From Nibricoccus aquaticus (GTDB lineage Bacteria; Verrucomicrobiota; Verrucomicrobiia; Opitutales; Opitutaceae), in NCBI RefSeq assembly GCF_002310495.1, contig NZ_CP023344.1, forward strand, positions 62,001-126,000: a stretch of DNA of 64,000 nucleotides, given 5' to 3'. Positions within the stretch are counted from its first letter, which is position 1, and each line of letters opens with the position of its first letter. Below, piece after piece: positions 1-64,000 of the stretch. The translations under genes and the position numbers were made by a program. The notes beneath the pieces were generated by a model that saw only the letters and a program-made list of their open reading frames with translations, had not been told where the DNA came from and did no database searches.

Positions 1-1
1 A

Positions 2-553
2 GTGATCCAGGCCATCGCGGTGCTGATCGTACTGGTTTTTTCCAAGTACGTTTATCTCACCAGCCTGACCAGTTACTACACGTTCTATCTGATCGAAAAA
101 TTCCAGCTCACGGCGTCGCAAGCGCAGATCTACCTCTTCGTATTTCTCTTCGCAGTCGCGGCTGGCACGATCATCGGCGGACCGGTGGGCGATCACTTCG
201 GGCGAAAGTGGGTCATCTGGATTTCCATTCTCGGCGTGGCGCCGTTCGCGTTGTGGATGCCGCACACGAACCTCGCTGGAACCGTAACGCTCAGCGTGGT
301 CATTGGCGTGGTTCTCGCGTCCGCGTTTTCCGCGATCCTCGTGTATGCGCAAGAACTCGTACCCGGCAAAGTCGGCCTCATCAGCGGGCTGTTCTTCGGT
401 TTCGCGTTCGGCGTGGCCGGCATCGGTTCCGTGGCGCTGGGCAAACTCGCCGACCACACGAGCATCGAGCACGTGTTCGACGTGTGCAGTTACCTCCCGC
501 TGATCGGGCTGCTCACGGTGTTCCTGCCTGATATCGAACGCCGGCGCACCTGA
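2..553 (+). CDS. fsr: MFS drug exporter, Fsr (fosmidomycin-resistance) type, C-terminal part
   Basis: About 183 residues of the C-terminal half of a 12-helix major facilitator. The reading frame is open to the left edge, so the first GTG is an internal codon and the true start lies outside the window. Diagnostic stretches are 'SKYVYLTSLTSYYTFYLI', 'AVAAGTIIGGPVGDHFGRK' (the loop-type MFS motif with GDHFGRK) and 'SAILVYAQELVPGKVG', which match my recollection of the Fsr family closely. Fsr proteins are inner-membrane proton antiporters that export fosmidomycin and related compounds. A perfect hairpin directly follows the stop codon. The native substrate in this organism cannot be read from sequence. 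Confidence 0.85.
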   Translation: MIQAIAVLIVLVFSKYVYLTSLTSYYTFYLIEKFQLTASQAQIYLFVFLFAVAAGTIIGGPVGDHFGRKWVIWISILGVAPFALWMPHTNLAGTVTLSVVIGVVLASAFSAILVYAQELVPGKVGLISGLFFGFAFGVAGIGSVALGKLADHTSIEHVFDVCSYLPLIGLLTVFLPDIERRRT

Positions 554-559
554 AATGAA

Positions 560-585
560 AAAGACCACGAGTCATCGTGGTCTTT
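560..585. terminator. Bidirectional hairpin terminator between converging genes
   Basis: Perfect 11-bp stem (AAAGACCACGA, 560-570, with its complement at 575-585) and a 4-nt loop. It has A-rich and T-rich feet, so it can serve the exporter on the plus strand and lepB on the minus strand. It lies between the two stop codons. Confidence 0.8.
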
Positions 586-610
586 GAAACTCGTTCGCCT
601 CGCTGACGCT

Positions 611-1879
611 TCAGCGCGCCGGTCCCCAGCGTTTCGTGAACGGGTAATAGATGAACAACGGGCGACCCACGATATCCTTGTACGGGACTTCGCCCCAGTA
701 ACGGCTGTCGAGACTGTTGCCGGAATTATCGCCCATCGCATAATAACCCTGCGTGGAAACTTCGACCTGCTTTTTCTCAAGCAGCGCTTCTTGATTCTTA
801 TAGCCGCGATAAAGCCCCTCTTGGCGGGCGTTCTTATCGAAAGCAAGTGATCCCGTGATTGGCTCGCCGTTGCGCAGCAAAGCGGAATCACGCACTTCGA
901 GCTTATCCCCAGGTGTCCCGACCAAGCGCTTGATGTAGTACGACTCCACGGGACGTCCGCCCGCATCGACCAAATAAGGACTGCGAATGTTATCTGTTCG
1001 AAAAACAAAGCCAGAGCCCACCTGCGGGCGCACGAAATGGTAGGACATGCGATCAACGAAAAGCTGATCGCCCGTCATCACATCGAACGAAAGAACGCGC
1101 TCTCCTTTTTTCACATGCTTGCCCGTGTTGATCCATCTAACCGGGATGTTTTGACCTGCACGCGACGAAGGCAAAAAGCCGGCTTCAACCTGTTGTGTCC
1201 GCGGAGCACCTGCACTGAAAAACGCCTCTTCGATGACCTCATCCATTTTGAAGTCCAACGGTACTTGCACCGTCACCAACTCGCTACCGACGCGTAACGT
1301 GATCTGCTGCACTCGGGATGGAAAAACAAACCAAGTACGACCAGGAACCACCGCAGAAGGAATCCGGTTACCCGAGACAGGCACCCAAACATCGCCATCC
1401 ACCGGCGCATCCACCGAACGACGCGTCGCGCCAAAAGCGACCAGCCGTGCCGCGCTCGCAACGACACCAGGCTCTTCCTTCTCTGAAGCGAAAACCTCGC
1501 CGGTCATACCGTAATAAGTCGGCCACATCGAGTTCGTCGGGATCTTAAACGGCTGCACGAAGTACGCGCGCAGTCCGAGGATCACGATCGCGGCGACGAC
1601 GAAAAACTCCACGTACTCCTGGATCGTGGAGCGTGGATAAAACTTTCCGCCTGCGCGGCGCACGGCCGGTTCAAGTGCCTCGATGCCGAGCTTCAGTTTG
1701 CTGGCGTCGGCTTTATCGCGGAGCTGGGCACGGAGTTGCTCGCTCTTCTGCTGGAGATCGGCCCGGTCGGCGGCGGAGATCTCGTCACGGCGGTAGTTGA
1801 AAATTTTGTCGGCGAGCTCGAGCCAGTTCGTGGCATTGGCGCGCATCTGTTTTTCGACCGACGAGAAAAGTCCGAACAT
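611..1879 (-). CDS. lepB: Signal peptidase I, long form
   Basis: Membrane-bound serine/lysine protease that removes signal peptides from exported proteins. A hydrophobic helix at residues 89-106 is followed by box B 'PTNSMWPTYYGM' with nucleophile Ser117. Box D 'YYIKRLVGTPGDKLEV' carries general base Lys317, and box E 'MGDNSGNSLDSRYWG' spans about 382-396. At 422 residues it is longer than the common 200-320 residue enzymes. The excess is an 85-residue charged N-terminal cytoplasmic segment and an insertion of about 150 residues between boxes B and D. It is the last gene of the leftward run fabD-lepA-lepB, 142 bp after lepA. A structured inverted repeat lies in that gap. Confidence 0.93.
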   Translation of the reverse strand: MFGLFSSVEKQMRANATNWLELADKIFNYRRDEISAADRADLQQKSEQLRAQLRDKADASKLKLGIEALEPAVRRAGGKFYPRSTIQEYVEFFVVAAIVILGLRAYFVQPFKIPTNSMWPTYYGMTGEVFASEKEEPGVVASAARLVAFGATRRSVDAPVDGDVWVPVSGNRIPSAVVPGRTWFVFPSRVQQITLRVGSELVTVQVPLDFKMDEVIEEAFFSAGAPRTQQVEAGFLPSSRAGQNIPVRWINTGKHVKKGERVLSFDVMTGDQLFVDRMSYHFVRPQVGSGFVFRTDNIRSPYLVDAGGRPVESYYIKRLVGTPGDKLEVRDSALLRNGEPITGSLAFDKNARQEGLYRGYKNQEALLEKKQVEVSTQGYYAMGDNSGNSLDSRYWGEVPYKDIVGRPLFIYYPFTKRWGPAR

Positions 1880-1921
1880 GGTGGGATGTGGAAATCAGGA
1901 AGACGGGAACGGAGCCAAACT

Positions 1922-1990
1922 AATCTGGAACTCAGCAATTCTGGAAAATCCGACCGTTTTTTTCCGTCCAGAGTTCCTGAGTTCCAGATT
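1922..1990. repeat. Inverted repeat between lepA and lepB
   Basis: Perfect 14-bp arms (AATCTGGAACTCAG at 1922-1935 and its complement at 1977-1990) flank 41 nt. Inside lie a second 6-bp pair (TCTGGA 1940-1945 / TCCAGA 1967-1972) and a run of seven T. It could be a processing or attenuating hairpin on the lepA-lepB transcript, or a dispersed intergenic palindrome. Confidence 0.6.
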
Positions 1991-2021
1991 CATCAAAATG
2001 AAGCAGGCGTCGAAAGGCGTT

Positions 2022-3821
2022 TTAGTCGCCGCTCTTGAGCACCTTGATGAAGGCATCCGGCGGGATGTTCACCTTGCCGATCATCTTCATCTTCTTTTTG
2101 CCCTCTTTCTGCTTATCGAGGAGTTTGCGCTTACGGGAGATGTCGCCGCCGTAGCACTTCGAGGTAACGTCCTTGCGCATTTCCTTCACGTTGTCGCGGG
2201 CGATGACTTTGCCGCCGATCGCGGCCTGAATCGCGACTTTGAACATCTGTGGCGGGATGATCTCGGCGAGTTTTTCGCACAGCTGGCGGCCTTTGGCTTC
2301 AGCCTTGGAGCGGTGGACGATGCAGGAAAACGCGTCCACGGGGTCGCCGTTGATCATGATGTCCATCTTCACGAGGTCGTCGGCTTTGTAGGCGCCGAGT
2401 TCGTAGTCCATCGAACCGTAGCCGTGCGTGATGGATTTCAGGCGGTCGTTGAAATCGACGAGGATTTCGTTGAGCGGGAGCACGCAGCGGAGCATCACGC
2501 GATTCATGTCGAGCGTGTCGGTGTGTTCGCACACGCCGCGCTTTTCCATGATCAGCGCGAGGATGTCGCCCATGGAATCGTTGGGCAGAATGATCGACGC
2601 CGTGATCGTGGGTTCGAGCGTCTCGATAATCGTGCCGGGGTCAGGGAAGTTCACCGGGTTATCCACCTCGAGGACTTCGCCGCCTTGTTTCACGATCTTG
2701 TAGATGACGCTTGGGTACGTGGAGATGATCTCGACGTCGTGCTCGCGGCGAATGCGCTCCTGGATGATCTCCATGTGGAGCAAACCGAGGAAGCCACAGC
2801 GGAAGCCGAAGCCCAGCGCGAGGGAACTCTCCGAGGAGTAAACGAACGCCGCGTCGTTGAGCTGTAAGCGGCCGAGGCCTGCCTTGAGCTTTTCGTAGTC
2901 GTCGCTCTCCAGCGGATAGAGTCCGCAGAAAACCATCGGGCGGACCTCTTTGTAGCCGGGGAGCATTTCCTGAGCGGGCTTGCTCGCGATGGTGATGGTA
3001 TCACCGGTTTTAACCTCGGAAGGATCTTTGATGCTCGAAACGACGTAGCCCACGTCGCCCGCGTGGAGCACCGCGCACTTTTCCATCTTCGGCGTGAACG
3101 TACCGACCTCTTTCACCTCGGCCTTTTGATTGGTGCTCATGAGGAGCATCATGTCGTTGGCCTTGATCGAGCCGGAAAACACGCGGACGTACGCGATACA
3201 GCCCCGGTACGCATCGTAGAGAGAATCGAAAACCAGGATGCGCGTCTGCGCGTACTCGCGCCAGCGAGGAGGCGGCACGCGAGCGACGACAGCTTCAAGA
3301 ATGTCTTCGATGCCGATGCCCGACTTGCCGCTGGCGAGAATCGCCTCTTCGGCCGGGATCGTGAGAATGTCTTCGAGTTGCTTGGTGCAGAGTTCGAGGT
3401 TCGCCGACGGCAGATCGATCTTGTTGATGACCGGGATGACCTTGAGCTGCTGAGAAAACGCGAGGTGCGCATTGGCCACCGTCTGGGCTTCGACGCCTTG
3501 CGCCGCATCGATCAGGAGCACGGCGCCTTCACATGCCGCGAGACTGCGGGAAACTTCGTACGAGAAGTCCACGTGGCCGGGCGTGTCCATCAGGTTGAGC
3601 TTATACTCACGGCCATCCTTCGCGCGGTACATCATCGTGACCGGGTGCGATTTGATGGTGATACCACGCTCCTTCTCGAGGTCCATCGAGTCGAGATGCT
3701 GGGCGGTTAACACGCGCTTCGAGATCGTGTTGGTGTACTCGAGCAGCCGGTCGGACAGCGTCGTTTTGCCGTGATCGACGTGAGCGATAATACAGAAATT
3801 GCGGGTCAACAGTTCGTCCAT
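2022..3821 (-). CDS. lepA: Elongation factor 4 (LepA), ribosome back-translocase GTPase
   Basis: Translation GTPase that acts on stalled or mis-translocated ribosomes. I place the start at 'MDELLTRNFCIIAHVDHGK', giving 599 residues, the normal family length of about 600. The frame extends 12 codons further upstream (to 3857) through an arginine-rich stretch not expected in this family. G1 is 'AHVDHGKT', G2/G3 include 'RGITIKSH' and 'DTPGHVDF', and G4 is 'NKIDLP'. The LepA-specific C-terminal domain ends 'GKVNIPPDAFIKVLKSGD', with 'RKRKLLDKQKEGKKKMK' before it. Same strand as fabD upstream and lepB downstream. Confidence 0.96.
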   Translation of the reverse strand: MDELLTRNFCIIAHVDHGKTTLSDRLLEYTNTISKRVLTAQHLDSMDLEKERGITIKSHPVTMMYRAKDGREYKLNLMDTPGHVDFSYEVSRSLAACEGAVLLIDAAQGVEAQTVANAHLAFSQQLKVIPVINKIDLPSANLELCTKQLEDILTIPAEEAILASGKSGIGIEDILEAVVARVPPPRWREYAQTRILVFDSLYDAYRGCIAYVRVFSGSIKANDMMLLMSTNQKAEVKEVGTFTPKMEKCAVLHAGDVGYVVSSIKDPSEVKTGDTITIASKPAQEMLPGYKEVRPMVFCGLYPLESDDYEKLKAGLGRLQLNDAAFVYSSESSLALGFGFRCGFLGLLHMEIIQERIRREHDVEIISTYPSVIYKIVKQGGEVLEVDNPVNFPDPGTIIETLEPTITASIILPNDSMGDILALIMEKRGVCEHTDTLDMNRVMLRCVLPLNEILVDFNDRLKSITHGYGSMDYELGAYKADDLVKMDIMINGDPVDAFSCIVHRSKAEAKGRQLCEKLAEIIPPQMFKVAIQAAIGGKVIARDNVKEMRKDVTSKCYGGDISRKRKLLDKQKEGKKKMKMIGKVNIPPDAFIKVLKSGD

Positions 3822-3901
3822 GCGAGGAGAGCGTCGGCGGCGGAAACCGCGACGCATTCAAAGGTTCAAAAGGTCGAGGGTGCGGACGCCCCCCGGCGGG
3901 A

Positions 3902-4816
3902 TCAAGCGGCTAAATCGGAAAACTCGGACACGCTCTTCACCGGCCAGTCCTTATTGGTCCGGCGGGCCAGCCCGGCGAGGACGCCGCCCGGCCCCAGCTC
4001 CCAATAAGTCGTTGCCCCTGCCGCCGAGGCGCTGCGCATGCAGTCTTCCCAGAGGACGGACGACACGACCTGCTTCACCAGCGCCTCGCGGATCGCGTCG
4101 GGCGACGAGACGGCGTGGCCGGTCGTGTTCGTGAAGACAGTGAACTTCGGCGCCGCAAACGGCACCGTCGCCAGATAAGCGGCAAATGCCGCGCGGGCCG
4201 GCTCCATCAGGCGGCTGTGATAAGCGCCCGCGACGTTGAGCGGCATGGCTTTCTTGATGCCGCGCTCTTTTGCAGCGGCGACGGCGGCTTCGACCTTCGC
4301 CTTTTCGCCGGAGATGATGATCTGGCCGGGGCAGTTGAAATTGGCCGCCTCGATCCCGAACTCAGCGCAGAGCTCGGTGACCTTCGCGCGCTCTTCACCG
4401 ACAATCGCGGCCATGCCGCCGGTCGTCTGCTCACACGCGAGCTGCATCAAACGCCCACGCTCGGCCACGACCTTCAGGCCGGTCGCGAAATCAAAAACGC
4501 CCGCAGCCGTCAGCGCGGTGACTTCGCCGAGGCTCAGGCCGAGCGCGAACGTCGGCTCATCTGCGCCCGTGAGTTTCCCCTTCTCCTTCGCTGCCGCGAG
4601 CAACGCGAGACCATGAACGAAGAGCGCGGGTTGGCAGACCTTGGTCTGCGTGAGTTCGGCGTCAGGGCCTTCAAACGAGAGCTTCGTGAGTTCCCAACCG
4701 AGCACGCGGTTGGCTTCGTCGTAAAGCGCGCGGGCGGCTGCGGAGTTTTCGTAGAGCGATTTGCCCATGCCGACTTTCTGAGCGCCCTGACCAGCGAAGA
4801 GGAGTGCGAGTGACAT
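3902..4816 (-). CDS. fabD: Malonyl-CoA:ACP transacylase
   Basis: Transfers malonyl from CoA to acyl carrier protein for fatty-acid elongation in the cytoplasm. At 304 residues it has normal length. It opens with 'LALLFAGQGAQKVGMGK', the nucleophile elbow is 'GLSLGE' with Ser95, and the active-site His is in 'NVAGAYHSRLMEPA' (His200). The classical elbow is GHSLGE; the His-to-Leu change is one I recall from other members of the wider Planctomycetes-Verrucomicrobia group, so it is probably not a defect. No other fab genes are adjacent. It sits between an ABC exporter and lepA on the same strand, with an 80-bp gap to lepA's chosen start. Confidence 0.94.
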   Translation of the reverse strand: MSLALLFAGQGAQKVGMGKSLYENSAAARALYDEANRVLGWELTKLSFEGPDAELTQTKVCQPALFVHGLALLAAAKEKGKLTGADEPTFALGLSLGEVTALTAAGVFDFATGLKVVAERGRLMQLACEQTTGGMAAIVGEERAKVTELCAEFGIEAANFNCPGQIIISGEKAKVEAAVAAAKERGIKKAMPLNVAGAYHSRLMEPARAAFAAYLATVPFAAPKFTVFTNTTGHAVSSPDAIREALVKQVVSSVLWEDCMRSASAAGATTYWELGPGGVLAGLARRTNKDWPVKSVSEFSDLAA

Positions 4817-4859
4817 AATGAAACGGCAGTTCGTAAACGGTCGAACGGTGCAGTGCCAA

Positions 4860-4882
4860 GGGCCAAGTTCCAGACTTGGGCC
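4860..4882. repeat. Imperfect hairpin between ABC exporter and fabD
   Basis: GGGCCAAGT (4860-4868) and ACTTGGGCC (4874-4882) pair over six bases, then one mismatch and two more pairs, with a 5-nt loop. It lies just downstream of the exporter's coding strand neighbour, in the 78-bp gap before fabD. It could be a weak transcript hairpin; no U-run follows. Confidence 0.35.
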
Positions 4883-4894
4883 ACGGCGGCTCCC

Positions 4895-6685
4895 CTACTC
4901 TTCCAGCCGCCCACCACTCTGCCGCGCGTGCAGCTGCGAATAAAGCCCGCCCGTCTTCACGAGTTCATCGTGCGAACCGATTTCCTCAATCCGACCCGCG
5001 CGCATCGCCACGATGCGGTCGGCGTTGCGGATCGTCGAGAGACGGTGCGCCACGACAAACGTCGTCCGCCCTTTCATGAGCCGTTCCAGCGCCTCCTGAA
5101 TCAACGCCTCGCTCTCCGAATCCAGCGCCGACGTCGCTTCGTCCAGGATCAACACGCGCGGATCGCGGATCAGTGCGCGTGCGATGGCGAGGCGCTGCTT
5201 CTGCCCGCCAGAAAGTCGCGCACCTTTTTCGCCCACCTGCGTCTGGATTCCCTCGGGCAACTTCTCAACAAACTCCCACGCATTTGCATCGCGCAACGCC
5301 GTTGTGATGCGCTCATCGGAAACCGACTTCATCCCATAAGTGATGTTCTCGCGGATCGTCCCATCGAAGAGAATCGATTCCTGCGGCACCACCGACACGA
5401 AGCGCCGGTATGTCCGCAAATCGAGCGCAGCCATGTCGCGACCATCGATCAGGATCGTACCACTCGTCGGCCGGATAAAACCGATGACCAGATTGAGCAC
5501 GGTGGATTTCCCCGCGCCCGACGGCCCGACGAGCGCGATGGTTTCGCCGGGTCTGACATGGAGCGAAAAATCACGCACGGCGTGCGCTTCGACTCCTTCG
5601 TAGCGAAATCCAACATCGCTAAAACGAAACTCTCCACTGACCGCGTTCACCGGCGCCTTGCCTTCGTTTTGTTCGAGATCGGGACACTCCAGTACTTCGC
5701 CAATCGAACGCACTGCTTCGTAGCCGCGCAGGATCATTGGCGCGGAGTTCGCGAGCGCGAGCACCGAGCCGGTCAGCATCCCAAAATATCCCGTGAGCAT
5801 GACGATATCGCCTAGCGTGATCGGAATGAACTGCGTGGCACACGCCCAGGCTGCAAAAACGAGGCAGGCTGAATTAAAAAAATTGAAAACGACCCACGAA
5901 ATCGCGCCGAAAACGGAGTTGATTTCATCCACTTTGAGCCCCGCGTCGCGCACCCGCTCAAGCGAGTTTTCGATGCGCTCAAGCGCGCTCGTCTCCAAGC
6001 CGTGGGCACGTGTGATCGGGATCAAATTGGTCATCTCGATCACGCGATTGGACATCTGCTCGATTTCCTGGCGCAGCTTGGTGTTTCGCTCCGAGACGTG
6101 CTTGTGCAACGAGCGTACAAGAATCACCGCGACAGGAATGGATCCCGCGAAAAAAACTAAAAACCACGGCGCACGATAAGCGGTCACCGCGAGCGCGAAA
6201 CCCAGATTGATGAAGGCTGTCCCCACCGAGTCAAAAAGCCCGCGCGTGAGCTGCTCGATGGATTCCACGTCGCGCAGCACCTTCGTCTGGAGCGTGCCTG
6301 CGCTTTGGCGCGTGTAGTATCCGATGGATAGATGCTGGAGCCGCCTGCAGATCGCGGAGCGCAGCCGCGTCTCCATCGAACGCGCCGCGTGGCTGATCGA
6401 GCGCACGCAGAGATAATTAACCGGGATGTTTTGAATCAGGATCGCGAGGAGGATGCCCGCATTGAACCAAATCTCGTTCAACGAATGTTTTTCCGGCTCG
6501 GCCACGATATCGATGATCCGCGCCGTCATGAGCGGCATGACCCACACCGGGCTGTGCTTGATGACATAGAGCACCGCGCCCCAGATCAGCCGCGTGCGCT
6601 CTTCGCGATAGAGAAACAGCAGTGTGCGAAGCGGGTGCTCGCCGCTGAAACGATGTTCAAGCGGACTGTTGTGTGGATTTTGCAT
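4895..6685 (-). CDS. ABC exporter half-transporter (membrane domain plus ATPase)
   Basis: A 596-residue fused exporter that works as a dimer. The transmembrane domain (about residues 30-320) contains the coupling region 'RHL...GYYTRQSAGTLQTKVLRDVESIEQL'. In the ATPase, Walker A is 'GPSGAGKST' (387-395), the signature is 'LSGGQ' (491-495), Walker B is 'VLILDE' (511-516), the D-loop is 'SALD' and the H-loop is His547. The architecture is MsbA/multidrug-like, but no substrate-specific feature is visible and no partner gene is adjacent. It is divergent from the TonB receptor, with 253 bp between them. Likely first gene of the leftward transcript that continues into fabD-lepA-lepB, although a promoter before fabD is also possible. 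Confidence 0.9.
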   Translation of the reverse strand: MQNPHNSPLEHRFSGEHPLRTLLFLYREERTRLIWGAVLYVIKHSPVWVMPLMTARIIDIVAEPEKHSLNEIWFNAGILLAILIQNIPVNYLCVRSISHAARSMETRLRSAICRRLQHLSIGYYTRQSAGTLQTKVLRDVESIEQLTRGLFDSVGTAFINLGFALAVTAYRAPWFLVFFAGSIPVAVILVRSLHKHVSERNTKLRQEIEQMSNRVIEMTNLIPITRAHGLETSALERIENSLERVRDAGLKVDEINSVFGAISWVVFNFFNSACLVFAAWACATQFIPITLGDIVMLTGYFGMLTGSVLALANSAPMILRGYEAVRSIGEVLECPDLEQNEGKAPVNAVSGEFRFSDVGFRYEGVEAHAVRDFSLHVRPGETIALVGPSGAGKSTVLNLVIGFIRPTSGTILIDGRDMAALDLRTYRRFVSVVPQESILFDGTIRENITYGMKSVSDERITTALRDANAWEFVEKLPEGIQTQVGEKGARLSGGQKQRLAIARALIRDPRVLILDEATSALDSESEALIQEALERLMKGRTTFVVAHRLSTIRNADRIVAMRAGRIEEIGSHDELVKTGGLYSQLHARQSGGRLEE

Positions 6686-6786
6686 CAGGGTCGGCGGAGT
6701 AATTGGCTAAGGCTAATGTTCGTCTCCATCGACGACGTCCAGAGGGCACTGGCTCGATCACCAGCATATTGTCAGTACTCCGCCTC

Positions 6787-6807
6787 ATTGCCGTACTGTA
6801 CGGCAAT
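6787..6807. promoter_or_regulatory. 21-bp palindrome, candidate operator in the divergent promoter region
   Basis: Perfect 10-bp arms ATTGCCGTAC (6787-6796) and GTACGGCAAT (6798-6807) around one central T. It lies in the 253-bp region between the ABC exporter and the TonB receptor, 131 bp before the receptor start. Size and symmetry fit a dimeric repressor site. The LacI-type regulator 2.6 kb downstream is the nearest candidate, though the odd centre differs from the usual central CG of LacI operators. Nothing else was recognised in this gap. Confidence 0.5.
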
Positions 6808-6938
6808 TAAACAGTTTGGTAACAAGGACAGTCCGGCTCACGCATACCGCAGCAACGTACTCCGTTGCTTTACCTGCAAACCCCGCACCCTCGATTCGAC
6901 CCTAAGAATCGCAGAACCCCGCATCTAGGAACCTACCT

Positions 6939-9377
6939 ATGAACCTACGTGATCGCCATGTATCACCTTCGTCGACCGTTCACGGACGACTGCTCGCCAG
7001 CCTGCTAGCTCTCTCAACAGCCCACGCGCTTGCTCAAACAGGAGCCCCGGCAACTCCACCGCCCGCCAGCCCGGCAGCTGTGGAAGAAGAGACCATCAAT
7101 CTCCCTCAGTTCACCATCACTGAAACGGTGGGGAATCCCTACCAATCACGCCAGGCGCTCTCCGCCTCCCGCGTCGCGATGGACATCCAGGACATCCCTC
7201 AAAGCATCTCGGTCGTCACGAGCGACTTCATTAAAGACTCGATGTCCACCCGCATGCTCGACGCCGCGAAGTATGTGACGCCGATCGTCGAAAGCACCCT
7301 GCCCTACGGCGGCGATCGCTACACCATCCGCGGCTTTTCAGTGTCCGCCGAGTTCATCGACGGCACCATGATCTCCGGCGCAGACGGCTACAGCATGTCG
7401 CTCGGCACGTATAACATCGAGCGCCTGGAAATCATCAAAGGCCCCAACGCCATCCTCGTTCCCGGCGGCAGCCCTGGCGGCGTGATGAACCCCATCACCA
7501 AGGCCCCGATCTTCGGGAAGAATCAGGCCTCCACCGAGCTCACCTTCGGCCAGTACTCTGATCGTGTTTTCAGCTTCGATATCAATCGCAGCTTCGGCAA
7601 AGACGGCAAAGCCGCCGCACGGCTCGTCTACGCCATCTGGCGCACCGAGTACTACGTCAAAAACCAGTACCGCAACGGCTACGAGATCGCGCCGTCTTTC
7701 TCGTACAAGCTCTCCCCCGATCACACGCTCACGATCAAGACCGACTTCGTGCAGAACCGCGAAACCAACGGCACCGGCATGCCCATCGAGCCCACCGTCG
7801 GCAGCAACGGCTACGCACAGCTCCCGCGTAACCTTCCGCGCGACTGGTCCTTCGCAAACGACACCGACACCCGCCACCGTTCCACCGAGCGCATCAGCGT
7901 CGAACTGCTCTCCACACTTTCCGACAACGTCTCGTCCCGCCTCTTCGTCATGGCCAACCACGTACGCCGCTATGACATTGGCGGAGGCAGTGCCGGTCTC
8001 ACTAACGCCGGCGGTGGCAGCCGCAATCCCTTCACCGGTCTCTACGAACCCGGCGTCAATTGGGGCACAGCCATCACCAACTACAACGCCAGCGGCAATC
8101 CTGCTGACCTCGTTCCTACCTCCGCTCCCGTCACCGACCCCTCGACCTGGGTTTACGTCCGCAACAACGGCAAAAACGACCTCGAGTACACCGAAGCGCA
8201 CGTGAAGAACGACTACGCCGCGAACTTCGACACCAAGTGGTTCAAGTCCACCACGCTGCTCGGTTTCGCCGCCAATACCTCGAAAGTCCGCTGGCGCAGC
8301 CCGCTCTCCTCATCCCGCCCCGCAGTCCCGGCCAACAACCTCGGCTCCATCACCTACCCCGGCTACAACTTTCCGACGATTCTCCCTGGCGCCAACCTCG
8401 GTACCGATCGCACCGGCAAGCTCGATGACCTCCAGGTCTTCGGCTACGAAACACTCAAGTTCTGGGATGACCGCGTTCAACTCTCCGGCGGTCTCTCCCG
8501 CTTCTTCGGCAATCTCTCCCGCACGGATACGACCGGCACGGCCGTCCCCGCCGCACTGCCCACCTCCCCGGATTACCACCTCACCACCAACGCCACCTCG
8601 TTCGGTGTCGTCGTGAAGCCGATCAAGGCCGTTTCCCTGTTCTTTAGCCGGAACACCACGGGCGGCACCATGCCGGGCTCATTGAACGCCGGCGCCACCG
8701 ATCCGAACCTCAAACTCGCGACCGGCGGCCAGAAGGAATACGGTGTGAAAACCTCCCTCCTCGACAACCGCCTCACCGCTTCCTTCGCGTACTTCGACAT
8801 CGCGCAAAAGAACTTCTCCGTCACCAACAGCGAGTTCTTCCGCCTTCAGGCGCTCGGCCAGTCCACCGCCGGTCTCCCGCAATTCCTCCTCTTCGACCTC
8901 AACTCGAAGGGCTGGGAATTCGAAGCGACCTACTCGATGAACAAGAACCTCACCATCCTGGGCAACTACAGCTCCGTGAAGATCCGCCAGCCCATCACCG
9001 ACGTCCGCCTCCGCGGCGTGCCCGACAAATCCGCCGCCGTCTACGCCGACTACCGCTTCACCGAAGGCGCGATCAAAGGCTTCGGCATTAACGTCGGCAT
9101 CGATTACAAGAGCGACGTCGCCGGTGAAAATGCCTCCGGCTTCACCACCAACCGTCCCCTGCCCAACGGCAGCTATGTGGCGCAACAGCCCTCCTTCCTC
9201 GTCGCAGGCCGCACGCTCATGAACGTCGGCGTCACCTACAAATACGAAGACTGGAACTTCGCTGTGACCTGCATGAACGCGCTGGACAAGGAGTACATCC
9301 TCGCCGCCGGCAGCCGCGGCGCCGTCAACGTCGGCCAGCCTCGCGACTTCCGTGCTTCGGTTGGTTATAAGTTCTGA
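6939..9377 (+). CDS. TonB-dependent outer-membrane receptor, siderophore-receptor-like
   Basis: An 812-residue outer-membrane active transporter. An export signal (about residues 1-33, ending 'STAHALAQ') is followed by a Pro/Ala linker and the motif 'INLPQFTITETVG'. The plug begins near 'DIQDIPQSISVVTSDFIKD' and includes 'YTIRGFSV' and 'ERLEIIKGPNAILVPGGSPGGVMNPITK', all standard plug features of FhuE/FpvA-like receptors. The barrel ends in 'RASVGYKF' with a terminal Phe, the normal assembly signal. AGGA sits 8 nt before ATG, one of the few clear ribosome sites here. There is no N-terminal signalling domain and no TonB/ExbBD nearby. Ligand is unknown: siderophore likeness is only from the plug. 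A LacI regulator follows, so a saccharide-type ligand is also possible. Confidence 0.9.
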   Translation: MNLRDRHVSPSSTVHGRLLASLLALSTAHALAQTGAPATPPPASPAAVEEETINLPQFTITETVGNPYQSRQALSASRVAMDIQDIPQSISVVTSDFIKDSMSTRMLDAAKYVTPIVESTLPYGGDRYTIRGFSVSAEFIDGTMISGADGYSMSLGTYNIERLEIIKGPNAILVPGGSPGGVMNPITKAPIFGKNQASTELTFGQYSDRVFSFDINRSFGKDGKAAARLVYAIWRTEYYVKNQYRNGYEIAPSFSYKLSPDHTLTIKTDFVQNRETNGTGMPIEPTVGSNGYAQLPRNLPRDWSFANDTDTRHRSTERISVELLSTLSDNVSSRLFVMANHVRRYDIGGGSAGLTNAGGGSRNPFTGLYEPGVNWGTAITNYNASGNPADLVPTSAPVTDPSTWVYVRNNGKNDLEYTEAHVKNDYAANFDTKWFKSTTLLGFAANTSKVRWRSPLSSSRPAVPANNLGSITYPGYNFPTILPGANLGTDRTGKLDDLQVFGYETLKFWDDRVQLSGGLSRFFGNLSRTDTTGTAVPAALPTSPDYHLTTNATSFGVVVKPIKAVSLFFSRNTTGGTMPGSLNAGATDPNLKLATGGQKEYGVKTSLLDNRLTASFAYFDIAQKNFSVTNSEFFRLQALGQSTAGLPQFLLFDLNSKGWEFEATYSMNKNLTILGNYSSVKIRQPITDVRLRGVPDKSAAVYADYRFTEGAIKGFGINVGIDYKSDVAGENASGFTTNRPLPNGSYVAQQPSFLVAGRTLMNVGVTYKYEDWNFAVTCMNALDKEYILAAGSRGAVNVGQPRDFRASVGYKF

Positions 9378-9408
9378 TTAGCAGTCCACCGACACGTTCC
9401 CCTCCAAC

Positions 9409-9436
9409 AAAGGCCGGCAGCAATGCCGGCCTTTTT
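9409..9436 (+). terminator. Rho-independent terminator of the TonB receptor gene
   Basis: Perfect 11-bp stem AAAGGCCGGCA (9409-9419) and its complement (9424-9434), loop GCAA, followed by further T residues. It begins 31 bp after the receptor stop codon. Confidence 0.9.
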
Positions 9437-9571
9437 AATTTTCACACGCCCACGCGCATCAAGCCGCGCAGCTACCCGCCGCGCGGCTCACGCTGACCGG
9501 ATTTCCCCTCCTGACGGGCCGCTCGCATTCGATTGATCCGGATTCCATCGTTCGCCGTTATCATCTCCGGC

Positions 9572-10603
9572 ATGGCAGAAAAAAACATCCCCACGATCCG
9601 GTCGCTCGCAAAGAGCCTGCGTCTTTCCCCCACGACGGTTTCAGACGCTCTGCGCGGAGTCGGTCGAGTCGACCAGACGACAGCAAAACGCATCCGCCAG
9701 CTCGCCGAGAAAGTCGGATACAAACCCAACCCGCTCACCACCGCGCTCATGTCCGGCTTCCGGCGATCACGCGCCACCACCTTCCGCGGCGTGATCGCCG
9801 CCGTGGACATCAATGAGCCCGCCCGCTTTCCCCACGGGCCCTTCCCCAAGCAAATCTCAGCAGGCGCACGTCAACGCGCCACCGAGCTGGGATTCCACTT
9901 CGAAGAATTCATCGCCGGCCGGAACGCCCTGCCGCTCCCCCGCCTGGATTCCATCCTTAAATCGCGCGGCATCCACGGCGTCATGATCATGCCTGCATGG
10001 CTCGCCCCCGATGTTTCCGCCCTCGACTGGAGTAATTACGCAGGCGTTTACACCGATAACTTCATCGAAAAACCGCGCCTCCACACCGTGTGCAGCGACC
10101 ACTACCGCTCCATGATGGAGCTGCTCGAGCGATTGCGCACACGCGGCTACCGTCGTCCCGGCCTCATGCTTGAACAAGGCCGCGACGACCGCCTCCTGCT
10201 CCGGCAAAGCGCCGCGTTCCGCGCCTTTCAGGAAAGCCACACGAGCGAACTCGAGTACGTGCCCATCCTCTTCGCCCGCGAGTTCTCTGAGAAACCATTC
10301 AGCACCTGGTTCAAACGTCATAAGCCCGATGTTGTCCTTAACCATTACGATGAGACCGTCGCGTGGATGGAAGCCTGTGGCGCCAAAGTCCCGGAGACGC
10401 ACGGCTACGTTTGCCTCAACGCCATCAATCTCACCCGGCCCTGCGCCGCACTCGACCTGCAGCCGCATCAGCTCGGCGCTCGCGCCGTGGAGCTACTCGT
10501 CGGCCAGCTTCAACGAGGCGAGTACGGCAGCCCCGCGTGGACCACCGCGACTATGCTGACCGCCAGCTGGATCGAAGGATCGACGCTGCGCCCCGCCGAG
10601 TAA
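9572..10603 (+). CDS. LacI-family transcriptional regulator
   Basis: A 343-residue DNA-binding regulator. The frame extends 13 codons upstream, but the helix-turn-helix begins right after 'MAEKNIPTIRSLAKSLRLS', so I start at 9572. The HTH and hinge read 'SPTTVSDALRGVGRVDQTTAKRIRQLAEKVGYKPN', typical LacI/GalR apart from T-V-S-D-A-L in place of the more common V-S-R-V-L. The C-terminal part (about 65-340) has the periplasmic-binding-protein-like sensor fold, for example 'SRGIHGVMIMPAW'. It stands alone after the TonB receptor terminator and ends before menB on the other strand. A small 5-bp hairpin (10605-10617) directly follows the stop codon. The effector cannot be told from sequence. Confidence 0.9.
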   Translation: MAEKNIPTIRSLAKSLRLSPTTVSDALRGVGRVDQTTAKRIRQLAEKVGYKPNPLTTALMSGFRRSRATTFRGVIAAVDINEPARFPHGPFPKQISAGARQRATELGFHFEEFIAGRNALPLPRLDSILKSRGIHGVMIMPAWLAPDVSALDWSNYAGVYTDNFIEKPRLHTVCSDHYRSMMELLERLRTRGYRRPGLMLEQGRDDRLLLRQSAAFRAFQESHTSELEYVPILFAREFSEKPFSTWFKRHKPDVVLNHYDETVAWMEACGAKVPETHGYVCLNAINLTRPCAALDLQPHQLGARAVELLVGQLQRGEYGSPAWTTATMLTASWIEGSTLRPAE

Positions 10604-10642
10604 TCGAGCGAAGCTCGGAAAATATCTGGACGCAGCTCCGAT

Positions 10643-10666
10643 GGAGGCGGGGTGCCCTCACCCCGC
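10643..10666 (+). repeat. REP-like palindrome, GGAG foot
   Basis: GGAG (10643-10646) followed by a perfect stem GCGGGGTG / CACCCCGC (10647-10654, 10659-10666) with loop CCCT. The same stem and loop recur at 29289-29308 and, with one mismatch, at 13633-13652. It lies between convergent lacI and menB. Confidence 0.75.
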
Positions 10667-10746
10667 ATAAAGCCGGGCACACTGACGACATCGCCCGCGT
10701 GAGGGCTCCGCGCTTCCATCAAATGTGTCGAGATCCTGCAGAACCA

Positions 10747-11583
10747 TCACGGCAGCCACGGAAATTTTCGCGCATCCGGCTTTCGCTTCTCACGCTGTGC
10801 GCCGTGAAACTCCTTCGCCTCGTCCGTCATATAATAAAGCAGCGTCGCATTGCCCGCGAGCTCCTGGATGCCCGACTGCCCGTCCACATCGGCGTTGAAC
10901 GCGCTCTTCAGGCAACGGATCGCCAGCGGACTGTGCCCCATGATTTCCCGCGCCCACTTCACGCCTTCCTCTTCGAGCTGCGCGACCGGCACCACCGTGT
11001 TGACGAGACCCATCTCCAGCGCCTGCTTCGCGTCATACTGGCGGCACAGGTACCAGATCTCGCGCGCCTTTTTCTGCCCCACAATCCGCGCCAGATAACT
11101 GGAGCCAAATCCTCCGTCGAAGCTGCCCATCTTCGGCCCAACCTGTCCGAAAATTCCGTTGTCCGCCGCGATCGAAAGATCGCACACCAGATGAAGCACA
11201 TGCCCGCCGCCGATCGCGTAGCCCGCCACCAGCGCTATCACGACTTTCGGCATGGACCGGATAAGTTTCTGCAAATCGAGCACGTTGAGCCGCGGCACGC
11301 CGTCCTCTCCGACATAGCCCGCGTGCCCGCGCACGCTCTGATCGCCACCCGCGCAAAACGCGTACTTCCCGTCCGTATGCGGCCCCGCGCCCGTCAGCAG
11401 CACCACGCCGACCGTCTGGTCCTCACGCGCATCGATGAACGCATCGTACATCTCGAACACCGTCTGCGGACGAAACGCATTCCGCTTCTCCGGCCGGTTG
11501 ATCGTGATCTTCGCGATCCCGTCAGCCTTGTGATAGAGGATGTCCTTGTACGTTTTGACGACCTTCCAGTTGGGGAGACTCAT
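10747..11583 (-). CDS. menB: 1,4-dihydroxy-2-naphthoyl-CoA synthase
   Basis: Crotonase-fold enzyme that closes the second ring of menaquinone from o-succinylbenzoyl-CoA. Its 278 residues match the family. '[21 protein letters not shown]' near the N-terminus, '[11 protein letters not shown]', the oxyanion region '[20 protein letters not shown]' and '[21 protein letters not shown]' are MenB-specific rather than generic enoyl-CoA hydratase. It also has the C-terminal 'EGRDAFLEKR'-type tail, here '[20 protein letters not shown]'. No other men genes are in the window. It implies menaquinone in this organism, consistent with a quinol-type electron supply to the nitrate reductase anchor further along. 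Divergent from kup. Confidence 0.95.
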
Positions 11584-11715
11584 GTGTAATTAAAAACGCC
11601 ACCAAGCCGCCAAGCCCGCCCCGGGTCAACGCGGCGAATCACAAAGCAACCAATATTTCTCCGCCTCCGAAAACGACTTGGACCCGCCCCCACTCTCCGA
11701 AAGCCTTCACGCTCC

Positions 11716-13617
11716 ATGACTGATTCCACGTCCGGCTCGTCCAACAAAAGCATCCGGCTCGGACTCTGCCTCGGTGCCCTCGGCGTCGTTTACGGCGACA
11801 TCGGCACCAGCCCGCTCTACACCATGCGCGAATGCCTTCATCATTTGAAGGGCATGGACCGCGCCGACGGCGTCCTCGGCATCCTCTCCCTCATGTTCTG
11901 GACCGTGATGATCGTGGTAAACTTGAAGTACCTCCTCTTCGTCACGCGCGCCGACAACCGCGGCGAAGGCGGCATCTTCGCCCTCCTCGCACTCTCCCAC
12001 ACTGGCGCGCCTGCAAAGAAAAATTCCCGCCGCATCGTCGGTTTCTCCACCTTCATTGTGCTCTGCGGCGCCGCCCTGCTCTACGGCGACGGCGTCATCA
12101 CGCCCGCCATCTCCGTGCTCAGCGCCGCCGAAGGCCTGGCCACGTTCAATCCCGACCTCCAGACAAAGATCGTTCCGATAGCCGTCGTCATCCTCGCCTT
12201 CGTTTTCTTCGTCCAATCCAAAGGCACCGAAACCATCGGCCGCATCTTCGGCCCGGTCATGCTCATCTGGTTCACCACTCTCGGCATCTTCGGCGCGTGG
12301 CACATCTTCGACGCGCCCGAGGTTTTCCGAGCGCTCGATCCCACGCTCGGCGTCAGCTTCCTGCTCACCCAGCCTTGGGAAATCACCGCCGGCATCCTCG
12401 GCTCCATCGTCCTGACCGTCACCGGCGCCGAGGCCCTCTACGCCGACATGGGCCACTTCGGCCGCAAATACATCGCCCAGGCCTGGCTCTTCCTCGTCTG
12501 GCCCGGACTCCTGCTCAACTACTTCGGCCAGGGTGCCTACGTCCTCGCCAATCCCCTCGACCAGACCAACCCCTTCTTCGCACTCGCCCCCGAGGGCGGC
12601 CTCCGTCTCTTCCTCGTCGGTCTCTCCATCTGCGCCGCCGTCATCGCCAGCCAGGCGCTCATCACCGGCACCTACTCACTCACCCGCCAGGCCATCCAGC
12701 TCGGCTACTTTCCCCGCCTCCGTATCCGGCATACCAATGCCGAACACGCCGGCCAGATCTACATTTCCCTCATCAACACCGCCCTCGCCATCGGCTCCAT
12801 CTGGGTTGTCCTCGAATTCAAAACCAGCGCCGACCTCGCCGCCGCCTACGGCATCGCCGTCACCGGCACCATGACCGTCACCACCTTCGCCCTCTACCTC
12901 GTCACACGCCGCTATTGGAAATGGCCGCTCTGGAAATCTCTCTCCCTCTGCGGCGCCTTCATGGTCTTCGACCTCATCTTCCTCGGCGCCAACCTCCATA
13001 AATTCACCGACGGTGGCTGGCTCCCCGTCGTCATCGGCCTCGGCATCCTTGCCATCATGCACACCTGGAAATCCGGCCGCTCCGAGATCCAGGAAAAAGT
13101 CTACGGCGGCGCCATCACCGAGCTCGAACTCACCGACATCGTCAAAAGCGAGTCCATCGTGCGCGTCCAAGGCAGCGCCGTCTTCATGGTCGCCACCCCA
13201 AGCGGCACCCCTCTCGCCCTTCTCCACCACCTGAAGGCCAACAAATGCCTCCAGAAAACCGTCGTCCTCCTCACCATCAGCACTTGGGAAGTCCCGCAGG
13301 TCGAGGACAGCGAACGCCTCAGCGTCGAAGAACTCGGCGAAGGCATCTGGCGCGCCGTCGGCCGCTACGGCTACATGGAGTCGCCCGACGTGAACAACCT
13401 AGTCACCCGCGTCGCCGAACGCGGCGTCCCGATCAAGCCGATGTCCACGACCTACTTTTTCAATCGCGAGATGATCATCACCGGCGGCAACGCCCGCATG
13501 TGGCAGTGGCAGAAATCCCTCTACGCCTTCCTCAGCCGCAACGCCACGCCGGTCAAAGATTACTACCAGATCCTGCCCACCCAGATCATCGAGATCGGCC
13601 TGCCCGTTCAGCTCTGA
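11716..13617 (+). CDS. kup: Low-affinity potassium uptake protein Kup (KUP/HAK/KT family)
   Basis: A 633-residue, 12-helix inner-membrane potassium/proton symporter with a soluble C-terminal domain (about 470-633). The hallmark 'GALGVVYGDIGTSPLYTMRE' is at residues 20-39, with 'ADNRGEGGIFALLAL' and 'LLYGDGVITPAISVLSAAEG' downstream. The length is typical. The C-terminal 'YFFNREMIITGGNARMWQWQKSLYAFLSRNA' is the conserved end of the family. It is divergent from menB across 132 bp, which holds no recognised operator. Two REP-like palindromes and a long inverted repeat follow. Confidence 0.96.
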   Translation: MTDSTSGSSNKSIRLGLCLGALGVVYGDIGTSPLYTMRECLHHLKGMDRADGVLGILSLMFWTVMIVVNLKYLLFVTRADNRGEGGIFALLALSHTGAPAKKNSRRIVGFSTFIVLCGAALLYGDGVITPAISVLSAAEGLATFNPDLQTKIVPIAVVILAFVFFVQSKGTETIGRIFGPVMLIWFTTLGIFGAWHIFDAPEVFRALDPTLGVSFLLTQPWEITAGILGSIVLTVTGAEALYADMGHFGRKYIAQAWLFLVWPGLLLNYFGQGAYVLANPLDQTNPFFALAPEGGLRLFLVGLSICAAVIASQALITGTYSLTRQAIQLGYFPRLRIRHTNAEHAGQIYISLINTALAIGSIWVVLEFKTSADLAAAYGIAVTGTMTVTTFALYLVTRRYWKWPLWKSLSLCGAFMVFDLIFLGANLHKFTDGGWLPVVIGLGILAIMHTWKSGRSEIQEKVYGGAITELELTDIVKSESIVRVQGSAVFMVATPSGTPLALLHHLKANKCLQKTVVLLTISTWEVPQVEDSERLSVEELGEGIWRAVGRYGYMESPDVNNLVTRVAERGVPIKPMSTTYFFNREMIITGGNARMWQWQKSLYAFLSRNATPVKDYYQILPTQIIEIGLPVQL

Positions 13618-13628
13618 TCCCGTCCGAT

Positions 13629-13652
13629 GTAGGCGGGGTGCCCTCCCCCCGC
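13629..13652 (+). repeat. REP-like palindrome, GTAG foot
   Basis: GTAG (13629-13632), then GCGGGGTG and CCCCCCGC around CCCT, with one stem mismatch. First of a tandem pair just after kup. Confidence 0.75.
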
Positions 13653-13664
13653 TGGCCTCTCCCT

Positions 13665-13685
13665 GTAGGAGCGGCTTTACGCCGC
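13665..13685 (+). repeat. REP-like palindrome, GTAG foot
   Basis: GTAG (13665-13668), GA, then stem GCGGC (13671-13675) and GCCGC (13681-13685) around TTTAC. Its sequence is very close to the familiar pseudomonad REP core 'GTAGGAGCGGCTTT'. Same orientation as the preceding copy. Confidence 0.7.
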
Positions 13686-13727
13686 GATCAACACCCACCC
13701 GCTTCCGTATCGAAAATCTCCGGCTCG

Positions 13728-13800
13728 CTCACGCAAAGCCGCCAAGTCGCAAAGGGAAAAACTCTCCCGTTTTCTTTGCGCCTTCGCATCTTTGCGTGAG
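13728..13800. repeat. Long inverted repeat of the CACGCAAAG type
   Basis: CTCACGCAAAG (13728-13738) pairs perfectly with 13790-13800. Inside, CGCAAAG (13748-13754) pairs with 13774-13780. It lies between convergent kup and gltX. A longer, better-preserved copy is at 59084-59169. Confidence 0.75.
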
Positions 13801-13820
13801 CCCAACTTCCCCAACCGTCC

Positions 13821-15242
13821 TCAAGCCAGCGTCGCCACAAACCGCTCGATACGCTTCAACGTCCGCTCGCGCCCCAACACGCGAAACAAGCTCGTCAGCC
13901 CCGGGCCCACATTCGTGCCCGAGACCGCCAGACGCGCCACCGCCTGATAATCGCCAAAGCCGAGCCCGTTCTTCGCAGCCTCCGCCTTGATTGCTTCCTC
14001 AATCGCGACATCGCTCGCCAAATCCAGCTCCGGCGTTGCCAGTACCGTTGCCAGTTCGCGCAACCGCGCCTTCGGATCGCCCTTAGCCAGCACCTTCTCG
14101 CGCACCTTCGCATCGACGACAAAATCCTCCGTAAAGAAATACTTCGTGTACGCCGGCAGCTCCTCGAAGCCTTTGATCTTCGGCTGGCTGATCAGCATCA
14201 CGTCGCGGAAATAAGCCGGATCAGTATTCCAGAAATTCAATGCCGCCTGCGCTAGTTCTGTCGGTTCAGCAGAAGGCACATTTAGCCTTCTCGTGAAATA
14301 CGCTTTTGCTCGGTCAACAAACGCCTCTGCCGGCAGCTCCAGCAGATACTGCATATTCATGTTCGCGAGTTTCTTGTCGTCGAAACGCGCGTTGCTCTGG
14401 TTCACGCCCGGTAAATCGAACAGCCGGATAATCTCCGCAATCGGCATCTTCTCGCGATCATCGCCCGGATTCCAGCCGAGCAACGACAGAAAGTTTACCA
14501 ACGCTTCCGGCAAATAACCGCGCGTCTGATACTCCTCGATGAGCGCGCCTTGATCGCGTTTCGACATCTTGCCCGGCCCATTCTGTTTCAAGATGAGCGG
14601 GATGTGCGCGAACTTCGGCATCTCTGCGCCGAACGCCTTGAACAACTCCACATGCTTGCTCGTGTTCGACAGATGATCTTCCCCGCGGATCACGTGCGTG
14701 ATCTTCATCGCGATGTCATCGACGACGTTCACGAAATGGAAAACCGGATTCCCGTCCGAGCGGAAGATCACAAAATCCTCGTCCTCTAAACGCTCCACTT
14801 TGCCACGGATCAAATCGTCGATCACCGCCGGCGTATTTTTGACCTTCTCCACGGTCTTCGCACGGCGCTCGTCGAAAACCTCCGACCGCTCCCCCAGCAG
14901 CTTGAACCAGATCGCGCCGTCCTTCTCGTACGCGCGCCCGTTCGCCAGCAGCTTCTGTTTATACTCCTCGTAGATCGCGCCGCGCTCACTCTGGCGGTAC
15001 GGCCCGAACTCGCCGCCCTTCTGCGGACCTTCATTCCACTCCATGCCCAGCCAGCGCAGACTATTATAGATCACGTTGAGAAACTCCTCCGAATTCCGCT
15101 CCTTGTCCGTGTCCTCGATCCGCAGCACAAACGTGCCGCCCGTGTGTCGGGCATACAGCCAGTTGAAAAGCGCCGTGCGGGCGCTGCCGATGTGGAAAAA
15201 ACCCGTCGGGCTGGGAGCAAAACGAACGCGGACGTGTGACAT
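13821..15242 (-). CDS. gltX: Glutamyl-tRNA synthetase
   Basis: Class I aminoacyl-tRNA synthetase charging tRNA-Glu. I place the start at '[22 protein letters not shown]' (473 residues). The frame runs 39 codons further upstream, but those residues are not family-like. The HIGH signature is 'HIGS' and the KMSKS signature is 'KMSKRD' within '[17 protein letters not shown]'. Family motifs '[21 protein letters not shown]' and '[20 protein letters not shown]' are present. The C-terminal anticodon-binding domain is intact. It follows the RluA-type gene with 68 bp between and is probably co-transcribed with it. Convergent with kup. Confidence 0.96.
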
Positions 15243-15310
15243 GATTAAAAAGTTTTCGCGGGCCTCTTCGCCACGCGAGCCGGCCAGCAAGCAAGATCGC
15301 CCCTGCCCTG

Positions 15311-16132
15311 TCAAAACCTCGCGCAGTCCTCGTCCGACAGCCCCATCCGCTCGCGACAAAACGCCCGCAAATCTTCCGGCAGCGGCGCGCGAAAAACCTG
15401 CTCCACCCCCGCCTGCCGCAGATCGATCTCCGAGCAGTGCAACGCCTGCCGCCTCAGAAAAAGCCGCTCCGCCATCCCCGCCGTCCAGCCGTGCTCCACG
15501 AAATCCAAAAACAACTGCGCATCCGGCCCGTAGATTTTATCGCCCACCAGCCAGTGCCCGAGCCACTGCGCGTGCACGCGGATCTGATGCTTCCGCCCCG
15601 TCTCCGTCGTCACCCGCGCCAGCGTAAATCCACCGCCCCGCGCCACCGGCTCGAACCGCGTCGCCGCTGTCTGCCCCTTCGCCGCCGACGCGACCACTTT
15701 GCTCTTAATCGCCACCGCGCTGTCATGATCGTCGCCAATCGGCTGATCCACGACCACCGCTTCGGCCAGCTCGCCGGTCAAAATCGCCAGATACGTTTTC
15801 CCATAACGCCGCTCCTGCGCCGCCATCTGAAGCTTCCGCGCCGTCGCCGGATCGCGCGCAAACACCACCGCTCCGCTCGTCTCCCGATCCAGCCGAAAAA
15901 CCAGATGCGCCGCCGCCTCGCCGAAATATTCCCGCACCGCTCCCGCGAGCGACGACCAAGGCCCGTCCTTCGACGGATGACACGGCAGCTCGCCCGACTT
16001 GTTGATCACGATCACCCGCTTATCCACGTGCAGTACCCAGCGCGCGAGCTCCGCCGCATCGATCTTGTGAACCGTTCCCGGCTTAAAAATCCGCACCCAC
16101 GGCCCGATCGGCTTATCATAATCCGTGCTCAT
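15311..16132 (-). CDS. RluA-family RNA pseudouridine synthase
   Basis: A 273-residue cytoplasmic enzyme that isomerises uridine in rRNA or tRNA. The catalytic Asp is in 'FRLDRETSG'. Family members usually read HRLDxxTSG, so the preceding His is Phe here. Other RluA-family motifs are '[14 protein letters not shown]', '[12 protein letters not shown]' and '[27 protein letters not shown]'. There is no N-terminal S4 domain, which fits RluA- or TruC-like members rather than RluD. The target base cannot be assigned. It is probably the first gene of a two-gene leftward transcript with gltX. Confidence 0.88.
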
Positions 16133-16586
16133 CGGGCCTTCCCCTCAGTACACTCCCTAGGCAAACCGCCGCAGCCCCCACGGTTTTTAACCTCATGTTC
16201 AAAATCGCTCTCAAGCCCGCCCCCGCCCGCGACGAAATTATTTCTGTTCATGAGCCACCCCGCTCCCACCGGTTCCCCTCGCTCAGGCCCGCCCCAAAGC
16301 GGCACCACCGTCTCCGGCACTTTCTCGAAAAACTCCGCAAAGCTCCACTTGGCTGGCCCGTGTTAAGCTCCCTCAAAAACATGAGCGGCGCACCATTCCC
16401 CCGGTTGCAAAATCCCCGGAGACGCCCCAGCTTTTCCTCACGCCCAATGAACGATTTTTCCCGCATGGAAGAGTCCGGTGCCGCGAATATCGCGGAGAGC
16501 TTCATGAGCGCATCGTCGGTTGAAACCACCGCACAGGGAGGCCGCCCGTTTTCCCGTTAGTCAATCCAACAACATACGAGAGTCAC
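16133..16586. other. Gene-poor stretch upstream of hpf
   Basis: 454 bp between the RluA-type gene and hpf. Frames exist on both strands (for example 16195-16560 plus and 16248-16529 minus), but they have Pro/Arg-rich shadow composition and no recognisable domain. A short palindrome CGCGAATATCGCG lies near 16480-16495. The region presumably carries both divergent promoters; no consensus boxes could be assigned. Confidence 0.4.
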
Positions 16587-16961
16587 ATGAACAGACATAC
16601 CAATCAGCACGAACTGATCGTCTCAGGCATTCACCTCGAACTCACCCCGTCCCTCAAAGCCTTCGTCCAGGAAAAGACCGACCGTCTCTTCCGCCACGAA
16701 GAACGCATCGTCCGCATCCGCATCGAGCTCGAATGCGACTCCAAACAGTCCGTCGCCAACCGATTCTCCGCCAAAGGTCACATCAGCATTCACGGCCCAA
16801 ATCTCAACGCCACCGTCTCCGCCGACGAATGCCACAAGGCCGTCTCTCTGCTCATCGACAAACTCGACCGCATGCTCCACCGCCGCGCCAATCTTAAGAA
16901 AACCAAGCGCCACCACGCGCACGCCATCGAAATAGACGCTGAGCTTCCCAAAGCCGTGTAA
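16587..16961 (+). CDS. hpf: Ribosome hibernation-promoting factor, short form (HPF/YfiA)
   Basis: A 124-residue protein of the sigma-54 modulation/S30EA family. It binds the 30S decoding centre and stabilises inactive ribosomes in slow or starved cells. Family features are 'IVSGIHLELTPSLKAFVQEKTDRLFRHEERIVRIRIELECD', 'FSAKGHISIHGPNLNATVSADECHKAVSLLIDKLDRMLHRR' and the basic end 'KTKRHHAHA'. It is the short form, without the C-terminal dimerisation domain of long HPF. A terminator follows 63 bp after the stop codon. The gene appears monocistronic. Confidence 0.9.
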   Translation: MNRHTNQHELIVSGIHLELTPSLKAFVQEKTDRLFRHEERIVRIRIELECDSKQSVANRFSAKGHISIHGPNLNATVSADECHKAVSLLIDKLDRMLHRRANLKKTKRHHAHAIEIDAELPKAV

Positions 16962-17024
16962 CCGCTAATCCATGACGACGGCCGCCTGACACAAAAACAA
17001 CCAGGCACCGCCTAACTCTCCAAC

Positions 17025-17053
17025 GCCCGCCGGTCCACCTAGGCGGGCTTTTT
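17025..17053 (+). terminator. Rho-independent terminator of hpf
   Basis: Stem GCCCGCC (17025-17031) and GGCGGGC (17042-17048) around a 10-nt loop, followed by TTTTT. Confidence 0.85.
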
Positions 17054-17137
17054 CATGCCCATCTCCAAGCAAAACCTCATTGGAGGGCGGCGCTTCGTCA
17101 CCGCCGCGCCCGATCTAGCCACCCGCACACCACTGTC

Positions 17138-18316
17138 TCACGCGCTTTGCACCCGCTTCATCCACCGCAACCCGAGGTACACGAAAATCAAATTAGGCAA
17201 CCACAGCAGCAAATCCGGCCGCGCCTGTGGATAAGCCTCCAGCCACTTCGCCGCCTCCGTCAGAAAATAATACGCCAGCGCCAGCGCCACGGCCACGACC
17301 AGATTCGCCGACGTCTCGCGCCGCGAAACTTTGATCCCCAGCGGCACCGCGATAAACACGAACGCCAGCACCGCCACCGCCTTCGCCAGTTTGTCCTGCA
17401 GCACGATCCGATGCTTCGTCAGCGCCTGCACCCGCGCCACCTCGTCGCCCCCGACGACCGGCTGCTTCAACCGCTCGATCTCACCCAGCAAAACCGGAAA
17501 CGTCAGCCAGTCCGGCTTTCGGTTGATCACCTGCTGCCCGAATAATTTCTCCAGCGGAAACTTCAGGCTCGAACTCTCGTAAGGCGCCGTCGTCGGCATC
17601 TCCGTGAAACTCTCCGGCATCTTGTCATCCCGCGTCTCCAAAATCGCGTTCTGCGCCGTGAACACCAGACTGTTGTCCGTATCGTCGAAGCTGATGCGCC
17701 CGCTCTCCGCCTTCAGGCAGCTGATCACCCGCGACTCTGCGTCAAGCCGCCACACCCACACATCCTTCACGATGTCCCCCTGCCGCTCACCGACATAAAC
17801 AACCATCCGCTTAAACTCCCGGACAAATGTCTTCGGCACCAGCAACGCCTTCGGATCGGTCCTCACCGCATTCAGCAGCTCCTGTTTATACTTCACCCGC
17901 GCCACCGGCATGAACTGCAAGTTCACAAAAAGCCCGCACACCAGCCCCGTCGCACCCAGCACATAAATCGGCCGCGCGATCCGCCAAAGCCCGAGCCCCG
18001 CCGCGCGCATCGCCGTAATCTCGCTCTCGGCCGACATCCGCCCCAGCACCAGCAGCACGCCGCACAAAATCCCCATCGGCAGCGCGTACATCACCGCGTA
18101 CGGCATCAACCAGAACAACAGCTCTGCCATCGTCCCCGGGGAAAGCCGCCCCGACAGAAAATACCCGACCAGATCCTTCAGCGCGTTCGCCGCCATCATG
18201 ATGAACGTGAAGAACCCCACCGCGCCCAGACACGTGAAGAGCACGTTTTTGAAAATATGACGGTCGAGCAGTCCCAAGATGCCGCCGCATCGTGCAGCCC
18301 GGACCCGCGCTGACAA
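17138..18316 (-). CDS. LptF/LptG-family permease of the lipopolysaccharide exporter
   Basis: A 392-residue YjgP/YjgQ-type inner-membrane protein. It has three N-terminal helices ('NVLFTCLGAVGFFTFIMMAANAL', 'LLFWLMPYAVMYALPMGILCGVLLVLGR', 'IYVLGATGLVCGLFVNLQF'), a periplasmic beta-jellyroll of about 180 residues and three C-terminal helices ending 'WLPNLIFVYLGLRWMKR'. 'MSAESEITAMRAAGLGLWRI' is the conserved coupling loop that contacts the LptB ATPase. Only one of the usual LptF/LptG pair is here, so I give no symbol. The start codon is TTG (18316) with GAGG six bases upstream. A second in-frame TTG at 18277 gives a family-like N-terminus 'LGLLDRHIFKN' and is an alternative. Confidence 0.87.
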   Translation of the reverse strand: MSARVRAARCGGILGLLDRHIFKNVLFTCLGAVGFFTFIMMAANALKDLVGYFLSGRLSPGTMAELLFWLMPYAVMYALPMGILCGVLLVLGRMSAESEITAMRAAGLGLWRIARPIYVLGATGLVCGLFVNLQFMPVARVKYKQELLNAVRTDPKALLVPKTFVREFKRMVVYVGERQGDIVKDVWVWRLDAESRVISCLKAESGRISFDDTDNSLVFTAQNAILETRDDKMPESFTEMPTTAPYESSSLKFPLEKLFGQQVINRKPDWLTFPVLLGEIERLKQPVVGGDEVARVQALTKHRIVLQDKLAKAVAVLAFVFIAVPLGIKVSRRETSANLVVAVALALAYYFLTEAAKWLEAYPQARPDLLLWLPNLIFVYLGLRWMKRVQSA

Positions 18317-18356
18317 CAGGAACCTCGCGTCCTAATCCGGCCTGGGAAATTCCGGT

Positions 18357-18380
18357 GGAGGCGCGGTGCTCCCGCCGCGC
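18357..18380 (+). repeat. REP-like palindrome, GGAG foot
   Basis: GGAG (18357-18360) then GCGCGG (18361-18366) pairing with CCGCGC (18375-18380). It lies in the gap between the LptF/G-type gene and the tRNA. Member of the family seen at 10643 and 13629. Confidence 0.6.
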
Positions 18381-18433
18381 TAACCGCCGCATACCGCACC
18401 CTCCTGTTCCCGTCGCATTCCACCCCGGCGCAC

Positions 18434-18464
18434 AAAAAAACGCCACTCGTGAAAGTGGCGTTTT
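18434..18464 (-). terminator. Terminator of the tRNA-Arg gene
   Basis: Perfect 11-bp stem AAAACGCCACT (from 18437) with AGTGGCGTTTT (18454-18464) and a 6-nt loop. On the minus strand it is followed by seven T. It begins 7 bp downstream of the tRNA 3' end. Confidence 0.88.
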
Positions 18465-18470
18465 CTAAAC

Positions 18471-18547
18471 TGGTGCAACCGTAGGGAGTCGAACCCCAAA
18501 CCTTCTGATTCGTAGTCAGACGCTCTATCCAGTTGAGCTACGGCTGC
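18471..18547 (-). tRNA. tRNA-Arg (anticodon ACG), CCA encoded
   Basis: 77 nt on the minus strand. The acceptor stem GCAGCCG pairs with CGGTTGC (one G-U), the anticodon stem is TCTGA/TCAGA around the loop CTACGAA (anticodon ACG, normally edited to ICG), the T-arm contains GGTTCGACTCC, and a genomic CCA ends at 18471. It reads CGU/CGC/CGA arginine codons. Upstream sequence (18548-18658) showed no convincing promoter boxes. Confidence 0.95.
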
Positions 18548-18658
18548 ATGAAAGAAGCCGAGAAAAAGCAAGGATTCGCCGGGAAGTGCAAGCGATAATT
18601 TCCAAGTTTTTGCACACGCTCAAACTGCCGCAAAACCTCCGGTCTCTCCCATCGCCCT

Positions 18659-19567
18659 TCACTCCCCAAACCGCTCCGTCACCGTCCGACACAGCCCGAC
18701 AAAGGTTTCCTCACCTAAAGGCAGCCGCCGTCCGCGCAGATGAACCACGCCCCAGTTCCGCTTCAGCTTCCGTTTCCCGAGCGCGAACGACACCAGCGCC
18801 CCGCTCTGCAACTCAGCCCGCGCGATCCACGGCGAGATCACGCCCGCGCCGAGCCCGATCTTCACCAGCTCCTTGATCGCCTCCATGCTCCCAAGCTCGA
18901 TGAAGTTCACCAGCGCCATCTTCTCGTCGCGGAAATACTCGCTCACCAGGCGGAACGTGTAACTGGTTTTATTATACATGATCAGTGTCTCCTCCGCCAG
19001 CGCCTCGCGGTCCACCCGCCCCGCCTGCGCCCACGGATGCAGCGGCGCCACTAGAAACCTCAGCTCGTCCTCGAAGAGCGGCACGAACGTGAACTCCGTG
19101 TGCCCCACCGGCTCCAGCATGATCGCCAGATCGATTTGATTGCTCCGCAGCAGCTCCAGCTGATCGCCATGATCTCCCGGCGCGATTTTGATCACGCACT
19201 TCGGGAAACTCTGCTTAAATTCGCGCAACACCGTCGGCAGGATGTACTGACACGCCGTCGTGCTCGCCCCCACCCGCAACCGCCCGTGCCCCCAGTTTGT
19301 CAGCGTGTCCAACCCCGTCCGCGCCAGCTCCATCTCGCGCAGGATTTTTTCCGAGTGCCGCAGGAATTGTTCTCCCGCCTGCGTGACCAGCACGCGCTTG
19401 CCTACCCGGTCGAGCAACCGGCACCCCAGCTCTTCCTCAAGTGCCTTCATCGCATGGCTCACCGCCGATTGCGTCAGGTACAGATCTTTGGCCGCCAGCG
19501 TGAAACTCCCACGACGGGCTACGGTAGAAAAAGCGAGTAGTTGGCGGCTGTCGAGGACGGTCCTCAT
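18659..19567 (-). CDS. LysR-type transcriptional regulator, probably of nitrate assimilation
   Basis: A 302-residue LysR protein. The frame is open far upstream (to 19960), but that part lies over the divergent gene. The helix-turn-helix starts directly after 'MRTVLDSRQLLAFSTVARRGSF', so I use 19567. HTH: 'TLAAKDLYLTQSAVSHAMKALEEELGCRLLDRVGKRVLVTQAGEQFL'. The rest is a two-lobed effector domain. It diverges, 99 bp away, from the NasS-like gene that opens the nitrate operon. By analogy with NtcB- and Nac-type regulators I infer it controls that operon in response to nitrogen status. A 5-7-5 dyad lies in the shared promoter region. Confidence 0.9.
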   Translation of the reverse strand: MRTVLDSRQLLAFSTVARRGSFTLAAKDLYLTQSAVSHAMKALEEELGCRLLDRVGKRVLVTQAGEQFLRHSEKILREMELARTGLDTLTNWGHGRLRVGASTTACQYILPTVLREFKQSFPKCVIKIAPGDHGDQLELLRSNQIDLAIMLEPVGHTEFTFVPLFEDELRFLVAPLHPWAQAGRVDREALAEETLIMYNKTSYTFRLVSEYFRDEKMALVNFIELGSMEAIKELVKIGLGAGVISPWIARAELQSGALVSFALGKRKLKRNWGVVHLRGRRLPLGEETFVGLCRTVTERFGE

Positions 19568-19579
19568 GGATGAGCGTGG

Positions 19580-19596
19580 TTCATTATCTTGATGAA
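19580..19596. promoter_or_regulatory. Candidate LysR-type operator dyad
   Basis: TTCAT (19580-19584), seven bases, ATGAA (19592-19596): a 17-bp interrupted palindrome of the size bound by LysR proteins. It is 13 bp upstream of the LysR start and 70 bp upstream of the NasS-like gene. Confidence 0.45.
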
Positions 19597-19666
19597 ATGT
19601 TTGAAGAGCAGTAATCGGGCCACCTGTCTCCGCTGGCATGACGTGGGCTAAACAGGACGGCATAAC

Positions 19667-20734
19667 ATGCCCGCCGTATCCACAAATCCAGTCTCTCCGG
19701 GAAGCCGGCCGCTCCGCGTCGGTTTCCTCGCGCTGACCGACGCCGCCCCGTTCGTCGTCGCCCAGGAGCGCGGACTCTTCGCGAAATACGGCATCGAGGT
19801 GGAACTCCGCCGCGAAGTCGGCTGGGCCACTATCCGCGAAAAGATCATCTACGGCGAACTCGACGCCGCCCACGCCCCCGCGCCCATGCTCTGGGCCACC
19901 CGCCTCGGCCTCGACTCCGTCGCCTGCCCCGTTCTCACCGCGCTCGTCCTCAATCTCCACGGCAACGCCCTCACGCTCTCCGAGCGTCTCTGGGAGTCTG
20001 GCATACGCACGCCCTCCGACCTCCGCGACGAAGCCCGCCGCCGCAGCGGTGAGCGCAAGCTCACCTTCGGCGTCGTATTCATGTTCTCGTCACACCACTT
20101 GATGCTCCGCACCTGGCTCCGCGCCGCCGGCATCAACCCCGATAAGGATGTCCGCATCGTCGTCGTCCCGCCCGCCCAGATGTTCCGCAACCTTTCCGCG
20201 GGCACCATCGACGGCTACTGCGCCGGCGAACCATGGAACTCCCTAGCCGTCCGCGAAAAGACCGGCTGGTGCCCCGCCTGGAGCGCAGCCATGCAGCCTG
20301 ACTGCATCGAAAAAGTCCTCATGGTCACCGAGAAGTTCGCGCTCACCCGCCCGCGCGAACACGGCGCCCTAGTCTCCGCCCTCCTCGAAGCCTGCGCTTG
20401 GTGCGATGAACCCGCCAACCGCGAGCCGCTCGCTCACCTTCTCTCCGGCCCCGGCTACATCAACCAGTCCACGCGCGTGATTCTTCCCGCGCTCCAAGGC
20501 CAGTTCGACTGTGGCCACGACCGCATCGAGCCCGCCCCCGACTTCGTCATCTTCCACCGCAATCACGCCAACGTCCCCACACAGGCCCGCGCGACTTCCC
20601 TCCAGGCCGAGCTCGTCGAAGCCGGCCTCCTCCCCGCAAAAGCCGCCGACGCTCAGCTCCCCGGCCGCCTCTTCCGCGAAGATCTTTTTCGTCAAGCCCT
20701 CCAACACTCCACGCATGAACTCATCTCCCACTAA
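19667..20734 (+). CDS. NasS-like cytoplasmic nitrate/nitrite sensor (NrtA/CmpA fold without signal peptide)
   Basis: A 355-residue protein of the NrtA/CmpA/NasS family. It begins almost directly with the first strand of the binding domain ('RPLRVGFLALTDAAPFVVAQERGLFAKYGIEVELRREVGW') and has no signal peptide or lipobox, so it should be cytoplasmic. It reads 'VLNLHGNALTLSERLWE' where the transporter-type paralog reads 'LLNRNGQAISLKAEWKG', and 'SSHHLMLRTWLRAAGI' in place of 'GTHAMWMRYYLGQGGI'. Both differences fit NasS-type sensors rather than transporter proteins. NasS normally holds the antiterminator NasT, but no nasT is in this window. First gene of the operon; the next start lies 1 bp past its stop. 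Confidence 0.78.
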   Translation: MPAVSTNPVSPGSRPLRVGFLALTDAAPFVVAQERGLFAKYGIEVELRREVGWATIREKIIYGELDAAHAPAPMLWATRLGLDSVACPVLTALVLNLHGNALTLSERLWESGIRTPSDLRDEARRRSGERKLTFGVVFMFSSHHLMLRTWLRAAGINPDKDVRIVVVPPAQMFRNLSAGTIDGYCAGEPWNSLAVREKTGWCPAWSAAMQPDCIEKVLMVTEKFALTRPREHGALVSALLEACAWCDEPANREPLAHLLSGPGYINQSTRVILPALQGQFDCGHDRIEPAPDFVIFHRNHANVPTQARATSLQAELVEAGLLPAKAADAQLPGRLFREDLFRQALQHSTHELISH

Positions 20735-20735
20735 G

Positions 20736-22013
20736 ATGCCCGAAACCGCTTCCTCCCCCCTCAATCGCCGCCAGTTCCTCACTCGCGGCGCCGTCGGCCT
20801 CGGCACCGCCGCCCTCTTCGGCGCCCTCGGCAACAAGAGCTGGGCCTCCACCGCCGGCTCCGTCTCCGAAGCCCCCGAGACGCCCGACATCAACTTCGGC
20901 ATGATCGCGCTGACCGACTGCTCCCCCATCGTCATCGCTCACGAAAAAGGCCTGTTCAAAAAGTACGGTATCAACTCCAAGGTGACGAAGGGCGCCAACT
21001 GGGCCGCGATCCGCGACAACCTCTCCACCGGCTCCATCCAGGCCACGCACATGCTTATCGGCATGCCGCTCGCTTCCACCATGGGCCTCCAGGGTTCTCC
21101 CAAAAAACCCATGGTCATCCCGTGGCTCCTCAACCGCAACGGCCAGGCCATCTCCCTCAAAGCCGAGTGGAAGGGCAAAGTCGGCGCCGACCCCAAAGCC
21201 ATCAAGCCCTTCGCCGATCAGGCCAAAAAACTCGGCGAGCCGCTCACCTTCGCGATGACCTTCCCGCCCGGCACGCACGCCATGTGGATGCGCTACTACC
21301 TTGGCCAGGGCGGCATTCACCCCGACAAGGACGTCTCCCTCATCACCGTCCCGCCCGCCCAGATGGTCGCCAATATGAAGATCGGCAAAATGGACGGCTT
21401 CTGCGTCGGCGAGCCGTGGAACGCCCGGGCCATCGCCGACAACATCGGCTTCACCTCCGTCACCACGCAGGACATGTGGAAAGATCACCCGGAAAAAGTC
21501 TGCGCGTTCACCGAGGAGTTCGCGGAGAAAAATCCGAAAACCGTCAAAGCCATCCTCAAGGCTCTCCACGAAGCCTCCGTCTGGCTCGACGACATGGCCA
21601 ACCGCCCGGAGCAGTGCGAAATCGTCTCCCGCGCGACCTACATCAACTGCGATAAAAAGATCATCCTCGGCCGCCTCCTCGGCGAACTCGACTACGGCGA
21701 CGGTCGCAAAGTCACCGACGCCTCGCCGATGCACTTCAGCAAAAACAACTGCAACTACCCGCAGCCCAAATTCGCGAAGTGGTTCCTTTCCCAATACCGC
21801 CGCTGGGGCATGGTCGCTGGCGCGCCCGACTACGAGGGCGTCGCGAAGAAGGTAATGCGCCCCGACATTTACGAGGAGGCCATGAAGGAAATCGGCGTCA
21901 CTCACGGCGGTCTCGATAACAGCGCCTTCTCGCTCTTCGACGGCAAGTCCTTCGATCCCTCCAATCCCGAGGCCTACGCCACCAGCTTCGAGGTCAACAC
22001 ACTCAAGGGCTGA
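20736..22013 (+). CDS. nrtA: Nitrate ABC transporter, substrate-binding protein NrtA, Tat-exported
   Basis: Periplasmic or membrane-tethered nitrate-binding component. I start at 'MPETASSPLNRRQFLTRGAVG' (425 residues). An upstream ATG at 20715 is possible but overlaps the previous gene. The twin-arginine signal 'NRRQFLTRG' with a following hydrophobic Ala/Gly stretch ends near 'SWAST'. The binding domain has 'MIALTDCSPIVIAHEKGLFKKYG', 'WLLNRNGQAISL', 'PPGTHAMWMRYYLGQGGIHPDKDVSLITVPPAQMVANMKIGKMDGFCVGEPWNARAI' and a C-terminal 'DPSNPEAYATSFEVNTLKG', all NrtA-like. Nitrate versus nitrite or bicarbonate cannot be separated by eye, but the neighbouring reductases support nitrate. Confidence 0.88.
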   Translation: MPETASSPLNRRQFLTRGAVGLGTAALFGALGNKSWASTAGSVSEAPETPDINFGMIALTDCSPIVIAHEKGLFKKYGINSKVTKGANWAAIRDNLSTGSIQATHMLIGMPLASTMGLQGSPKKPMVIPWLLNRNGQAISLKAEWKGKVGADPKAIKPFADQAKKLGEPLTFAMTFPPGTHAMWMRYYLGQGGIHPDKDVSLITVPPAQMVANMKIGKMDGFCVGEPWNARAIADNIGFTSVTTQDMWKDHPEKVCAFTEEFAEKNPKTVKAILKALHEASVWLDDMANRPEQCEIVSRATYINCDKKIILGRLLGELDYGDGRKVTDASPMHFSKNNCNYPQPKFAKWFLSQYRRWGMVAGAPDYEGVAKKVMRPDIYEEAMKEIGVTHGGLDNSAFSLFDGKSFDPSNPEAYATSFEVNTLKG

Positions 22014-22096
22014 TCGCTTCGTCATCAACAAGTGCGCTGCTCGCCGTACTCTACCGCAATCCAGTCCCGCTAAACCGCACCACGCTCTCTGCTCCC

Positions 22097-22936
22097 ATGA
22101 AATCATTCAAACTCGACTGGCTCATCCTCCCGATCGTCGGGATGTTCATCGTCCTGGCCGGCTGGCAGCTGCTCGCGGGAAAGAAAATTACCACCAAGGA
22201 TCAAGAGGGCAACATCCTCACCGAGGAACGCCAGGGCCTCGTCCCCGCTCTTCCCAACATCGGCGAGACGTGGACTTCCAGTAAGCCTTACATCGTCGAG
22301 CCCATGGCCAAGCGCGGAGAACTCGATCAGGGCATGTTGAAATTCACCCTCATGTCCCTCGGCCTCGTCGCCGTCGGCTACGCCATCGCCCTCATCGTCG
22401 GCGTACCCATCGGCTTCTGGCTCGGGCTCTCGCCCACCTTCGCCAAGATGTTCGACCCGATCATTCAAGTGCTCCGCCCTGTCTCGCCGCTCGCGTGGCT
22501 GCCGCTTGGATACATTATGTTCATGGAGGCAGGCAAAGACACCGGCACGCTCGCCGCGCTCTTCACCATCGCGATCTGCTCCATGTGGCCGACCGTCCTC
22601 AACACCGCTGTCGGTGTCCGCGCCGTCCCTCAGGATTATCTCAACGTCGGCCGCGTCCTGAAGCTCTCCAAGACCAAGACGCTCTTCAAAATTCTCATCC
22701 CCGCGACGCTACCCTACATGTTCACCGGCTTCCGCCTCAGCCTCGGCATCGCGTGGCTCGTCATCGTCGCCGCCGAGATGCTCACCGGCCGCCCCGGCGT
22801 CGGTGGCTTCCTTTGGCAAGAGTACAACTCGCTCATCTACGAACACATCATCCTTTCGATTATCACCATTGGCGTCGTCGGCTTCATCCTCGATCGCCTC
22901 ATGAGCGTCGTCGAAAAGCGCTTCAAGACCGCCTGA
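22097..22936 (+). CDS. nrtB: Nitrate ABC transporter permease NrtB
   Basis: A 279-residue inner-membrane permease of the BPD_transp_1 family. A first helix at 7-26 is followed by a soluble stretch of about 60 residues, then a five-helix core. The EAA-type coupling loop is around 'DYLNVGRVLKLSKTKTLFKILIPATLPYMFTGFRLSLGIAWLVIVAAEML'. 'GRPGVGGFLWQEYNSLIYEHIILSIITIGVVGFILDR' is characteristic of NrtB/SsuC permeases. It sits between two NrtA-like genes and upstream of two ATPase genes, as in nrtABCD operons. The gap from nrtA is 83 bp and the gap to the next gene is 10 bp. Confidence 0.93.
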   Translation: MKSFKLDWLILPIVGMFIVLAGWQLLAGKKITTKDQEGNILTEERQGLVPALPNIGETWTSSKPYIVEPMAKRGELDQGMLKFTLMSLGLVAVGYAIALIVGVPIGFWLGLSPTFAKMFDPIIQVLRPVSPLAWLPLGYIMFMEAGKDTGTLAALFTIAICSMWPTVLNTAVGVRAVPQDYLNVGRVLKLSKTKTLFKILIPATLPYMFTGFRLSLGIAWLVIVAAEMLTGRPGVGGFLWQEYNSLIYEHIILSIITIGVVGFILDRLMSVVEKRFKTA

Positions 22937-22946
22937 GCCCGTCGCC

Positions 22947-24197
22947 GTGAACTTCCTCTCCTCTAATTCACCCGCCCGCTCGGCAGGCATCGAGTCATCC
23001 CGCTCCGCCGGGCAGCACGCGCGCTCCCATTCGCCCGGCCTGCGCGACGGCGACTCACCCGAAATCGCTCAACTTACCTTCGGTTTCCTCCCGCTCACCG
23101 ACGCCGCCCCGCTCATCGTCGCCCTCGCCAAGGGCCTCTTCAAAGACCACGGCCTCGACGTCACTCTCCGCCGCGAAAGCAGCTGGACCTCTCTGCGCGA
23201 CACGCTCAACCGCGGCGAATCCCACGGCGCGCAAATGCTCTTCGGCATGCCCGTCGCCGCCGGCTGCGGTCTCCTTGGCGGCGATCAACGCCCGCTCATC
23301 ATCCCGTGGGTGATGAACCGCAACGGCCAGGCCATCACTCTCAACGCCCGCTACAAAGGCAAAGTCGCCGACAACGCCCGCGCTCTCCGCTCTGCCGCCA
23401 TCGAGGGGCGCGACTCCGGCCGCCCGCTCGTATTTGGACACACCTTACGCGTCGGCACCCACGCCCTCTGGCTCCGCTACTGGCTCGCCGCCGGCGGCAT
23501 TCATCCGGGTAACGACGTCGCCCTCATCACCGTTCCTCCCGCGCAGATGGTCGCCAACATACGCGCCGGTCGCATGGACGGCTTCTGCGTCGGCGAACCG
23601 TGGAACGCCCGCGCCATCGCCGAGGGCCTCGGCTACACCGCCATCACCACACAAGAGGTCTGGCCCGATCATCCCGACAAGGTCTTCGCCTTCTCCGAAC
23701 AATTCGCCGCCCTCCACCCGCGCTCCGTCATCGCCTCCCTCAAAGCCCTCGAACAAGCCGGTGCCTGGCTCGACGAGCCCGCCAATCACGCCGAAGCCGC
23801 CGAGCTCCTCGCGCGCCCCGAATACCTCAACTGCGACGTCCACTGGATTCTCTCCCGTCTCGACGGCAAAATCGATTACGGCGACGGCCGCTCCTCGACC
23901 AGCGACTACCCCATCACCTTCGCCCGCCGCAGTGCCAATCGCCCGCGTGTCAGCCACGCCATCTGGATGATGACGCAGTTCCGCCGCTGGGGCCTGCACT
24001 ACGGCGCACCCGACTACTCCACCGTCGCCGCCCGCGTCATCCGCACCGATCTCCACGCGCAGGCTCTCCGCGAGCTCGGCGTCGTTGACCTCAGCCCCAT
24101 CGACGGCCCCGAGACTTTCTTCGACGGCAAGGTCTTCGATCCCGCCAATCCCGAGGCCTACGCCCGCAGTTTCGAGCTCCACAACCTCGCCGGTTAA
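22947..24197 (+). CDS. NrtA-like protein without export signal; possible free-standing NrtC regulatory domain
   Basis: A 416-residue paralog of the nrtA product ('FGFLPLTDAAPLIVALAKGLFKDHGLDV', 'VMNRNGQAITLNARYKGKVAD', 'GTHALWLRYWLAAGGIHPGNDVALITVPPAQMVANIRAGRMDGFCVGEPWNARAIAEGLGY'). The likely ligand-contact motifs match NrtA, so it should still bind the same anion. The first 45 residues are Ser/Arg-rich and polar with no hydrophobic core, lipobox or twin-arginine signal, so it looks cytoplasmic. In cyanobacteria the ATPase NrtC carries a C-terminal NrtA-like domain that regulates uptake. Here the ATPase lacks it and this protein is encoded immediately before it, so I infer a detached regulatory subunit. 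A mis-chosen start or a redundant binding protein is the alternative. Confidence 0.75.
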   Translation: MNFLSSNSPARSAGIESSRSAGQHARSHSPGLRDGDSPEIAQLTFGFLPLTDAAPLIVALAKGLFKDHGLDVTLRRESSWTSLRDTLNRGESHGAQMLFGMPVAAGCGLLGGDQRPLIIPWVMNRNGQAITLNARYKGKVADNARALRSAAIEGRDSGRPLVFGHTLRVGTHALWLRYWLAAGGIHPGNDVALITVPPAQMVANIRAGRMDGFCVGEPWNARAIAEGLGYTAITTQEVWPDHPDKVFAFSEQFAALHPRSVIASLKALEQAGAWLDEPANHAEAAELLARPEYLNCDVHWILSRLDGKIDYGDGRSSTSDYPITFARRSANRPRVSHAIWMMTQFRRWGLHYGAPDYSTVAARVIRTDLHAQALRELGVVDLSPIDGPETFFDGKVFDPANPEAYARSFELHNLAG

Positions 24198-24215
24198 CCG
24201 CCACGCGCTCCTCCC

Positions 24216-25124
24216 ATGTCTTTTCTCGAAATCAAAAACGCTTCGAAGTCGTATCTCAACGGCGGCAAGCGCTCCGAGGTCTTAACCGACATCAACCTCG
24301 ACATCGCCGAGGGTGAATTCGTCGCCATCGTCGGCTACTCCGGCGCAGGCAAAAGCACGCTCATCAACTTCCTCTCCGGTCTCGTGAAATCCGATACCGG
24401 CACCGTCACGCTTGAGGGAAAGCCCATCACCGGCCCCGGTCCCGACCGTGGCCTCATCTTCCAAAACTACTCGCTGCTCCCCTGGCTCACCGTCTTCGAA
24501 AACATCGCCCTCGCCGTCGACGAAATCTTTCACGACTGGTCCGCCGATAAACGCCGCGAACACATCGATCGCTACATCGCCATGGTGAAGCTCACTCGCG
24601 CGCGTGACAAAAAACCTCACGAGCTTTCCGGCGGTATGCGCCAGCGCGTCAGCGTCGCCCGGACCCTCGCGATGAATCCGCGAATCCTCCTCATGGACGA
24701 GCCATTCGGCGCGCTCGACGCCCTCACCCGCGGCGATCTTCAGCAGGAGACGCTCCAGATCTGGGAGGAAGACAAACGCACCGTCGTCCTCATCACCAAC
24801 GATCCCGACGAAGCCATCCTCATGGCCGACCGCGTCATCCCGCTCACCGCCGGACCCCGCGCCACCCTCGGACCAAGCATCCCGATCACACTTCCCCGCC
24901 CGCGCCGCCGCGCCGAGCTCAACGAAAATTACGACTTCAAACAGATCCGCGCCGAGGTCACCGACTACCTCCTCAAAGCCACCGACCGCCGCAAAGGCGG
25001 CGTCACCAAATCCCTCATCCTTCCCGACATCGAGCCCGAGGATCTCAACACGAAGCAAACCATCATCGGCAAACGCCGCCCGATCCGCCGCAGCGAAATC
25101 AAACAGGAGACCGTTGAATCATGA
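24216..25124 (+). CDS. nrtC: Nitrate ABC transporter ATPase, NrtC position (no regulatory domain)
   Basis: A 302-residue cytoplasmic ATPase of the nitrate/sulfonate/taurine importer class. Walker A '[10 protein letters not shown]', Q-loop '[20 protein letters not shown]', signature '[19 protein letters not shown]', Walker B '[27 protein letters not shown]'. After the ATPase core (about 255 residues) only a 45-residue charged tail remains ('[20 protein letters not shown]'), whereas cyanobacterial NrtC continues into a full NrtA-like domain. The stop overlaps the next gene by 4 bp (ATGA), indicating translational coupling of the two ATPases. Confidence 0.9.
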
Positions 25125-25957
25125 GCGCCTACCTCGAAATCTCCGACCTCAAGAAAGTCTACCCAACGCCGAAGGGCGACGCCGTCATCGTCCAAAACAT
25201 CAACCTCAAGATCAAAAGGGGTGAGTTCGTTACCGTCATCGGCCACTCCGGCTGCGGCAAGAGCACCGTCCTCATGATGGTCGCCGGCCTCAATCCGATC
25301 ACCGAGGGCAACATCGTCCTCGCTGGCAAAGAACTGGACGGCCCCGGCCCCGATCGCGGCATGGTTTTCCAATCACCTTCGTTGCTGCCGTGGCTCACCG
25401 CTCGCGAAAACGTCATGCTCGGCATCGAGCAGGTTTTCTTCACCGCATCCAAGGAAGAGCGTCTCCAGATCGCCGAGTATTTTCTTACCGTCGTCGGCCT
25501 CGGCGAGTCGATGGATAAAAAGCCTGCCGAACTTTCCCAAGGCATGAGACAGCGCGTCGGCATTGCCCGCGCTTTCGCCCTCAAGCCCAAGATGCTTCTC
25601 CTCGATGAGCCCTTCGGCATGTTGGATTCACTCACCCGATACGAACTCCAGCAGGTCCTCATCGACCTCTGGCGCAAGAACCAGATCACCGCCATGATGG
25701 TCACGCACGACGTGGATGAAGCCCTCTTCCTCTCCGACCGCATCGTCTGCATGACCGACGGGCCAGCCGCCGAGATCGGCGAAATCATCGAGGTCAACTT
25801 CCCCCGCCCTCGCGACCGCAAGGCCGTCATGGAGCATCCCGATTACTACAAGCTGCGCGAGCAGCTCATCACTTTCCTCGAAGTCCGCGCTCACCGCCAT
25901 CACGCGCCCGCCGCACCCGCCGCCAAATCCGAGGCCGCCGTCGCTCACACGACGTAA
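25121..25957 (+). CDS. nrtD: Nitrate ABC transporter ATPase NrtD
   Basis: A 278-residue ATPase, the second of an NrtC/NrtD heterodimer. Walker A '[17 protein letters not shown]', signature '[19 protein letters not shown]' (SQGMR in place of SGGMR), Walker B '[27 protein letters not shown]', H-loop '[30 protein letters not shown]'. The last of these motifs is typical of the nitrate group. It ends with an Ala/Pro-rich tail. The porin gene follows after 119 bp and no terminator is evident between them, so the transcript may run on. Confidence 0.91.
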
Positions 25958-26076
25958 CCCGCACCCACAACTCCGGCTCTAAAATTTCGCGCGAGGCACT
26001 CCGCCCCGCGCCCCGGCTCCGCCGTGCCCGCATCACCGATACACCCGCTTTCCTCACCAACATCACCGCACTCACC

Positions 26077-27606
26077 ATGAACATCGCACGCACCTGTCAG
26101 CAGCTCGCGCTCACCGCCCTCCTCGGCGCCAGCGCCGCCACTGGTCTCCACGCCCAGTACGCCCCGCCTCCTCCCCCGCGCCCGTTCCCCGGCTTCATCA
26201 ACGAAAAACTCCGCGCCACCGACGTCTACATGTCGGCCTGGGACATCGCCGTGAACCTCCGCGGCCGCTACGAATACAAAAACAACGCCGGCTTCACCGA
26301 CGCCGGCTCCAACTGGGATTTCTCCACCCGCCCGCAGGACGACAACGACAACGCCTACTACCTTCTCCGCGCCATGCCGCGCGTCGCCTACACCGGCAAA
26401 TGGTTCGCCGCCACCGTCGAAGGGCGCTCCAGCTACTCCATCGGCGACGAGCGTTACCTCGCCACCGCCCCCGGCAAAGCCCTCGCCGAACGCGACGGTC
26501 CCATCGACCTCCACCAAGCCTTCGTCTTCATCGGCAATCACAAGGAGTTCCCTGTATCCTTGAAGCTCGGACGCCAGGAACTCGTCTATGGCGACCAGCG
26601 CCTCGTCGGCCACTTCCGCTGGAACAACAACGCCCGCACCTTCGATGCCCTCAAGGTCCGCTGGCAAAACGCGATCTTCGGCGTCGATGTCTTCACCGGC
26701 GGCGTCGTGTACAATGACCACAACAACGGAAACGACTTCAACTCCCAGGATCTCTTCTCCGGCGCCTACTTCAACTTCCCGACCGTCTCCACCAAGGACA
26801 TCGTCGAAGCCTACGTCTTCGCCCGCAACACCGCTCGCGGCATCGTCACCGACGACTGGTCCGGCGTCCCCGCCCCCTTTCGCTTCCCCGCCCCGCAGGA
26901 TCTCTACACCTGGGGCCTCCGCCTGAAATCGAAACCCGCCGCGTACGACGCTTGGGACTACGGCATCGAGCTCATGTACCAGACCGGTAACAAAGCCACC
27001 GTCTTCCCCGCCACCGCCGTCGCCGCCGCCCGCACCGCCCCACGTCTGGATCACAGCGCCTACGCCGGCATTCTCCAGCTTGGCTACACGTGGACCGAAC
27101 ACGCCTGGCAGCCCCGCCTCGCCCTCATCTATAGCCACGGCTCGGGTGACGACAACGCAGCCGACGCCAAGAGCCAGACCTTCCAAAATCTCTTCCCCAC
27201 GAACCATCTCTTCTACGGCTACATGGATCTCTCCAGCCTCCAGAACACCCAGGACCTCCGCCTCGCCTACACCTTCAAACCCAAGCCCACGCTCAGCGTC
27301 GCCCTCGAAGGTCACGTCCAGCAGCTCACCGAGACCACCGACTACTGGTACAACGTCGCCGGCGTCCCGCGCAACTTCACCACCACCGCCGTCGGCAGCG
27401 GCTCCGGCTACCGCATCAACCCGTCCTACGATGCCGGACTCGGCTACGAAGCCGATCTCGTCGTCGGCTATTCAGTTACCCACTACGCCCAGCTCGAACT
27501 CGGCCTGAGCCACTACTTCCGCGGCGACTACATCAAACAGTCCCTCCGCACCGTCGGCTCCCGCGACGCCAGCTACGCCTACTTTCAGCTCACGCTGAAT
27601 CTCTGA
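26077..27606 (+). CDS. Alginate-export-family outer-membrane porin
   Basis: A 509-residue exported beta-barrel. Signal peptide about residues 1-27 ('LTALLGASAATGLHAQ'), then a Pro-rich linker and repeated amphipathic strands. 'WFAATVEGRSSYSIGD', 'LHQAFVFIG', 'PVSLKLGRQELVYGDQRLVGHFRWNNNARTFDALKVRW' and the last strand 'YFQLTLNL' match the AlgE-like 'alginate export' porin family (18-strand barrels). Members found near nitrate and other uptake genes are thought to act as anion or solute channels. Position between nrtD and narK suggests a route for nitrate or nitrite across the outer membrane. No alginate genes are nearby. A strong terminator follows. Confidence 0.82.
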   Translation: MNIARTCQQLALTALLGASAATGLHAQYAPPPPPRPFPGFINEKLRATDVYMSAWDIAVNLRGRYEYKNNAGFTDAGSNWDFSTRPQDDNDNAYYLLRAMPRVAYTGKWFAATVEGRSSYSIGDERYLATAPGKALAERDGPIDLHQAFVFIGNHKEFPVSLKLGRQELVYGDQRLVGHFRWNNNARTFDALKVRWQNAIFGVDVFTGGVVYNDHNNGNDFNSQDLFSGAYFNFPTVSTKDIVEAYVFARNTARGIVTDDWSGVPAPFRFPAPQDLYTWGLRLKSKPAAYDAWDYGIELMYQTGNKATVFPATAVAAARTAPRLDHSAYAGILQLGYTWTEHAWQPRLALIYSHGSGDDNAADAKSQTFQNLFPTNHLFYGYMDLSSLQNTQDLRLAYTFKPKPTLSVALEGHVQQLTETTDYWYNVAGVPRNFTTTAVGSGSGYRINPSYDAGLGYEADLVVGYSVTHYAQLELGLSHYFRGDYIKQSLRTVGSRDASYAYFQLTLNL

Positions 27607-27614
27607 TCTCCGCC

Positions 27615-27640
27615 GTAGGCCAGCGTGCTCGCACGCGCCT
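27615..27640 (+). repeat. REP-like palindrome, GTAG foot
   Basis: GTAG (27615-27618), then GCGTGC (27623-27628) and GCACGC (27631-27636) around TC, with outer GGC/GCC pairing. It starts 9 bp after the porin stop codon. Confidence 0.65.
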
Positions 27641-27660
27641 CCGACGAGTTGTTGTTGTTC

Positions 27661-27694
27661 AAAGCGGCGCGGCCCCCACAGGCCGCGCCGCTTT
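27661..27694 (+). terminator. Strong terminator closing the nrt-porin operon
   Basis: Perfect 14-bp stem AAAGCGGCGCGGCC (27661-27674) with its complement at 27681-27694 and loop CCCACA. The following bases are CATTTC, so the U-tract is weak but the stem is very stable. Confidence 0.85.
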
Positions 27695-27704
27695 CATTTC
27701 CGAG

Positions 27705-27731
27705 GTAGGGCGGGTTAGCCTTAACCCCGCC
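27705..27731 (+). repeat. REP-like palindrome, GTAG foot
   Basis: GTAG (27705-27708) then GGCGGGTTA paired with TAACCCCGCC, one bulged C. Near-identical sense to the copy at 34838. Confidence 0.7.
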
Positions 27732-27764
27732 GGTTGGACTCCGCACACAACCCAGACCGATCGC

Positions 27765-27792
27765 CATTGGTAATTAGTCATTGGTCATTCGC
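27765..27792 (+). repeat. Degenerate 7-bp tandem array
   Basis: Four consecutive heptamers: CATTGGT, AATTAGT, CATTGGT, CATTCGC. The same unit (TCATTGG) appears at 48286-48299. Confidence 0.65.
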
Positions 27793-28053
27793 GCGCCGCC
27801 CAACGCCGCGCCCCCCCTGCTCAATTTCACTCACGCCTCATTCATACCTCATCACCACGCTGCCTCATTTTTCACATGAATAATTAGAGGTAAAACCCCG
27901 CCCGTTTTCCCCTCTCTTTTCTCCCCACATCGCTCCGCATCCGCCCACACTCACACCGACCGTCGATGAGCCACGCTCATCATCTTCCCCAAAACTATTC
28001 GCCGCTCAATTCCACCGAAGGCATGAACGCTGCTAATTGGTCGCTGCTCAAAA
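27793..28053. other. Promoter region of the second nitrate gene block
   Basis: 261 bp with lower GC than the flanks (AT-rich around 27841-27895, including TTTTTCACATGAATAATTAG). No gene is seen. It should carry the promoter for narK and the following reductase genes. No consensus site could be assigned with confidence. Confidence 0.4.
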
Positions 28054-29259
28054 ATGAACATCGCCCAGTTTAAGAAGTCCGGTCACTGGCCCACGCTCGC
28101 CACATCGTTTCTCTATTTCGACGTCAGCTTCATGGTGTGGACGCTCCTCGGCGCACTCGGCGCGATGATCGCCCCCGATCTCAGCCTCACCGCCGACCAA
28201 AAATTTCTGATGGTCTCCACGCCCATCCTCGCCGGTGCCTTCCTCCGCATCGCCCTGAGCATGCTCGTCGATCGCATCGGCACCAAGAAGACCGGCATCA
28301 TCGCCCAGCTCATCGTTATGGCCGGCCTCTTCGTCGCTTGGCAGCACGGTATCCATTCTCTCAATCAGGCTCTGATCCTCGGCGGCATCCTCGGCGTCGC
28401 CGGAGCCAGCTTCGCCGTCGCCCTCCCCCAATCCGGCCGCTGGTACCCGCCCCACATGCAGGGCGTCGTCCTCGGTCTCGCCGGTGCGGGCAACGTCGGT
28501 GTCGTCATCGATCACCTCGCCGCCCCCCGCATCGCCGCCCACTGGGGATGGCAGTCCGTCTTCGGCGCCGCCCTCATCCCGCTCGCACTCGCCTTCATCC
28601 TCTACGTGATTTTCTCCAAGGAGCCTCCCGGCGAATTCAAAAAGAAAAAACTCTCCGACTACGCCAAACTCCTCAGCGAAAAGGACGCCCACTGGTTCTG
28701 CTTTTTCTACACGATCAGCTTCGGAGGCTTCGTCGGCCTCGCCACCGCCTTTGCCATCTACTTCAGCGATCAATTCGGCCTCAAGCCCGTCCACGCCGGC
28801 GAAATGGCCGCCTTCTGCACCTTGGTCGGCGCACTCGGGCGTCCGATGGGCGGCGCGCTCGCCGACAAACTCGGCGGCATCAAAGCCCTCGGCGTCTTCT
28901 ACAGCGTCGCCATCGTCTCCCTCATCGTCGCCGCCCTCGCGCACAATCTCTGGATCTGCGGCGCCGCCTTCTTCGTCGCCTCCGGTGCCTTCGGCATGTG
29001 CAACGGATCCGTTTTTCAACTACTCCCGCAGCGCTTCGCTAAAGACATCTCCGTCATGACCGGCCTCGTCGGCTGCGGCGGCGGCATCGGCGGCTTCCTC
29101 CTCGGCCGCATGTTCGGCCTCTCCAAACAGCACACAGGCAACTACACCGTCGGCATCCTCCTCTTCGCCGGCCTCTGCGTCATCGCCCTCATCGGCCTGC
29201 GCCTCGTGAAAACCCGCTGGCGCACCACTTGGGGCGCCACCGCCGCCGCCCGCATCTAA
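28054..29259 (+). CDS. Nitrate/nitrite MFS transporter (NarK/NasA type)
   Basis: A 401-residue, 12-helix inner-membrane transporter. The nitrate-signature motif is visible as 'GLAGAGNVGVVIDHLAAPRIA' (about residues 140-160). A second one, 'GCGGGIGGFLLG', lies near residue 345. 'ILAGAFLRIALSMLVDRIGTKKTG' is the MFS loop motif of the family. With nrtABCD this gives two independent nitrate uptake routes in one locus. The first gene after the 447-bp gap and terminator, it probably starts a second transcript through the reductase genes. There is no Shine-Dalgarno before the ATG. Confidence 0.9.
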   Translation: MNIAQFKKSGHWPTLATSFLYFDVSFMVWTLLGALGAMIAPDLSLTADQKFLMVSTPILAGAFLRIALSMLVDRIGTKKTGIIAQLIVMAGLFVAWQHGIHSLNQALILGGILGVAGASFAVALPQSGRWYPPHMQGVVLGLAGAGNVGVVIDHLAAPRIAAHWGWQSVFGAALIPLALAFILYVIFSKEPPGEFKKKKLSDYAKLLSEKDAHWFCFFYTISFGGFVGLATAFAIYFSDQFGLKPVHAGEMAAFCTLVGALGRPMGGALADKLGGIKALGVFYSVAIVSLIVAALAHNLWICGAAFFVASGAFGMCNGSVFQLLPQRFAKDISVMTGLVGCGGGIGGFLLGRMFGLSKQHTGNYTVGILLFAGLCVIALIGLRLVKTRWRTTWGATAAARI

Positions 29260-29284
29260 CTGCGTCCGCGAATCTCTTCTCGAT

Positions 29285-29313
29285 GTAGGCGGGGTGCCCT
29301 CACCCCGCTTTTT
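29285..29313 (+). repeat. REP-like palindrome that may double as a terminator
   Basis: GTAG (29285-29288), perfect GCGGGGTG/CACCCCGC stem with CCCT loop (29289-29308), then TTTTT. Same stem as at 10643. The U-run makes it a plausible partial terminator between narK and the PP2C-kinase gene. Confidence 0.75.
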
Positions 29314-29360
29314 CGTCTCCAAATCCCGCCACTCCTCCGCGCTCACCCGCCCCGCCTCTC

Positions 29361-31130
29361 ATGCCGCAACCCGCGCTCGCCCACGCATCCACCGACCGCC
29401 ACGCTCACGCGGCAATGAAGGTTTTCCCCACCTCACACGGCGTCCCGCGTCACCCCACCGGCACCTCGCAAGACGCCTCCCGCGTGCTCGTCCGCGACGG
29501 CCGCGTCATCGCCGCCCTCGCTGACGGCGTCGGCTCCAGTCAGGAGGGCGGAGCCGCCGCTCAACGCGCCGTCGACATGATCGTCGATTACTACGTCGCC
29601 CGCCCCCAGGCTTGGACTCCCCGCCGCGCCCTCACCGACTTCGTCAGCCAGATCAACCGCATCTTCCACCAAGAATCCCAGCTCCGCCACGGCTCCTCCG
29701 AACTCCTCTGCACCCTCACCGTCGCCGTCATCGAAAACGGCCGCCTCTACGGCCTCAACATCGGTGACTCCCCCGCCTACCTCTGGCGCCGCGCCAAACT
29801 CACCCGCCTCTCCCAAAACCATGCCCTCTCCCAAAACGGCATGCAGCACGTCCTCACCCGCGCCGTCGGCCTCGAACCCACTGTCGAGCCGTGGTTCTTC
29901 GAAAACACCGTCGAGGATGGCGACATGCTGCTCCTCTGCTCCGACGGCGTCTCCAACGCCGTATCCGAAAACCAACTCGCCGAACTCCTCTCCCGCCGCA
30001 CCGCCGCCCGCAGCATCGTTTCCTCCGCCGCCGAGCGCATCGAAGAAAACTCCGATCTCCGCGACGACGCCACCGCCGTCGTCCTCGACATCGCCCAGCG
30101 CGGCTGGACCGGCGGCACCGGCGAACGCCCCCTCGAAGTCCTCCCCGCCCTCCGCCCCGGCGACATCATCGACAACTTCAAACTCCTCCGCCCTCTCCAG
30201 GACACCGCCCGCGTCTGGCTCGCCGAAAAACTCCCCGCCTCCGCCTCAGCCTCCGATCATTCAACTTTCAACCTTCAACCTTCAACCCACGCACCAAGCG
30301 CCACAGGCGCTCGGTGCGTGCTTAAATTCCCTCCCCTCGAAGCCCGCGACGAAGACGCCCGCCGTGACGGCTTCCTCCGCGAACTCTGGCAGGCCTCCCG
30401 CATCGACTCTCCCGACTTCATCCGCGCCACCATCCCCGCCGAGGGCTCCCTCCGCTACTACGTGATGGACTACGTCGAGGCGCCCACCCTTCGAGCACAC
30501 CTCGCCAACGGCTCTCTCCGCGTCGAGGAAACTGTCGAGCTCGCCCGCTTCCTCCTGCGCTCCGGCCAGTATCTGCTTTCCCGCGACCACGCCCACGGCG
30601 ACATCAAACCCGATAATATCCTCGTCCTCCGCGACGGCGAAAACCTCCGCTTCCTCCTCATCGACCTAGGCAGCGCCGCCGAGGTCTTCTCCGTCACCAA
30701 CCGCGCCGGCACCCCCAGCTACCTCGCTCCCGAACGCTTCCAAAACGCCCCGCTCTCCGAACGCACCGAGCTTTTCGCCATCGGCGTCACCCTCTACGAA
30801 TCCCTCGTCCGCACCTACCCCTACGGCGAGATCGAGCGCTTCCAGACTCCTCGCTTCGACACTTCTCCCAAACGCCTTACCCGCCTCAACACTGCCGTCC
30901 CGCCCTGGCTCGAATCCGTCATTTCCCGCTCCCTCGCCCCCGATCCCGACGACCGCTACCAAAACTTCTCCGAGATGGCCTACGACTTGGACCATCCAAA
31001 CGAGGTCACGCCGTTCTACGCAAAAAACACCGCCCTCCTGGATCGCGACCCCGTCCGCTTCTACAAGCTCCTCAGCCTCGCCCTCTTCCTGACGAACATC
31101 GCCCTTCTCTGGCACCGCCTCCGTCGCTGA
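29361..31130 (+). CDS. Bifunctional PP2C phosphatase - Ser/Thr protein kinase, membrane-anchored
   Basis: A 589-residue fusion. Residues about 20-250 are a PP2C phosphatase ('ADGVGSSQEGGAAAQRAV', 'GDSPAYLWR', 'LLLCSDGVSNAV', 'RDDATAVVLDIA'). Residues about 268-560 are a Hanks-type kinase with Lys in 'CVLKFPP', catalytic loop 'HGDIKPDN' (about 411-418), 'DLGSA' in place of DFG, and 'GTPSYLAPERF'. The glycine loop is poorly preserved. One hydrophobic helix ends the protein ('LLSLALFLTNIALLWHRL'). An in-frame ATG at 29415 is an alternative start. I recall such fusions beside nitrate transporters in several phyla, which suggests control of uptake by phosphorylation; the target is unknown. A heptamer array plus palindrome interrupts the kinase N-lobe. 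Confidence 0.88.
   Translation: MPQPALAHASTDRHAHAAMKVFPTSHGVPRHPTGTSQDASRVLVRDGRVIAALADGVGSSQEGGAAAQRAVDMIVDYYVARPQAWTPRRALTDFVSQINRIFHQESQLRHGSSELLCTLTVAVIENGRLYGLNIGDSPAYLWRRAKLTRLSQNHALSQNGMQHVLTRAVGLEPTVEPWFFENTVEDGDMLLLCSDGVSNAVSENQLAELLSRRTAARSIVSSAAERIEENSDLRDDATAVVLDIAQRGWTGGTGERPLEVLPALRPGDIIDNFKLLRPLQDTARVWLAEKLPASASASDHSTFNLQPSTHAPSATGARCVLKFPPLEARDEDARRDGFLRELWQASRIDSPDFIRATIPAEGSLRYYVMDYVEAPTLRAHLANGSLRVEETVELARFLLRSGQYLLSRDHAHGDIKPDNILVLRDGENLRFLLIDLGSAAEVFSVTNRAGTPSYLAPERFQNAPLSERTELFAIGVTLYESLVRTYPYGEIERFQTPRFDTSPKRLTRLNTAVPPWLESVISRSLAPDPDDRYQNFSEMAYDLDHPNEVTPFYAKNTALLDRDPVRFYKLLSLALFLTNIALLWHRLRR
30260..30320 (+). repeat. Intragenic heptamer array plus palindrome
   Basis: Four 7-bp units (TTCAACT, then TTCAACC three times, 30260-30287). 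They run directly into a 15-bp palindrome (30288-30302 with 30306-30320, one mismatch, loop ACA). It lies inside the kinase coding sequence, adding roughly residues 300-320, and keeps the frame open. Confidence 0.8.
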
Positions 31131-31226
31131 AAAACGATGAGCACTTCTCATCGTTACCCATAAAACTATTCAGCGCGTTGATTGATCACCGCCCCTCCGT
31201 GGCATCGCGGGTGCTAATTAGCGGGC

Positions 31227-33026
31227 GTGTCCGTCCCGACTGATCTCCTCGCCGCTCCCGCACCGTTCTCGCCCTCCCAAAAGGAGTACCTCCAGGGCTT
31301 CATGGCCGGCGTTTACGCGTCCGGCTCGATTCCCTTCGTCGGCACCCACGCCTCCGGCCAGCTCACCGCCACCCCCGGAGCCGCCACTTCCGGCAACCTC
31401 GCCGCGCCCGACGAAGAAACCGTCCACGGCACCCCGCTCGGCGATCTCTGCAAAGAAGAACGCTGGAAACACGACGAGAACCCGCTCGACGCTTGGGAAC
31501 GCCTCCTCAAGCACGCCGACGAAAACAAGTTCCCCGACGCGGAGAACATGTACCGTTTCAAAACCCACGGCCTCTTCTACGTCGCCCCCGCTCAGGACAG
31601 TTTCATGATCCGTCTGCGCGTCCCTGCCTGCGAGATGACCGCCACGCAGATGCACGGCCTCGCGGACATCGCCGCAGAGTTGGGCGGCGGATACGCCCAC
31701 ATCACCACCCGCGGCAACTTCCAGATCCGCGACTTCAAGCCCAAGGACATCGTCCGCCTCCTCACCTGGGTCCAGGACCTCGGCCTCACCTCCAAAGGCG
31801 CCGGCGCTGACAACATCCGCAACGTTACCGCCTCCCCCAACTCTGGCTTCGATCCCACCGAACTCCTCGACGTCCGCCCCTTCGCCAAAGGCCTCCACCA
31901 CTATATTCTCAACCACCGCGACATGTACGGCCTCCCGCGGAAATTCAACGTCGCCTTCGACAACGGCGGCTCCATCTCCGCCGCGGCCGACACCAACGAC
32001 ATCGGCTTCTTCGCCGTCCGCGTCACCGAGAAAACCCTCGCCGCTTCGCCCTCTCCTACGCGTGTCGAGCCCGGCATCTACTTCCGCGTCCACCTCGGCG
32101 GCATCACCGGCCACCAAGACTTCGCCCGCGACACCGGCCTGCTCATCAAGCCTTCCGAGGCCGTCGCCGTATCCGCGGCCATGATTCGCGTCTTCGCCGA
32201 GAACGGCAATCGCACCAACCGCAAGAAAGCCCGCCTCAAGTACGTCCTCGATAGCTGGGGCTTCGAAAAGTTCATCGCCGAAACCCAGAAGAAACTCGCC
32301 TTCCACCTCGGCCGCCTGCCGCTCGAAGCCTGCGAACCTCGCCAGCCCGTCGTGAAACACGGCTGGCTCGGCGTCGCAAAACAGTCCCAAAAAGGCCTCA
32401 ACTCCATCGGCGTCGGCATCCCCGTCGGCCGCATGTCGCCGAAGCAGATGCACGCCATCGCCGACCTCGCTACGAACTTCGGCAAAGGCGAAATCCGCCT
32501 CACCGTCTGGCAGAATCTCCTCATCCCTCACATCCCCGACGCCTTCGTCGAGTCGGTGAAACGCTCCGTCAGCCGCATGGGCTTCTTCACCGAAGCGGGT
32601 AGCATCGCCGCCGGCGTCATCGCGTGCACCGGCAGCCGCGGCTGCAAATACGCCGCCGCCGACACCAAGGCCCACGCCGTCGAGATCATCAAGAAACTCG
32701 ACGCGAAACTCCGCCTGGATTCTCCCGTCAACATCCACTTCACCGGTTGCCCCAACTCTTGCGCGCAACACTACGCTGGCGACATCGGTTTCGTCGGCTC
32801 GAAACTCCCCGACGGCGCCGAAGGCTACAACGTCGTCCTCGGCGGCGGCATGGACAACGAGCAAGGCGTCGCCCGCGAACTCTTCAAAGGCATCCGAGCC
32901 ACCGAAGTCCCCGCCCTCGTCGAAAAAATCCTCGTCACCTACAGCGGCAAAAAACAGCGCGGCGAAACCTTCGTCCAATGGTCCCGCCGCCACTCCATGA
33001 AAGAGCTCCAGGAGTTCCTCACCTGA
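31227..33026 (+). CDS. nirA: Siroheme-[4Fe-4S] nitrite reductase, NirA type
   Basis: A 599-residue enzyme reducing nitrite to ammonium with six electrons in the cytoplasm. The start is GTG. The duplicated nitrite/sulfite reductase ferredoxin-like and siroheme domains are complete. 'ITTRGNFQIRDFKPKDI' and 'RLTVWQNLLIPHIP' are the two substrate/siroheme half-domain motifs. Cluster ligands are Cys467, Cys473, Cys508 and Cys512 in 'CTGSRGCKYA' and 'FTGCPNSCAQHYAGDIGFVG'. Residues 13-32 ('PFSPSQKEYLQGFMAGVYAS') form an extra N-terminal peptide also found in the next gene's product. Context (nitrate reductase, transporters) favours nitrite over sulfite as substrate. Confidence 0.9.
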   Translation: MSVPTDLLAAPAPFSPSQKEYLQGFMAGVYASGSIPFVGTHASGQLTATPGAATSGNLAAPDEETVHGTPLGDLCKEERWKHDENPLDAWERLLKHADENKFPDAENMYRFKTHGLFYVAPAQDSFMIRLRVPACEMTATQMHGLADIAAELGGGYAHITTRGNFQIRDFKPKDIVRLLTWVQDLGLTSKGAGADNIRNVTASPNSGFDPTELLDVRPFAKGLHHYILNHRDMYGLPRKFNVAFDNGGSISAAADTNDIGFFAVRVTEKTLAASPSPTRVEPGIYFRVHLGGITGHQDFARDTGLLIKPSEAVAVSAAMIRVFAENGNRTNRKKARLKYVLDSWGFEKFIAETQKKLAFHLGRLPLEACEPRQPVVKHGWLGVAKQSQKGLNSIGVGIPVGRMSPKQMHAIADLATNFGKGEIRLTVWQNLLIPHIPDAFVESVKRSVSRMGFFTEAGSIAAGVIACTGSRGCKYAAADTKAHAVEIIKKLDAKLRLDSPVNIHFTGCPNSCAQHYAGDIGFVGSKLPDGAEGYNVVLGGGMDNEQGVARELFKGIRATEVPALVEKILVTYSGKKQRGETFVQWSRRHSMKELQEFLT

Positions 33027-33075
33027 TCGGGATCACAATCCTGTTAATTCTGTAATCCTGTCTAAAAAATTTTCG
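33027..33075. repeat. AATCCTGT-type leader repeat
   Basis: AATCCTGT, AATTCTGT and AATCCTGT occur in series (33040-33062), followed by CTAAAAAATTTT just before the next start codon. It occupies almost the whole gap between nirA and the flavoprotein gene. Confidence 0.5.
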
Positions 33076-34836
33076 ATGTCTTCGATTCCTCTTCTTCCCG
33101 AGACCGCTCCCTTCTCCCCCGAGCAACGCGCGTGGCTCAACGGCTTCTTCGCCGGCCTCTTCTCCCGCACCAATTCCTCCGCAGCGCCCGCCGTCGCCGC
33201 CGCAACCCTACAGCCGTTAACGATCCTCTTCGGTTCCCAAACCGGCACCTCCGAAAGCCTCGCTAAACGCGCCGCCAAGGAAGCCGGCAAACGCGGCTTC
33301 GCTCCCACCGTCGTGGACATGGCCCAGACCGACATCGCCAAACTCGCCGGCGAGAAAAACGCCCTCGTCATAACCAGCACCTATGGCGATGGCGAACCGC
33401 CAGACAACGCCAAGTCCCTCTGGGAAGCTCTCGCCAAAGACGACGCCCCCAGCCTCGCCAGCCTCAACTTCTCCGTCTGCGCCCTCGGTGACACCAACTA
33501 CGCCCAGTTCTGCCGCTGCGGCATCGACTTTGATCAACGCCTCGAAAAATGCGGCGCCAAACGCATCGCCGACCGCGCCGACTGCGACCTTGAGTACGAC
33601 GAAAAATTCACCAAGTGGCTCGACGCCTCCCTCAACGCCCTCGGTTCCGCCTCCGCCGCTCCATCACCTGCTGCGACCTCATCCGCTCCCGCTGCAGCCA
33701 CTGATTCCGACGCTCACGGCGAATCCCTCTACTCAAAGAAAAATCCTTACGCATCCCTCCTCCTCAGTTCGCGAAACCTTAACGCACCCGGCTCCGCGAA
33801 ATCCGTCCACCACATCGAATTCGATCTCGCCGGTTCCGGCCTCGCCTACGAAGCCGGTGACGCCCTCGGCGTCATTCCGCACAACTGCCCCGAACTCGTC
33901 GCCGACGTTCTCACTGCCCTCGGTTTCGACGGCGAAGAAGCCATCGCCAGTGCCGATGGTTCCACCACCTCGCTCCGGCAGGCGCTTACCACCACCTACG
34001 ATCTCGGCAAACCCTCGCCCGATCTCCTCGCCGCCGTCGCCAAAAAAACCACCGCTCCCGTCACCGCCGGTGCTAGCGTCGCCGCCACGTCACCGGCACC
34101 TCACCACGTCATCGACGTGCTCCACGCGTATCCAGACGCCAAGTTCACCGCCGCGGAGTTCGTCGCCCTGCTGAAAAAAATCCAGCCGCGCCTCTACTCG
34201 ATCTCCTCCAGTCCCAAAGCCCACCCCGGCCAGGTCCACCTGACCGTCGGCGCCGTCCGCTACGATCTCCACGGACGCCCGCGCAAAGGCGTCTGCTCCA
34301 CCTTCCTCGCCGACCGCGCCAAACCCGGCGACACCCGCATCGGTGTTTTCGTTCACAGCAACAAAGCCTTCCGTCCGCCCGCCAATCCCGACGCCCCCAT
34401 GATCATGGTCGGCCCCGGCACCGGCATCGCCCCCTTCCGCGCCTTCCTCGAAGAACGCATGGCTTCCGGCGCCAAAGGCAAAAACTGGCTCTTCTTCGGC
34501 GACCAAAAAGCCTCCACTGATTTCCTCTATCAGGACGAACTTACCGCCCTCCAGAAATCCGGTGTCCTCACCCGCCTCGACACCGCCTTCTCCCGCGACC
34601 AGCAGGAAAAAATCTACGTCCAAAACCGGATGCTCGAAGCCGCCGCCGAACTCTTCGCCTGGCTCGAAGCCGGTGGACACTTCTACGTCTGCGGCGACGC
34701 CTCCCGCATGGCCAAGGACGTCGACGCCGCCCTCCACAAAGTCGTCGAACTCGCCGGCAAAAAAACCCCCGAGCAAGCCGCCGCCTATATCCAAAATCTC
34801 AAGACCACCAAACGCTACGCCCGCGACGTGTATTAA
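33076..34836 (+). CDS. CysJ-like diflavin reductase, probable electron donor to NirA
   Basis: A 586-residue FMN/FAD/NADPH reductase. Flavodoxin domain about 48-190 ('FGSQTGTSESLAKRAAKEAG', 'TSTYGDGEPPDNAKSLW', 'ALGDTNYAQFCRCG'). FAD domain has 'RLYSISSSPKAHPGQVHLTV' and 'KGVCSTFLAD'. NADPH domain has 'IMVGPGTGIAPFRAFLEER' and 'YVCGDASRMAKDV', and the usual end 'KRYARDVY'. It is annotated as sulfite reductase flavoprotein in most databases, but placed between nirA and the nitrate-reductase genes it more likely supplies electrons to nitrite reduction. Residues 12-30 ('PFSPEQRAWLNGFFAGLFS') match the N-terminal peptide of NirA. A REP-like palindrome follows 1 bp after the stop. Confidence 0.88.
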   Translation: MSSIPLLPETAPFSPEQRAWLNGFFAGLFSRTNSSAAPAVAAATLQPLTILFGSQTGTSESLAKRAAKEAGKRGFAPTVVDMAQTDIAKLAGEKNALVITSTYGDGEPPDNAKSLWEALAKDDAPSLASLNFSVCALGDTNYAQFCRCGIDFDQRLEKCGAKRIADRADCDLEYDEKFTKWLDASLNALGSASAAPSPAATSSAPAAATDSDAHGESLYSKKNPYASLLLSSRNLNAPGSAKSVHHIEFDLAGSGLAYEAGDALGVIPHNCPELVADVLTALGFDGEEAIASADGSTTSLRQALTTTYDLGKPSPDLLAAVAKKTTAPVTAGASVAATSPAPHHVIDVLHAYPDAKFTAAEFVALLKKIQPRLYSISSSPKAHPGQVHLTVGAVRYDLHGRPRKGVCSTFLADRAKPGDTRIGVFVHSNKAFRPPANPDAPMIMVGPGTGIAPFRAFLEERMASGAKGKNWLFFGDQKASTDFLYQDELTALQKSGVLTRLDTAFSRDQQEKIYVQNRMLEAAAELFAWLEAGGHFYVCGDASRMAKDVDAALHKVVELAGKKTPEQAAAYIQNLKTTKRYARDVY

Positions 34837-34837
34837 G

Positions 34838-34863
34838 GTAGGGCGGGTTGGCCCTAACCCGCC
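34838..34863 (+). repeat. REP-like palindrome, GTAG foot
   Basis: GTAG (34838-34841), perfect stem GGCGGGTT (34842-34849) and AACCCGCC (34856-34863), loop GGCCCT. Starts 1 bp after the flavoprotein stop codon, within the operon. Confidence 0.75.
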
Positions 34864-34928
34864 GCTTCGCCACCGCACACCAGCACGCACCACCTCCCAT
34901 TCATCACCGCCAACGCCTGCGCTCCGAC

Positions 34929-34949
34929 CTACTCGCTACCCGCTACTTC
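34929..34949 (+). repeat. Degenerate 7-bp tandem array upstream of the Fe-S/anchor gene
   Basis: CTACTCG, CTACCCG, CTACTTC. It ends 7 bp before the TTG start codon of the next gene, where a ribosome site would be expected. The same unit recurs inside that gene. Confidence 0.6.
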
Positions 34950-34956
34950 CGCCCCC

Positions 34957-36645
34957 TTGCCCGCTCCCAAACAAGATCCCGTCCGCACGCTGATCGACGA
35001 ACTCCTCGCCGAACAGCAGCGCCTGCAAACGCCCGTCGCCCGCTTCTCCGAAGCCCACGACCGCGGTGCCTCGCCCGCGCTGGAGCCGCTCTATCGCGAC
35101 CTCATCCCGCTTTCGAAACCCGGCCCCGGCGAACAATACGCCTTCGAGGTCGATCTCGATTCCTGCACCGGCTGCAAAGCCTGCGTCGCCGGCTGTCACT
35201 CGCTCAACGGTCTCGACGACGAAGAAACCTGGCGCGACGTCGGCATGTTGGTTGGCGGCACGCGCAATCACCCCTTTCAACAAACCGTCACCAGTGCCTG
35301 CCACCACTGCGCCGATCCCGGCTGCCTCAACGGCTGCCCCGTTCTCGCCTATGAAAAAGACCCCGTCACCGGCATCGTCCGCCACCTCGATGACCAATGC
35401 ATCGGCTGCCAGTACTGCATTCTCAAATGCCCTTACGACGTTCCAAAATACAATGATCGCCTTGGCATCGTCCGTAAGTGCGACATGTGCCACAGCCGCC
35501 TCGCCGTCGGCGAAGCGCCCGCCTGCGTCCAGGCCTGCCCAACCCAGGCCATCAAGATCGTAACCGTCACGACTCATCTCAACGGCCAGCCCGCGCTCGA
35601 CACCACCGCCTTCCTCCCCGGCGCTCCAGCTCCTGAATACACGCAACCCACCACGCGCTACACCTCGAGCAAACCGCTCCCGGCCGAGATCATCGCCGCC
35701 GACGCCGCCACACTCCGTCCGCAACACCCGCACTGGCCGCTCGTCTTCATGCTCACGCTGATGCCCATGGCCGTCGGCTGCTTCACCGTCGCGGCCTGCG
35801 CCGACCTCCTCGCTCCTCGCTACCCGTTACTCGCTAATCTTCCGGCCTCCGCCCCCACAACGCTCGCGCTCACCGGCTGGCTCGCCGGAGCCGCCGGACT
35901 CTTCGCGAGCGTCTTCCACCTCGGCCAACCCCTCCGCGCTTGGCGCGTCTTCCTCGGCCTCCGCAAATCCTGGCTCTCCCGCGAAGCCGTCATCTTCGGC
36001 CCCTGGTTCGGCCTCGCCACCGCCACCGCAGCCGTCCCGCTCGCCTCGCAGCTCGGCCTCTTCTCTGGGAGCGCCGACGTCCCCGTCGGCTCCGTGTCTT
36101 CCGCGCTGGCCTCCGCCTACTCGCTACTCGCTGCCCACTACTCGCTACTGACGCTCGCCACCGCGAGCGTGGGCCTCCTCGGCCTCTTCTGCTCCTCAAT
36201 GATCTACATCGACACCCAACGCCACCTCTGGCGCGCCGCCCAAACCATCCCCCGCTTCTTCGGCTCCGGCGCCGTCCTCGGTTTCGCCATCCTCTTCGCC
36301 GCCGCGCCCACGCTACCGTACTTCTTCGCCTTGCTCGGCTCCGTCCTCTTCAAACTCGCCATCGAAGCCCGTGAACTCCGCCCGCTCGACTCCGACGACG
36401 ACACACCTACCGCCTCCTTTAAGACCGCCCAAATGCTCACCGGCCCCCTCCGCCTCCCGCACAATCTCCGCGTCACCTCCGCCCTCCTCGCCTGCATCCT
36501 CGCCTTCGCCCTCACGCGTATTTCCGCGCCTTCGCTCCTCGCCTGGACAATCCCCGCCCTCCTCCTCGCCAGCGAACTCACCGAGCGTTACCTCTACTTC
36601 CGCGCCGTCGTCGCCCCCAAAATGCCCGGCGTCGTCTCCAAATAA
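34957..36645 (+). CDS. Fused 4x[4Fe-4S] ferredoxin - DmsC-like membrane anchor
   Basis: 562 residues. Residues about 60-200 carry sixteen cysteines in the DmsB/NrfC pattern (70/73/76/80, 115/118/123/127, 148/151/154/158, 175/178/190/194), enough for four cubane clusters. The remainder (about 255-560) has around eight hydrophobic helices resembling the DMSO-reductase anchor DmsC, which takes electrons from menaquinol. In other molybdoenzymes the two parts are separate proteins. It directly precedes the nitrate reductase gene, so I infer it feeds quinol electrons to it on the cytoplasmic face. The start is TTG without a ribosome site. Two heptamer arrays lie inside the anchor part (35806-35840, 36117-36151). 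Confidence 0.85.
   Translation: MPAPKQDPVRTLIDELLAEQQRLQTPVARFSEAHDRGASPALEPLYRDLIPLSKPGPGEQYAFEVDLDSCTGCKACVAGCHSLNGLDDEETWRDVGMLVGGTRNHPFQQTVTSACHHCADPGCLNGCPVLAYEKDPVTGIVRHLDDQCIGCQYCILKCPYDVPKYNDRLGIVRKCDMCHSRLAVGEAPACVQACPTQAIKIVTVTTHLNGQPALDTTAFLPGAPAPEYTQPTTRYTSSKPLPAEIIAADAATLRPQHPHWPLVFMLTLMPMAVGCFTVAACADLLAPRYPLLANLPASAPTTLALTGWLAGAAGLFASVFHLGQPLRAWRVFLGLRKSWLSREAVIFGPWFGLATATAAVPLASQLGLFSGSADVPVGSVSSALASAYSLLAAHYSLLTLATASVGLLGLFCSSMIYIDTQRHLWRAAQTIPRFFGSGAVLGFAILFAAAPTLPYFFALLGSVLFKLAIEARELRPLDSDDDTPTASFKTAQMLTGPLRLPHNLRVTSALLACILAFALTRISAPSLLAWTIPALLLASELTERYLYFRAVVAPKMPGVVSK
35806..35840 (+). repeat. Intragenic degenerate 7-bp tandem array
   Basis: CTCCTCG, CTCCTCG, CTACCCG, TTACTCG, CTAATCT: five units within the anchor domain of the Fe-S/anchor fusion, encoding a Leu/Pro-rich loop. 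Confidence 0.65.
36067..36151 (+). repeat. Intragenic palindrome plus 7-bp tandem array
   Basis: GGGAGC, then stem GCCGACG (36073-36079) and CGTCGGC (36084-36090) with loop TCCC. 26 bp further come CTACTCG, CTACTCG, CTGCCCA, CTACTCG, CTACTGA (36117-36151). All of it lies within the anchor coding sequence. Confidence 0.7.
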
Positions 36646-36707
36646 TTTCTCCTCCGAAACTCTGCGCACTCCGCGATCTCTGCGGTTAAATTTTCCGACA
36701 TTTCGCC
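36646..36707. repeat. CTCTGCG-type leader repeat
   Basis: The gap before the nitrate reductase gene holds ACTCTGCGC, ACTCCGCG and ATCTCTGCGGTTAAAT in series (36660-36692), a style of intergenic repeat distinct from the REP palindromes. Confidence 0.4.
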
Positions 36708-38954
36708 ATGATCCCCCAACTCGAAGACCTGCTCCACGCCCGCCAGGGCCCGATGACCAGCGAGCTCGTTCTTCGCCCCGGCGACTTCGGACTCGGCCGC
36801 ATCCCCGCCCGCCTCAAGCCCGCCGCCACGACCGACATGGTCTGCGGCTTCTGCAGCACCGGCTGCTCCCTCCGCGTCCATCTCAACGAGCGCGGCCAGG
36901 CCATCAACCTCACCACCAACCCGCACTACTCCGTCAACCAGGGCATGGCCTGCCCCAAAGGCTGGGAAGCGCTCACCCCGCTCTCCGCCCCCGACCGCGT
37001 CACCACGCCACTGTTACGCAACCCAGCCACCGGCAATCTCGAGCCCGTCGACTGGCCCACCGCCCTCGCCGCCTTCGTCAAAAACTTCAAAGGCATCCAG
37101 GAGCGCCACGGCAAAACTTCTCTCTCGTTCCTCAGCACCGGCCAGATCGTCATGGAGGAAATGGCCCTCCTCGGCGCCCTCGCGAAATTCGGCATGGGCA
37201 TGACCGACGTCGACTCCAACACGCGCCAGTGCATGGCCACCTCCCACGTCGCCTACAAACAATCCTTCGGCTTCGACGCCCCTCCCTTCACGTACAAAGA
37301 TTTCGAAGAGAGCGACGCCCTCATTTTCATCGGCGCCAATCCCTGCATCGCCCACCCGATCATGTGGCAGCGCGTGATGATGAACAAACACAACCCCGAC
37401 ATCGTTGTCATCGACCCGCGCCGCACCGAGACCGCGATGGCCGCCACACTCCACGTGCCGCTTCTCCCCAAAAGCGACCTAGTCCTCCTCTACGGCCTCG
37501 CGAACCTGCTCATCGAACGCGGAGCCATCAAACAAGACTTCATCGACGCCCACACCTCTAGCTTCGCTGACTTCGCCTCCTTCCTTCGCGAGTTCACACT
37601 CGACCGCACCGCCCGCGAAACCGGCCTGCCTGCCGAAACCCTCCACCGCCTCGTCGACATCATCGCCACCCGCGAGCGCGTTTCCCTCTGGTGGACCATG
37701 GGCGTCAACCAGGGCCACGAATCCACCCGCACCGCCCAGGCCATCATAAATCTCGCGCTGATGACCGGCAACATCGGCCGCCCCGGCACCGGCGCCAACT
37801 CCATCACCGGCCAGTGCAACGCCATGGGCTCCCGCCTCTTTGGCAACGCCTCGTCACTCCTCGGCGGATACGACTTCGCCAAAGCCGAACACCGCTCCCA
37901 CGTCGCGAGCATCCTCGGCATCGATCCCGCCCTCATCCCCGACCGCGCCAGCCTCGCCTACGATCAGATTCTCGACGGCATCGACAAGGGCTCCATCCGC
38001 GGCCTCTGGGTCATCGCCACCAACACCGCTCACTCCTGGATCAACCAGAAGACCTTCCCCGCCATCCGCGAGAAACTCGAATTCCTCGTCGTGCAGGACA
38101 TGTACGCCACGACCGAGACCGCCCGCATGGCCGACCTCGTGCTGCCCGCCGCCGGTTGGGGCGAAAAAGACGGCATCCTCATCAACTCCGAACGCCGCCT
38201 CGGCATCGTGAAAAAAGTCTCCCGCGCCCCCGGCCAGGCGCTCAGCGATTTCGCCATCTTCAAACTCGTCGCCGACGCCTGGGGCTGCGGCCACCTCTTC
38301 GCGAAATGGTCCTCGCCCGAAGCCGCCTTCCAAATCCTCAAAGAACTCTCCCGCCGCCAGCCCTGCGAATTCACCGGCATCAGCAGCTACGAACACATCG
38401 ACCGCTCCGGCGGCATCCAGTGGCCCTTCACCGATAAGGACGCCATCGCGCCCACGCCGATTCACGAGCGCACCAGCACCGCGCATCCCGAGCGCGAACG
38501 CCGCCTCTTTTCCGACGGCCAGTTCTTCACCCCCGACCGCCGCGCCAAATTCCTCTTCGATCAACCGCGCCCGATGCCCGAGCTTCCCGACGCTGACTAC
38601 CCGATGATTCTCCTAACCGGCCGAGGCTCCTCCGCGCAATGGCACACCGGCTCGCGCACCGACAAGAGCGACGTCCTCCGCAAACTCGCCCCCCGCGAAC
38701 TCTACGTGGAGATCAACCCGATCGACGCCGACCGCCTCCGCATCGCCAACAACGAACTCGTCCGCGTCCGCTCCCGTCGTGGAGAAGCGGATGCGCTCGC
38801 CCTCATCACGAGCACGGTGCAACCCGGCCAGATCTACCTGCCGATGCACTTCGACACCGTGAACCGCCTCACCTTCCCGGCCTTCGATCCCCACTCGCGC
38901 CAGCCCAGCTACAAAGCCTGCGCCGTCCGCGTCGAACGCATCAAAAAACGATAG
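36708..38954 (+). CDS. nasA: Assimilatory nitrate reductase, molybdopterin catalytic subunit
   Basis: A 748-residue bis-MGD oxidoreductase of the NasA/NarB/NapA group reducing nitrate to nitrite. [4Fe-4S] ligands are Cys46, Cys49, Cys53 and Cys82 ('CGFCSTGC', 'GMACPKGW'). The molybdenum ligand is Cys175 in '[19 protein letters not shown]'. Other cofactor motifs are '[49 protein letters not shown]' and '[19 protein letters not shown]'. The C-terminal cofactor domain reads '[20 protein letters not shown]'. There is no Tat signal, so it is cytoplasmic, and it lacks the C-terminal [2Fe-2S] extension of some NasA proteins. Last gene of the nitrate block; two REP-like palindromes follow. Confidence 0.92.
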
Positions 38955-38958
38955 CCAG

Positions 38959-39015
38959 GTGGAACGCGTGGTCCCTCGCGCGTTTTCCGTGTAGGGCCTG
39001 AGCTGGCCTCAGGCC
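38959..39015 (+). repeat. Tandem pair of REP-like palindromes
   Basis: First: GTGG (38959-38962), AACGCG (38963-38968) paired with CGCGTT (38979-38984). Second: GTAG (38991-38994), perfect GGCCTGAG (38995-39002) with CTCAGGCC (39008-39015). They lie between convergent nasA and the OsmC gene and may also block read-through. Confidence 0.72.
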
Positions 39016-39027
39016 AGATGGAACCGC

Positions 39028-39453
39028 TCACCCCAACTTCGCCGACAACGAAATCTCCGCATTGAGCAACCGCGAGATCGGGCAGTTCGCCTTCGCCTTG
39101 TTCGCCAGTTCATCGAACTTCGCCGCATCGATTCCCGGGATTTTCGCGACCAGCACGAGATGCGACTTCGTGACCGTCCAACCTTTCGGCGGCACATTAT
39201 CAAGCGACACCTCCGCCGTCACTTCGAGCCGCTCCGGCGTAATACCCGCCTCACCCAGCGTCGCCGACAACGCCATCGCGAAACACCCCGAATGCGCCGC
39301 CGCGATCAATTCTTCAGGATTCGTCCCCGCGCCCGACTCGAAGCGCGAGCCAAACGAGTACTCCGTATTCTTCAGCGCGCCTCCCGGCACCGTGAGCGCG
39401 CCTTTGCCGTCTTTGAGTGAACCTGTCCAAACTGCGGTAGCGTTACGTTTCAT
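39028..39453 (-). CDS. OsmC-family peroxiredoxin
   Basis: A 141-residue thiol peroxidase that detoxifies organic hydroperoxides. I use the start '[20 protein letters not shown]'. The frame continues 45 codons upstream with no family likeness. The two redox cysteines are in '[17 protein letters not shown]' and '[16 protein letters not shown]', and '[19 protein letters not shown]' is the OsmC-subgroup motif (rather than Ohr). It is monocistronic, convergent with nasA and divergent from the diheme cytochrome gene across 143 bp. Confidence 0.9.
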
Positions 39454-39596
39454 AGCCGCGCACCGGACGCGCTTTGCCCGACCTCGCAACTCGTTCACTA
39501 AAAAATCTCCCCGCTCCAGTTGCGCAAAAAATTCCCCGCGCTCCCTTAGCCAGGTCGTGGCCGCCCGCTGACCTGTGTGGCCGAGCACGACGTCCT

Positions 39597-40220
39597 ATGC
39601 CCACATCCCCCGCATCACGTCGTACTCCGTTCAAGCGTCTCCTCCTATCCGCATGTATCCTAGGAACCGCCGCCATCGTCCTCGTCAGCCACGCCGCTGA
39701 AAACCCCGCCACGGCCGCGAAAAAAATCACTGACTCCGACCGTGCCCGCTCCATCGAAGCGTTCAAGCAGGTCGCTTCCGTCCTCCGCCATCCGCGCTGC
39801 ATCAACTGCCACCCCGCCGGCGATTTCCCCCGCCAGGGCAACGACGGCCACCGCCACCAGATGAACGTCGTGCGTGGCCCCGATGATCACGGCGCACCCG
39901 CCATGAAATGCAGCTCCTGCCACCAAGCCGTGAATCAACAAAACGGCATCCCCGGCGCGCCCCATTGGGGCCTCGCTCCGAAGAGCATGGCCTGGGAAGG
40001 CCTCACCGATCACCAGCTGGCCGAACAACTCAAAGATCCGGCTAGAAATGGGAAACGTTCGCTCGAACAAATCTTCGAGCACAACGTCCACGACGAACTC
40101 GTCGGCTGGGCTTGGAACCCGGGCGCCGGACGCGAAACCCCGCCGCTCACCCGCGACGAATTTGCCAAGGCCCTCCGCACGTGGATCGATACCGGCGCCA
40201 TCTCTCCCGACGCGAAGTAA
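39597..40220 (+). CDS. Diheme cytochrome-c-like protein preceding iorAB
   Basis: A 207-residue exported protein. I start at '[23 protein letters not shown]'; the hydrophobic stretch '[19 protein letters not shown]' is a signal peptide or anchor. Two heme-attachment motifs CINCH ('[21 protein letters not shown]') and CSSCH ('[15 protein letters not shown]') are present. Many His/Met residues that could be distal ligands follow. I do not recognise a named family beyond 'isoquinoline 1-oxidoreductase-associated cytochrome'. It lies 38 bp upstream of iorA, so I infer that it accepts electrons from the molybdenum hydroxylase in the periplasm. Confidence 0.75.
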
Positions 40221-40258
40221 ACTCCATTTCAGTTCCCCTCTCTTCCACGTCTTCAATC

Positions 40259-40726
40259 ATGATCACCCTCACGATCAACGGCACCGTCCACCAACTCGAC
40301 ATTCCCGGCGACACCCCGCTCCTCTGGGCCCTCCGCGACACCCTCGGACTCACCGGCACTAAATTCGGCTGCGGCATGGCGCTCTGCGGCGCCTGCACCG
40401 TTCACATCGACGGTGAAGCCGTCCGCTCCTGCGCCGCTCCCGTCGCCGGACTCATCGGCAAAAAAATAACCACCATCGAAGGCCTCGCCGCCCTCGCGAA
40501 GCGCGACCTCCACCCCGTGCAGCAGGCCTGGATCGAAGAAGACGTTGTCCAATGCGGCTACTGCCACTCCGGCCAGCTCATGAGCGCCTCCGCTCTCCTC
40601 GCCAAAGTCCCGCAGCCGACCGATGCCGACATCGACAACGCCATGTCGGGCAACATCTGCCGCTGCGGCACCTACCAGCGTATCCGCGCTGGCATTCACC
40701 GCGCCGCCGAACTCGCCTCCAAATAA
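40259..40726 (+). CDS. iorA: IorA-type [2Fe-2S] subunit of a molybdenum hydroxylase (first set)
   Basis: A 155-residue small subunit of an isoquinoline 1-oxidoreductase/aldehyde-dehydrogenase-like enzyme. The plant-ferredoxin cluster is '[26 protein letters not shown]'. The C-terminal helical-bundle cluster is '[12 protein letters not shown]...[16 protein letters not shown]', giving two [2Fe-2S] centres. I start at '[14 protein letters not shown]'. There is no signal peptide; in this family it travels with the Tat-exported large subunit. IorB follows after 21 bp. Confidence 0.92.
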
Positions 40727-40747
40727 TTTCCGCGAATCGCCCCCACC

Positions 40748-43012
40748 ATGATCACCGCCTCCCTTCGCGAAAATCCCGCCGCCCTCTCCACGTTTCGGGT
40801 CTCTGTCGTCCCGCCTGCCACCGCCGCCGACTGGTCTCGCCGAGGCTTTCTCAAAGCCGCAGGCACTTCCGTCGGCCTGGTCATCGCCTTTCAATTCACC
40901 GGCAAGCCCGCCCGCGCCGCCGCCCTCGACGCCGCGAAAAATCCTTCCGCTGCCAGCGGTACCTTCGCGCCCAACGCTTTCCTCCGCATCGCCCCCGACG
41001 GCTCCGTCACCATCTTCATCAACCACGCCGAAATGGGCCAGGGCATCATCACCGCCCTCCCCATGCTCATCGCAGAGGAGCTCGACGCCGACTGGTCCAA
41101 AGTCCGCACCGAGTTCGCCTCCACCGCCCCCGCCTACAACCACTCTGCCTTCGGCATCCAGATGACCGGCGGCTCCTCGTCCACGTGGTCTGAATACGAG
41201 CGTCTCCGCACCGCCGGTGCCACCGCCCGCGCCCTCCTCGTTCAAGCCGCCGCCGACCAATGGAAACTTCCCGCTGCTGAACTCAGCACCGAAAACAGCC
41301 ACGTCCTTCATACCGCCACAGGCAAAAAAATCTCCTACGGCGACCTCGTCGAACACGCCGCTAAACTCACGCCCCCTGAAAAAGTCGCGCTCAAGGACCC
41401 CAAAAATTTCCGCCTTCTCGGCAAACCCACGCGCCGCCTCGATTCCCGCGCCAAAGTCACCGGCACCGCCGAGTTCGGCCTCGACGTGAAACAACCCGGC
41501 GTACTCACCGCCGTCGTCGCCCGCTCCCCCGCCTTCGGTGGCAAAGTCGAAACCTTCGACCCCGCTCCCTCTCTCGCCGTCCCCGGCGTGAAAGCCGTCT
41601 TCAAAGTCCCCTCCGGCGTCGCCATCATCGCCGAAAATTTCTGGGCCGCCAAACGCGCCCGCGACGCCGTCATCTCCACGATCTCCTGGAAACTCTCCGA
41701 CGACGCCCGCATCGATTCCGATAAACAGGCCGCCCAATTCGCCGCACTCGCCAAGACTCCCGGCAACATCGCCGAAAAAACCGGCGACGCCGAAGCCGCT
41801 CTCAAGTCTGCCGCCAAAACCATCGAGGCCGATTACGCCGTCCCCTATCTAGCGCACGCGCCGATGGAGCCGCTTAACGCCACCGTCCATCTCCGCGACG
41901 GCGAGGCCGAGATCTGGACGGGCACCCAGTTTCAAACGGTCGATCACATGACCGCCGCCACCGTCCTTGCGCTCAAACCCGACAAGGTCCAGCTCCACAC
42001 CACCTTCCTTGGCGGCGGTTTCGGCCGCCGCGCCACGCCCGCCTCCGACTGGATCGTCGAAGCCTGCCACATCGCCAAAGCCGCCCGTACCGCTGGTATC
42101 ACCGTTCCCATCAAAACCGTCTGGACCCGCGAAGACGATCTCGCCGGCGGTTACTACCGCCCGATGTTTCACCACCGTCTCGTCGGCGGTCTCGATGCGC
42201 AGGGCAAAGTCGTTGCCTGGCATCAAACCATCGTCGGCCAGTCCTTCATCGCCGGTACTCCGTTCGAAGCGATGATGATCAAAAACGGCGTGGATGAAAC
42301 CAGCGTCGAAGGGGCCGCGCACTCCGTCTATAAAATCCCCGCCCGCCTCGTCCACGCGCACAGCCCCAAAGTCCCCGTCCCCACGCTCTGGTGGCGCTCC
42401 GTCGGCCATACGCACACCGCGCTCGCCGTCGAATGTTTCATCGACGAACTCGCTCACGCCGCCGGCCGCAACCCGCTCGATCTCCGCCGCGAACTCCTCC
42501 CGCCTGAATCCCGTCAGCGCCGCGTCCTCGATCTCGCCATCGAGAAATCTGGATACGGCAAAACCAAGCTCCCCGCCGGTCGCGCCCACGGCATCGCCGT
42601 TCACGAAAGCTTCGGCAGCTTCGTCGCCCAGGTCGCCGAGGTTTCCCTCGAAGACGGCTGGCCCCGCGTCCACCGCATCACCGCCGCTGTTGACTGCGGC
42701 ACCGCCGTCAACCCACTGACCATCGAAGCCCAGGTCCAGGGCTCCGTCATCTACGCCCTCAGTGCCATTCTCTACGGCGAGATCACCCTCAAAGACGGCC
42801 GCGTCCAACAATCCAATTTCCACCAATACCAGGTCGCCCGCATGAACGAAGCGCCCGTGGTCGACGTTCACGTGATCGCCACCGGCGACAAGATGGGCGG
42901 CATTGGCGAAACCGGCGTCCCACCCACTTTCGCCGCCGTTTTGAACGGTCTCTTCACGCTCACCGGCAAACGCATCCGATCGCTCCCTCTCAGCCACGCC
43001 GACTGGTCCTGA
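40748..43012 (+). CDS. iorB: IorB-type molybdopterin-binding large subunit (first set), Tat-exported
   Basis: A 754-residue xanthine-dehydrogenase-family catalytic subunit. The twin-arginine motif 'WSRRGFLKAAG' at about residues 29-39 predicts export of the folded IorAB complex. Cofactor regions include 'NAFLRIAPDGSVTIFINHAEMGQGIITALPMLIAEELDADW', 'TFLGGGFGRRA' and the C-terminal 'MGGIGETGVPPTFAAVLNGLFTLTGKRIRSLPLS' with the expected active-site Glu of this family (GETG). It works with IorA and probably the upstream diheme cytochrome. Substrate (N-heterocycle or aldehyde) cannot be told. It is clearly homologous to the second set at 56770. Confidence 0.92.
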   Translation: MITASLRENPAALSTFRVSVVPPATAADWSRRGFLKAAGTSVGLVIAFQFTGKPARAAALDAAKNPSAASGTFAPNAFLRIAPDGSVTIFINHAEMGQGIITALPMLIAEELDADWSKVRTEFASTAPAYNHSAFGIQMTGGSSSTWSEYERLRTAGATARALLVQAAADQWKLPAAELSTENSHVLHTATGKKISYGDLVEHAAKLTPPEKVALKDPKNFRLLGKPTRRLDSRAKVTGTAEFGLDVKQPGVLTAVVARSPAFGGKVETFDPAPSLAVPGVKAVFKVPSGVAIIAENFWAAKRARDAVISTISWKLSDDARIDSDKQAAQFAALAKTPGNIAEKTGDAEAALKSAAKTIEADYAVPYLAHAPMEPLNATVHLRDGEAEIWTGTQFQTVDHMTAATVLALKPDKVQLHTTFLGGGFGRRATPASDWIVEACHIAKAARTAGITVPIKTVWTREDDLAGGYYRPMFHHRLVGGLDAQGKVVAWHQTIVGQSFIAGTPFEAMMIKNGVDETSVEGAAHSVYKIPARLVHAHSPKVPVPTLWWRSVGHTHTALAVECFIDELAHAAGRNPLDLRRELLPPESRQRRVLDLAIEKSGYGKTKLPAGRAHGIAVHESFGSFVAQVAEVSLEDGWPRVHRITAAVDCGTAVNPLTIEAQVQGSVIYALSAILYGEITLKDGRVQQSNFHQYQVARMNEAPVVDVHVIATGDKMGGIGETGVPPTFAAVLNGLFTLTGKRIRSLPLSHADWS

Positions 43013-43106
43013 CCTCTCGACATCTCCTTCATGGCTCGCACAGCTCATACTGTCCGCGATCCACTGAAATTGCCCTAAACTCGTTGAGCCGGTTGTTCAC
43101 CGCCGC

Positions 43107-43979
43107 ATGAAACGAATCGCAATCGTCGGCCCCGGCGCAGTCGGTGGCGTGGTCGCAGGCTGGCTCGCCCACACCGGCCGCCACGAAGTCATCCTCTGCT
43201 CGCGCCGTCCTCTGCCCGAACTCGTCGTCGAACTCTCTGACCGCCGCCTGACTTCACGCCCGCTCGTATTCACGGATCCGGCACAAGCCACTCCCGTCGA
43301 TTGGATTCTCGTCACGACCAAAGCCTACGACGTCCCCGGCGCCGCGCTCTGGATAAAAAACCTCGGCCCATCCGGCGCTCCCGTCGCCGTCCTCCAAAAC
43401 GGCGTCGAGCACCGCGAGCGTTTCGCGCCTTATCTTTCCGCCGACCGCATCGTCCCCGTCGTCGTCGATTGCCCCGCCGAACGCGTCTCACCCACGCACA
43501 TCCGCCAGCGCGGTCCCGCCAAAATGGCCGTCTCCGACGACTTGCTCGGACAGGACTTCGCCGCGCTTTTCGCCAACACCGCCGTGGACGTCACGCTCAC
43601 CGCCGATTTCAAAACCGCCGTCTGGCGCAAGCTCTGCCTCAACACCGCCGGCGTCATCTCCGCCCTCATCATGAAACCGTCCGGCGTGATGCACGACGCG
43701 CAACTCGGCGAACTCTCCCTCGCCCTCGTCCGCGAATGCATCGTCGTCGGTCGCGCCGAAGGTGCCGTACTGCCCGACGATCTCGCCGAAGCCGTTCTCC
43801 AAAATTACCGCAACGCCCCGCCCGATTCCGTCAATTCCCTCCACGGTGATCGCATCGCGGGCCGCCCCACTGAGCTCGACGCGCGCAACGGCGCCGTCGT
43901 CCGCTTCGGTCGCAAGCATGGCATCCCCACTCCGTGCAACCAGATGGCCGTCGCTCTGCTCGCCGCGATGAGCAGCTGA
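43107..43979 (+). CDS. Ketopantoate-reductase-family oxidoreductase (PanE/ApbA)
   Basis: A 290-residue NADP-dependent 2-dehydropantoate 2-reductase-like enzyme. The N-terminal Rossmann motif is 'IAIVGPGAVGGVVAGWLAHTG'. 'DWILVTTKAYD' and 'VAVLQNGVEHRERF' are typical of the first domain. The catalytic Lys is in 'FKTAVWRKLCLNTAGVISAL', and 'NYRNAPPDSVNSLHGDRIAGRPTELDARNGAVVRFGRKHGIPTPCNQ' covers the C-terminal substrate region. It may be the pantothenate-pathway enzyme or one of the many family paralogs. No other pantothenate gene is nearby. 94 bp after iorB; probably its own unit. Confidence 0.85.
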   Translation: MKRIAIVGPGAVGGVVAGWLAHTGRHEVILCSRRPLPELVVELSDRRLTSRPLVFTDPAQATPVDWILVTTKAYDVPGAALWIKNLGPSGAPVAVLQNGVEHRERFAPYLSADRIVPVVVDCPAERVSPTHIRQRGPAKMAVSDDLLGQDFAALFANTAVDVTLTADFKTAVWRKLCLNTAGVISALIMKPSGVMHDAQLGELSLALVRECIVVGRAEGAVLPDDLAEAVLQNYRNAPPDSVNSLHGDRIAGRPTELDARNGAVVRFGRKHGIPTPCNQMAVALLAAMSS

Positions 43980-44119
43980 GCCACGCGCCGCATCCGCGCC
44001 GCTATTCCCGGCTCGCGAACCGCCGGATTTGCAGCCTGTCTCTATGCACCCCGATTGGCGCGAGAGAACCCCCAAACCCCTGGGCGGCCTCGTGCCTCGA
44101 AGGCTCGACCCCAAACAAC

Positions 44120-45238
44120 ATGCACCCCAACCCCGTTCACTCGTTCGCAAAATCCCCCGCGCACTCGCTGCGCGTTTTCTCCGCTCTCGTCGTCGCAGCG
44201 CTCACCTTCGCCGCCACGCCCACCCTGCACGCAGTCGCCTTCTCCGGCGCACAAGGCTACGGCGCCAACGCCACCGGCGGCTCTACCGTCGTCCGCGTCA
44301 CCAACCTCAACGACTCCGGCACCGGCTCCCTCCGCGCCGCCCTCAGCGCCAGCGGCCGCCGCGTCGTCTTCGATGTTGCCGGCACCATCCGCATCACCTC
44401 CGCCCTCGTCGTCCCGACCAACACCACCATCGACGGCACCACCGCCCCCAGCCCCGGCATCACCGTCACCGGCTACAACACCTCCTGCTCCGACCGGAAT
44501 AACATCATCATCCGCAACATCCGCTTCCGCGAAGACCTCACCGGCCCTTCCGGCAAGTGCTCCTTCCAGGGCACCAACTGCTACAACATCATCCTCGACC
44601 ACTGCTCCCTCCAGTGGGGCCGCTGGGACACGCTTTCGTTCACGGGAAACTCCCACGACATCACCGTCCAGTACTGCATCATCGGCGAAAGCATCGACCC
44701 GCAATACTTCGGCAACCTCATCGATGCCTGCGACCGCGTTTCCCTCCACCACAACCTCTACATCGATAACCAGAGCCGTAACCCCAAGCTCAAGTGCAAC
44801 GGCCAGTACATCAACAACGTCATCTACAACTGGGGCAGCGGCGGCCTCATCGGTGGCCACTCCGCCGGTGTCTGGAAAAGCGACATCATCAACAACTACT
44901 TCATCGCCGGCCCCAGCACCGTGAACCTCAACGAGTGGGTCAGCGACTGCACCGCCACCGACACTTGGTACCAGTCCGGCAACTACCACGACCTCGACCG
45001 CAACGCCGCCCGCAACGGCACGCTCATCCCCGCCTCCTCCTTCACCGCCAAAGCCGTTACCCTCGTCTCCGCGAAGCAGCACGCCCCCTCACCCGCCATC
45101 ACCGTTCACGCCGCCACCTACACCGTCGATCAAGCCCTCACCGGCAAACTCGGCTGCCAGCCCAACGACGCCGTCGACACCCGCCTCGTCGGCTACCTCC
45201 GCTCCTACGGAACCCAAGGCCGCATCGGAAAACCCTGA
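44120..45238 (+). CDS. Secreted pectate-lyase-like polysaccharide lyase (PL1-type beta-helix)
   Basis: A 372-residue exported protein. I start at 'MHPNPVHSFAKSPAHSLRVFS'; signal peptide to about 'TPTLHAV'. The mature N-terminus 'AFSGAQGYGANATGGSTVVRVTNLNDSGTGSLRAALSASGRRVVFDVAGTI' is the usual opening of bacterial PL1-like lyases. A parallel beta-helix follows with 'NIIIRNIRFRED', 'YNIILDHCSLQWGRWDTLSF' and 'DRVSLHHNLYIDNQSRNPKLK' (the last resembles the Ca/Arg active-site rung). Probably degrades pectin-like plant polysaccharide outside the cell. It is about 190 bp upstream of the RCC1-repeat gene. Confidence 0.85.
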   Translation: MHPNPVHSFAKSPAHSLRVFSALVVAALTFAATPTLHAVAFSGAQGYGANATGGSTVVRVTNLNDSGTGSLRAALSASGRRVVFDVAGTIRITSALVVPTNTTIDGTTAPSPGITVTGYNTSCSDRNNIIIRNIRFREDLTGPSGKCSFQGTNCYNIILDHCSLQWGRWDTLSFTGNSHDITVQYCIIGESIDPQYFGNLIDACDRVSLHHNLYIDNQSRNPKLKCNGQYINNVIYNWGSGGLIGGHSAGVWKSDIINNYFIAGPSTVNLNEWVSDCTATDTWYQSGNYHDLDRNAARNGTLIPASSFTAKAVTLVSAKQHAPSPAITVHAATYTVDQALTGKLGCQPNDAVDTRLVGYLRSYGTQGRIGKP

Positions 45239-45280
45239 GCGCCCTCCAAAAGCAAAGCCCACGCGCCCCGCCCTTCCATG

Positions 45281-45305
45281 GTAGGGACAATGCTCCGCAT
45301 TGTCC
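45281..45305 (+). repeat. REP-like palindrome, GTAG foot
   Basis: GTAG (45281-45284), perfect 9-bp stem GGACAATGC (45285-45293) with GCATTGTCC (45297-45305), loop TCC. Lies between the pectate lyase and RCC1 genes. Only the foot is shared with other copies; the stem is unrelated in sequence. Confidence 0.65.
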
Positions 45306-45424
45306 GCGCTCGCCCCCCACCGCCGCCCGCGTCCGCATCCCCCCGATGCGGACGCTCCGCTTTGCAAGGATCATGCAGCCGGACATTGACCCACTGCCAC
45401 CTGCCCGATTTTTTTCGCGACTCC

Positions 45425-48244
45425 ATGAAGCTTCAACTTGGCGGTTCCTTCCCCACCCCGCGCGTCCTCGCGCTCAGCGCTCTCACCACGCTCGCCGCAT
45501 TCGTTTCCACGGCCGCGCCGGCACATGCTGCGAACAACGTCCTCTACGGCATGGGCAACCGCTCCAGTGCCACTCTTGGCGAGGGCTGGACCGGCTACGA
45601 ACCCACCGCCATCGCCAACGAGAAATCCGCCACCTTCGTCGCCGCCGGCGACACCCACACCCTCTTCATCGCCCCCGACGGCTCCCTCTGGGGCATGGGC
45701 GACAACACCTACGGCCAGCTCGGCACCGGCGACACCGTCCACCGCCACAGGCCCGTCCAAATCTCTTCCATTGGAGTCACCGTCACGTCCGCCGCCGCCG
45801 GCAGTTCCCATTCCCTCTACGTTACGTCTGACGGCTCGCTCTACGGCATAGGTGGTTCCACAGGAGCCGTCATCGGCACGGGAGTCTCCACCCGCACTAG
45901 TCCTATCCTCATCGCCACCAACGTCGCATCCGTCACCGCCGGCACCTCTTTCAGCGCCTTCCTCAAAACCGACGGCACCCTCTGGGTCACGGGCAGCAAT
46001 ACCTACGGCCAGCTCGGCACCGGTAACACCTCCACTGTCAACATCCCCATCCAGATCGCCACCGACGTAGCCCAGGTTGACGCCGGCGACTACCACACCC
46101 TCTTCGTCAAAACCGACGGCACCCTCTGGGCCACGGGCAACAACGACGACGGCGAGCTCGGCAACGGCACGACCACCGATCTCCTCACTTTCACTCAAGT
46201 CGCAACCGGTATCTCCCGTTGCTCCGCCGGCGGTGGCTATTCACTTCTCCTCAAATCCGACGGCTCTGTGTGGGGTACAGGGTCCCACGCCACCGGCGTC
46301 CTCGGCAACGGCCAGTCCTCTGGATCGTCCACAACCCCCGTCCAAGTGGCCACCGGCGTCTCCCGCATCTCCGCCGGCAAGATGCACAGCCTCATCCTCA
46401 AAACCGACAACACTCTGTGGGTCACTGGCAACAACACCTACGGCCAGCTCGCCAAGGGCGATTTCGGCTTCCGTACCACCTTCACCCAGATCGCCACCAG
46501 CGTCTCCAGCTTCGCCGGCGGCGGACTTCACACCCTCTACACCACCACCGCCAACACACTCTACACCGCCGGCGACAACGCCTACGGCCAGCTCGGCACC
46601 GGCGCACTCGGCGCCTGCGCCTTTCCCATCGACCTCGCCACCGACGTCGCCTCCGCCAGCGCCGGCCTCCACCAAAGCCTCTTCGTCAAAACCGACAACA
46701 CCCTCTGGGGCATGGGCTCCGCTTCAATCGGTATGTTGGGCGACAGCCTCTCGACGTCCTATCAAGCCACCGCGAAACAATCGAACACCGCCATCGCCGC
46801 CGCCTCCACCTCGCAGAATCATAGCCTCTTCCTGAAAACCGACGCCACTCTCTGGGGTGCCGGCTTCAACAGCAACGGACAGCTCGGTCGCGGCAATACG
46901 ACAAGCAGCACCACACCCATCCTCATCTCCGCCGACGTCCAGTCCTTCGCCGCCGGCGCCGGCACCACCTACTTCGTCAAAACCGACAACACCCTCTGGG
47001 CCACCGGCGACAACTCCTCTGGCCAGCTCGGCGATACCACCACCACCGACCGCCTCAGTCCCGTCCAGATTGCCACCGGCGTCGCCTCCGTCACCACCAC
47101 CGCCTTCGGCCGCCACGTCCTCTTTCTCAAGACCGATGGCTCCCTCTACGGCATGGGCCGCAACACCAACGGCCAGCTCGGCAATGGCAACAACACCAAC
47201 CAATCCACCCCTATCCTTATCGCCACCAGCGTCGCCTCCGCTGCCGCCGGCGATTCTCACACGGTCTACCTAAAGTTCGACGGCACACTCTGGGCCACGG
47301 GATTCAATGGATACGGCCAGCTCGGCACCGGTAACACCACCAGCCGCAATACCGCTATCCAGACCGCCACCGGCGCTTCCAAAATCGCCGCTGACGGCAG
47401 TCACTCCCTCTTTGTCAAAACCGACGGCACGCTCTGGGCCATGGGTAAAAATTCCTTCGGCCAGCTCGGCGACGGCACCCGCACCGACCGCAGCACCCCC
47501 GTCCAGATCGCCACGGGCGTTATCTTCGTCGAGGCCGGTTACGAACACAGCTTCTTCATCAAATCCACCGACGATCACACCTTCGCCGCCCAGCCCCTCA
47601 GCCAGCCCGCAACGATGAATCAACTGATCAGCCTTACTACCATCAGCTCCGGCACCGGCTCGGAATCGATCAGATGGTATAGCGGCCTTCGCGGTGATAC
47701 CACCCAACCCATTCTTCTTCTTCCGAGCGCAAATACTCCCGAGTTCACCTTCAATGCCAACGGCAGCAGCTACAGCTGGATGAAACGCGGCCCCGCCGCC
47801 GCCATCGGCGCCTCCGCCACCGCCCGCGTCACGCTCGTCGCCCCCACCAGCTTCGCCACCTTCATCGCCGCCCACACGTCTCTCGCTGGCGCCGACCTCA
47901 CCTCCACCGCCGACCCCGACCGCGACGGCCTGTCCAACCTCCTCGAATACGCCTTCGGCACTTCCCCGATCCAGCCCCAACGCCACGCCGACCTCGCCTC
48001 GATGACCACCGGCAGCGGCACCCGCAAACTCTCCCTCGCCCACCGCCGCAGCAAAAACGCAGCCGTCACCTTCTCCTACGAAAGCTCCGCCGACCTGGTC
48101 AACTGGACCCCGGCCACCCCGCTCGTCATCGTCACCACAGCCGATGCCGACGGCGACAACCTCATCGAAGTCGCCACCGCCACGCTCAACGTCAACGGCT
48201 CCGAACCCCGCCAGTTCCTCCGCGTCAAAATCGACGCCCCCTGA
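45425..48244 (+). CDS. Secreted RCC1-repeat beta-propeller protein
   Basis: 939 residues from 'MKLQLGGSFPTPRVLAL'; signal peptide to about 'APAHA'. Then come 14 RCC1-type repeats of about 51 residues, recognisable by 'GxNxYGQLGTGxT' (for example GDNTYGQLGTGDT, GNNDDGELGNGTT, GKNSFGQLGDGTR). Each is followed by 'HSLFLKTDGTLWATG'-type strands. Fourteen repeats would make two seven-bladed propellers. After them come an Ig-like stretch and the C-terminal module 'DPDRDGLSNLLEYAFGTSP...FSYESSADLVNWTPATPL...FLRVKI', common in exported verrucomicrobial proteins and probably a surface-sorting or binding domain. The role is unknown. High internal DNA repetition makes copy number prone to change. Confidence 0.85.
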   Translation: MKLQLGGSFPTPRVLALSALTTLAAFVSTAAPAHAANNVLYGMGNRSSATLGEGWTGYEPTAIANEKSATFVAAGDTHTLFIAPDGSLWGMGDNTYGQLGTGDTVHRHRPVQISSIGVTVTSAAAGSSHSLYVTSDGSLYGIGGSTGAVIGTGVSTRTSPILIATNVASVTAGTSFSAFLKTDGTLWVTGSNTYGQLGTGNTSTVNIPIQIATDVAQVDAGDYHTLFVKTDGTLWATGNNDDGELGNGTTTDLLTFTQVATGISRCSAGGGYSLLLKSDGSVWGTGSHATGVLGNGQSSGSSTTPVQVATGVSRISAGKMHSLILKTDNTLWVTGNNTYGQLAKGDFGFRTTFTQIATSVSSFAGGGLHTLYTTTANTLYTAGDNAYGQLGTGALGACAFPIDLATDVASASAGLHQSLFVKTDNTLWGMGSASIGMLGDSLSTSYQATAKQSNTAIAAASTSQNHSLFLKTDATLWGAGFNSNGQLGRGNTTSSTTPILISADVQSFAAGAGTTYFVKTDNTLWATGDNSSGQLGDTTTTDRLSPVQIATGVASVTTTAFGRHVLFLKTDGSLYGMGRNTNGQLGNGNNTNQSTPILIATSVASAAAGDSHTVYLKFDGTLWATGFNGYGQLGTGNTTSRNTAIQTATGASKIAADGSHSLFVKTDGTLWAMGKNSFGQLGDGTRTDRSTPVQIATGVIFVEAGYEHSFFIKSTDDHTFAAQPLSQPATMNQLISLTTISSGTGSESIRWYSGLRGDTTQPILLLPSANTPEFTFNANGSSYSWMKRGPAAAIGASATARVTLVAPTSFATFIAAHTSLAGADLTSTADPDRDGLSNLLEYAFGTSPIQPQRHADLASMTTGSGTRKLSLAHRRSKNAAVTFSYESSADLVNWTPATPLVIVTTADADGDNLIEVATATLNVNGSEPRQFLRVKIDAP

Positions 48245-48260
48245 CGCCCCCCGACGGACC

Positions 48261-48299
48261 GGCACTTATCAAGTGCCGCCCCCGGTCATTGGTCATTGC
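48261..48299 (+). repeat. Palindrome followed by 7-bp direct repeat
   Basis: GGCACTT (48261-48267) and AAGTGCC (48271-48277) around ATC; then TCATTGG and TCATTGC (48286-48299). The same heptamer is at 27765-27792. Lies between the RCC1 gene and cvfB. Confidence 0.6.
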
Positions 48300-48334
48300 G
48301 GCGCGCCCGCGCGCCGCCACGCTCATCCGCAAAC

Positions 48335-49336
48335 ATGGCCCAGATCGGCAGACTCGCATCCCTCACCGTTACTCGCATCGCCACGCCCGGCGTCTTCCTC
48401 GACGGCGGCCACCTCGGCGAGATCCTCATGCCCGGCCGCTACGTGCCCCAAGGCACGCTCCCCGGCGAAGCCTTCACCGTCTTCATCCATCTCGATTCCG
48501 AAGACCGCATCGTCGCCACCACCGAGACTCCCCACGCCCAAGTCGGTGAATTCGCCGCCCTCCGCGTCGTCAGCATCAACGCCCGCATCGGCGCTTTCCT
48601 CGACTGGGGCCTCACCAAAGATCTGCTCCTGCCGATGCGCGAACAGGCCCGCCGCGTAAACGTCGGCGAATGGATCGTCGCCCACGTCTTCCTCGACGAA
48701 AAATCCAATCGCGTCGTCGCCAGTACCCGCCTCAACCGCCACCTCAATCTCACCCCGCCGCGCTATCAAGAAGGCCAGCAGGTCGAGCTCCTCGTATACG
48801 ACGAAACCGAACTCGGCTTTAAGTGCATCGTCGAAAACGCCCACAGCGGCCTCCTATATCACACCGACCTCGCCGCCCCGCTGCCCAACGGCCAGAAGCT
48901 CACCGGCTACATCCGCACCGTGCGCCCCGACGGCAAGATCGACCTCAGCCTCGACCGCGCCGGTTACCACCGCGTCCTCCCGCTCACCGATAAAATCCTC
49001 GCCGAACTCATCACCAAAGGCGGCCTGCTCCCCTTCGGCGATAAAACCGCCCCCGAGGAAATCCGCGAAGTCTTCGGCGTGAGCAAAAAAGTCTTCAAGC
49101 AGGCCATCGGCTCCCTCTTCCGCGACCGCCTCATCGTCATCGACGATCAGAGCATCCGCATCACCGATACAGGCACCACCGCCGCCATCGCGAACGCCAA
49201 GGCCGCTGCCGCCAGACCGGTCGCCCCCGCTCCCGCCAAACCCGTCATCGAAACCGCCACCGGCGAGCCCGCGCTCACGCGAAAAGCCATCATCCTCCCG
49301 CCGCAGACCAAAAAGAAAATCGCCGCCCCCAAATGA
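48335..49336 (+). CDS. CvfB-like RNA-binding protein with S1 domains
   Basis: A 333-residue protein of the CvfB/YitL family. I start at 'MAQIGRLASLTVTRIATPGVFLDGG'. S1-like folds occur around 'VGEFAALRVVSINARIGAFLDWGLTKDLLLPMREQ' and 'EGQQVELLVYDETELGFKCIVENAHSGLLYHTDL'. The C-terminal winged helix is 'LPFGDKTAPEEIREVFGVSKKVFKQAIGSLFRDRLIVIDDQSIRIT'. It ends in an Ala/Pro/Lys-rich tail that is poorly conserved. Known members bind RNA and affect virulence or stress gene expression. Its stop overlaps the next start by 4 bp, so the two RNA-binding proteins are coupled. Confidence 0.87.
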   Translation: MAQIGRLASLTVTRIATPGVFLDGGHLGEILMPGRYVPQGTLPGEAFTVFIHLDSEDRIVATTETPHAQVGEFAALRVVSINARIGAFLDWGLTKDLLLPMREQARRVNVGEWIVAHVFLDEKSNRVVASTRLNRHLNLTPPRYQEGQQVELLVYDETELGFKCIVENAHSGLLYHTDLAAPLPNGQKLTGYIRTVRPDGKIDLSLDRAGYHRVLPLTDKILAELITKGGLLPFGDKTAPEEIREVFGVSKKVFKQAIGSLFRDRLIVIDDQSIRITDTGTTAAIANAKAAAARPVAPAPAKPVIETATGEPALTRKAIILPPQTKKKIAAPK

Positions 49337-49581
49337 AGCCCGCCAGCAAGTCCTCCGCCTCTCCCGCTCCCCGCCCGGTGATCGTCCGCGCCGTCCCCAT
49401 CGAGCTCGGCCAGCTCCTGAAATTCGCCGGCCTCGGCGGCTCCGGCGGCGAAATCAAAACCGCCATCAAAGACGGCGAAGTCCTCCTCAATGGCGCAGTC
49501 GAAACCCGCCGCGGCAAAAAACTCGCCGTCGGCGACAAAGTCTCCCTCGGCTCCGAAACCGTCATCGTCCAGCTCGCCTGA
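49333..49581 (+). CDS. Small S4-domain RNA-binding protein (YbcJ/YaaA type)
   Basis: An 82-residue protein that is almost entirely an S4 fold: 'LGQLLKFAGLGGSGGEIKTAIKDGEVLLNGAVETRRGKKLAVGDKVSL'. It is preceded by a short basic Ser/Pro leader. Family members are small ribosome- or RNA-associated proteins of unclear role. It overlaps the cvfB stop codon (ATGA), indicating translational coupling. A REP-like palindrome begins 6 bp after the stop. Confidence 0.85.
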   Translation: MKPASKSSASPAPRPVIVRAVPIELGQLLKFAGLGGSGGEIKTAIKDGEVLLNGAVETRRGKKLAVGDKVSLGSETVIVQLA

Positions 49582-49586
49582 TCCGC

Positions 49587-49610
49587 GTAGCCACGCTTGT
49601 TAAAGCGTGG
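49587..49610 (+). repeat. REP-like palindrome, GTAG foot
   Basis: GTAG (49587-49590), perfect CCACGCTT (49591-49598) with AAGCGTGG (49603-49610), loop GTTA. It lies between convergent genes and may also terminate. Confidence 0.7.
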
Positions 49611-49634
49611 CCGTCCGCAAATCCCTCCGCGTCC

Positions 49635-51242
49635 TCAGATCTTCAGCCCCAGCTCATCCACGCGCTTGCGCAAAGTTGCCCGGGTGATGCCCAGCTTCTC
49701 CGACGCGCGCACCATGTTGCCGCTCTCCGCCTTCAACACGCGCACGATCATCTCGCGCTCGAGGCGCCCCAAAATTGTCTCTGCATCGTCCGAGAGTTTC
49801 TCGTGCAGAAAATCCAGCGCACGCTCCACCGTCAGCGCAGGCTCAGCAGTCGCGATCGACTCCACCACTTGCCTCGCATGGGCGAGCGCCACCGTCTCCG
49901 CCGCCATCGTGCGCAGCGTATCAAACGGCGCTGAACTCACTTGCGACGACAACACCGCCGAGGGACTCGCCACCGGAAACGGAGCCGCTGTTCCCGCCTG
50001 CGAAGCCGCCGCCGCAGGACTCGCCGCCACCGCCGGTACCGAAGCGCCCACCGCATCGCGGATTTCCTGGGGCAGATCTTTCAACAAAATCGTGTCCCCC
50101 TGCGCGATCACCGCGCTGCGGTAGATCACATTTTCCAGCTCGCGCACGTTTCCCGGCCAGCGGTGCTTCGTGAGCACAGCCATCGCCTCGGGCGAGACCT
50201 TGCTGACACGCGCCTTCTTCTGCTTCGCCAGACTCTGCATGCAAAAATCGACGATCTGCGGGATGTCGTCATCGCGATCGCGCAGCGCCGGCATCCGGAT
50301 GCGGACAACATTGAGCCGGTAATAAAGATCTTCGCGAAAGGTCTTCGCCTTCACCATTTCCTCGAGATCTTTATTCGTCGCCGCAAGGATGCGGACATCG
50401 ACCTTGATCGTGTCCACGCCGCCCACGCGTTGAATCTCTCCTTGCTGCAACACGCGCAAAATCTTCGTCTGCGTCGCCAGCGCCATGTCGCCGATCTCAT
50501 CGAGGAAGATCGTGCCGCCATCACACAGCTCGAACTTGCCGAGCCGCTGACCAGTCGCGCCGGTGAACGAACCTTTCTCATGACCGAAGAGTTCACTCTC
50601 GATCAAATTATCCGGGATCGCCGCACAGTTCACCGCGATGAACGGCTTCGCTGCGCGATGGCTGTGTTTCCAGATCGAGCGCGCCACGAGTTCTTTACCC
50701 GTGCCGCTTTCGCCCGTGACCATCACCGTCACATCGCTCGCCGTCACCTGGCCGATCACCTTGAAAACATCCTGCATCACCGGCGAACTGCCCACGATGC
50801 CTTCCTTATAGTCCTCGCTGTTGATCGTCGGCTTGTACTCGCCCACCGCACGCATGTCCGCGTGCGCCTTGAGCGCATTCTCCGCCAGCGTGAGCACCTT
50901 CTGCGGATCGAAGGGCTTCATGATGTAGTCAAAAGCCCCGTACTTCATCGCCTCGATCGCCGTCTGCGCCGTGCCGAACGCCGTCATCAACACGACTAGC
51001 TGTTTCGGATTCGACGAGCGGATATGCTGCAACGCCTCGATCCCGCTCATCCCGCTCATGCGGATGTCGAGAAACACCAGATCCGGCGGACTCTTCTTCA
51101 CCGCCGCGATGCCCAGCTCTCCGCTCGCAGCTTCGAGCACTTGGTATTTGCGCGACGAGAGCACGCGCGAGAGCGAATAACGGATCTCCGAATCGTCATC
51201 GATGATGAGGATGGTCGGCGTTTTGGCGGAAGGTTCAGACAT
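49635..51242 (-). CDS. Sigma-54-dependent response regulator (NtrC family)
   Basis: 535 residues from '[20 protein letters not shown]'; ten further upstream codons are not needed. Receiver domain 1-125 with phospho-acceptor Asp59 ('[10 protein letters not shown]') and Lys109. The AAA+ domain has Walker A 'GESGTGKE' (177-184) and the sigma-54 contact loop 'GSFTGA' (224-229; the usual sequence is GAFTGA). It also has '[11 protein letters not shown]' and '[13 protein letters not shown]'. An Ala/Ser-rich linker of about 60 residues leads to the Fis-type HTH '[28 protein letters not shown]'. No histidine kinase is adjacent, so the signal is unknown. It might serve nitrogen control, but nothing here proves that. 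Confidence 0.93.
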
Positions 51243-51317
51243 GTGGAACGAAAGGAATCGGATGCGGCTCAACCAGTCGGTTGGCCAAACTCACAAAACA
51301 CATTTTGCTTAGGTCAA

Positions 51318-52049
51318 ATGCCCGACTGGTCAATTAGCTTGTTCCGCATCGCCCGCATCCGGCTCGCCGTGCATGTCACGTTTTTCCTGCTGCTCGGCTA
51401 CATCGCGTGGGAAGGCTGGCACGCCTCGCCCGAAGCCCGCTGGCTGGGCCTGACGTGGAGCGTAACTTACACACTGCTGGCCTTCGCCTGCGTCGTCTTG
51501 CACGAGCTCGGCCACGCCTTCGCAGCCCGCCGCTTCGGCATCAACGTCTCTCGCATCCTCCTTCTCCCCATCGGCGGCATGGCCGAGTTCGATCGCATCC
51601 CTCGCGAACCTCGCCAGGAAATCATCATCGCCCTCGCCGGCCCGGCTGTGAATTTCCTCCTCATTAACCTCCTGCTCCTCCTCGTCACCCTGCCCGCGAC
51701 GATGGATGAATTCCTCTCATTCGACCTCACCTTCGAGAGCCTCGCCCGCCACCTCCTCTTCATGAATGCCGCCATGGGCTGCTTCAACCTCGTCCCCGTT
51801 TTCCCCATGGATGGCGGCCGCGTCCTCCGCGCCCTGCTCGCGAAACGTTTCCCCTACCCGCTCGCCACCTTCTGGGCCGCGACTGTGGGAAAACTCTTCG
51901 CCCTCGCCGCCATCGGCTTCGCCCTGACCACCATGATCATCACCCGCAACTGGGTGCAGGGCACCCTCCTCGCCACTCTCTTCGCCTTCATCTTCTGGGC
52001 CGGAGAAAACGAATACCGCCACGTCAAAGCCGAGGAGCGCTTTAACTAG
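51318..52049 (+). CDS. Site-2-protease-family zinc metalloprotease (M50)
   Basis: A 243-residue polytopic membrane protease from 'MPDWSISLFRIARIRLAVHVTFF'. The zinc site is 'HELGH' at 62-66 with the second motif 'NLVPVFPMDGGRVLRALLA'. There are about six hydrophobic helices and no PDZ or CBS domain, so it is of the compact Rip/SpoIVFB-like type. Substrates in this group are often membrane-bound regulators. It is divergent from the sigma-54 regulator across 75 bp, which makes a functional link possible but unproven. AGG lies 4 nt before ATG. Confidence 0.9.
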   Translation: MPDWSISLFRIARIRLAVHVTFFLLLGYIAWEGWHASPEARWLGLTWSVTYTLLAFACVVLHELGHAFAARRFGINVSRILLLPIGGMAEFDRIPREPRQEIIIALAGPAVNFLLINLLLLLVTLPATMDEFLSFDLTFESLARHLLFMNAAMGCFNLVPVFPMDGGRVLRALLAKRFPYPLATFWAATVGKLFALAAIGFALTTMIITRNWVQGTLLATLFAFIFWAGENEYRHVKAEERFN

Positions 52050-52050
52050 A

Positions 52051-52194
52051 GCCGCTCCAATAAAGTGATGGCCGCATTTTGGAGCGACGATACTTCGTGT
52101 CGTCCCTCGGTCGGCACGAAGCCCGGCGCTCCATCCGAGCATCCATTACTTTCCGAAAAGCGGAGACCACCACAGAACGCGCCGCTCCAATAAA
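52051..52194. repeat. 144-bp structured element with direct terminal repeats
   Basis: GCCGCTCCAATAAA occurs at both ends (52051-52064 and 52181-52194). Internally CGCTCCAA (52053-52060) pairs with TTGGAGCG (52079-52086), and CTTCGTG (52093-52099) pairs with CACGAAG (52115-52121). It fills the gap between convergent M50 and tsaD genes. No frame of note is inside. Confidence 0.6.
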
Positions 52195-52200
52195 AGCACC

Positions 52201-53235
52201 TCACCCCGCCAGCTCCAGACTCGGCTCAATCCGCAACTCCCCCAGCGCCGCCGTCCTCACCGACGGGTCAACCCACGCCGCAAACGCGATCATCCCCGCG
52301 TTGTCCCCCGTGTGCTTCGGCTGCGCGGCGAGCAATGGCAGGCGGTGCCTCTTCGCCACCGCTTCCAGCGTCGCGCGCAATGTCCGGTTGTTCGCCACCC
52401 CGCCCGAAAGCCCCACGCTCGCGTATCCGCTTTGGTCCAACGCCAGCCCTGTCTTCCGCGCCAGCGCATCGATCACCGCCTGCTGATAACTCGCACAAAG
52501 ATCCGGCGTCCGCGCCGCCACCTCCGCCTCCGTCATCTTCTCCAGCTGATAACGCAGACTCGTCTTCAGCCCTGAGAAGCTGAAATCCAAATCGCTCCGC
52601 GGACCGATCCCGCGCGGAAAATCAAACGCGTCCGCCTTCCCCTGCGCCGCCAGCTTCTCGATCAACGGCCCACCCGGATACCCGAGCCCAAGCAACTTCG
52701 CGCCTTTGTCCAACGCCTCGCCCGCCGCATCGTCCCGCGTTGAAGAAATCACCGTGATCTTCCTCCGCTCATCGAGGCGAAACAACAGCGTGTTCCCGCC
52801 CGACACGATCAGCCCGAGATGCGGCAGCAGCTTCGCAAAACTCTCCGCAAACTCCGCCGGATTTTTTTCATGCAACGCGATGAACGGCGAAAACGCATGC
52901 CCCCGCAGATGATTCACCCCGCTCAATGGCACACCCAGCCCTAGGGAAAAGGCCTTCGCCCCCGCCGTACCGATCGCAAGACACCCCGCCAGCCCCGGCC
53001 CATGCGTCACCGCCACCCGCGTGATCGCGCGAAAATCCTCCGTCACTCCGCGTGCCCGCTCGAGCAATGGCGCCACCGTCCGCAGATGTTCGCGCGTCGC
53101 CAGATCGGGCACTACGCCGCCGTAACGCTCGTGCATCGCCATCTGGCTGTGAATCCACTCGCCGATCAACCCGCGCGCCGGATCGAAAACCGCCACCGCG
53201 GTTTCATCGCACGAAGTTTCCAACGCCAGGATCAT
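52201..53235 (-). CDS. tsaD: tRNA N6-threonylcarbamoyladenosine transferase TsaD
   Basis: A 344-residue ASKHA-fold enzyme that attaches threonylcarbamoyl to A37 of ANN-decoding tRNAs with TsaB/TsaE/TsaC. It opens 'ILALETSCDETAVAV'; the metal-binding pair is 'NHLRGHAFSPF' (both His retained; family consensus HxEGH), with the third ligand Asp in 'GDNAGMIAFAAW'. 'IVSGGNTLLFRL', 'KLLGLGYPGGPLIEKLA' and 'DLDFSFSGLKTSLRY' are further family signatures. It begins 7 bp after the S41 protease stop, so the two are co-transcribed. Confidence 0.95.
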   Translation of the reverse strand: MILALETSCDETAVAVFDPARGLIGEWIHSQMAMHERYGGVVPDLATREHLRTVAPLLERARGVTEDFRAITRVAVTHGPGLAGCLAIGTAGAKAFSLGLGVPLSGVNHLRGHAFSPFIALHEKNPAEFAESFAKLLPHLGLIVSGGNTLLFRLDERRKITVISSTRDDAAGEALDKGAKLLGLGYPGGPLIEKLAAQGKADAFDFPRGIGPRSDLDFSFSGLKTSLRYQLEKMTEAEVAARTPDLCASYQQAVIDALARKTGLALDQSGYASVGLSGGVANNRTLRATLEAVAKRHRLPLLAAQPKHTGDNAGMIAFAAWVDPSVRTAALGELRIEPSLELAG

Positions 53236-53242
53236 GCGCGTC

Positions 53243-54550
53243 TCACTTCGCTTTGCCCGCGCCAGCGTTCGCTGGCGGCATCGTCGCGCCGCGCGTTCCC
53301 AGCACCGTCACGCCGCGCAGCACATCCACCGCCGCTTGCAGCTGCCGGTCCGTCACCGGCTCCATGCCGAAGCGTTCTTTGAACTGCGCCGGATCGTTCA
53401 TGTCCGGCCGGTCGCGTTGCAGCCGCACGTTCTCGTCCTCCTCGGGCGACATCACCACCTCGACCTGCGGCTCGATCCCCTTCTCGTGAATCGTCACGCC
53501 ACTCGGCGTGTAGTACCGCGCCGTCGTCAGCCGCATGCCTTCGCCATTCTTCAATTTGAAAATCGACTGGACCGAGCCTTTGCCAAACGACCGCTCGCCC
53601 ACGATCACCGCTTTGCCCGTGTCCTTGAGCGCACCCGCCACGATCTCCGCCGCGCTCGCGCTGCCCGAATTGATCAGCACCGCGATCGGCACATTGATCG
53701 GCGGCTCCGACGCTTCCGCCCGGTACTCGTCACGCGACTTCGCCCCGCGCCCCTGCGTGTACACGATCAGATCGCCCTTCTTGAAAAACGGCTCCGCCAC
53801 TTCCACCGCCGCATCGAGCAGCCCGCCCGGATTGTTGCGTAGATCGATCACCAGACTGCTCACGCCCTGCTCCGAAAATTTATTGAGCACGTTGATAAAC
53901 TCTTCCGCCGTCCGCTCTGTGAATTGCGTGATCTGCACATAGCCCACGCCGCCCGCCAGCACCTGCGCATCCCGCACGCTCTCCGTCTTGATCAACTCGC
54001 GCACGAGCGTCACCTCGTATTCACGTTTCTCCGTCGGCCGGAGCAGGCCAACCGTCACGCGAGACTTCGGTTTTCCCCGCAGCTTCTCGACCACTTTGTC
54101 CATCGTCGGATCTTCCAGCGCCGCCCCGTCGATCCGCACGATCTCATCGCCCCGCCGGATGCCCGCACGATCGCTCGGCGTACCCGCGATGGGCGCGACA
54201 ATCACCACCCGGCTCTTGCGCAATTCCACCTGCACACCGATGCCGCCAAACTGGCTGCTCATGTCTTCCTCGAGCTGCTGATACGCCCGCGACTCCATGA
54301 ACTCCGAATGCGGATCGAGCGTCTCCACCACGCCATGCAGCGCCGCCTTCGTCAGCTCCGGTAGCGCCGCCTTCTTCTCGTCCACGTAATTGTCGTTCAC
54401 CAGCTCCAGCACATCGCGCAGATAGCTCGTGGATTTCTCGAGTTCACGATTGGGAAAAAGCCCCCACGCAAACGCCAGCCGCGCCGCGCCCAAGGCCAGG
54501 CTCAAACCCAGCACGACTCCGCAGGCGATGGTGACGATGCGTTTCAACAT
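53243..54550 (-). CDS. C-terminal processing protease (S41A, CtpA type)
   Basis: 435 residues from 'MLKRIVTIACGVVLGLSLALGAARLAFA' (signal or anchor helix). The 38 codons upstream look non-coding. The PDZ domain spans about 100-170 ('SSQFGGIGVQVELRKSRVVIVAPIAGTPSDRAGIRRGDEIVRIDG'). In the catalytic core the nucleophile is Ser297 ('NSGSASAAEIVAGAL') and the base is Lys324 ('GERSFGKGSVQ'). It degrades or trims periplasmic proteins. The C-terminal tail after the core is Pro/Ala-rich. First gene of the leftward pair with tsaD and divergent from the methyltransferase gene. Confidence 0.93.
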   Translation of the reverse strand: MLKRIVTIACGVVLGLSLALGAARLAFAWGLFPNRELEKSTSYLRDVLELVNDNYVDEKKAALPELTKAALHGVVETLDPHSEFMESRAYQQLEEDMSSQFGGIGVQVELRKSRVVIVAPIAGTPSDRAGIRRGDEIVRIDGAALEDPTMDKVVEKLRGKPKSRVTVGLLRPTEKREYEVTLVRELIKTESVRDAQVLAGGVGYVQITQFTERTAEEFINVLNKFSEQGVSSLVIDLRNNPGGLLDAAVEVAEPFFKKGDLIVYTQGRGAKSRDEYRAEASEPPINVPIAVLINSGSASAAEIVAGALKDTGKAVIVGERSFGKGSVQSIFKLKNGEGMRLTTARYYTPSGVTIHEKGIEPQVEVVMSPEEDENVRLQRDRPDMNDPAQFKERFGMEPVTDRQLQAAVDVLRGVTVLGTRGATMPPANAGAGKAK

Positions 54551-54682
54551 AGAGTGAAGGTCAAAACTGTGGGGATCGTCCGCCGTTTGTAAATCGGTTC
54601 GTTCGCCCCGCGCCCTGAAACCGTGTGAAAGATTGCCGAAACCCCGCCGCCCCTCCCAACTCACCGCCCCGCCCCACCCGCG

Positions 54683-55750
54683 ATGTCCGCCGCCAACGTT
54701 CCCACGCCTCCGCCTTCCCCCGCTTTCCTCGACGTCTTCCGCCAGCGCGCCGCGTCGTCAGGCGGCGTGCTCACGTTCGCCGACTTCATGTCCCTCGCGC
54801 TCTACCATCCGCAACTCGGATACTACCGCCGCGACCGCCCCCGCGTCGGCCGCTCCGCCTCCACCGACTTCTACACCGCCACGTCCTCCGGCCCCCTATT
54901 CGGCGAACTCATCGTCGCCGCCTGCGTGAAACTCCTCGGCCCCCAAGCCGACCCGCGCCGCCACACCTTCGTCGAAATCGGCGCCGAACCCGGCTGCGGC
55001 ATCCTCAGCGACGTCGCCCACCCCTTCGCCGCCACGCACACGCTACGCGTCGGCGAACCACTCGATCTCCAACAATTCACCAACTCCACCCACTCGGCCA
55101 CGCCCTCCGGTCCATCCCCCCTCATCGTCTTCTCCAACGAACTCTTCGACGCCCAACCTTTCCGCCGCTTCGTCACCCGCTCCGGTCAATGGCGCGAACT
55201 CGGCGTCACCGTCAACTCCGACAACCAACTCCACGAAACCGAACTCCCCACCCCCTTTTCACCCTTCACCTTTCACTCTTCCAACCTTCCCCCCGCCTCC
55301 GCCTACCCCGACGGCTACCACCTCGACCTCCCGCTCGCATCCGTCTCTCTCGCCGCCGAACTCGCCGCCCAGCCTTGGTCCGGCCTCTTCATCGCCTGCG
55401 ACTACGGCAAATCCTGGCGCGAACTCACCGAAGCCACACCCCAAGGCACCGCCCGCGCCTATCACCAGCACCAGCAATCCAACGACCTCCTCGCCCGCCC
55501 CGGCGAACAAGACCTAACGTGTCACGTCTGCTGGGACTGGCTCGCCGACGCCCTCGCCCACCACGGTTTCGCCGCACCCACCGTCGAGTCCCAAGAGTCC
55601 TTCCTGATCCACCACGCCGGCGACTTCATCGCCCAGCTCACCGCCGCCGAAGCCCCCCGCCTGAGTCCGCGCAAACTCTCCCTCATGCAGCTCCTTCATC
55701 CCGCCAACATGGGCCAAAAATTCCAAGTCCTCCACGCCCTGCGCCCGTGA
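54683..55750 (+). CDS. MidA/NDUFAF7-family SAM-dependent methyltransferase
   Basis: A 355-residue protein of the DUF185/MidA family. The N-terminal signature is 'LTFADFMSLALYHPQLGYYRRDR', with 'STDFYTATSSGPLFGELI'. The SAM motif region reads 'FVEIGAEPGCGIL', where relatives have a cleaner EIGPGxG. 'IVFSNELFDAQPFRRF' and 'GLFIACDYGKSWREL' are conserved family blocks. The mitochondrial relative methylates an arginine of complex I, but the bacterial role is unclear. A heptamer array lies in the coding sequence (55255-55282), adding a poorly structured 'SPFTFHSSNLP' loop. It stands 90 bp upstream of rpmB. Confidence 0.83.
   Translation: MSAANVPTPPPSPAFLDVFRQRAASSGGVLTFADFMSLALYHPQLGYYRRDRPRVGRSASTDFYTATSSGPLFGELIVAACVKLLGPQADPRRHTFVEIGAEPGCGILSDVAHPFAATHTLRVGEPLDLQQFTNSTHSATPSGPSPLIVFSNELFDAQPFRRFVTRSGQWRELGVTVNSDNQLHETELPTPFSPFTFHSSNLPPASAYPDGYHLDLPLASVSLAAELAAQPWSGLFIACDYGKSWRELTEATPQGTARAYHQHQQSNDLLARPGEQDLTCHVCWDWLADALAHHGFAAPTVESQESFLIHHAGDFIAQLTAAEAPRLSPRKLSLMQLLHPANMGQKFQVLHALRP
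55255..55282 (+). repeat. Intragenic degenerate 7-bp tandem array
   Basis: CTTTTCA, CCCTTCA, CCTTTCA, CTCTTCC in the MidA-like gene, encoding a low-complexity loop. The periodicity is clear but the units are diverged. Confidence 0.5.
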
Positions 55751-55840
55751 TCGCACAACTCCGTCATTCCCCCAAGTTTCCCCTTGCTTCACGTTTCCAC
55801 GAACCTTTACCTCTGACCCTTTAACCTACTCGAAACCACC

Positions 55841-56071
55841 ATGGCCAGAATCTGTGCAATCACCGGTCGCCGTCCCGTCAAGGGCAGCATCATCAATCGT
55901 AAGGGTCAGTCCAAGAAGAGCGGCGGCATCGGCACGCACGTGACGAGCATCACGAAGCGTAAGTTCCGCCCCAACCTTCAGAAGATCCGCATCCGCACCG
56001 CCAACGGCGGCACCAAGCGCGTCCTCGTCTCGGTCAAAGCCATCAAGGCCGGCCTCGTCGAGAAGGTCTAA
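55841..56071 (+). CDS. rpmB: 50S ribosomal protein L28
   Basis: A 76-residue ribosomal protein, normal length. 'MARICAITGRRPVKGSIINRKGQSKKSGGIGTHVTSITKRKFRPNLQKIRI' followed by 'TKRVLVSVKAIKAGLVEKV' is unmistakable. It has a different base pattern from its neighbours, with less C-rich third positions, as expected for a highly expressed gene. Monocistronic with its own terminator. Confidence 0.97.
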   Translation: MARICAITGRRPVKGSIINRKGQSKKSGGIGTHVTSITKRKFRPNLQKIRIRTANGGTKRVLVSVKAIKAGLVEKV

Positions 56072-56096
56072 AACCCTCCGCGAACTTCACATTCCC

Positions 56097-56129
56097 AAAA
56101 CCCGCCGCTCAAAAAGCTGCGGGTTTTTT
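56097..56129 (+). terminator. Rho-independent terminator of rpmB
   Basis: Stem AAAACCCGC (56097-56105) and GCGGGTTTT (56119-56127), followed by further T. Begins 26 bp after the stop codon. Confidence 0.9.
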
Positions 56130-56269
56130 CATGCCCATACGTTGCCCCTTCTAGAACCACGCAAATCTTACGCTCCCGCCCGCATCCACCTCGCGTCAGT
56201 CCGCGTCTTGGCCTTTCGAACAACAACGTTCCCGCGCCGCCTCCGCCTCTTTCTCCCTTTTCGCCCAAC

Positions 56270-56773
56270 ATGAAGTTCTCCCTCACCGTCAACGGCCAGT
56301 CCCGCTCCGTGGACGCCGACCCCGAGACTCCCCTGCTCTGGATTCTCCGCGACCACCTCGACCTCGTCGGTACCAAGTACGGTTGCGGCATCGGCCAGTG
56401 CGGTGCCTGCACCGTTCACATCGACGGCGAAGCCGCCCGCGCCTGCTCGCTCCCCCTCTCCACCCTCGGCGACAAAAAGGTCGTCACCATCGAAGGCCTC
56501 TCCACCGACGCCTCGCACCCGCTTCAAAAATCCTGGTGCTCACTCGACGTCCCCCAATGCGGCTACTGCCAGGCCGGCCAGATCATGTCCGCTGCCGCTC
56601 TCCTCGCGAAAAACCCGCACCCGACCGACACCGACATCGACGAATCCATGGCGGGCAACCTCTGCCGCTGCGCCACCTACACACGCATCCGAGCCGGCAT
56701 CCACGAAGCCGCCCGCCTCGCCTCCGACGCAAAAAATTCGCCCAAAGCTCAACTCCAGGAGGCCGCCAAATGA
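56270..56773 (+). CDS. iorA: IorA-type [2Fe-2S] subunit of a molybdenum hydroxylase (second set)
   Basis: A 167-residue small subunit. It begins '[32 protein letters not shown]'. The first cluster is '[26 protein letters not shown]' and the second is '[11 protein letters not shown]...[16 protein letters not shown]'. It overlaps iorB by 4 bp (ATGA), unlike the first set, which has a 21-bp gap. A C-terminal tail of about 15 charged/Ala residues extends beyond the first paralog. No cytochrome gene accompanies it here. Confidence 0.92.
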
Positions 56774-59055
56774 GCACCCGTCTCCCCGACTTCATTGAAG
56801 CCGCTCTGGCTCCGACGCCATCCTCCGCCACCCCACCCGGCCTCGACCGCCGCAGCTTCCTTAAACTCAGCGCCCTCGCCGGCGGCGGTTTCACCCTCGG
56901 CCTCTACTTAAAATCCTCCCCCGCCGGCTTTGCCGCCGAAACCGCCGCCTCGGCCACGACCGACGCCACCGCTGACTTTCTCCCCAACGCCTTCATCCGC
57001 ATCACCCGACAAGGCGTCATCACGATCATCGCGAAAAACCCCGAGATCGGTCAGGGCATCAAAACCTCCCTGCCCATGATCATCGCCGAGGAACTCGAAG
57101 CGCCGTGGGAATCCGTCATCATCGAACAAGCCGGCCTCGATCCACGCCTCGGCGGACAATTCGCCGGCGGCTCCACCGCCATCCCGGTCAATTACGATCA
57201 ATGCCGCCGCCTCGGCGCCGCCGCCCGCCTCATCCTCATCGAGGCCGCCGCCCACACCTGGACCGTCCCCGCCTCCGAGTGCTTCGCCGAAGCCGCCGCC
57301 GTCATCCACCGCCCCACCAGCCGCAAACTCACCTACGGCGAACTCGTCGCCATAGCCGCCACACTCCCCGCGCCCGACCTTAAGACTGTCGCGCTCAAAG
57401 ATCCGAAAGACTTCAAGCTCCTCGGCCGCCGTATCGGCGGCGTGGATAACCCCAAACTCGTGACCGGCCAGCCGCTCTTCGGCATCGACCAAAAACTCCC
57501 CGGCCTGCTCCACGCCGTTTACGTTCGCTCCCCCGGCTTCGGCGGCAAAGTCGCCAGCGCCAATCTCGACGATCTCAAAAAACTCCCCGGCGTACGCGAC
57601 GCCTTCATCCTCGAAGGCACCGCCGATCTCTTCGCCCTCGTCCCCGGCGTCGCCATCATCGCCGACACCACCTGGCAGGCCTTCAAAGCCCGCGACCAGC
57701 TCCACGTCACCTGGGACGAGCCGTCCCGCGCCGATTTCTCCACCGCCGCCTTCGCCGAAAAAGCCGCCGCTCTCGCCAAAACAGCTCCGCAAAAAGAACT
57801 CCGCGCCACCGGCAACGTGGACGATGCCCTCGCCTCCTCCGCCAAAACCATCGAGGCCGCCTACCACTATCCCTACCTCGCCCACGCCAACCTCGAACCG
57901 CAAAACTGCACCGCCCTCTTCAAAGACGACCGCATGGAAATCTGGGCGCCGACTCAAAGTCCCGCCCCCGGCCAGGATATGGTCGCCAAGGCTCTCGATC
58001 TCCCGAAAGACAAAATCACTGTCCACCTTACCCGCATCGGCGGCGGCTTCGGCCGGCGCCTCATGAATGACTACATGGTCGAGACCGCCGCCATCGCCCA
58101 CCGCGTGCCCGGCAAACCGATACAAGTCACCTGGACGCGTGCCCAGGACATGCAGCACGACTACTATCGCGCCGCCGGCTGGCACTTCCTCAAAGGCGGC
58201 GTCGATGCCGCTGGCAAACTCGCCGCGTGGCATGACCACTTCGTCACCCTTGGTACGAACTCCACCGAGAAAGCCGGCAACGGCGCCGACGTCAGCGGCG
58301 ACGAATTCCCCAGCCGCTTCACGCCCCACTTCCGCCTCACTCAATCCATCATCTCCAGCAACGTCCCCACCGGCTACTGGCGCGCCCCCGGCAGCTGCGC
58401 CTACGCCTGGGTCTTCCAAAGCTTCATCGACGAACTCGCCCACACCGCCGGCCGCGATCAAGTCGAGTTCCGCCTCGAACTCCTCGGTGAAGACCGTGAA
58501 GTCCCCGTCTCTCAAGGCAACCGCGGCCGCCCGTATCACGCCGGACGCATGAAACACGTCGTCCGCCTCGCCGCCGAAAAAGCCGGCTGGAAATCCAAAC
58601 AACTCCCCCGCGGCCAAGGCCAGGGCATCGCGTTTCACTTCAGCCACGCTGGCTACGTCGCCATCGTCGCCGATGTCACCGTCGCTCAGGACGGCACACT
58701 CAAAGTCGACAAACTCACCGCCGCCGTCGACGTCGGCCCCATCATCAATCTCAGCGGCGGCGAAAACCAGGTACAGGGCTCGATGATCGACGGCCTCAGC
58801 GCTGCTTGGTTTCAAGAGATCACTCTCGAAAACGGCCGCGTCCAGCAGACCAACTTCTCCGACTACACGCTCCTGCGCATGCCCGACGCCCCGAAGCTCG
58901 AAGTTCATTTCGCCAAGACCGATTTCCCGCCCACCGGTCTCGGAGAACCCGCGCTCCCACCCGTCGCCCCCGCCGTCTGCAACGCCATCTTCGCAGCCAC
59001 CGGCAAACGCATCCGCACCCTGCCGATCGACAAAGAAGACCTCAGCTGGTCGTAA
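56770..59055 (+). CDS. iorB: IorB-type molybdopterin-binding large subunit (second set), Tat-exported
   Basis: A 761-residue large subunit from '[19 protein letters not shown]'. The twin-arginine motif '[15 protein letters not shown]' predicts Tat export. Core motifs: '[41 protein letters not shown]', '[15 protein letters not shown]', '[25 protein letters not shown]' and the C-terminal '[32 protein letters not shown]', where the catalytic Glu falls in GEPA rather than the GETG of the first set. That difference, with the missing cytochrome, suggests another substrate or acceptor. A long inverted repeat follows. Confidence 0.92.
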
Positions 59056-59083
59056 GCTCATTCAGACAGATCCAGTTCATCGC

Positions 59084-59169
59084 TCACGCAAAGCCGCCAA
59101 GACGCAAAGGCGGCAAATCCTGAAGAGGTATTTCGCTCGTACTCTTTGCGTCTTCGCGGCTTTGCGTGA
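59084..59169. repeat. Long inverted repeat of the CACGCAAAG type
   Basis: 26-bp arms, 59084-59109 and 59144-59169, complementary except at one position, with a 34-nt spacer. Arm core TCACGCAAAG...GACGCAAAG. It lies between convergent iorB and trpF. A shorter relative is at 13728-13800. Confidence 0.85.
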
Positions 59170-59239
59170 CCCAATTTTCCGATAAAACGTCTTAGATAGA
59201 CGCCGAACGAGCCCACGCCTTATCCGCCCACGCCTCGCC

Positions 59240-59893
59240 TCATCCCGTAGCCGCTTTCACCGCCTCGAAAAACGCCGCCATCTTCGCGTGATCCTTCACG
59301 CCCGGCGACGCCTCGATCCCGCTGTTCACGTCCACGAAAACCGCGCCGCTCGTCTTGATCGCCTCGGCGATATTTTCCGGCTTCAGCCCGCCAGCGAGCA
59401 CCCACGTCACTTTCGTGAAGCGCTCCTTGAGCCGCGCAAACTCAGTCCAGTTCCCCGTCATGCCCGAGCCGCCGTACCCACCATCATGGTACGTGTCCAC
59501 GAGCACATGATCGGCCAGCGGGAAAAACGCAGGGTCCATCTCCTTGCCCGGCGGCACGCGCGGCGCCAGCCAGAGTTGGTTCGGCGGAATGATCTCCGTC
59601 CACATCGCCACCTCGAAAAACGGCGTGTCGTTCGGGAAATGCAGCTGCACGAAGTCAAAGCCCGCATCCTTGTACTTCTCCAGATCGCCCATGTCCGTGT
59701 ACACCACGACCGCCACCTTCTTCGGCCCCGCCGGAAGCGACGCCCGCAGCTCCTGGAATTTCTCCATAGAGACGTAGCGCGGAGACTTCGGGTAAAAGAT
59801 AAATCCGAGATAGTCCGCCCCTGCAGCCGCAGCCGCCTCGGCATCCACCAGTGAGGTGATGCCACAGACTTTGATCCGGATTCCGTTGATCAT
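59240..59893 (-). CDS. trpF: Phosphoribosylanthranilate isomerase
   Basis: A 217-residue TIM-barrel enzyme of tryptophan synthesis converting PRA to CdRP. The N-terminal 'RIKVCGITSLVDAEAAAAAGADYLGFIFYPKSPRYVS' carries the catalytic Cys. 'FDFVQLHFPND' corresponds to the usual VQLHG strand. The catalytic Asp and phosphate loop are in 'VLAGGLKPENIAEAI' and 'FVDVNSGIEASPGVKDHAKMAAFFEAV'. The region 'HVLVDTYHDGGYGGSG' replaces the common 'LLDS...GGTG' loop, a modest divergence. No other trp genes adjoin it. 71 bp separates it from the upstream aminotransferase gene on the same strand. Confidence 0.9.
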   Translation of the reverse strand: MINGIRIKVCGITSLVDAEAAAAAGADYLGFIFYPKSPRYVSMEKFQELRASLPAGPKKVAVVVYTDMGDLEKYKDAGFDFVQLHFPNDTPFFEVAMWTEIIPPNQLWLAPRVPPGKEMDPAFFPLADHVLVDTYHDGGYGGSGMTGNWTEFARLKERFTKVTWVLAGGLKPENIAEAIKTSGAVFVDVNSGIEASPGVKDHAKMAAFFEAVKAATG

Positions 59894-59964
59894 GCGAATT
59901 TACAGAAAGCTCTAAACGGCACGCCGACCAGCTTTCGTTAGATAAATTTCCCTAAATCCGCCCG

Positions 59965-61062
59965 TTAGAACGTATTGACCGTTCGGATGACATGCCCGAC
60001 TTGCTCATCCGTCAGCTCCGGAAAGATCGGCAGGCTCACGCACGTCGCGCAGATCTTCTCCGACACCGGCATCGAGCCCGCCTGATAGCCGAGCCCCGCG
60101 TAACACGCCTGCTGATGCAGCGGCACCGGATAAATCAGATCCGTCCCGATCTCCGCCTTCGCCAGATGCTCGCGCACCGCATCGCGCCGCGGATGCCGGA
60201 TCGTAAACTGGTGAAACACACTCGCGCCATAACTCACATCCGTGAGCGGCAAAATCGCATCCGCCAGTTTGATCTCTGTCGCATAACGCTTCGCGATCGC
60301 CTGCCGCCGCGCCGTCCAGCCAGCCAGATGTGGCAGTTTCACATTGAGAAGTGCTCCCTGAAACCCATCCATGCGGAAATTTCCGCCCACGATGTCGTGA
60401 TAGTAGCGCCGGTCCGAGCCATGCACCCGGATATGCCGCGCCTTCGTGAAAAGCGCGTCGTTCTTTGAAACCAGCGCCCCGCCCTCGCCGCAGCCGCCGA
60501 GGTTCTTCGTCGGATAAAAGCTAAACGTGCCCACATCCCCGATACTACCGACCGGCGTGCCCTTGTACTTCGCTCCGATCGCCTGCGCGCAATCCTCGAT
60601 CACGAACAGCCCATGATTCTTCGCGATCGCCATGATCTCGTCCATCCGCGCCGGCTGGCCGAACAGGTGAACCACCACGATACCCTTCGTCTTCGGCGTG
60701 ATCGCCGCCTCGAGCTTCACCGGATCGAGATTAAACGTGTCCGCCTCCACATCGACGAACACCGGCGTCGCCCCGACATAGCTGATGCCCCACGCCGACG
60801 AGATAAACGTAAACGGCGGCACGATCACTTCATCCCCCGGCCCGAAACCCGCCAGCATCGCTCCGATGTGCAGCGGCGCCGTCCCGCTGCTCAGAGCGAG
60901 GGCCTTCGGATAGCCAAGCGTCGTGGCGAAAGCCTTCTCAAAATCCTCCACATCCTTCCCGAGACAAAACCGAGTGGCGTCATACGTCGCCGTAAGCGCC
61001 GCAAGCGCCTGCTCGCGAATCGCCTTATGCTGAAGAGCCAAATCGAGGAAGGGGACTTTCAT
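59965..61062 (-). CDS. DegT/DnrJ/EryC1-family PLP aminotransferase
   Basis: A 365-residue sugar aminotransferase-type enzyme. 'MKVPFLDLALQHKAIREQ' is the usual start. The PLP-binding Lys is Lys186 in 'TFSFYPTKNLGGCGEGGALV' and the cofactor Asp is Asp157 in 'VIEDCAQAIGAKYKG'. 'SSGTAPLHIGAMLAGFGPGDEVIVPPFTFISSAWGISYVGATPVFVDV' is strongly family-like. Such enzymes aminate keto-sugar nucleotides for surface polysaccharide or O-antigen. No sugar-nucleotide or glycosyltransferase genes adjoin, so the substrate is open. Divergent from the exported TPR-like protein. Confidence 0.92.
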   Translation of the reverse strand: MKVPFLDLALQHKAIREQALAALTATYDATRFCLGKDVEDFEKAFATTLGYPKALALSSGTAPLHIGAMLAGFGPGDEVIVPPFTFISSAWGISYVGATPVFVDVEADTFNLDPVKLEAAITPKTKGIVVVHLFGQPARMDEIMAIAKNHGLFVIEDCAQAIGAKYKGTPVGSIGDVGTFSFYPTKNLGGCGEGGALVSKNDALFTKARHIRVHGSDRRYYHDIVGGNFRMDGFQGALLNVKLPHLAGWTARRQAIAKRYATEIKLADAILPLTDVSYGASVFHQFTIRHPRRDAVREHLAKAEIGTDLIYPVPLHQQACYAGLGYQAGSMPVSEKICATCVSLPIFPELTDEQVGHVIRTVNTF

Positions 61063-61193
61063 GGAAGCTATCGGCTATAACGATCCCCGCTCTCCGCGCA
61101 TAGCGAAAAACTCCATCTCGTTCACTCAAGACACTCGACCTGTACGCCCTGCGCCCATCACCCTCGCAGCTCCCACTTCACCCCCATTTGTCC

Positions 61194-62990
61194 ATGTCAT
61201 TGGCGGCAGGCATTCGCAGGTTCCCCTCTCTGATCCTATCACTCGCTCTGGTTGCTACCGTGCTGCCCGCCGCGGACAAGACCGTCCCTGAAGCGGAAAT
61301 AAGCGGTCCCACAGTGGATCTCCCCACCTTTAATGTCACCGCGGACCGCGTTCTCGCGCCCCTCGAAAAATGGCGCTACGCATCGGTTCCCGGCTACGAA
61401 ATTCTTTCCAACGACTCATCCTCCAACACCGAGCGCTTCCTTCGCGACTTCCACCTGCTCCAGCAAGTCGCCCAGCTCATTCTTCCCCACGTCGAGGAAA
61501 CCGGCGCCCTGCCCACCTACATCGTTCTCTGTGCGAAGGGCAAAGCCTTTGATCTCTTTACCCCGCCCGAACTGCGCGATCCCAACAACAGCATCGGGAG
61601 CCTGATCATCAGCGACGACGAACGCTCATCCCTGGTCGTCGATTATGCCGGAGGCGGTTCACGGATCACGCTCGATGGAGTTTCGATGCCATCAGACGTG
61701 AACGTTTTTCAGAACTTCCAGCGCGCCTACTTCAAACACCTCATCACAACCAGTTCCTCCGGAAAAAAACTCCCGCCCTGGTTTGAAGAAGGTATCTTGG
61801 GAATCCTGCAGGCCGTGGAGTTCGATCAAAACAGCGTAACCATCGGTGAAGTCAAAGGCCGCACCACAACCGCAGTGACGTCGATAAACTCGGAGGGTGA
61901 AAACGTTTCCGCCCAAGGAAACGCCAACGCTCCCATCGTGCTCCGCACCGGCGGCTCCGGCCTCGTCAGTGCCATGAACGGCCAGCGCCTCATTCCCTTG
62001 GAGGATTTCTTTTCGATCGATCCCAACACACCCGAAGGCGGCGAACGTCTCAAAAAGTTGGGAGGCCGTGGCGTCTATCAGGCCCAGGCCGCCGCCTTCA
62101 CCCACATGTGTCTTTATAGCTGGAACGCGAAAAAGCAGCTCACCCCCGCCTACTACAAACTCGCCGAACTCGCGTCGAAAGGTCCCATCACCGAGGAAGT
62201 CTTCAAAACTCACTTCAAAAGAACCTACAAACAAGCCGCCCTGCGCCTGCGCAGTCACATCCTGCACACCGATCAACAGCACATCCGCCTGACAGCCCCG
62301 AAAGGCAAAGGATTCGAAAATCCACCTCGCTTTGAAGTCATCACCGCGAGCGACTCAGATTCCAGCCGCATCGCCGGCGAAACCCTCCGCCTCTCCGGTC
62401 AGACTAGCGCCTCCCTCACCAGGCTCATCGCCCCCTACGTCCGTGGCGAACGCGATCCCGAACTCCTCGCCGCACTCGGCCTCGCCGAACTCAGTTCCGG
62501 CAACGAAGAGCGTGCTCGGAAATTCCTAGAGGCTGCTGCCACCGGTAAAACCAAACGCCCCCGCGCCTGGCTCGCCCTCGGCAAATTGCGCATGGCCGAA
62601 GCCCGCGCCAAAGCACGCGCCGATGGCCGCCCGCTCTCACAGCCCGAGTTTTCCCAAGCATCCCAGCCTCTCTTCGAAACCTTGAAATTAGCCCCGCCCA
62701 TGTCCGCAGCCTACGAAGAACTCGCGCTCGCCTGGAAGGAAAGCCCAGCTCCGCCCAGCCAGCAGCAACTCACCGAGCTCGCCCGCGGCGCGATGATTTT
62801 CCCTAAGAAACTCGGCCTCATCTATCGCGTGGCCGAAGTCGCCCTGATGTATGGTTTCACCAAAGAAGGCCGTATCCTCATCGAGTACGGCCTCGCCAAC
62901 TCACCCGACGACACCACGCGCAGTCACTTTTCCCGACTCGCCGAAAAACTCGCCGGACTTCAGCCATCGACTCCTTCACTCAAGGGCTGA
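61194..62990 (+). CDS. Exported protein with gluzincin-like N-terminal region and TPR-like C-terminus
   Basis: 598 residues. I prefer the ATG at 61194 over a TTG two codons upstream. Signal peptide to about residue 28 ('SLALVATVLPAAD'). 'PTVDLPTFNVTADRVL' follows, the same style of motif as in the TonB receptor. The central part resembles DUF1570-type proteins ('FQRAYFKHLITTSSSGKKLPPWFEEGILGIL', a degenerate HExxH-like region without the HE). The C-terminal 200 residues are helical repeats ('LAALGLAELSSGNEERARKFLEAAATGKTKRPRAWLALGKLRMAEA'). Probably periplasmic; no enzymatic site is intact by eye and the function is unknown. Confidence 0.7.
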   Translation: MSLAAGIRRFPSLILSLALVATVLPAADKTVPEAEISGPTVDLPTFNVTADRVLAPLEKWRYASVPGYEILSNDSSSNTERFLRDFHLLQQVAQLILPHVEETGALPTYIVLCAKGKAFDLFTPPELRDPNNSIGSLIISDDERSSLVVDYAGGGSRITLDGVSMPSDVNVFQNFQRAYFKHLITTSSSGKKLPPWFEEGILGILQAVEFDQNSVTIGEVKGRTTTAVTSINSEGENVSAQGNANAPIVLRTGGSGLVSAMNGQRLIPLEDFFSIDPNTPEGGERLKKLGGRGVYQAQAAAFTHMCLYSWNAKKQLTPAYYKLAELASKGPITEEVFKTHFKRTYKQAALRLRSHILHTDQQHIRLTAPKGKGFENPPRFEVITASDSDSSRIAGETLRLSGQTSASLTRLIAPYVRGERDPELLAALGLAELSSGNEERARKFLEAAATGKTKRPRAWLALGKLRMAEARAKARADGRPLSQPEFSQASQPLFETLKLAPPMSAAYEELALAWKESPAPPSQQQLTELARGAMIFPKKLGLIYRVAEVALMYGFTKEGRILIEYGLANSPDDTTRSHFSRLAEKLAGLQPSTPSLKG

Positions 62991-63011
62991 GCAACCCGGC
63001 GCAGTCAGTGA

Positions 63012-64000
63012 TCACCGCGTCAACCGTTCCACCATCGCCTCGATCAGCGCATCCAGGCTCGGTTTCTTCGCTTCGAAATCCACCGGCATGTCGTGCTCGT
63101 CCATCGTCGCCGTCGTCTGCGGCCCGATGCTTCCGCCGAGCGGCTTCTTCGCTCCGCGCTCCAGCTGAAGCGCCGGCGACTGCTCGTAGAACGACTGCGC
63201 CGCCGAGCTGCTTGCGAAGAGAATCGCATCCGCGCCCTTCTGCCTGAAATCGTCAGCCACCGGATTGTTCGTGAGATCGACCTTCGACGTCGTGTAGAGC
63301 GGCAGCTTGTCCACGATCGCACTCGCCGCTTCCAGCTTCTTCACCATCGAGTCGCGGTTCAGATTCCCCGTGACGACGATCACCTTCGCGCTGTCCATGC
63401 TGCCTGTCGCGATGAGCGCATCGGCCAGCGATTCGCCCGTCGCTGTATCGGGCATGCACTCAACGCGGATATTGTGCCGCTGAATCTCCCGCGCCGTTGC
63501 TGACCCCACACACGCAAACCGCAACATCCCGAGCGCGCGAATATCGGGAAATCCTTTGAGAAAATCCTCGAAGAAAAACCGCACACCATTAGCCGACGTG
63601 AACACGATCCAGTCGTAATTCCCCAGCTCCGCCAGAATTTCCACCAACGATTCGCGCGCCACATCCTTCGTGATCGAGATGAGCGGCAGCTCCAGCACCT
63701 CGGCACCGAGCGTTTCGAGTTTCTCGCGCAGTTCGCTGTTCTGATCACGCGTGCGCGTGATCACCACGCGGCGTCCGAACAACGGCAGATGCTCAAACCA
63801 GTCGATCTGCTCATGCCCGCGCACGACTTCGCCGACAAATATGATCGCTGGTGCCGCCAGCGCCGCCGTCTCCACCCGCTCGGCAAGATCGGAAACCGTT
63901 CCCGCCACACTGCGCTGCCGCCCGAGTGAAGCCCACTGCACCACCGCCGCCGGTGTCTCCGGCGAGAGCCCGCCCGCGACGAGTTCACCCATGATAAATT
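63012..64000 (-). CDS. CobA-HemD fusion (uroporphyrinogen-III C-methyltransferase / synthase), truncated by the window edge
   Basis: The minus-strand frame is open to the right edge, so the 5' part is missing; an ATG at 63992 is internal. The visible N-terminal 70 residues are the end of a SUMT/CobA domain ('GGLSPETPAAVVQWASLGRQRSVAGTVSDLAERV'). From about residue 72 ('PLFGRRVVITRTRDQNSELREKLETLGAEVLELPLI') to the end is uroporphyrinogen-III synthase, with 'YDWIVFTSANGVRFFFEDF' and 'DAILFASSSAAQSFYEQ'. Such fusions make the ring-D inversion and C2/C7 methylation toward siroheme. Siroheme is the cofactor of the NirA nitrite reductase in this window. Confidence 0.9.
   Translation of the reverse strand, partial: FIMGELVAGGLSPETPAAVVQWASLGRQRSVAGTVSDLAERVETAALAAPAIIFVGEVVRGHEQIDWFEHLPLFGRRVVITRTRDQNSELREKLETLGAEVLELPLISITKDVARESLVEILAELGNYDWIVFTSANGVRFFFEDFLKGFPDIRALGMLRFACVGSATAREIQRHNIRVECMPDTATGESLADALIATGSMDSAKVIVVTGNLNRDSMVKKLEAASAIVDKLPLYTTSKVDLTNNPVADDFRQKGADAILFASSSAAQSFYEQSPALQLERGAKKPLGGSIGPQTTATMDEHDMPVDFEAKKPSLDALIEAMVERLTR

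What the first reader, a model, noticed from the sequence alone, without database searches (positions are those of the whole stretch)
30260..30320. Heptamer array plus palindrome inserted in the kinase N-lobe of the PP2C-kinase gene
Four tandem 7-bp units (TTCAACT, 3x TTCAACC) run straight into a 15-bp-arm palindrome, inside an intact coding sequence. The insertion falls between the kinase strands carrying 'VWLAEK' and 'VLKFPP', where other kinases have a short turn, and adds about 20 residues. Because the unit is 7 bp, gain or loss of one copy would shift the frame and remove the kinase and membrane anchor while leaving the phosphatase. That is a possible on/off switch.
Basis: partly seen in the sequence, partly recalled or inferred. 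Interest (0 to 1): 0.62.

Follow-up and report, generated by a model that had tools for sequence, protein, structure and literature searches.

The report
Four-heptamer DNA insert in kinase gene
A 69-letter in-frame insert, made of four 7-letter repeats plus a mirror copy of neighbouring kinase sequence, sits in a floppy loop of a phosphatase-kinase gene; related four-unit repeats with other 7-letter words occur in several core genes of relatives, so it looks like one copy of a widespread, poorly understood kind of repeat and not like an on/off switch.

Summary
In detail: four heptamers (30260-30287) run into a 15-bp-arm hairpin (30288-30320). The insertion is real: five distinct close orthologs lack 23 residues (69 nt: 29 leader, 28 array, 12 of the left arm), a low-confidence loop in the model. 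The copy-number switch is not supported. All 25 YTCAACY arrays held from this genome have exactly four units; 23 lie inside genes in sense orientation; the kinase array matches one in hemF at 98% over 40 bp, as if copied. Of 98 arrays held from 22 relatives, 67 have four units. At the same loops of hemF, metH and an AMP-ligase, other genomes carry arrays of about four units but different words. A hairpin flush with the array's 3' side occurs in 13 of 98 relatives' arrays (random 1.1%; 5' side 0 of 98). In the kinase and one metH the left arm is missing from orthologs, so it looks like an inverted copy of the downstream codons; at the AMP-ligase and mutS both arms look native, so this is not general. 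I read it as a variant of heptameric short repeats, copied about and tolerated in coding loops. How it is written is unknown. No strain or read data were available.

The parts
29361..31130 (+). host gene, 589 aa: PP2C phosphatase (about 36-243) followed by protein kinase (match 316-534)
   Evidence: K322, H412, D414, K416, N419, D435, G437 invariant in 19 aligned proteins
30231..30259 (+). 29-nt leader of the insert (LPASASASD and first base of the next codons); its last 10 nt are shared with the hemF array
   Evidence: ortholog alignment; 40-nt match at 98% starting at 30250; edges uncertain by a codon or so
30260..30287 (+). array of four heptamers, TTCAACT + 3 x TTCAACC
30288..30302 (+). 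left hairpin arm; its outer 12 nt (30288-30299) lie in the insert, GCC (30300-30302) aligns with native sequence
30306..30320 (+). right hairpin arm = native kinase codons (GARCV)
35806..35839 (+). degenerate period-7 array (CTCCTCG CTCCTCG CTACCCG TTACTCG) inside an ORF with 4Fe-4S and DmsC domains; same kind, other word
36117..36149 (+). second period-7 array (CTACTCG type, 4.7 copies) in the same ORF

Best explanation
It is one copy of a dispersed short repeat whose basic block is about four heptamers. Shown: a 69-nt in-frame insertion in the kinase beta2-beta3 loop; 28-bp array plus 10 nt of leader nearly identical to an array in hemF; arrays of this word all four units long in this genome; a left hairpin arm not found in close orthologs, with a right arm made of ordinary kinase codons. 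Inferred: the block was copied from another array locus of the genome; during joining, the new 3' end folded back on the native micro-hairpin GCC-ACA-GGC and copied about 12 nt of the downstream codons in inverted orientation. It persists because its length is a multiple of three, because this strand of the heptamer word has no stop in any frame, and because the loop can be disordered. It probably does nothing for the kinase and does not switch it.
For: Insertion: five distinct close orthologs (53-59% identity) have 8 residues where this has 31; 0 of 18 other aligned PP2C-kinases has a lag-7 repeat there; model confidence below 50 at 295-315. Dispersal: hemF match 98% over 40 nt; 25 of 25 arrays with four units, 23 of 25 in genes in sense; all three codon phases used (14, 5, 4 of 23; distances, recount). 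Flush hairpin on the 3' side: 7 of 36 own loci with score 8 or more, random 0.17% of 7200, 5' side 0 of 36; relatives 13 of 98 with 7 or more, random 1.14% of 9800, 5' side 0 of 98. Fold-back copy: the 20-nt left arm in metH of G042 is not in the other 30 sequences aligned.
Against: mutS and the AMP-ligase first loop keep their length with or without arrays, so insertion is not the only mode. At the AMP-ligase the left-arm motif GTGAACAG is in 5 of 21 sequences whatever their array word, and at mutS both arms code for residues also present in relatives: these two hairpins are counted in the enrichment but are not new inverted copies. With a score of 6 the 5' side is not empty (4 of 98 against 15 of 98 on the 3' side). 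Most arrays (29 of 36 own, 85 of 98 relatives) have no such hairpin. Copying between loci rests on one strong match; no empty same-genus site was found.
Confidence: 0.58

Rival explanations
1. Phase-variable contingency locus: slipped-strand gain or loss of one heptamer shifts the frame and removes the kinase and C-terminal helix, leaving the phosphatase.
For: The unit is 7 bp, four nearly identical copies lie in an intact gene, and the array lies before the kinase core.
Against: 25 of 25 arrays of this genome have four units; same number in orthologous mutS and AMP-ligase arrays that share the word; the one longer ortholog keeps the frame. Four 7-bp units is a short tract for slippage (general knowledge).
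Confidence: 0.06
2. Ordinary minisatellite: polymerase slippage with a preferred 7-nt step makes such arrays locally and afresh wherever sequence is unconstrained.
For: Different words at the same loop in different genomes; period 7 dominates in 88 loci not chosen for arrays: 29 clusters at lag 7, 18 at lag 14, 11 at lag 6, 0-8 at other lags, shuffled lag 7 0.2. A 7-nt polymerase step was proposed earlier (PMC4679880, passages).
Against: The same word recurs at many loci of one genome; 25 of 25 with four units; kinase and hemF share leader as well as array; inverted partner arrays upstream in 22 of 98 relatives' arrays, downstream 2 of 98.
Confidence: 0.14
3. Functional recognition element (for translation, RNA or DNA binding, or DNA uptake) with genome-specific dialects; copies in coding loops are tolerated or selected spill-over.
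For: In-gene arrays are all in sense by my gene finder (23 own, 34 relatives); in relatives 43 of 58 intergenic arrays have a same-strand gene downstream, in 26 of these its start 0-16 nt away; inverted pairs; G029 uses the AATCTCA word in hemF, mutS and the AMP-ligase.
Against: Sense-only orientation inside genes is expected anyway, since the other strand carries TGA stops; several unrelated words coexist in one genome; no effect on any gene is known; Rfam gave nothing at this site.
Confidence: 0.17
4. Chance: a Ser/Pro/Ala-rich linker in a C-rich coding strand that happens to look periodic.
For: Leader and many array surroundings are S/A/P-rich and C-rich.
Against: Reversed control 0 matches; hairpin z -7.54; lag-7 excess over shuffles.
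Confidence: 0.02

Closest known systems
Heptameric short tandem repeats: TAACTGA arrays of Beggiatoaceae and others (PMC4679880, passages), GGGAATC and GGGGAYT arrays of Xanthomonas and Nostoc (PMC4692102, passages), STRR of cyanobacteria (mentioned there for Calothrix; otherwise recalled)
   Same: 7-nt unit, many loci per genome, genome-typical words, often close to start codons in relatives
   Different: here mostly inside genes in this genome, number fixed at four, a one-sided flush hairpin, and different words at the same loop of orthologs; TAACTGA sets have two to six copies and are mainly intergenic
Rickettsia palindromic elements (recalled; only a search listing seen)
   Same: in-frame insertion into protein-coding genes at tolerated places
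   Different: those are, as I recall, longer palindromes with conserved sequence; here a heptamer block whose hairpin is made of the host's own codons
Borg tandem repeats that make disordered protein regions (PMC9879509, passages)
   Same: repeats in ORFs that arise independently and give disordered stretches
   Different: Borg repeats in ORFs have unit lengths divisible by three; here the unit is 7 and only the total length keeps the frame
MITEs and REP-type elements
   Same: 22 of 98 relatives' arrays have an inverted partner 29-99 nt upstream
   Different: own genome 0 of 25; arrays mostly single; no transposase known
Template-switch or fold-back mutations (quasi-palindrome formation; search listing only)
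   Same: inverted copy of the adjacent sequence
   Different: here next to a repeat block and on one side only

Membership tests
Heptameric short tandem repeats | 7-nt unit in head-to-tail copies at many loci of one genome | tested here: met
Heptameric short tandem repeats | mainly intergenic | tested here: not met
   own genome 23 of 25 in genes; relatives 34 of 98 in genes, 58 intergenic, 6 unclear. The described families differ in this, so I call it a variant
Heptameric short tandem repeats | variable copy number | tested here: inconclusive
   own 25 of 25 four; relatives 3:19, 4:67, 5:10, 6:2; AAATCNA word 3:2, 4:16, 5:9 of 27; within-species variation not testable
Phase-variable repeat (contingency locus) | copy-number variation between cells or strains that shifts the frame | not testable with these tools
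   no reads or strains; indirect evidence against
Rickettsia palindromic element | in-frame insertion in a coding gene | tested here: met
   69 nt in the kinase
Rickettsia palindromic element | sequence homology to known elements | not tested
   no such comparison was made
MITE | terminal inverted repeats | tested here: not met
   no inverted partner array within 130 nt in 25 of 25 own arrays; 22 of 98 relatives' arrays have one
MITE | target-site duplication, related transposase | not tested
   -
Known RNA family | Rfam match at the site | tested here: not met
   one match in the window, a tRNA at 18474-18547

The most novel reading that the evidence does not exclude
This bacterial family has an undescribed DNA-writing activity that adds about four rounds of a 7-nt word, set by genome-specific templates, to a 3' end and lets that end fold back on the flanking gene, so that tolerated loops of core genes and the sequence just before start codons keep being rewritten in the local dialect. 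A telomerase-like or other reverse transcriptase, or a template-switching polymerase, would be a candidate.
Probability: 0.15. Interest if true: 0.87.

Novelty: new variant of a known kind. Interest (0 to 1): 0.66.

Why it matters
Heptameric repeats have been reported as over-represented in many bacterial genomes, without an agreed origin. Here orthologous loops of ordinary enzymes carry blocks of about four heptamers with different words in different genera, with a one-sided hairpin that at two sites studied is a new inverted copy of the flank. That supplies many natural before-and-after comparisons from which the writing mechanism could be worked out, and it shows in-frame turnover of repeats inside genes such as hemF and metH. 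If the rewriting reading were true, it would be an unknown source of protein-loop variation.

Tried and rejected
Arrays always insert: rejected, since at mutS and the AMP-ligase first loop orthologs without arrays are about as long. All flush hairpins are fold-back copies: rejected for mutS and doubtful for the AMP-ligase; kept for kinase and metH loop 2. Hairpins as pre-existing insertion targets: would fit the AMP-ligase, not the kinase or metH. A repeated hairpin family: the stem AGCGCCNNNGGCGCT is at 3 places, reversed control 4. Replication-strand bias: array direction looked tied to replichores, but arrays follow gene direction, and GC skew of 20 sample stretches changes sign near 2.2 Mb; not pursued. 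The integron-core or Chi/KOPS look of the heptamer: recalled only, not tested. The reversed control (70 and 65 against 97 and 91) is not independent, because the reversed pattern is a rotation of the same heptamers. Codon phases from the longest open frame were dropped: that script took the wrong frame at hemF and the AMP-ligase; I used the gene-finder distances instead. A lag scan of 464 kb of this genome, not chosen for arrays except that it holds the window, gave only 4 clusters at lag 7 against 0-3 at other lags, so the excess in the own genome at large is modest. Exactly four under all criteria: of 36 own loci seeded with two exact units, 31 have four with at most one mismatch per unit, 27 with two mismatches allowed; 690006 has two and is probably not of the kind. 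My gene finder is crude: 1 of 25 own and 6 of 98 relatives' arrays got an unclear class and 1 own array was called intergenic. Orthologous sequences are not independent observations. The GTDB-220 search gave no same-genus kinase over the insert; L100 begins after it. An earlier count said 30 of 36; the count is 31.

Full report
Observation. The array and palindrome are as described: four heptamers at 30260-30287, then a hairpin with 15-bp arms, one mismatch and a 3-nt loop to 30320, z -7.54 against 200 shuffles. The ORF 29361-31130 is intact, with PP2C and kinase matches. The window is G000:C1:62001-126000 of a 4.73-Mb single-contig genome. The best named relatives of the protein are MAGs labelled Verrucomicrobia and Opitutaceae; that the window comes from that family is an inference.

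Insertion. Five distinct close orthologs (53-59% identical: L018, L020, L021, L022, L098; L099 looks like the same record as L020) have 8 residues between the positions of VWLA and VLKFPP, this protein 31; L019 has 17. None of the 18 other PP2C-kinases aligned has a lag-7 repeat there. The insert is therefore 23 residues: 29 nt leader, 28 nt array, 12 nt of the left arm; the edges are uncertain by about a codon. The model (mean pLDDT 83.3) has residues 295-315 below 50, between strands 285-290 and 318-322; K322, H412, D414, K416, N419, D435 and G437 are invariant in 19 sequences. PDB matches are PppA, tPphA and PknB among others. The kinase core looks intact (inference).

Family in this genome. 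YTCAACYYTCAACY with at most one mismatch has 97 forward and 91 reverse matches (list cut; its reversed control, 70 and 65, is not independent). From the visible exact matches I took 36 loci; 31 have four units with at most one mismatch per unit, 27 with two mismatches allowed. With three exact units as seed, 25 arrays were held and all 25 have exactly four. By a simple gene finder 23 of 25 are inside genes and in sense, 1 is intergenic, 1 unclear. All three codon phases occur among the 23 (14, 5, 4, recount); three heptamers make 21 nt, so each frame reads a rotation of the same peptide and none has a stop. Hosts identified by Pfam include hemF, mutS, an asparagine synthase, an AMP-binding enzyme, a DUF58 protein, a DEAD_2 helicase with three such arrays, and a methyltransferase. 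The kinase array with 10 nt of leader matches the hemF array at 98% over 40 nt, which points to copying between loci (inference). In 464 kb of this genome, lag 7 gave 4 clusters against 0-3 at other lags, so such arrays are not dense.

Relatives. The 21-bp form YTCAACY x3 is in 23 of 115 genomes, this one included; 22 of the 23 are of the same family. Of 98 distinct arrays held from the 22 relatives (many from G003), 67 have four units, 19 three, 10 five, 2 six. 34 are inside genes, all in sense; 58 are intergenic, 6 unclear; 43 of the 58 have a same-strand gene downstream, and in 26 of these 43 its start is 0-16 nt after the array. An inverted array lies 29-99 nt upstream in 22 of 98 (downstream 2 of 98; random stretches 1.7%), and in 0 of 25 here. 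Another word, AAATCNA, is in 16 of 67 genomes and not in this one; 27 arrays of it have 3, 4 or 5 units in 2, 16 and 9 cases.

Same loop, different word. Sequences with lag-7 identity of 15 of 21 or more: hemF loop 8 of 30 (one, L277, weak), no other lag; metH loop 3 9 of 31, no other lag; AMP-ligase first loop 10 of 21 (lag 12: 1); second loop 3 of 21 (lags 12 and 6: 2 and 1); metH loop 1 5 of 31 (lags 6 and 9: 1 each); metH loop 2 2 of 31 (lag 12: 2); mutS 4 of 30 (lag 9: 3); kinase 1 of 19. Random places of the same genes gave 0.3-8.6%, the arrays themselves included. Words in the hemF loop include TTCAACC, CTTGCCG, CTTGGAA, AAATCRA and AATCTCA; in metH loop 3 I count about seven words. G029 has the AATCTCA word in hemF, mutS and the AMP-ligase. 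In 88 orthologue loci not chosen for arrays, lag 7 gave 29 clusters, lag 14 18, lag 6 11, other lags 0-8; shuffled lag 7 0.2.

Hairpins. Score 8 or more flush with the 3' side: 7 of 36 own loci (random 0.17% of 7200; 5' side 0 of 36), 5 of the 25 (kinase, hemF, DUF58 gene, AMP-ligase, asparagine synthase) and 12 of 98 in relatives (7 or more: 13 of 98, random 1.14% of 9800, 5' side 0 of 98; 6 or more: 15 and 4). For arrays of any word in 107 orthologue loci, 10 of 45 have one at either edge (control 0.65% per side); 3 of the 10 are the mutS hairpin, which is native. New left arms: the kinase and metH loop 2 of G042, whose 20-nt left arm is the inverted copy of codons for RLVLATV and is not in the other 30 sequences; G009 has at that site a 12-bp-arm hairpin without heptamers. 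In hemF the hairpins of this genome, G042 and G026 differ on both arms. Against a general rule: at the AMP-ligase GTGAACAG is in 5 of 21 sequences whatever the word, and at mutS both arms code for residues seen in relatives. Most arrays have no such hairpin.

Mode of change. At the kinase, hemF and metH loops 2 and 3 arrays go with extra length. At mutS and the AMP-ligase first loop they do not. So arrays may also replace sequence, or be old and change word; conversion between array loci of one genome would explain the dialects (inference, not shown).

Switch. What bears on copy number here speaks for a block of four; relatives show some 3s, 5s and 6s; the longer G003 AMP-ligase array is longer by 21 nt. 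There were no strain or read data.

Literature. PMC4679880 (passages): TAACTGA repeats, two to six per set, mostly intergenic near start codons, translation regulation suggested, 7-nt slippage idea reported. PMC4692102 (passages): heptameric repeats over-represented in intergenic regions of Xanthomonas and Nostoc, with length and sequence variation; it says no detailed literature on heptameric repeats was available. PMC9879509 (passages): Borg repeats in ORFs have units divisible by three. Searches on heptamers with Verrucomicrobia, Opitutaceae, coding, in-frame and palindrome terms listed no paper on such arrays in this family; the library lacks most subscription journals. RPE and STRR features are otherwise recalled (listing only).

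Judgement. I file it as a new variant of heptameric short repeats: coding, near-fixed at four here, with a one-sided hairpin and changing words at orthologous loops. How it is written is unresolved.

Noticed in passing
window 35806-35839 and 36117-36149: Two further period-7 arrays of a CTACTCG-like word inside one ORF with 4Fe-4S and DmsC domains.
   Followed up: partly
L181 near 19048 (own genome, stretch 2680001-2700000): Long arrays, about 11 AATGACC units followed by about 9 AGAAGCC units, next to a GGCGCGC-TGA-GCGCGCC hairpin; so not all heptamer arrays here stop at four.
   Followed up: no
L206 1500-1545: In G042 an array before a start codon is followed by GAAACGC-ATG-GCGTTTC: the hairpin loop is the ATG itself.
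   Followed up: no
L390 (metH of G009): Two hairpins with 9- and 12-bp arms and 3-nt loops inserted at one site without heptamers.
   Followed up: no
L092 1510-4269: One DEAD_2-type helicase gene of the own genome holds three CTCAACY arrays and a stretch that looks like a TTCACC-type one.
   Followed up: partly
window 28054-38954: ORFs around the kinase gene read like a nitrate transporter, a nitrite/sulfite reductase, a flavoprotein reductase and a molybdopterin oxidoreductase (translations; names recalled, not searched): perhaps a nitrate-assimilation cluster.
   Followed up: no
own genome, 20 sample stretches: Strong GC skew, between -0.28 and +0.03 up to 2.01 Mb and between +0.10 and +0.40 from 2.22 Mb on.
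   Followed up: no
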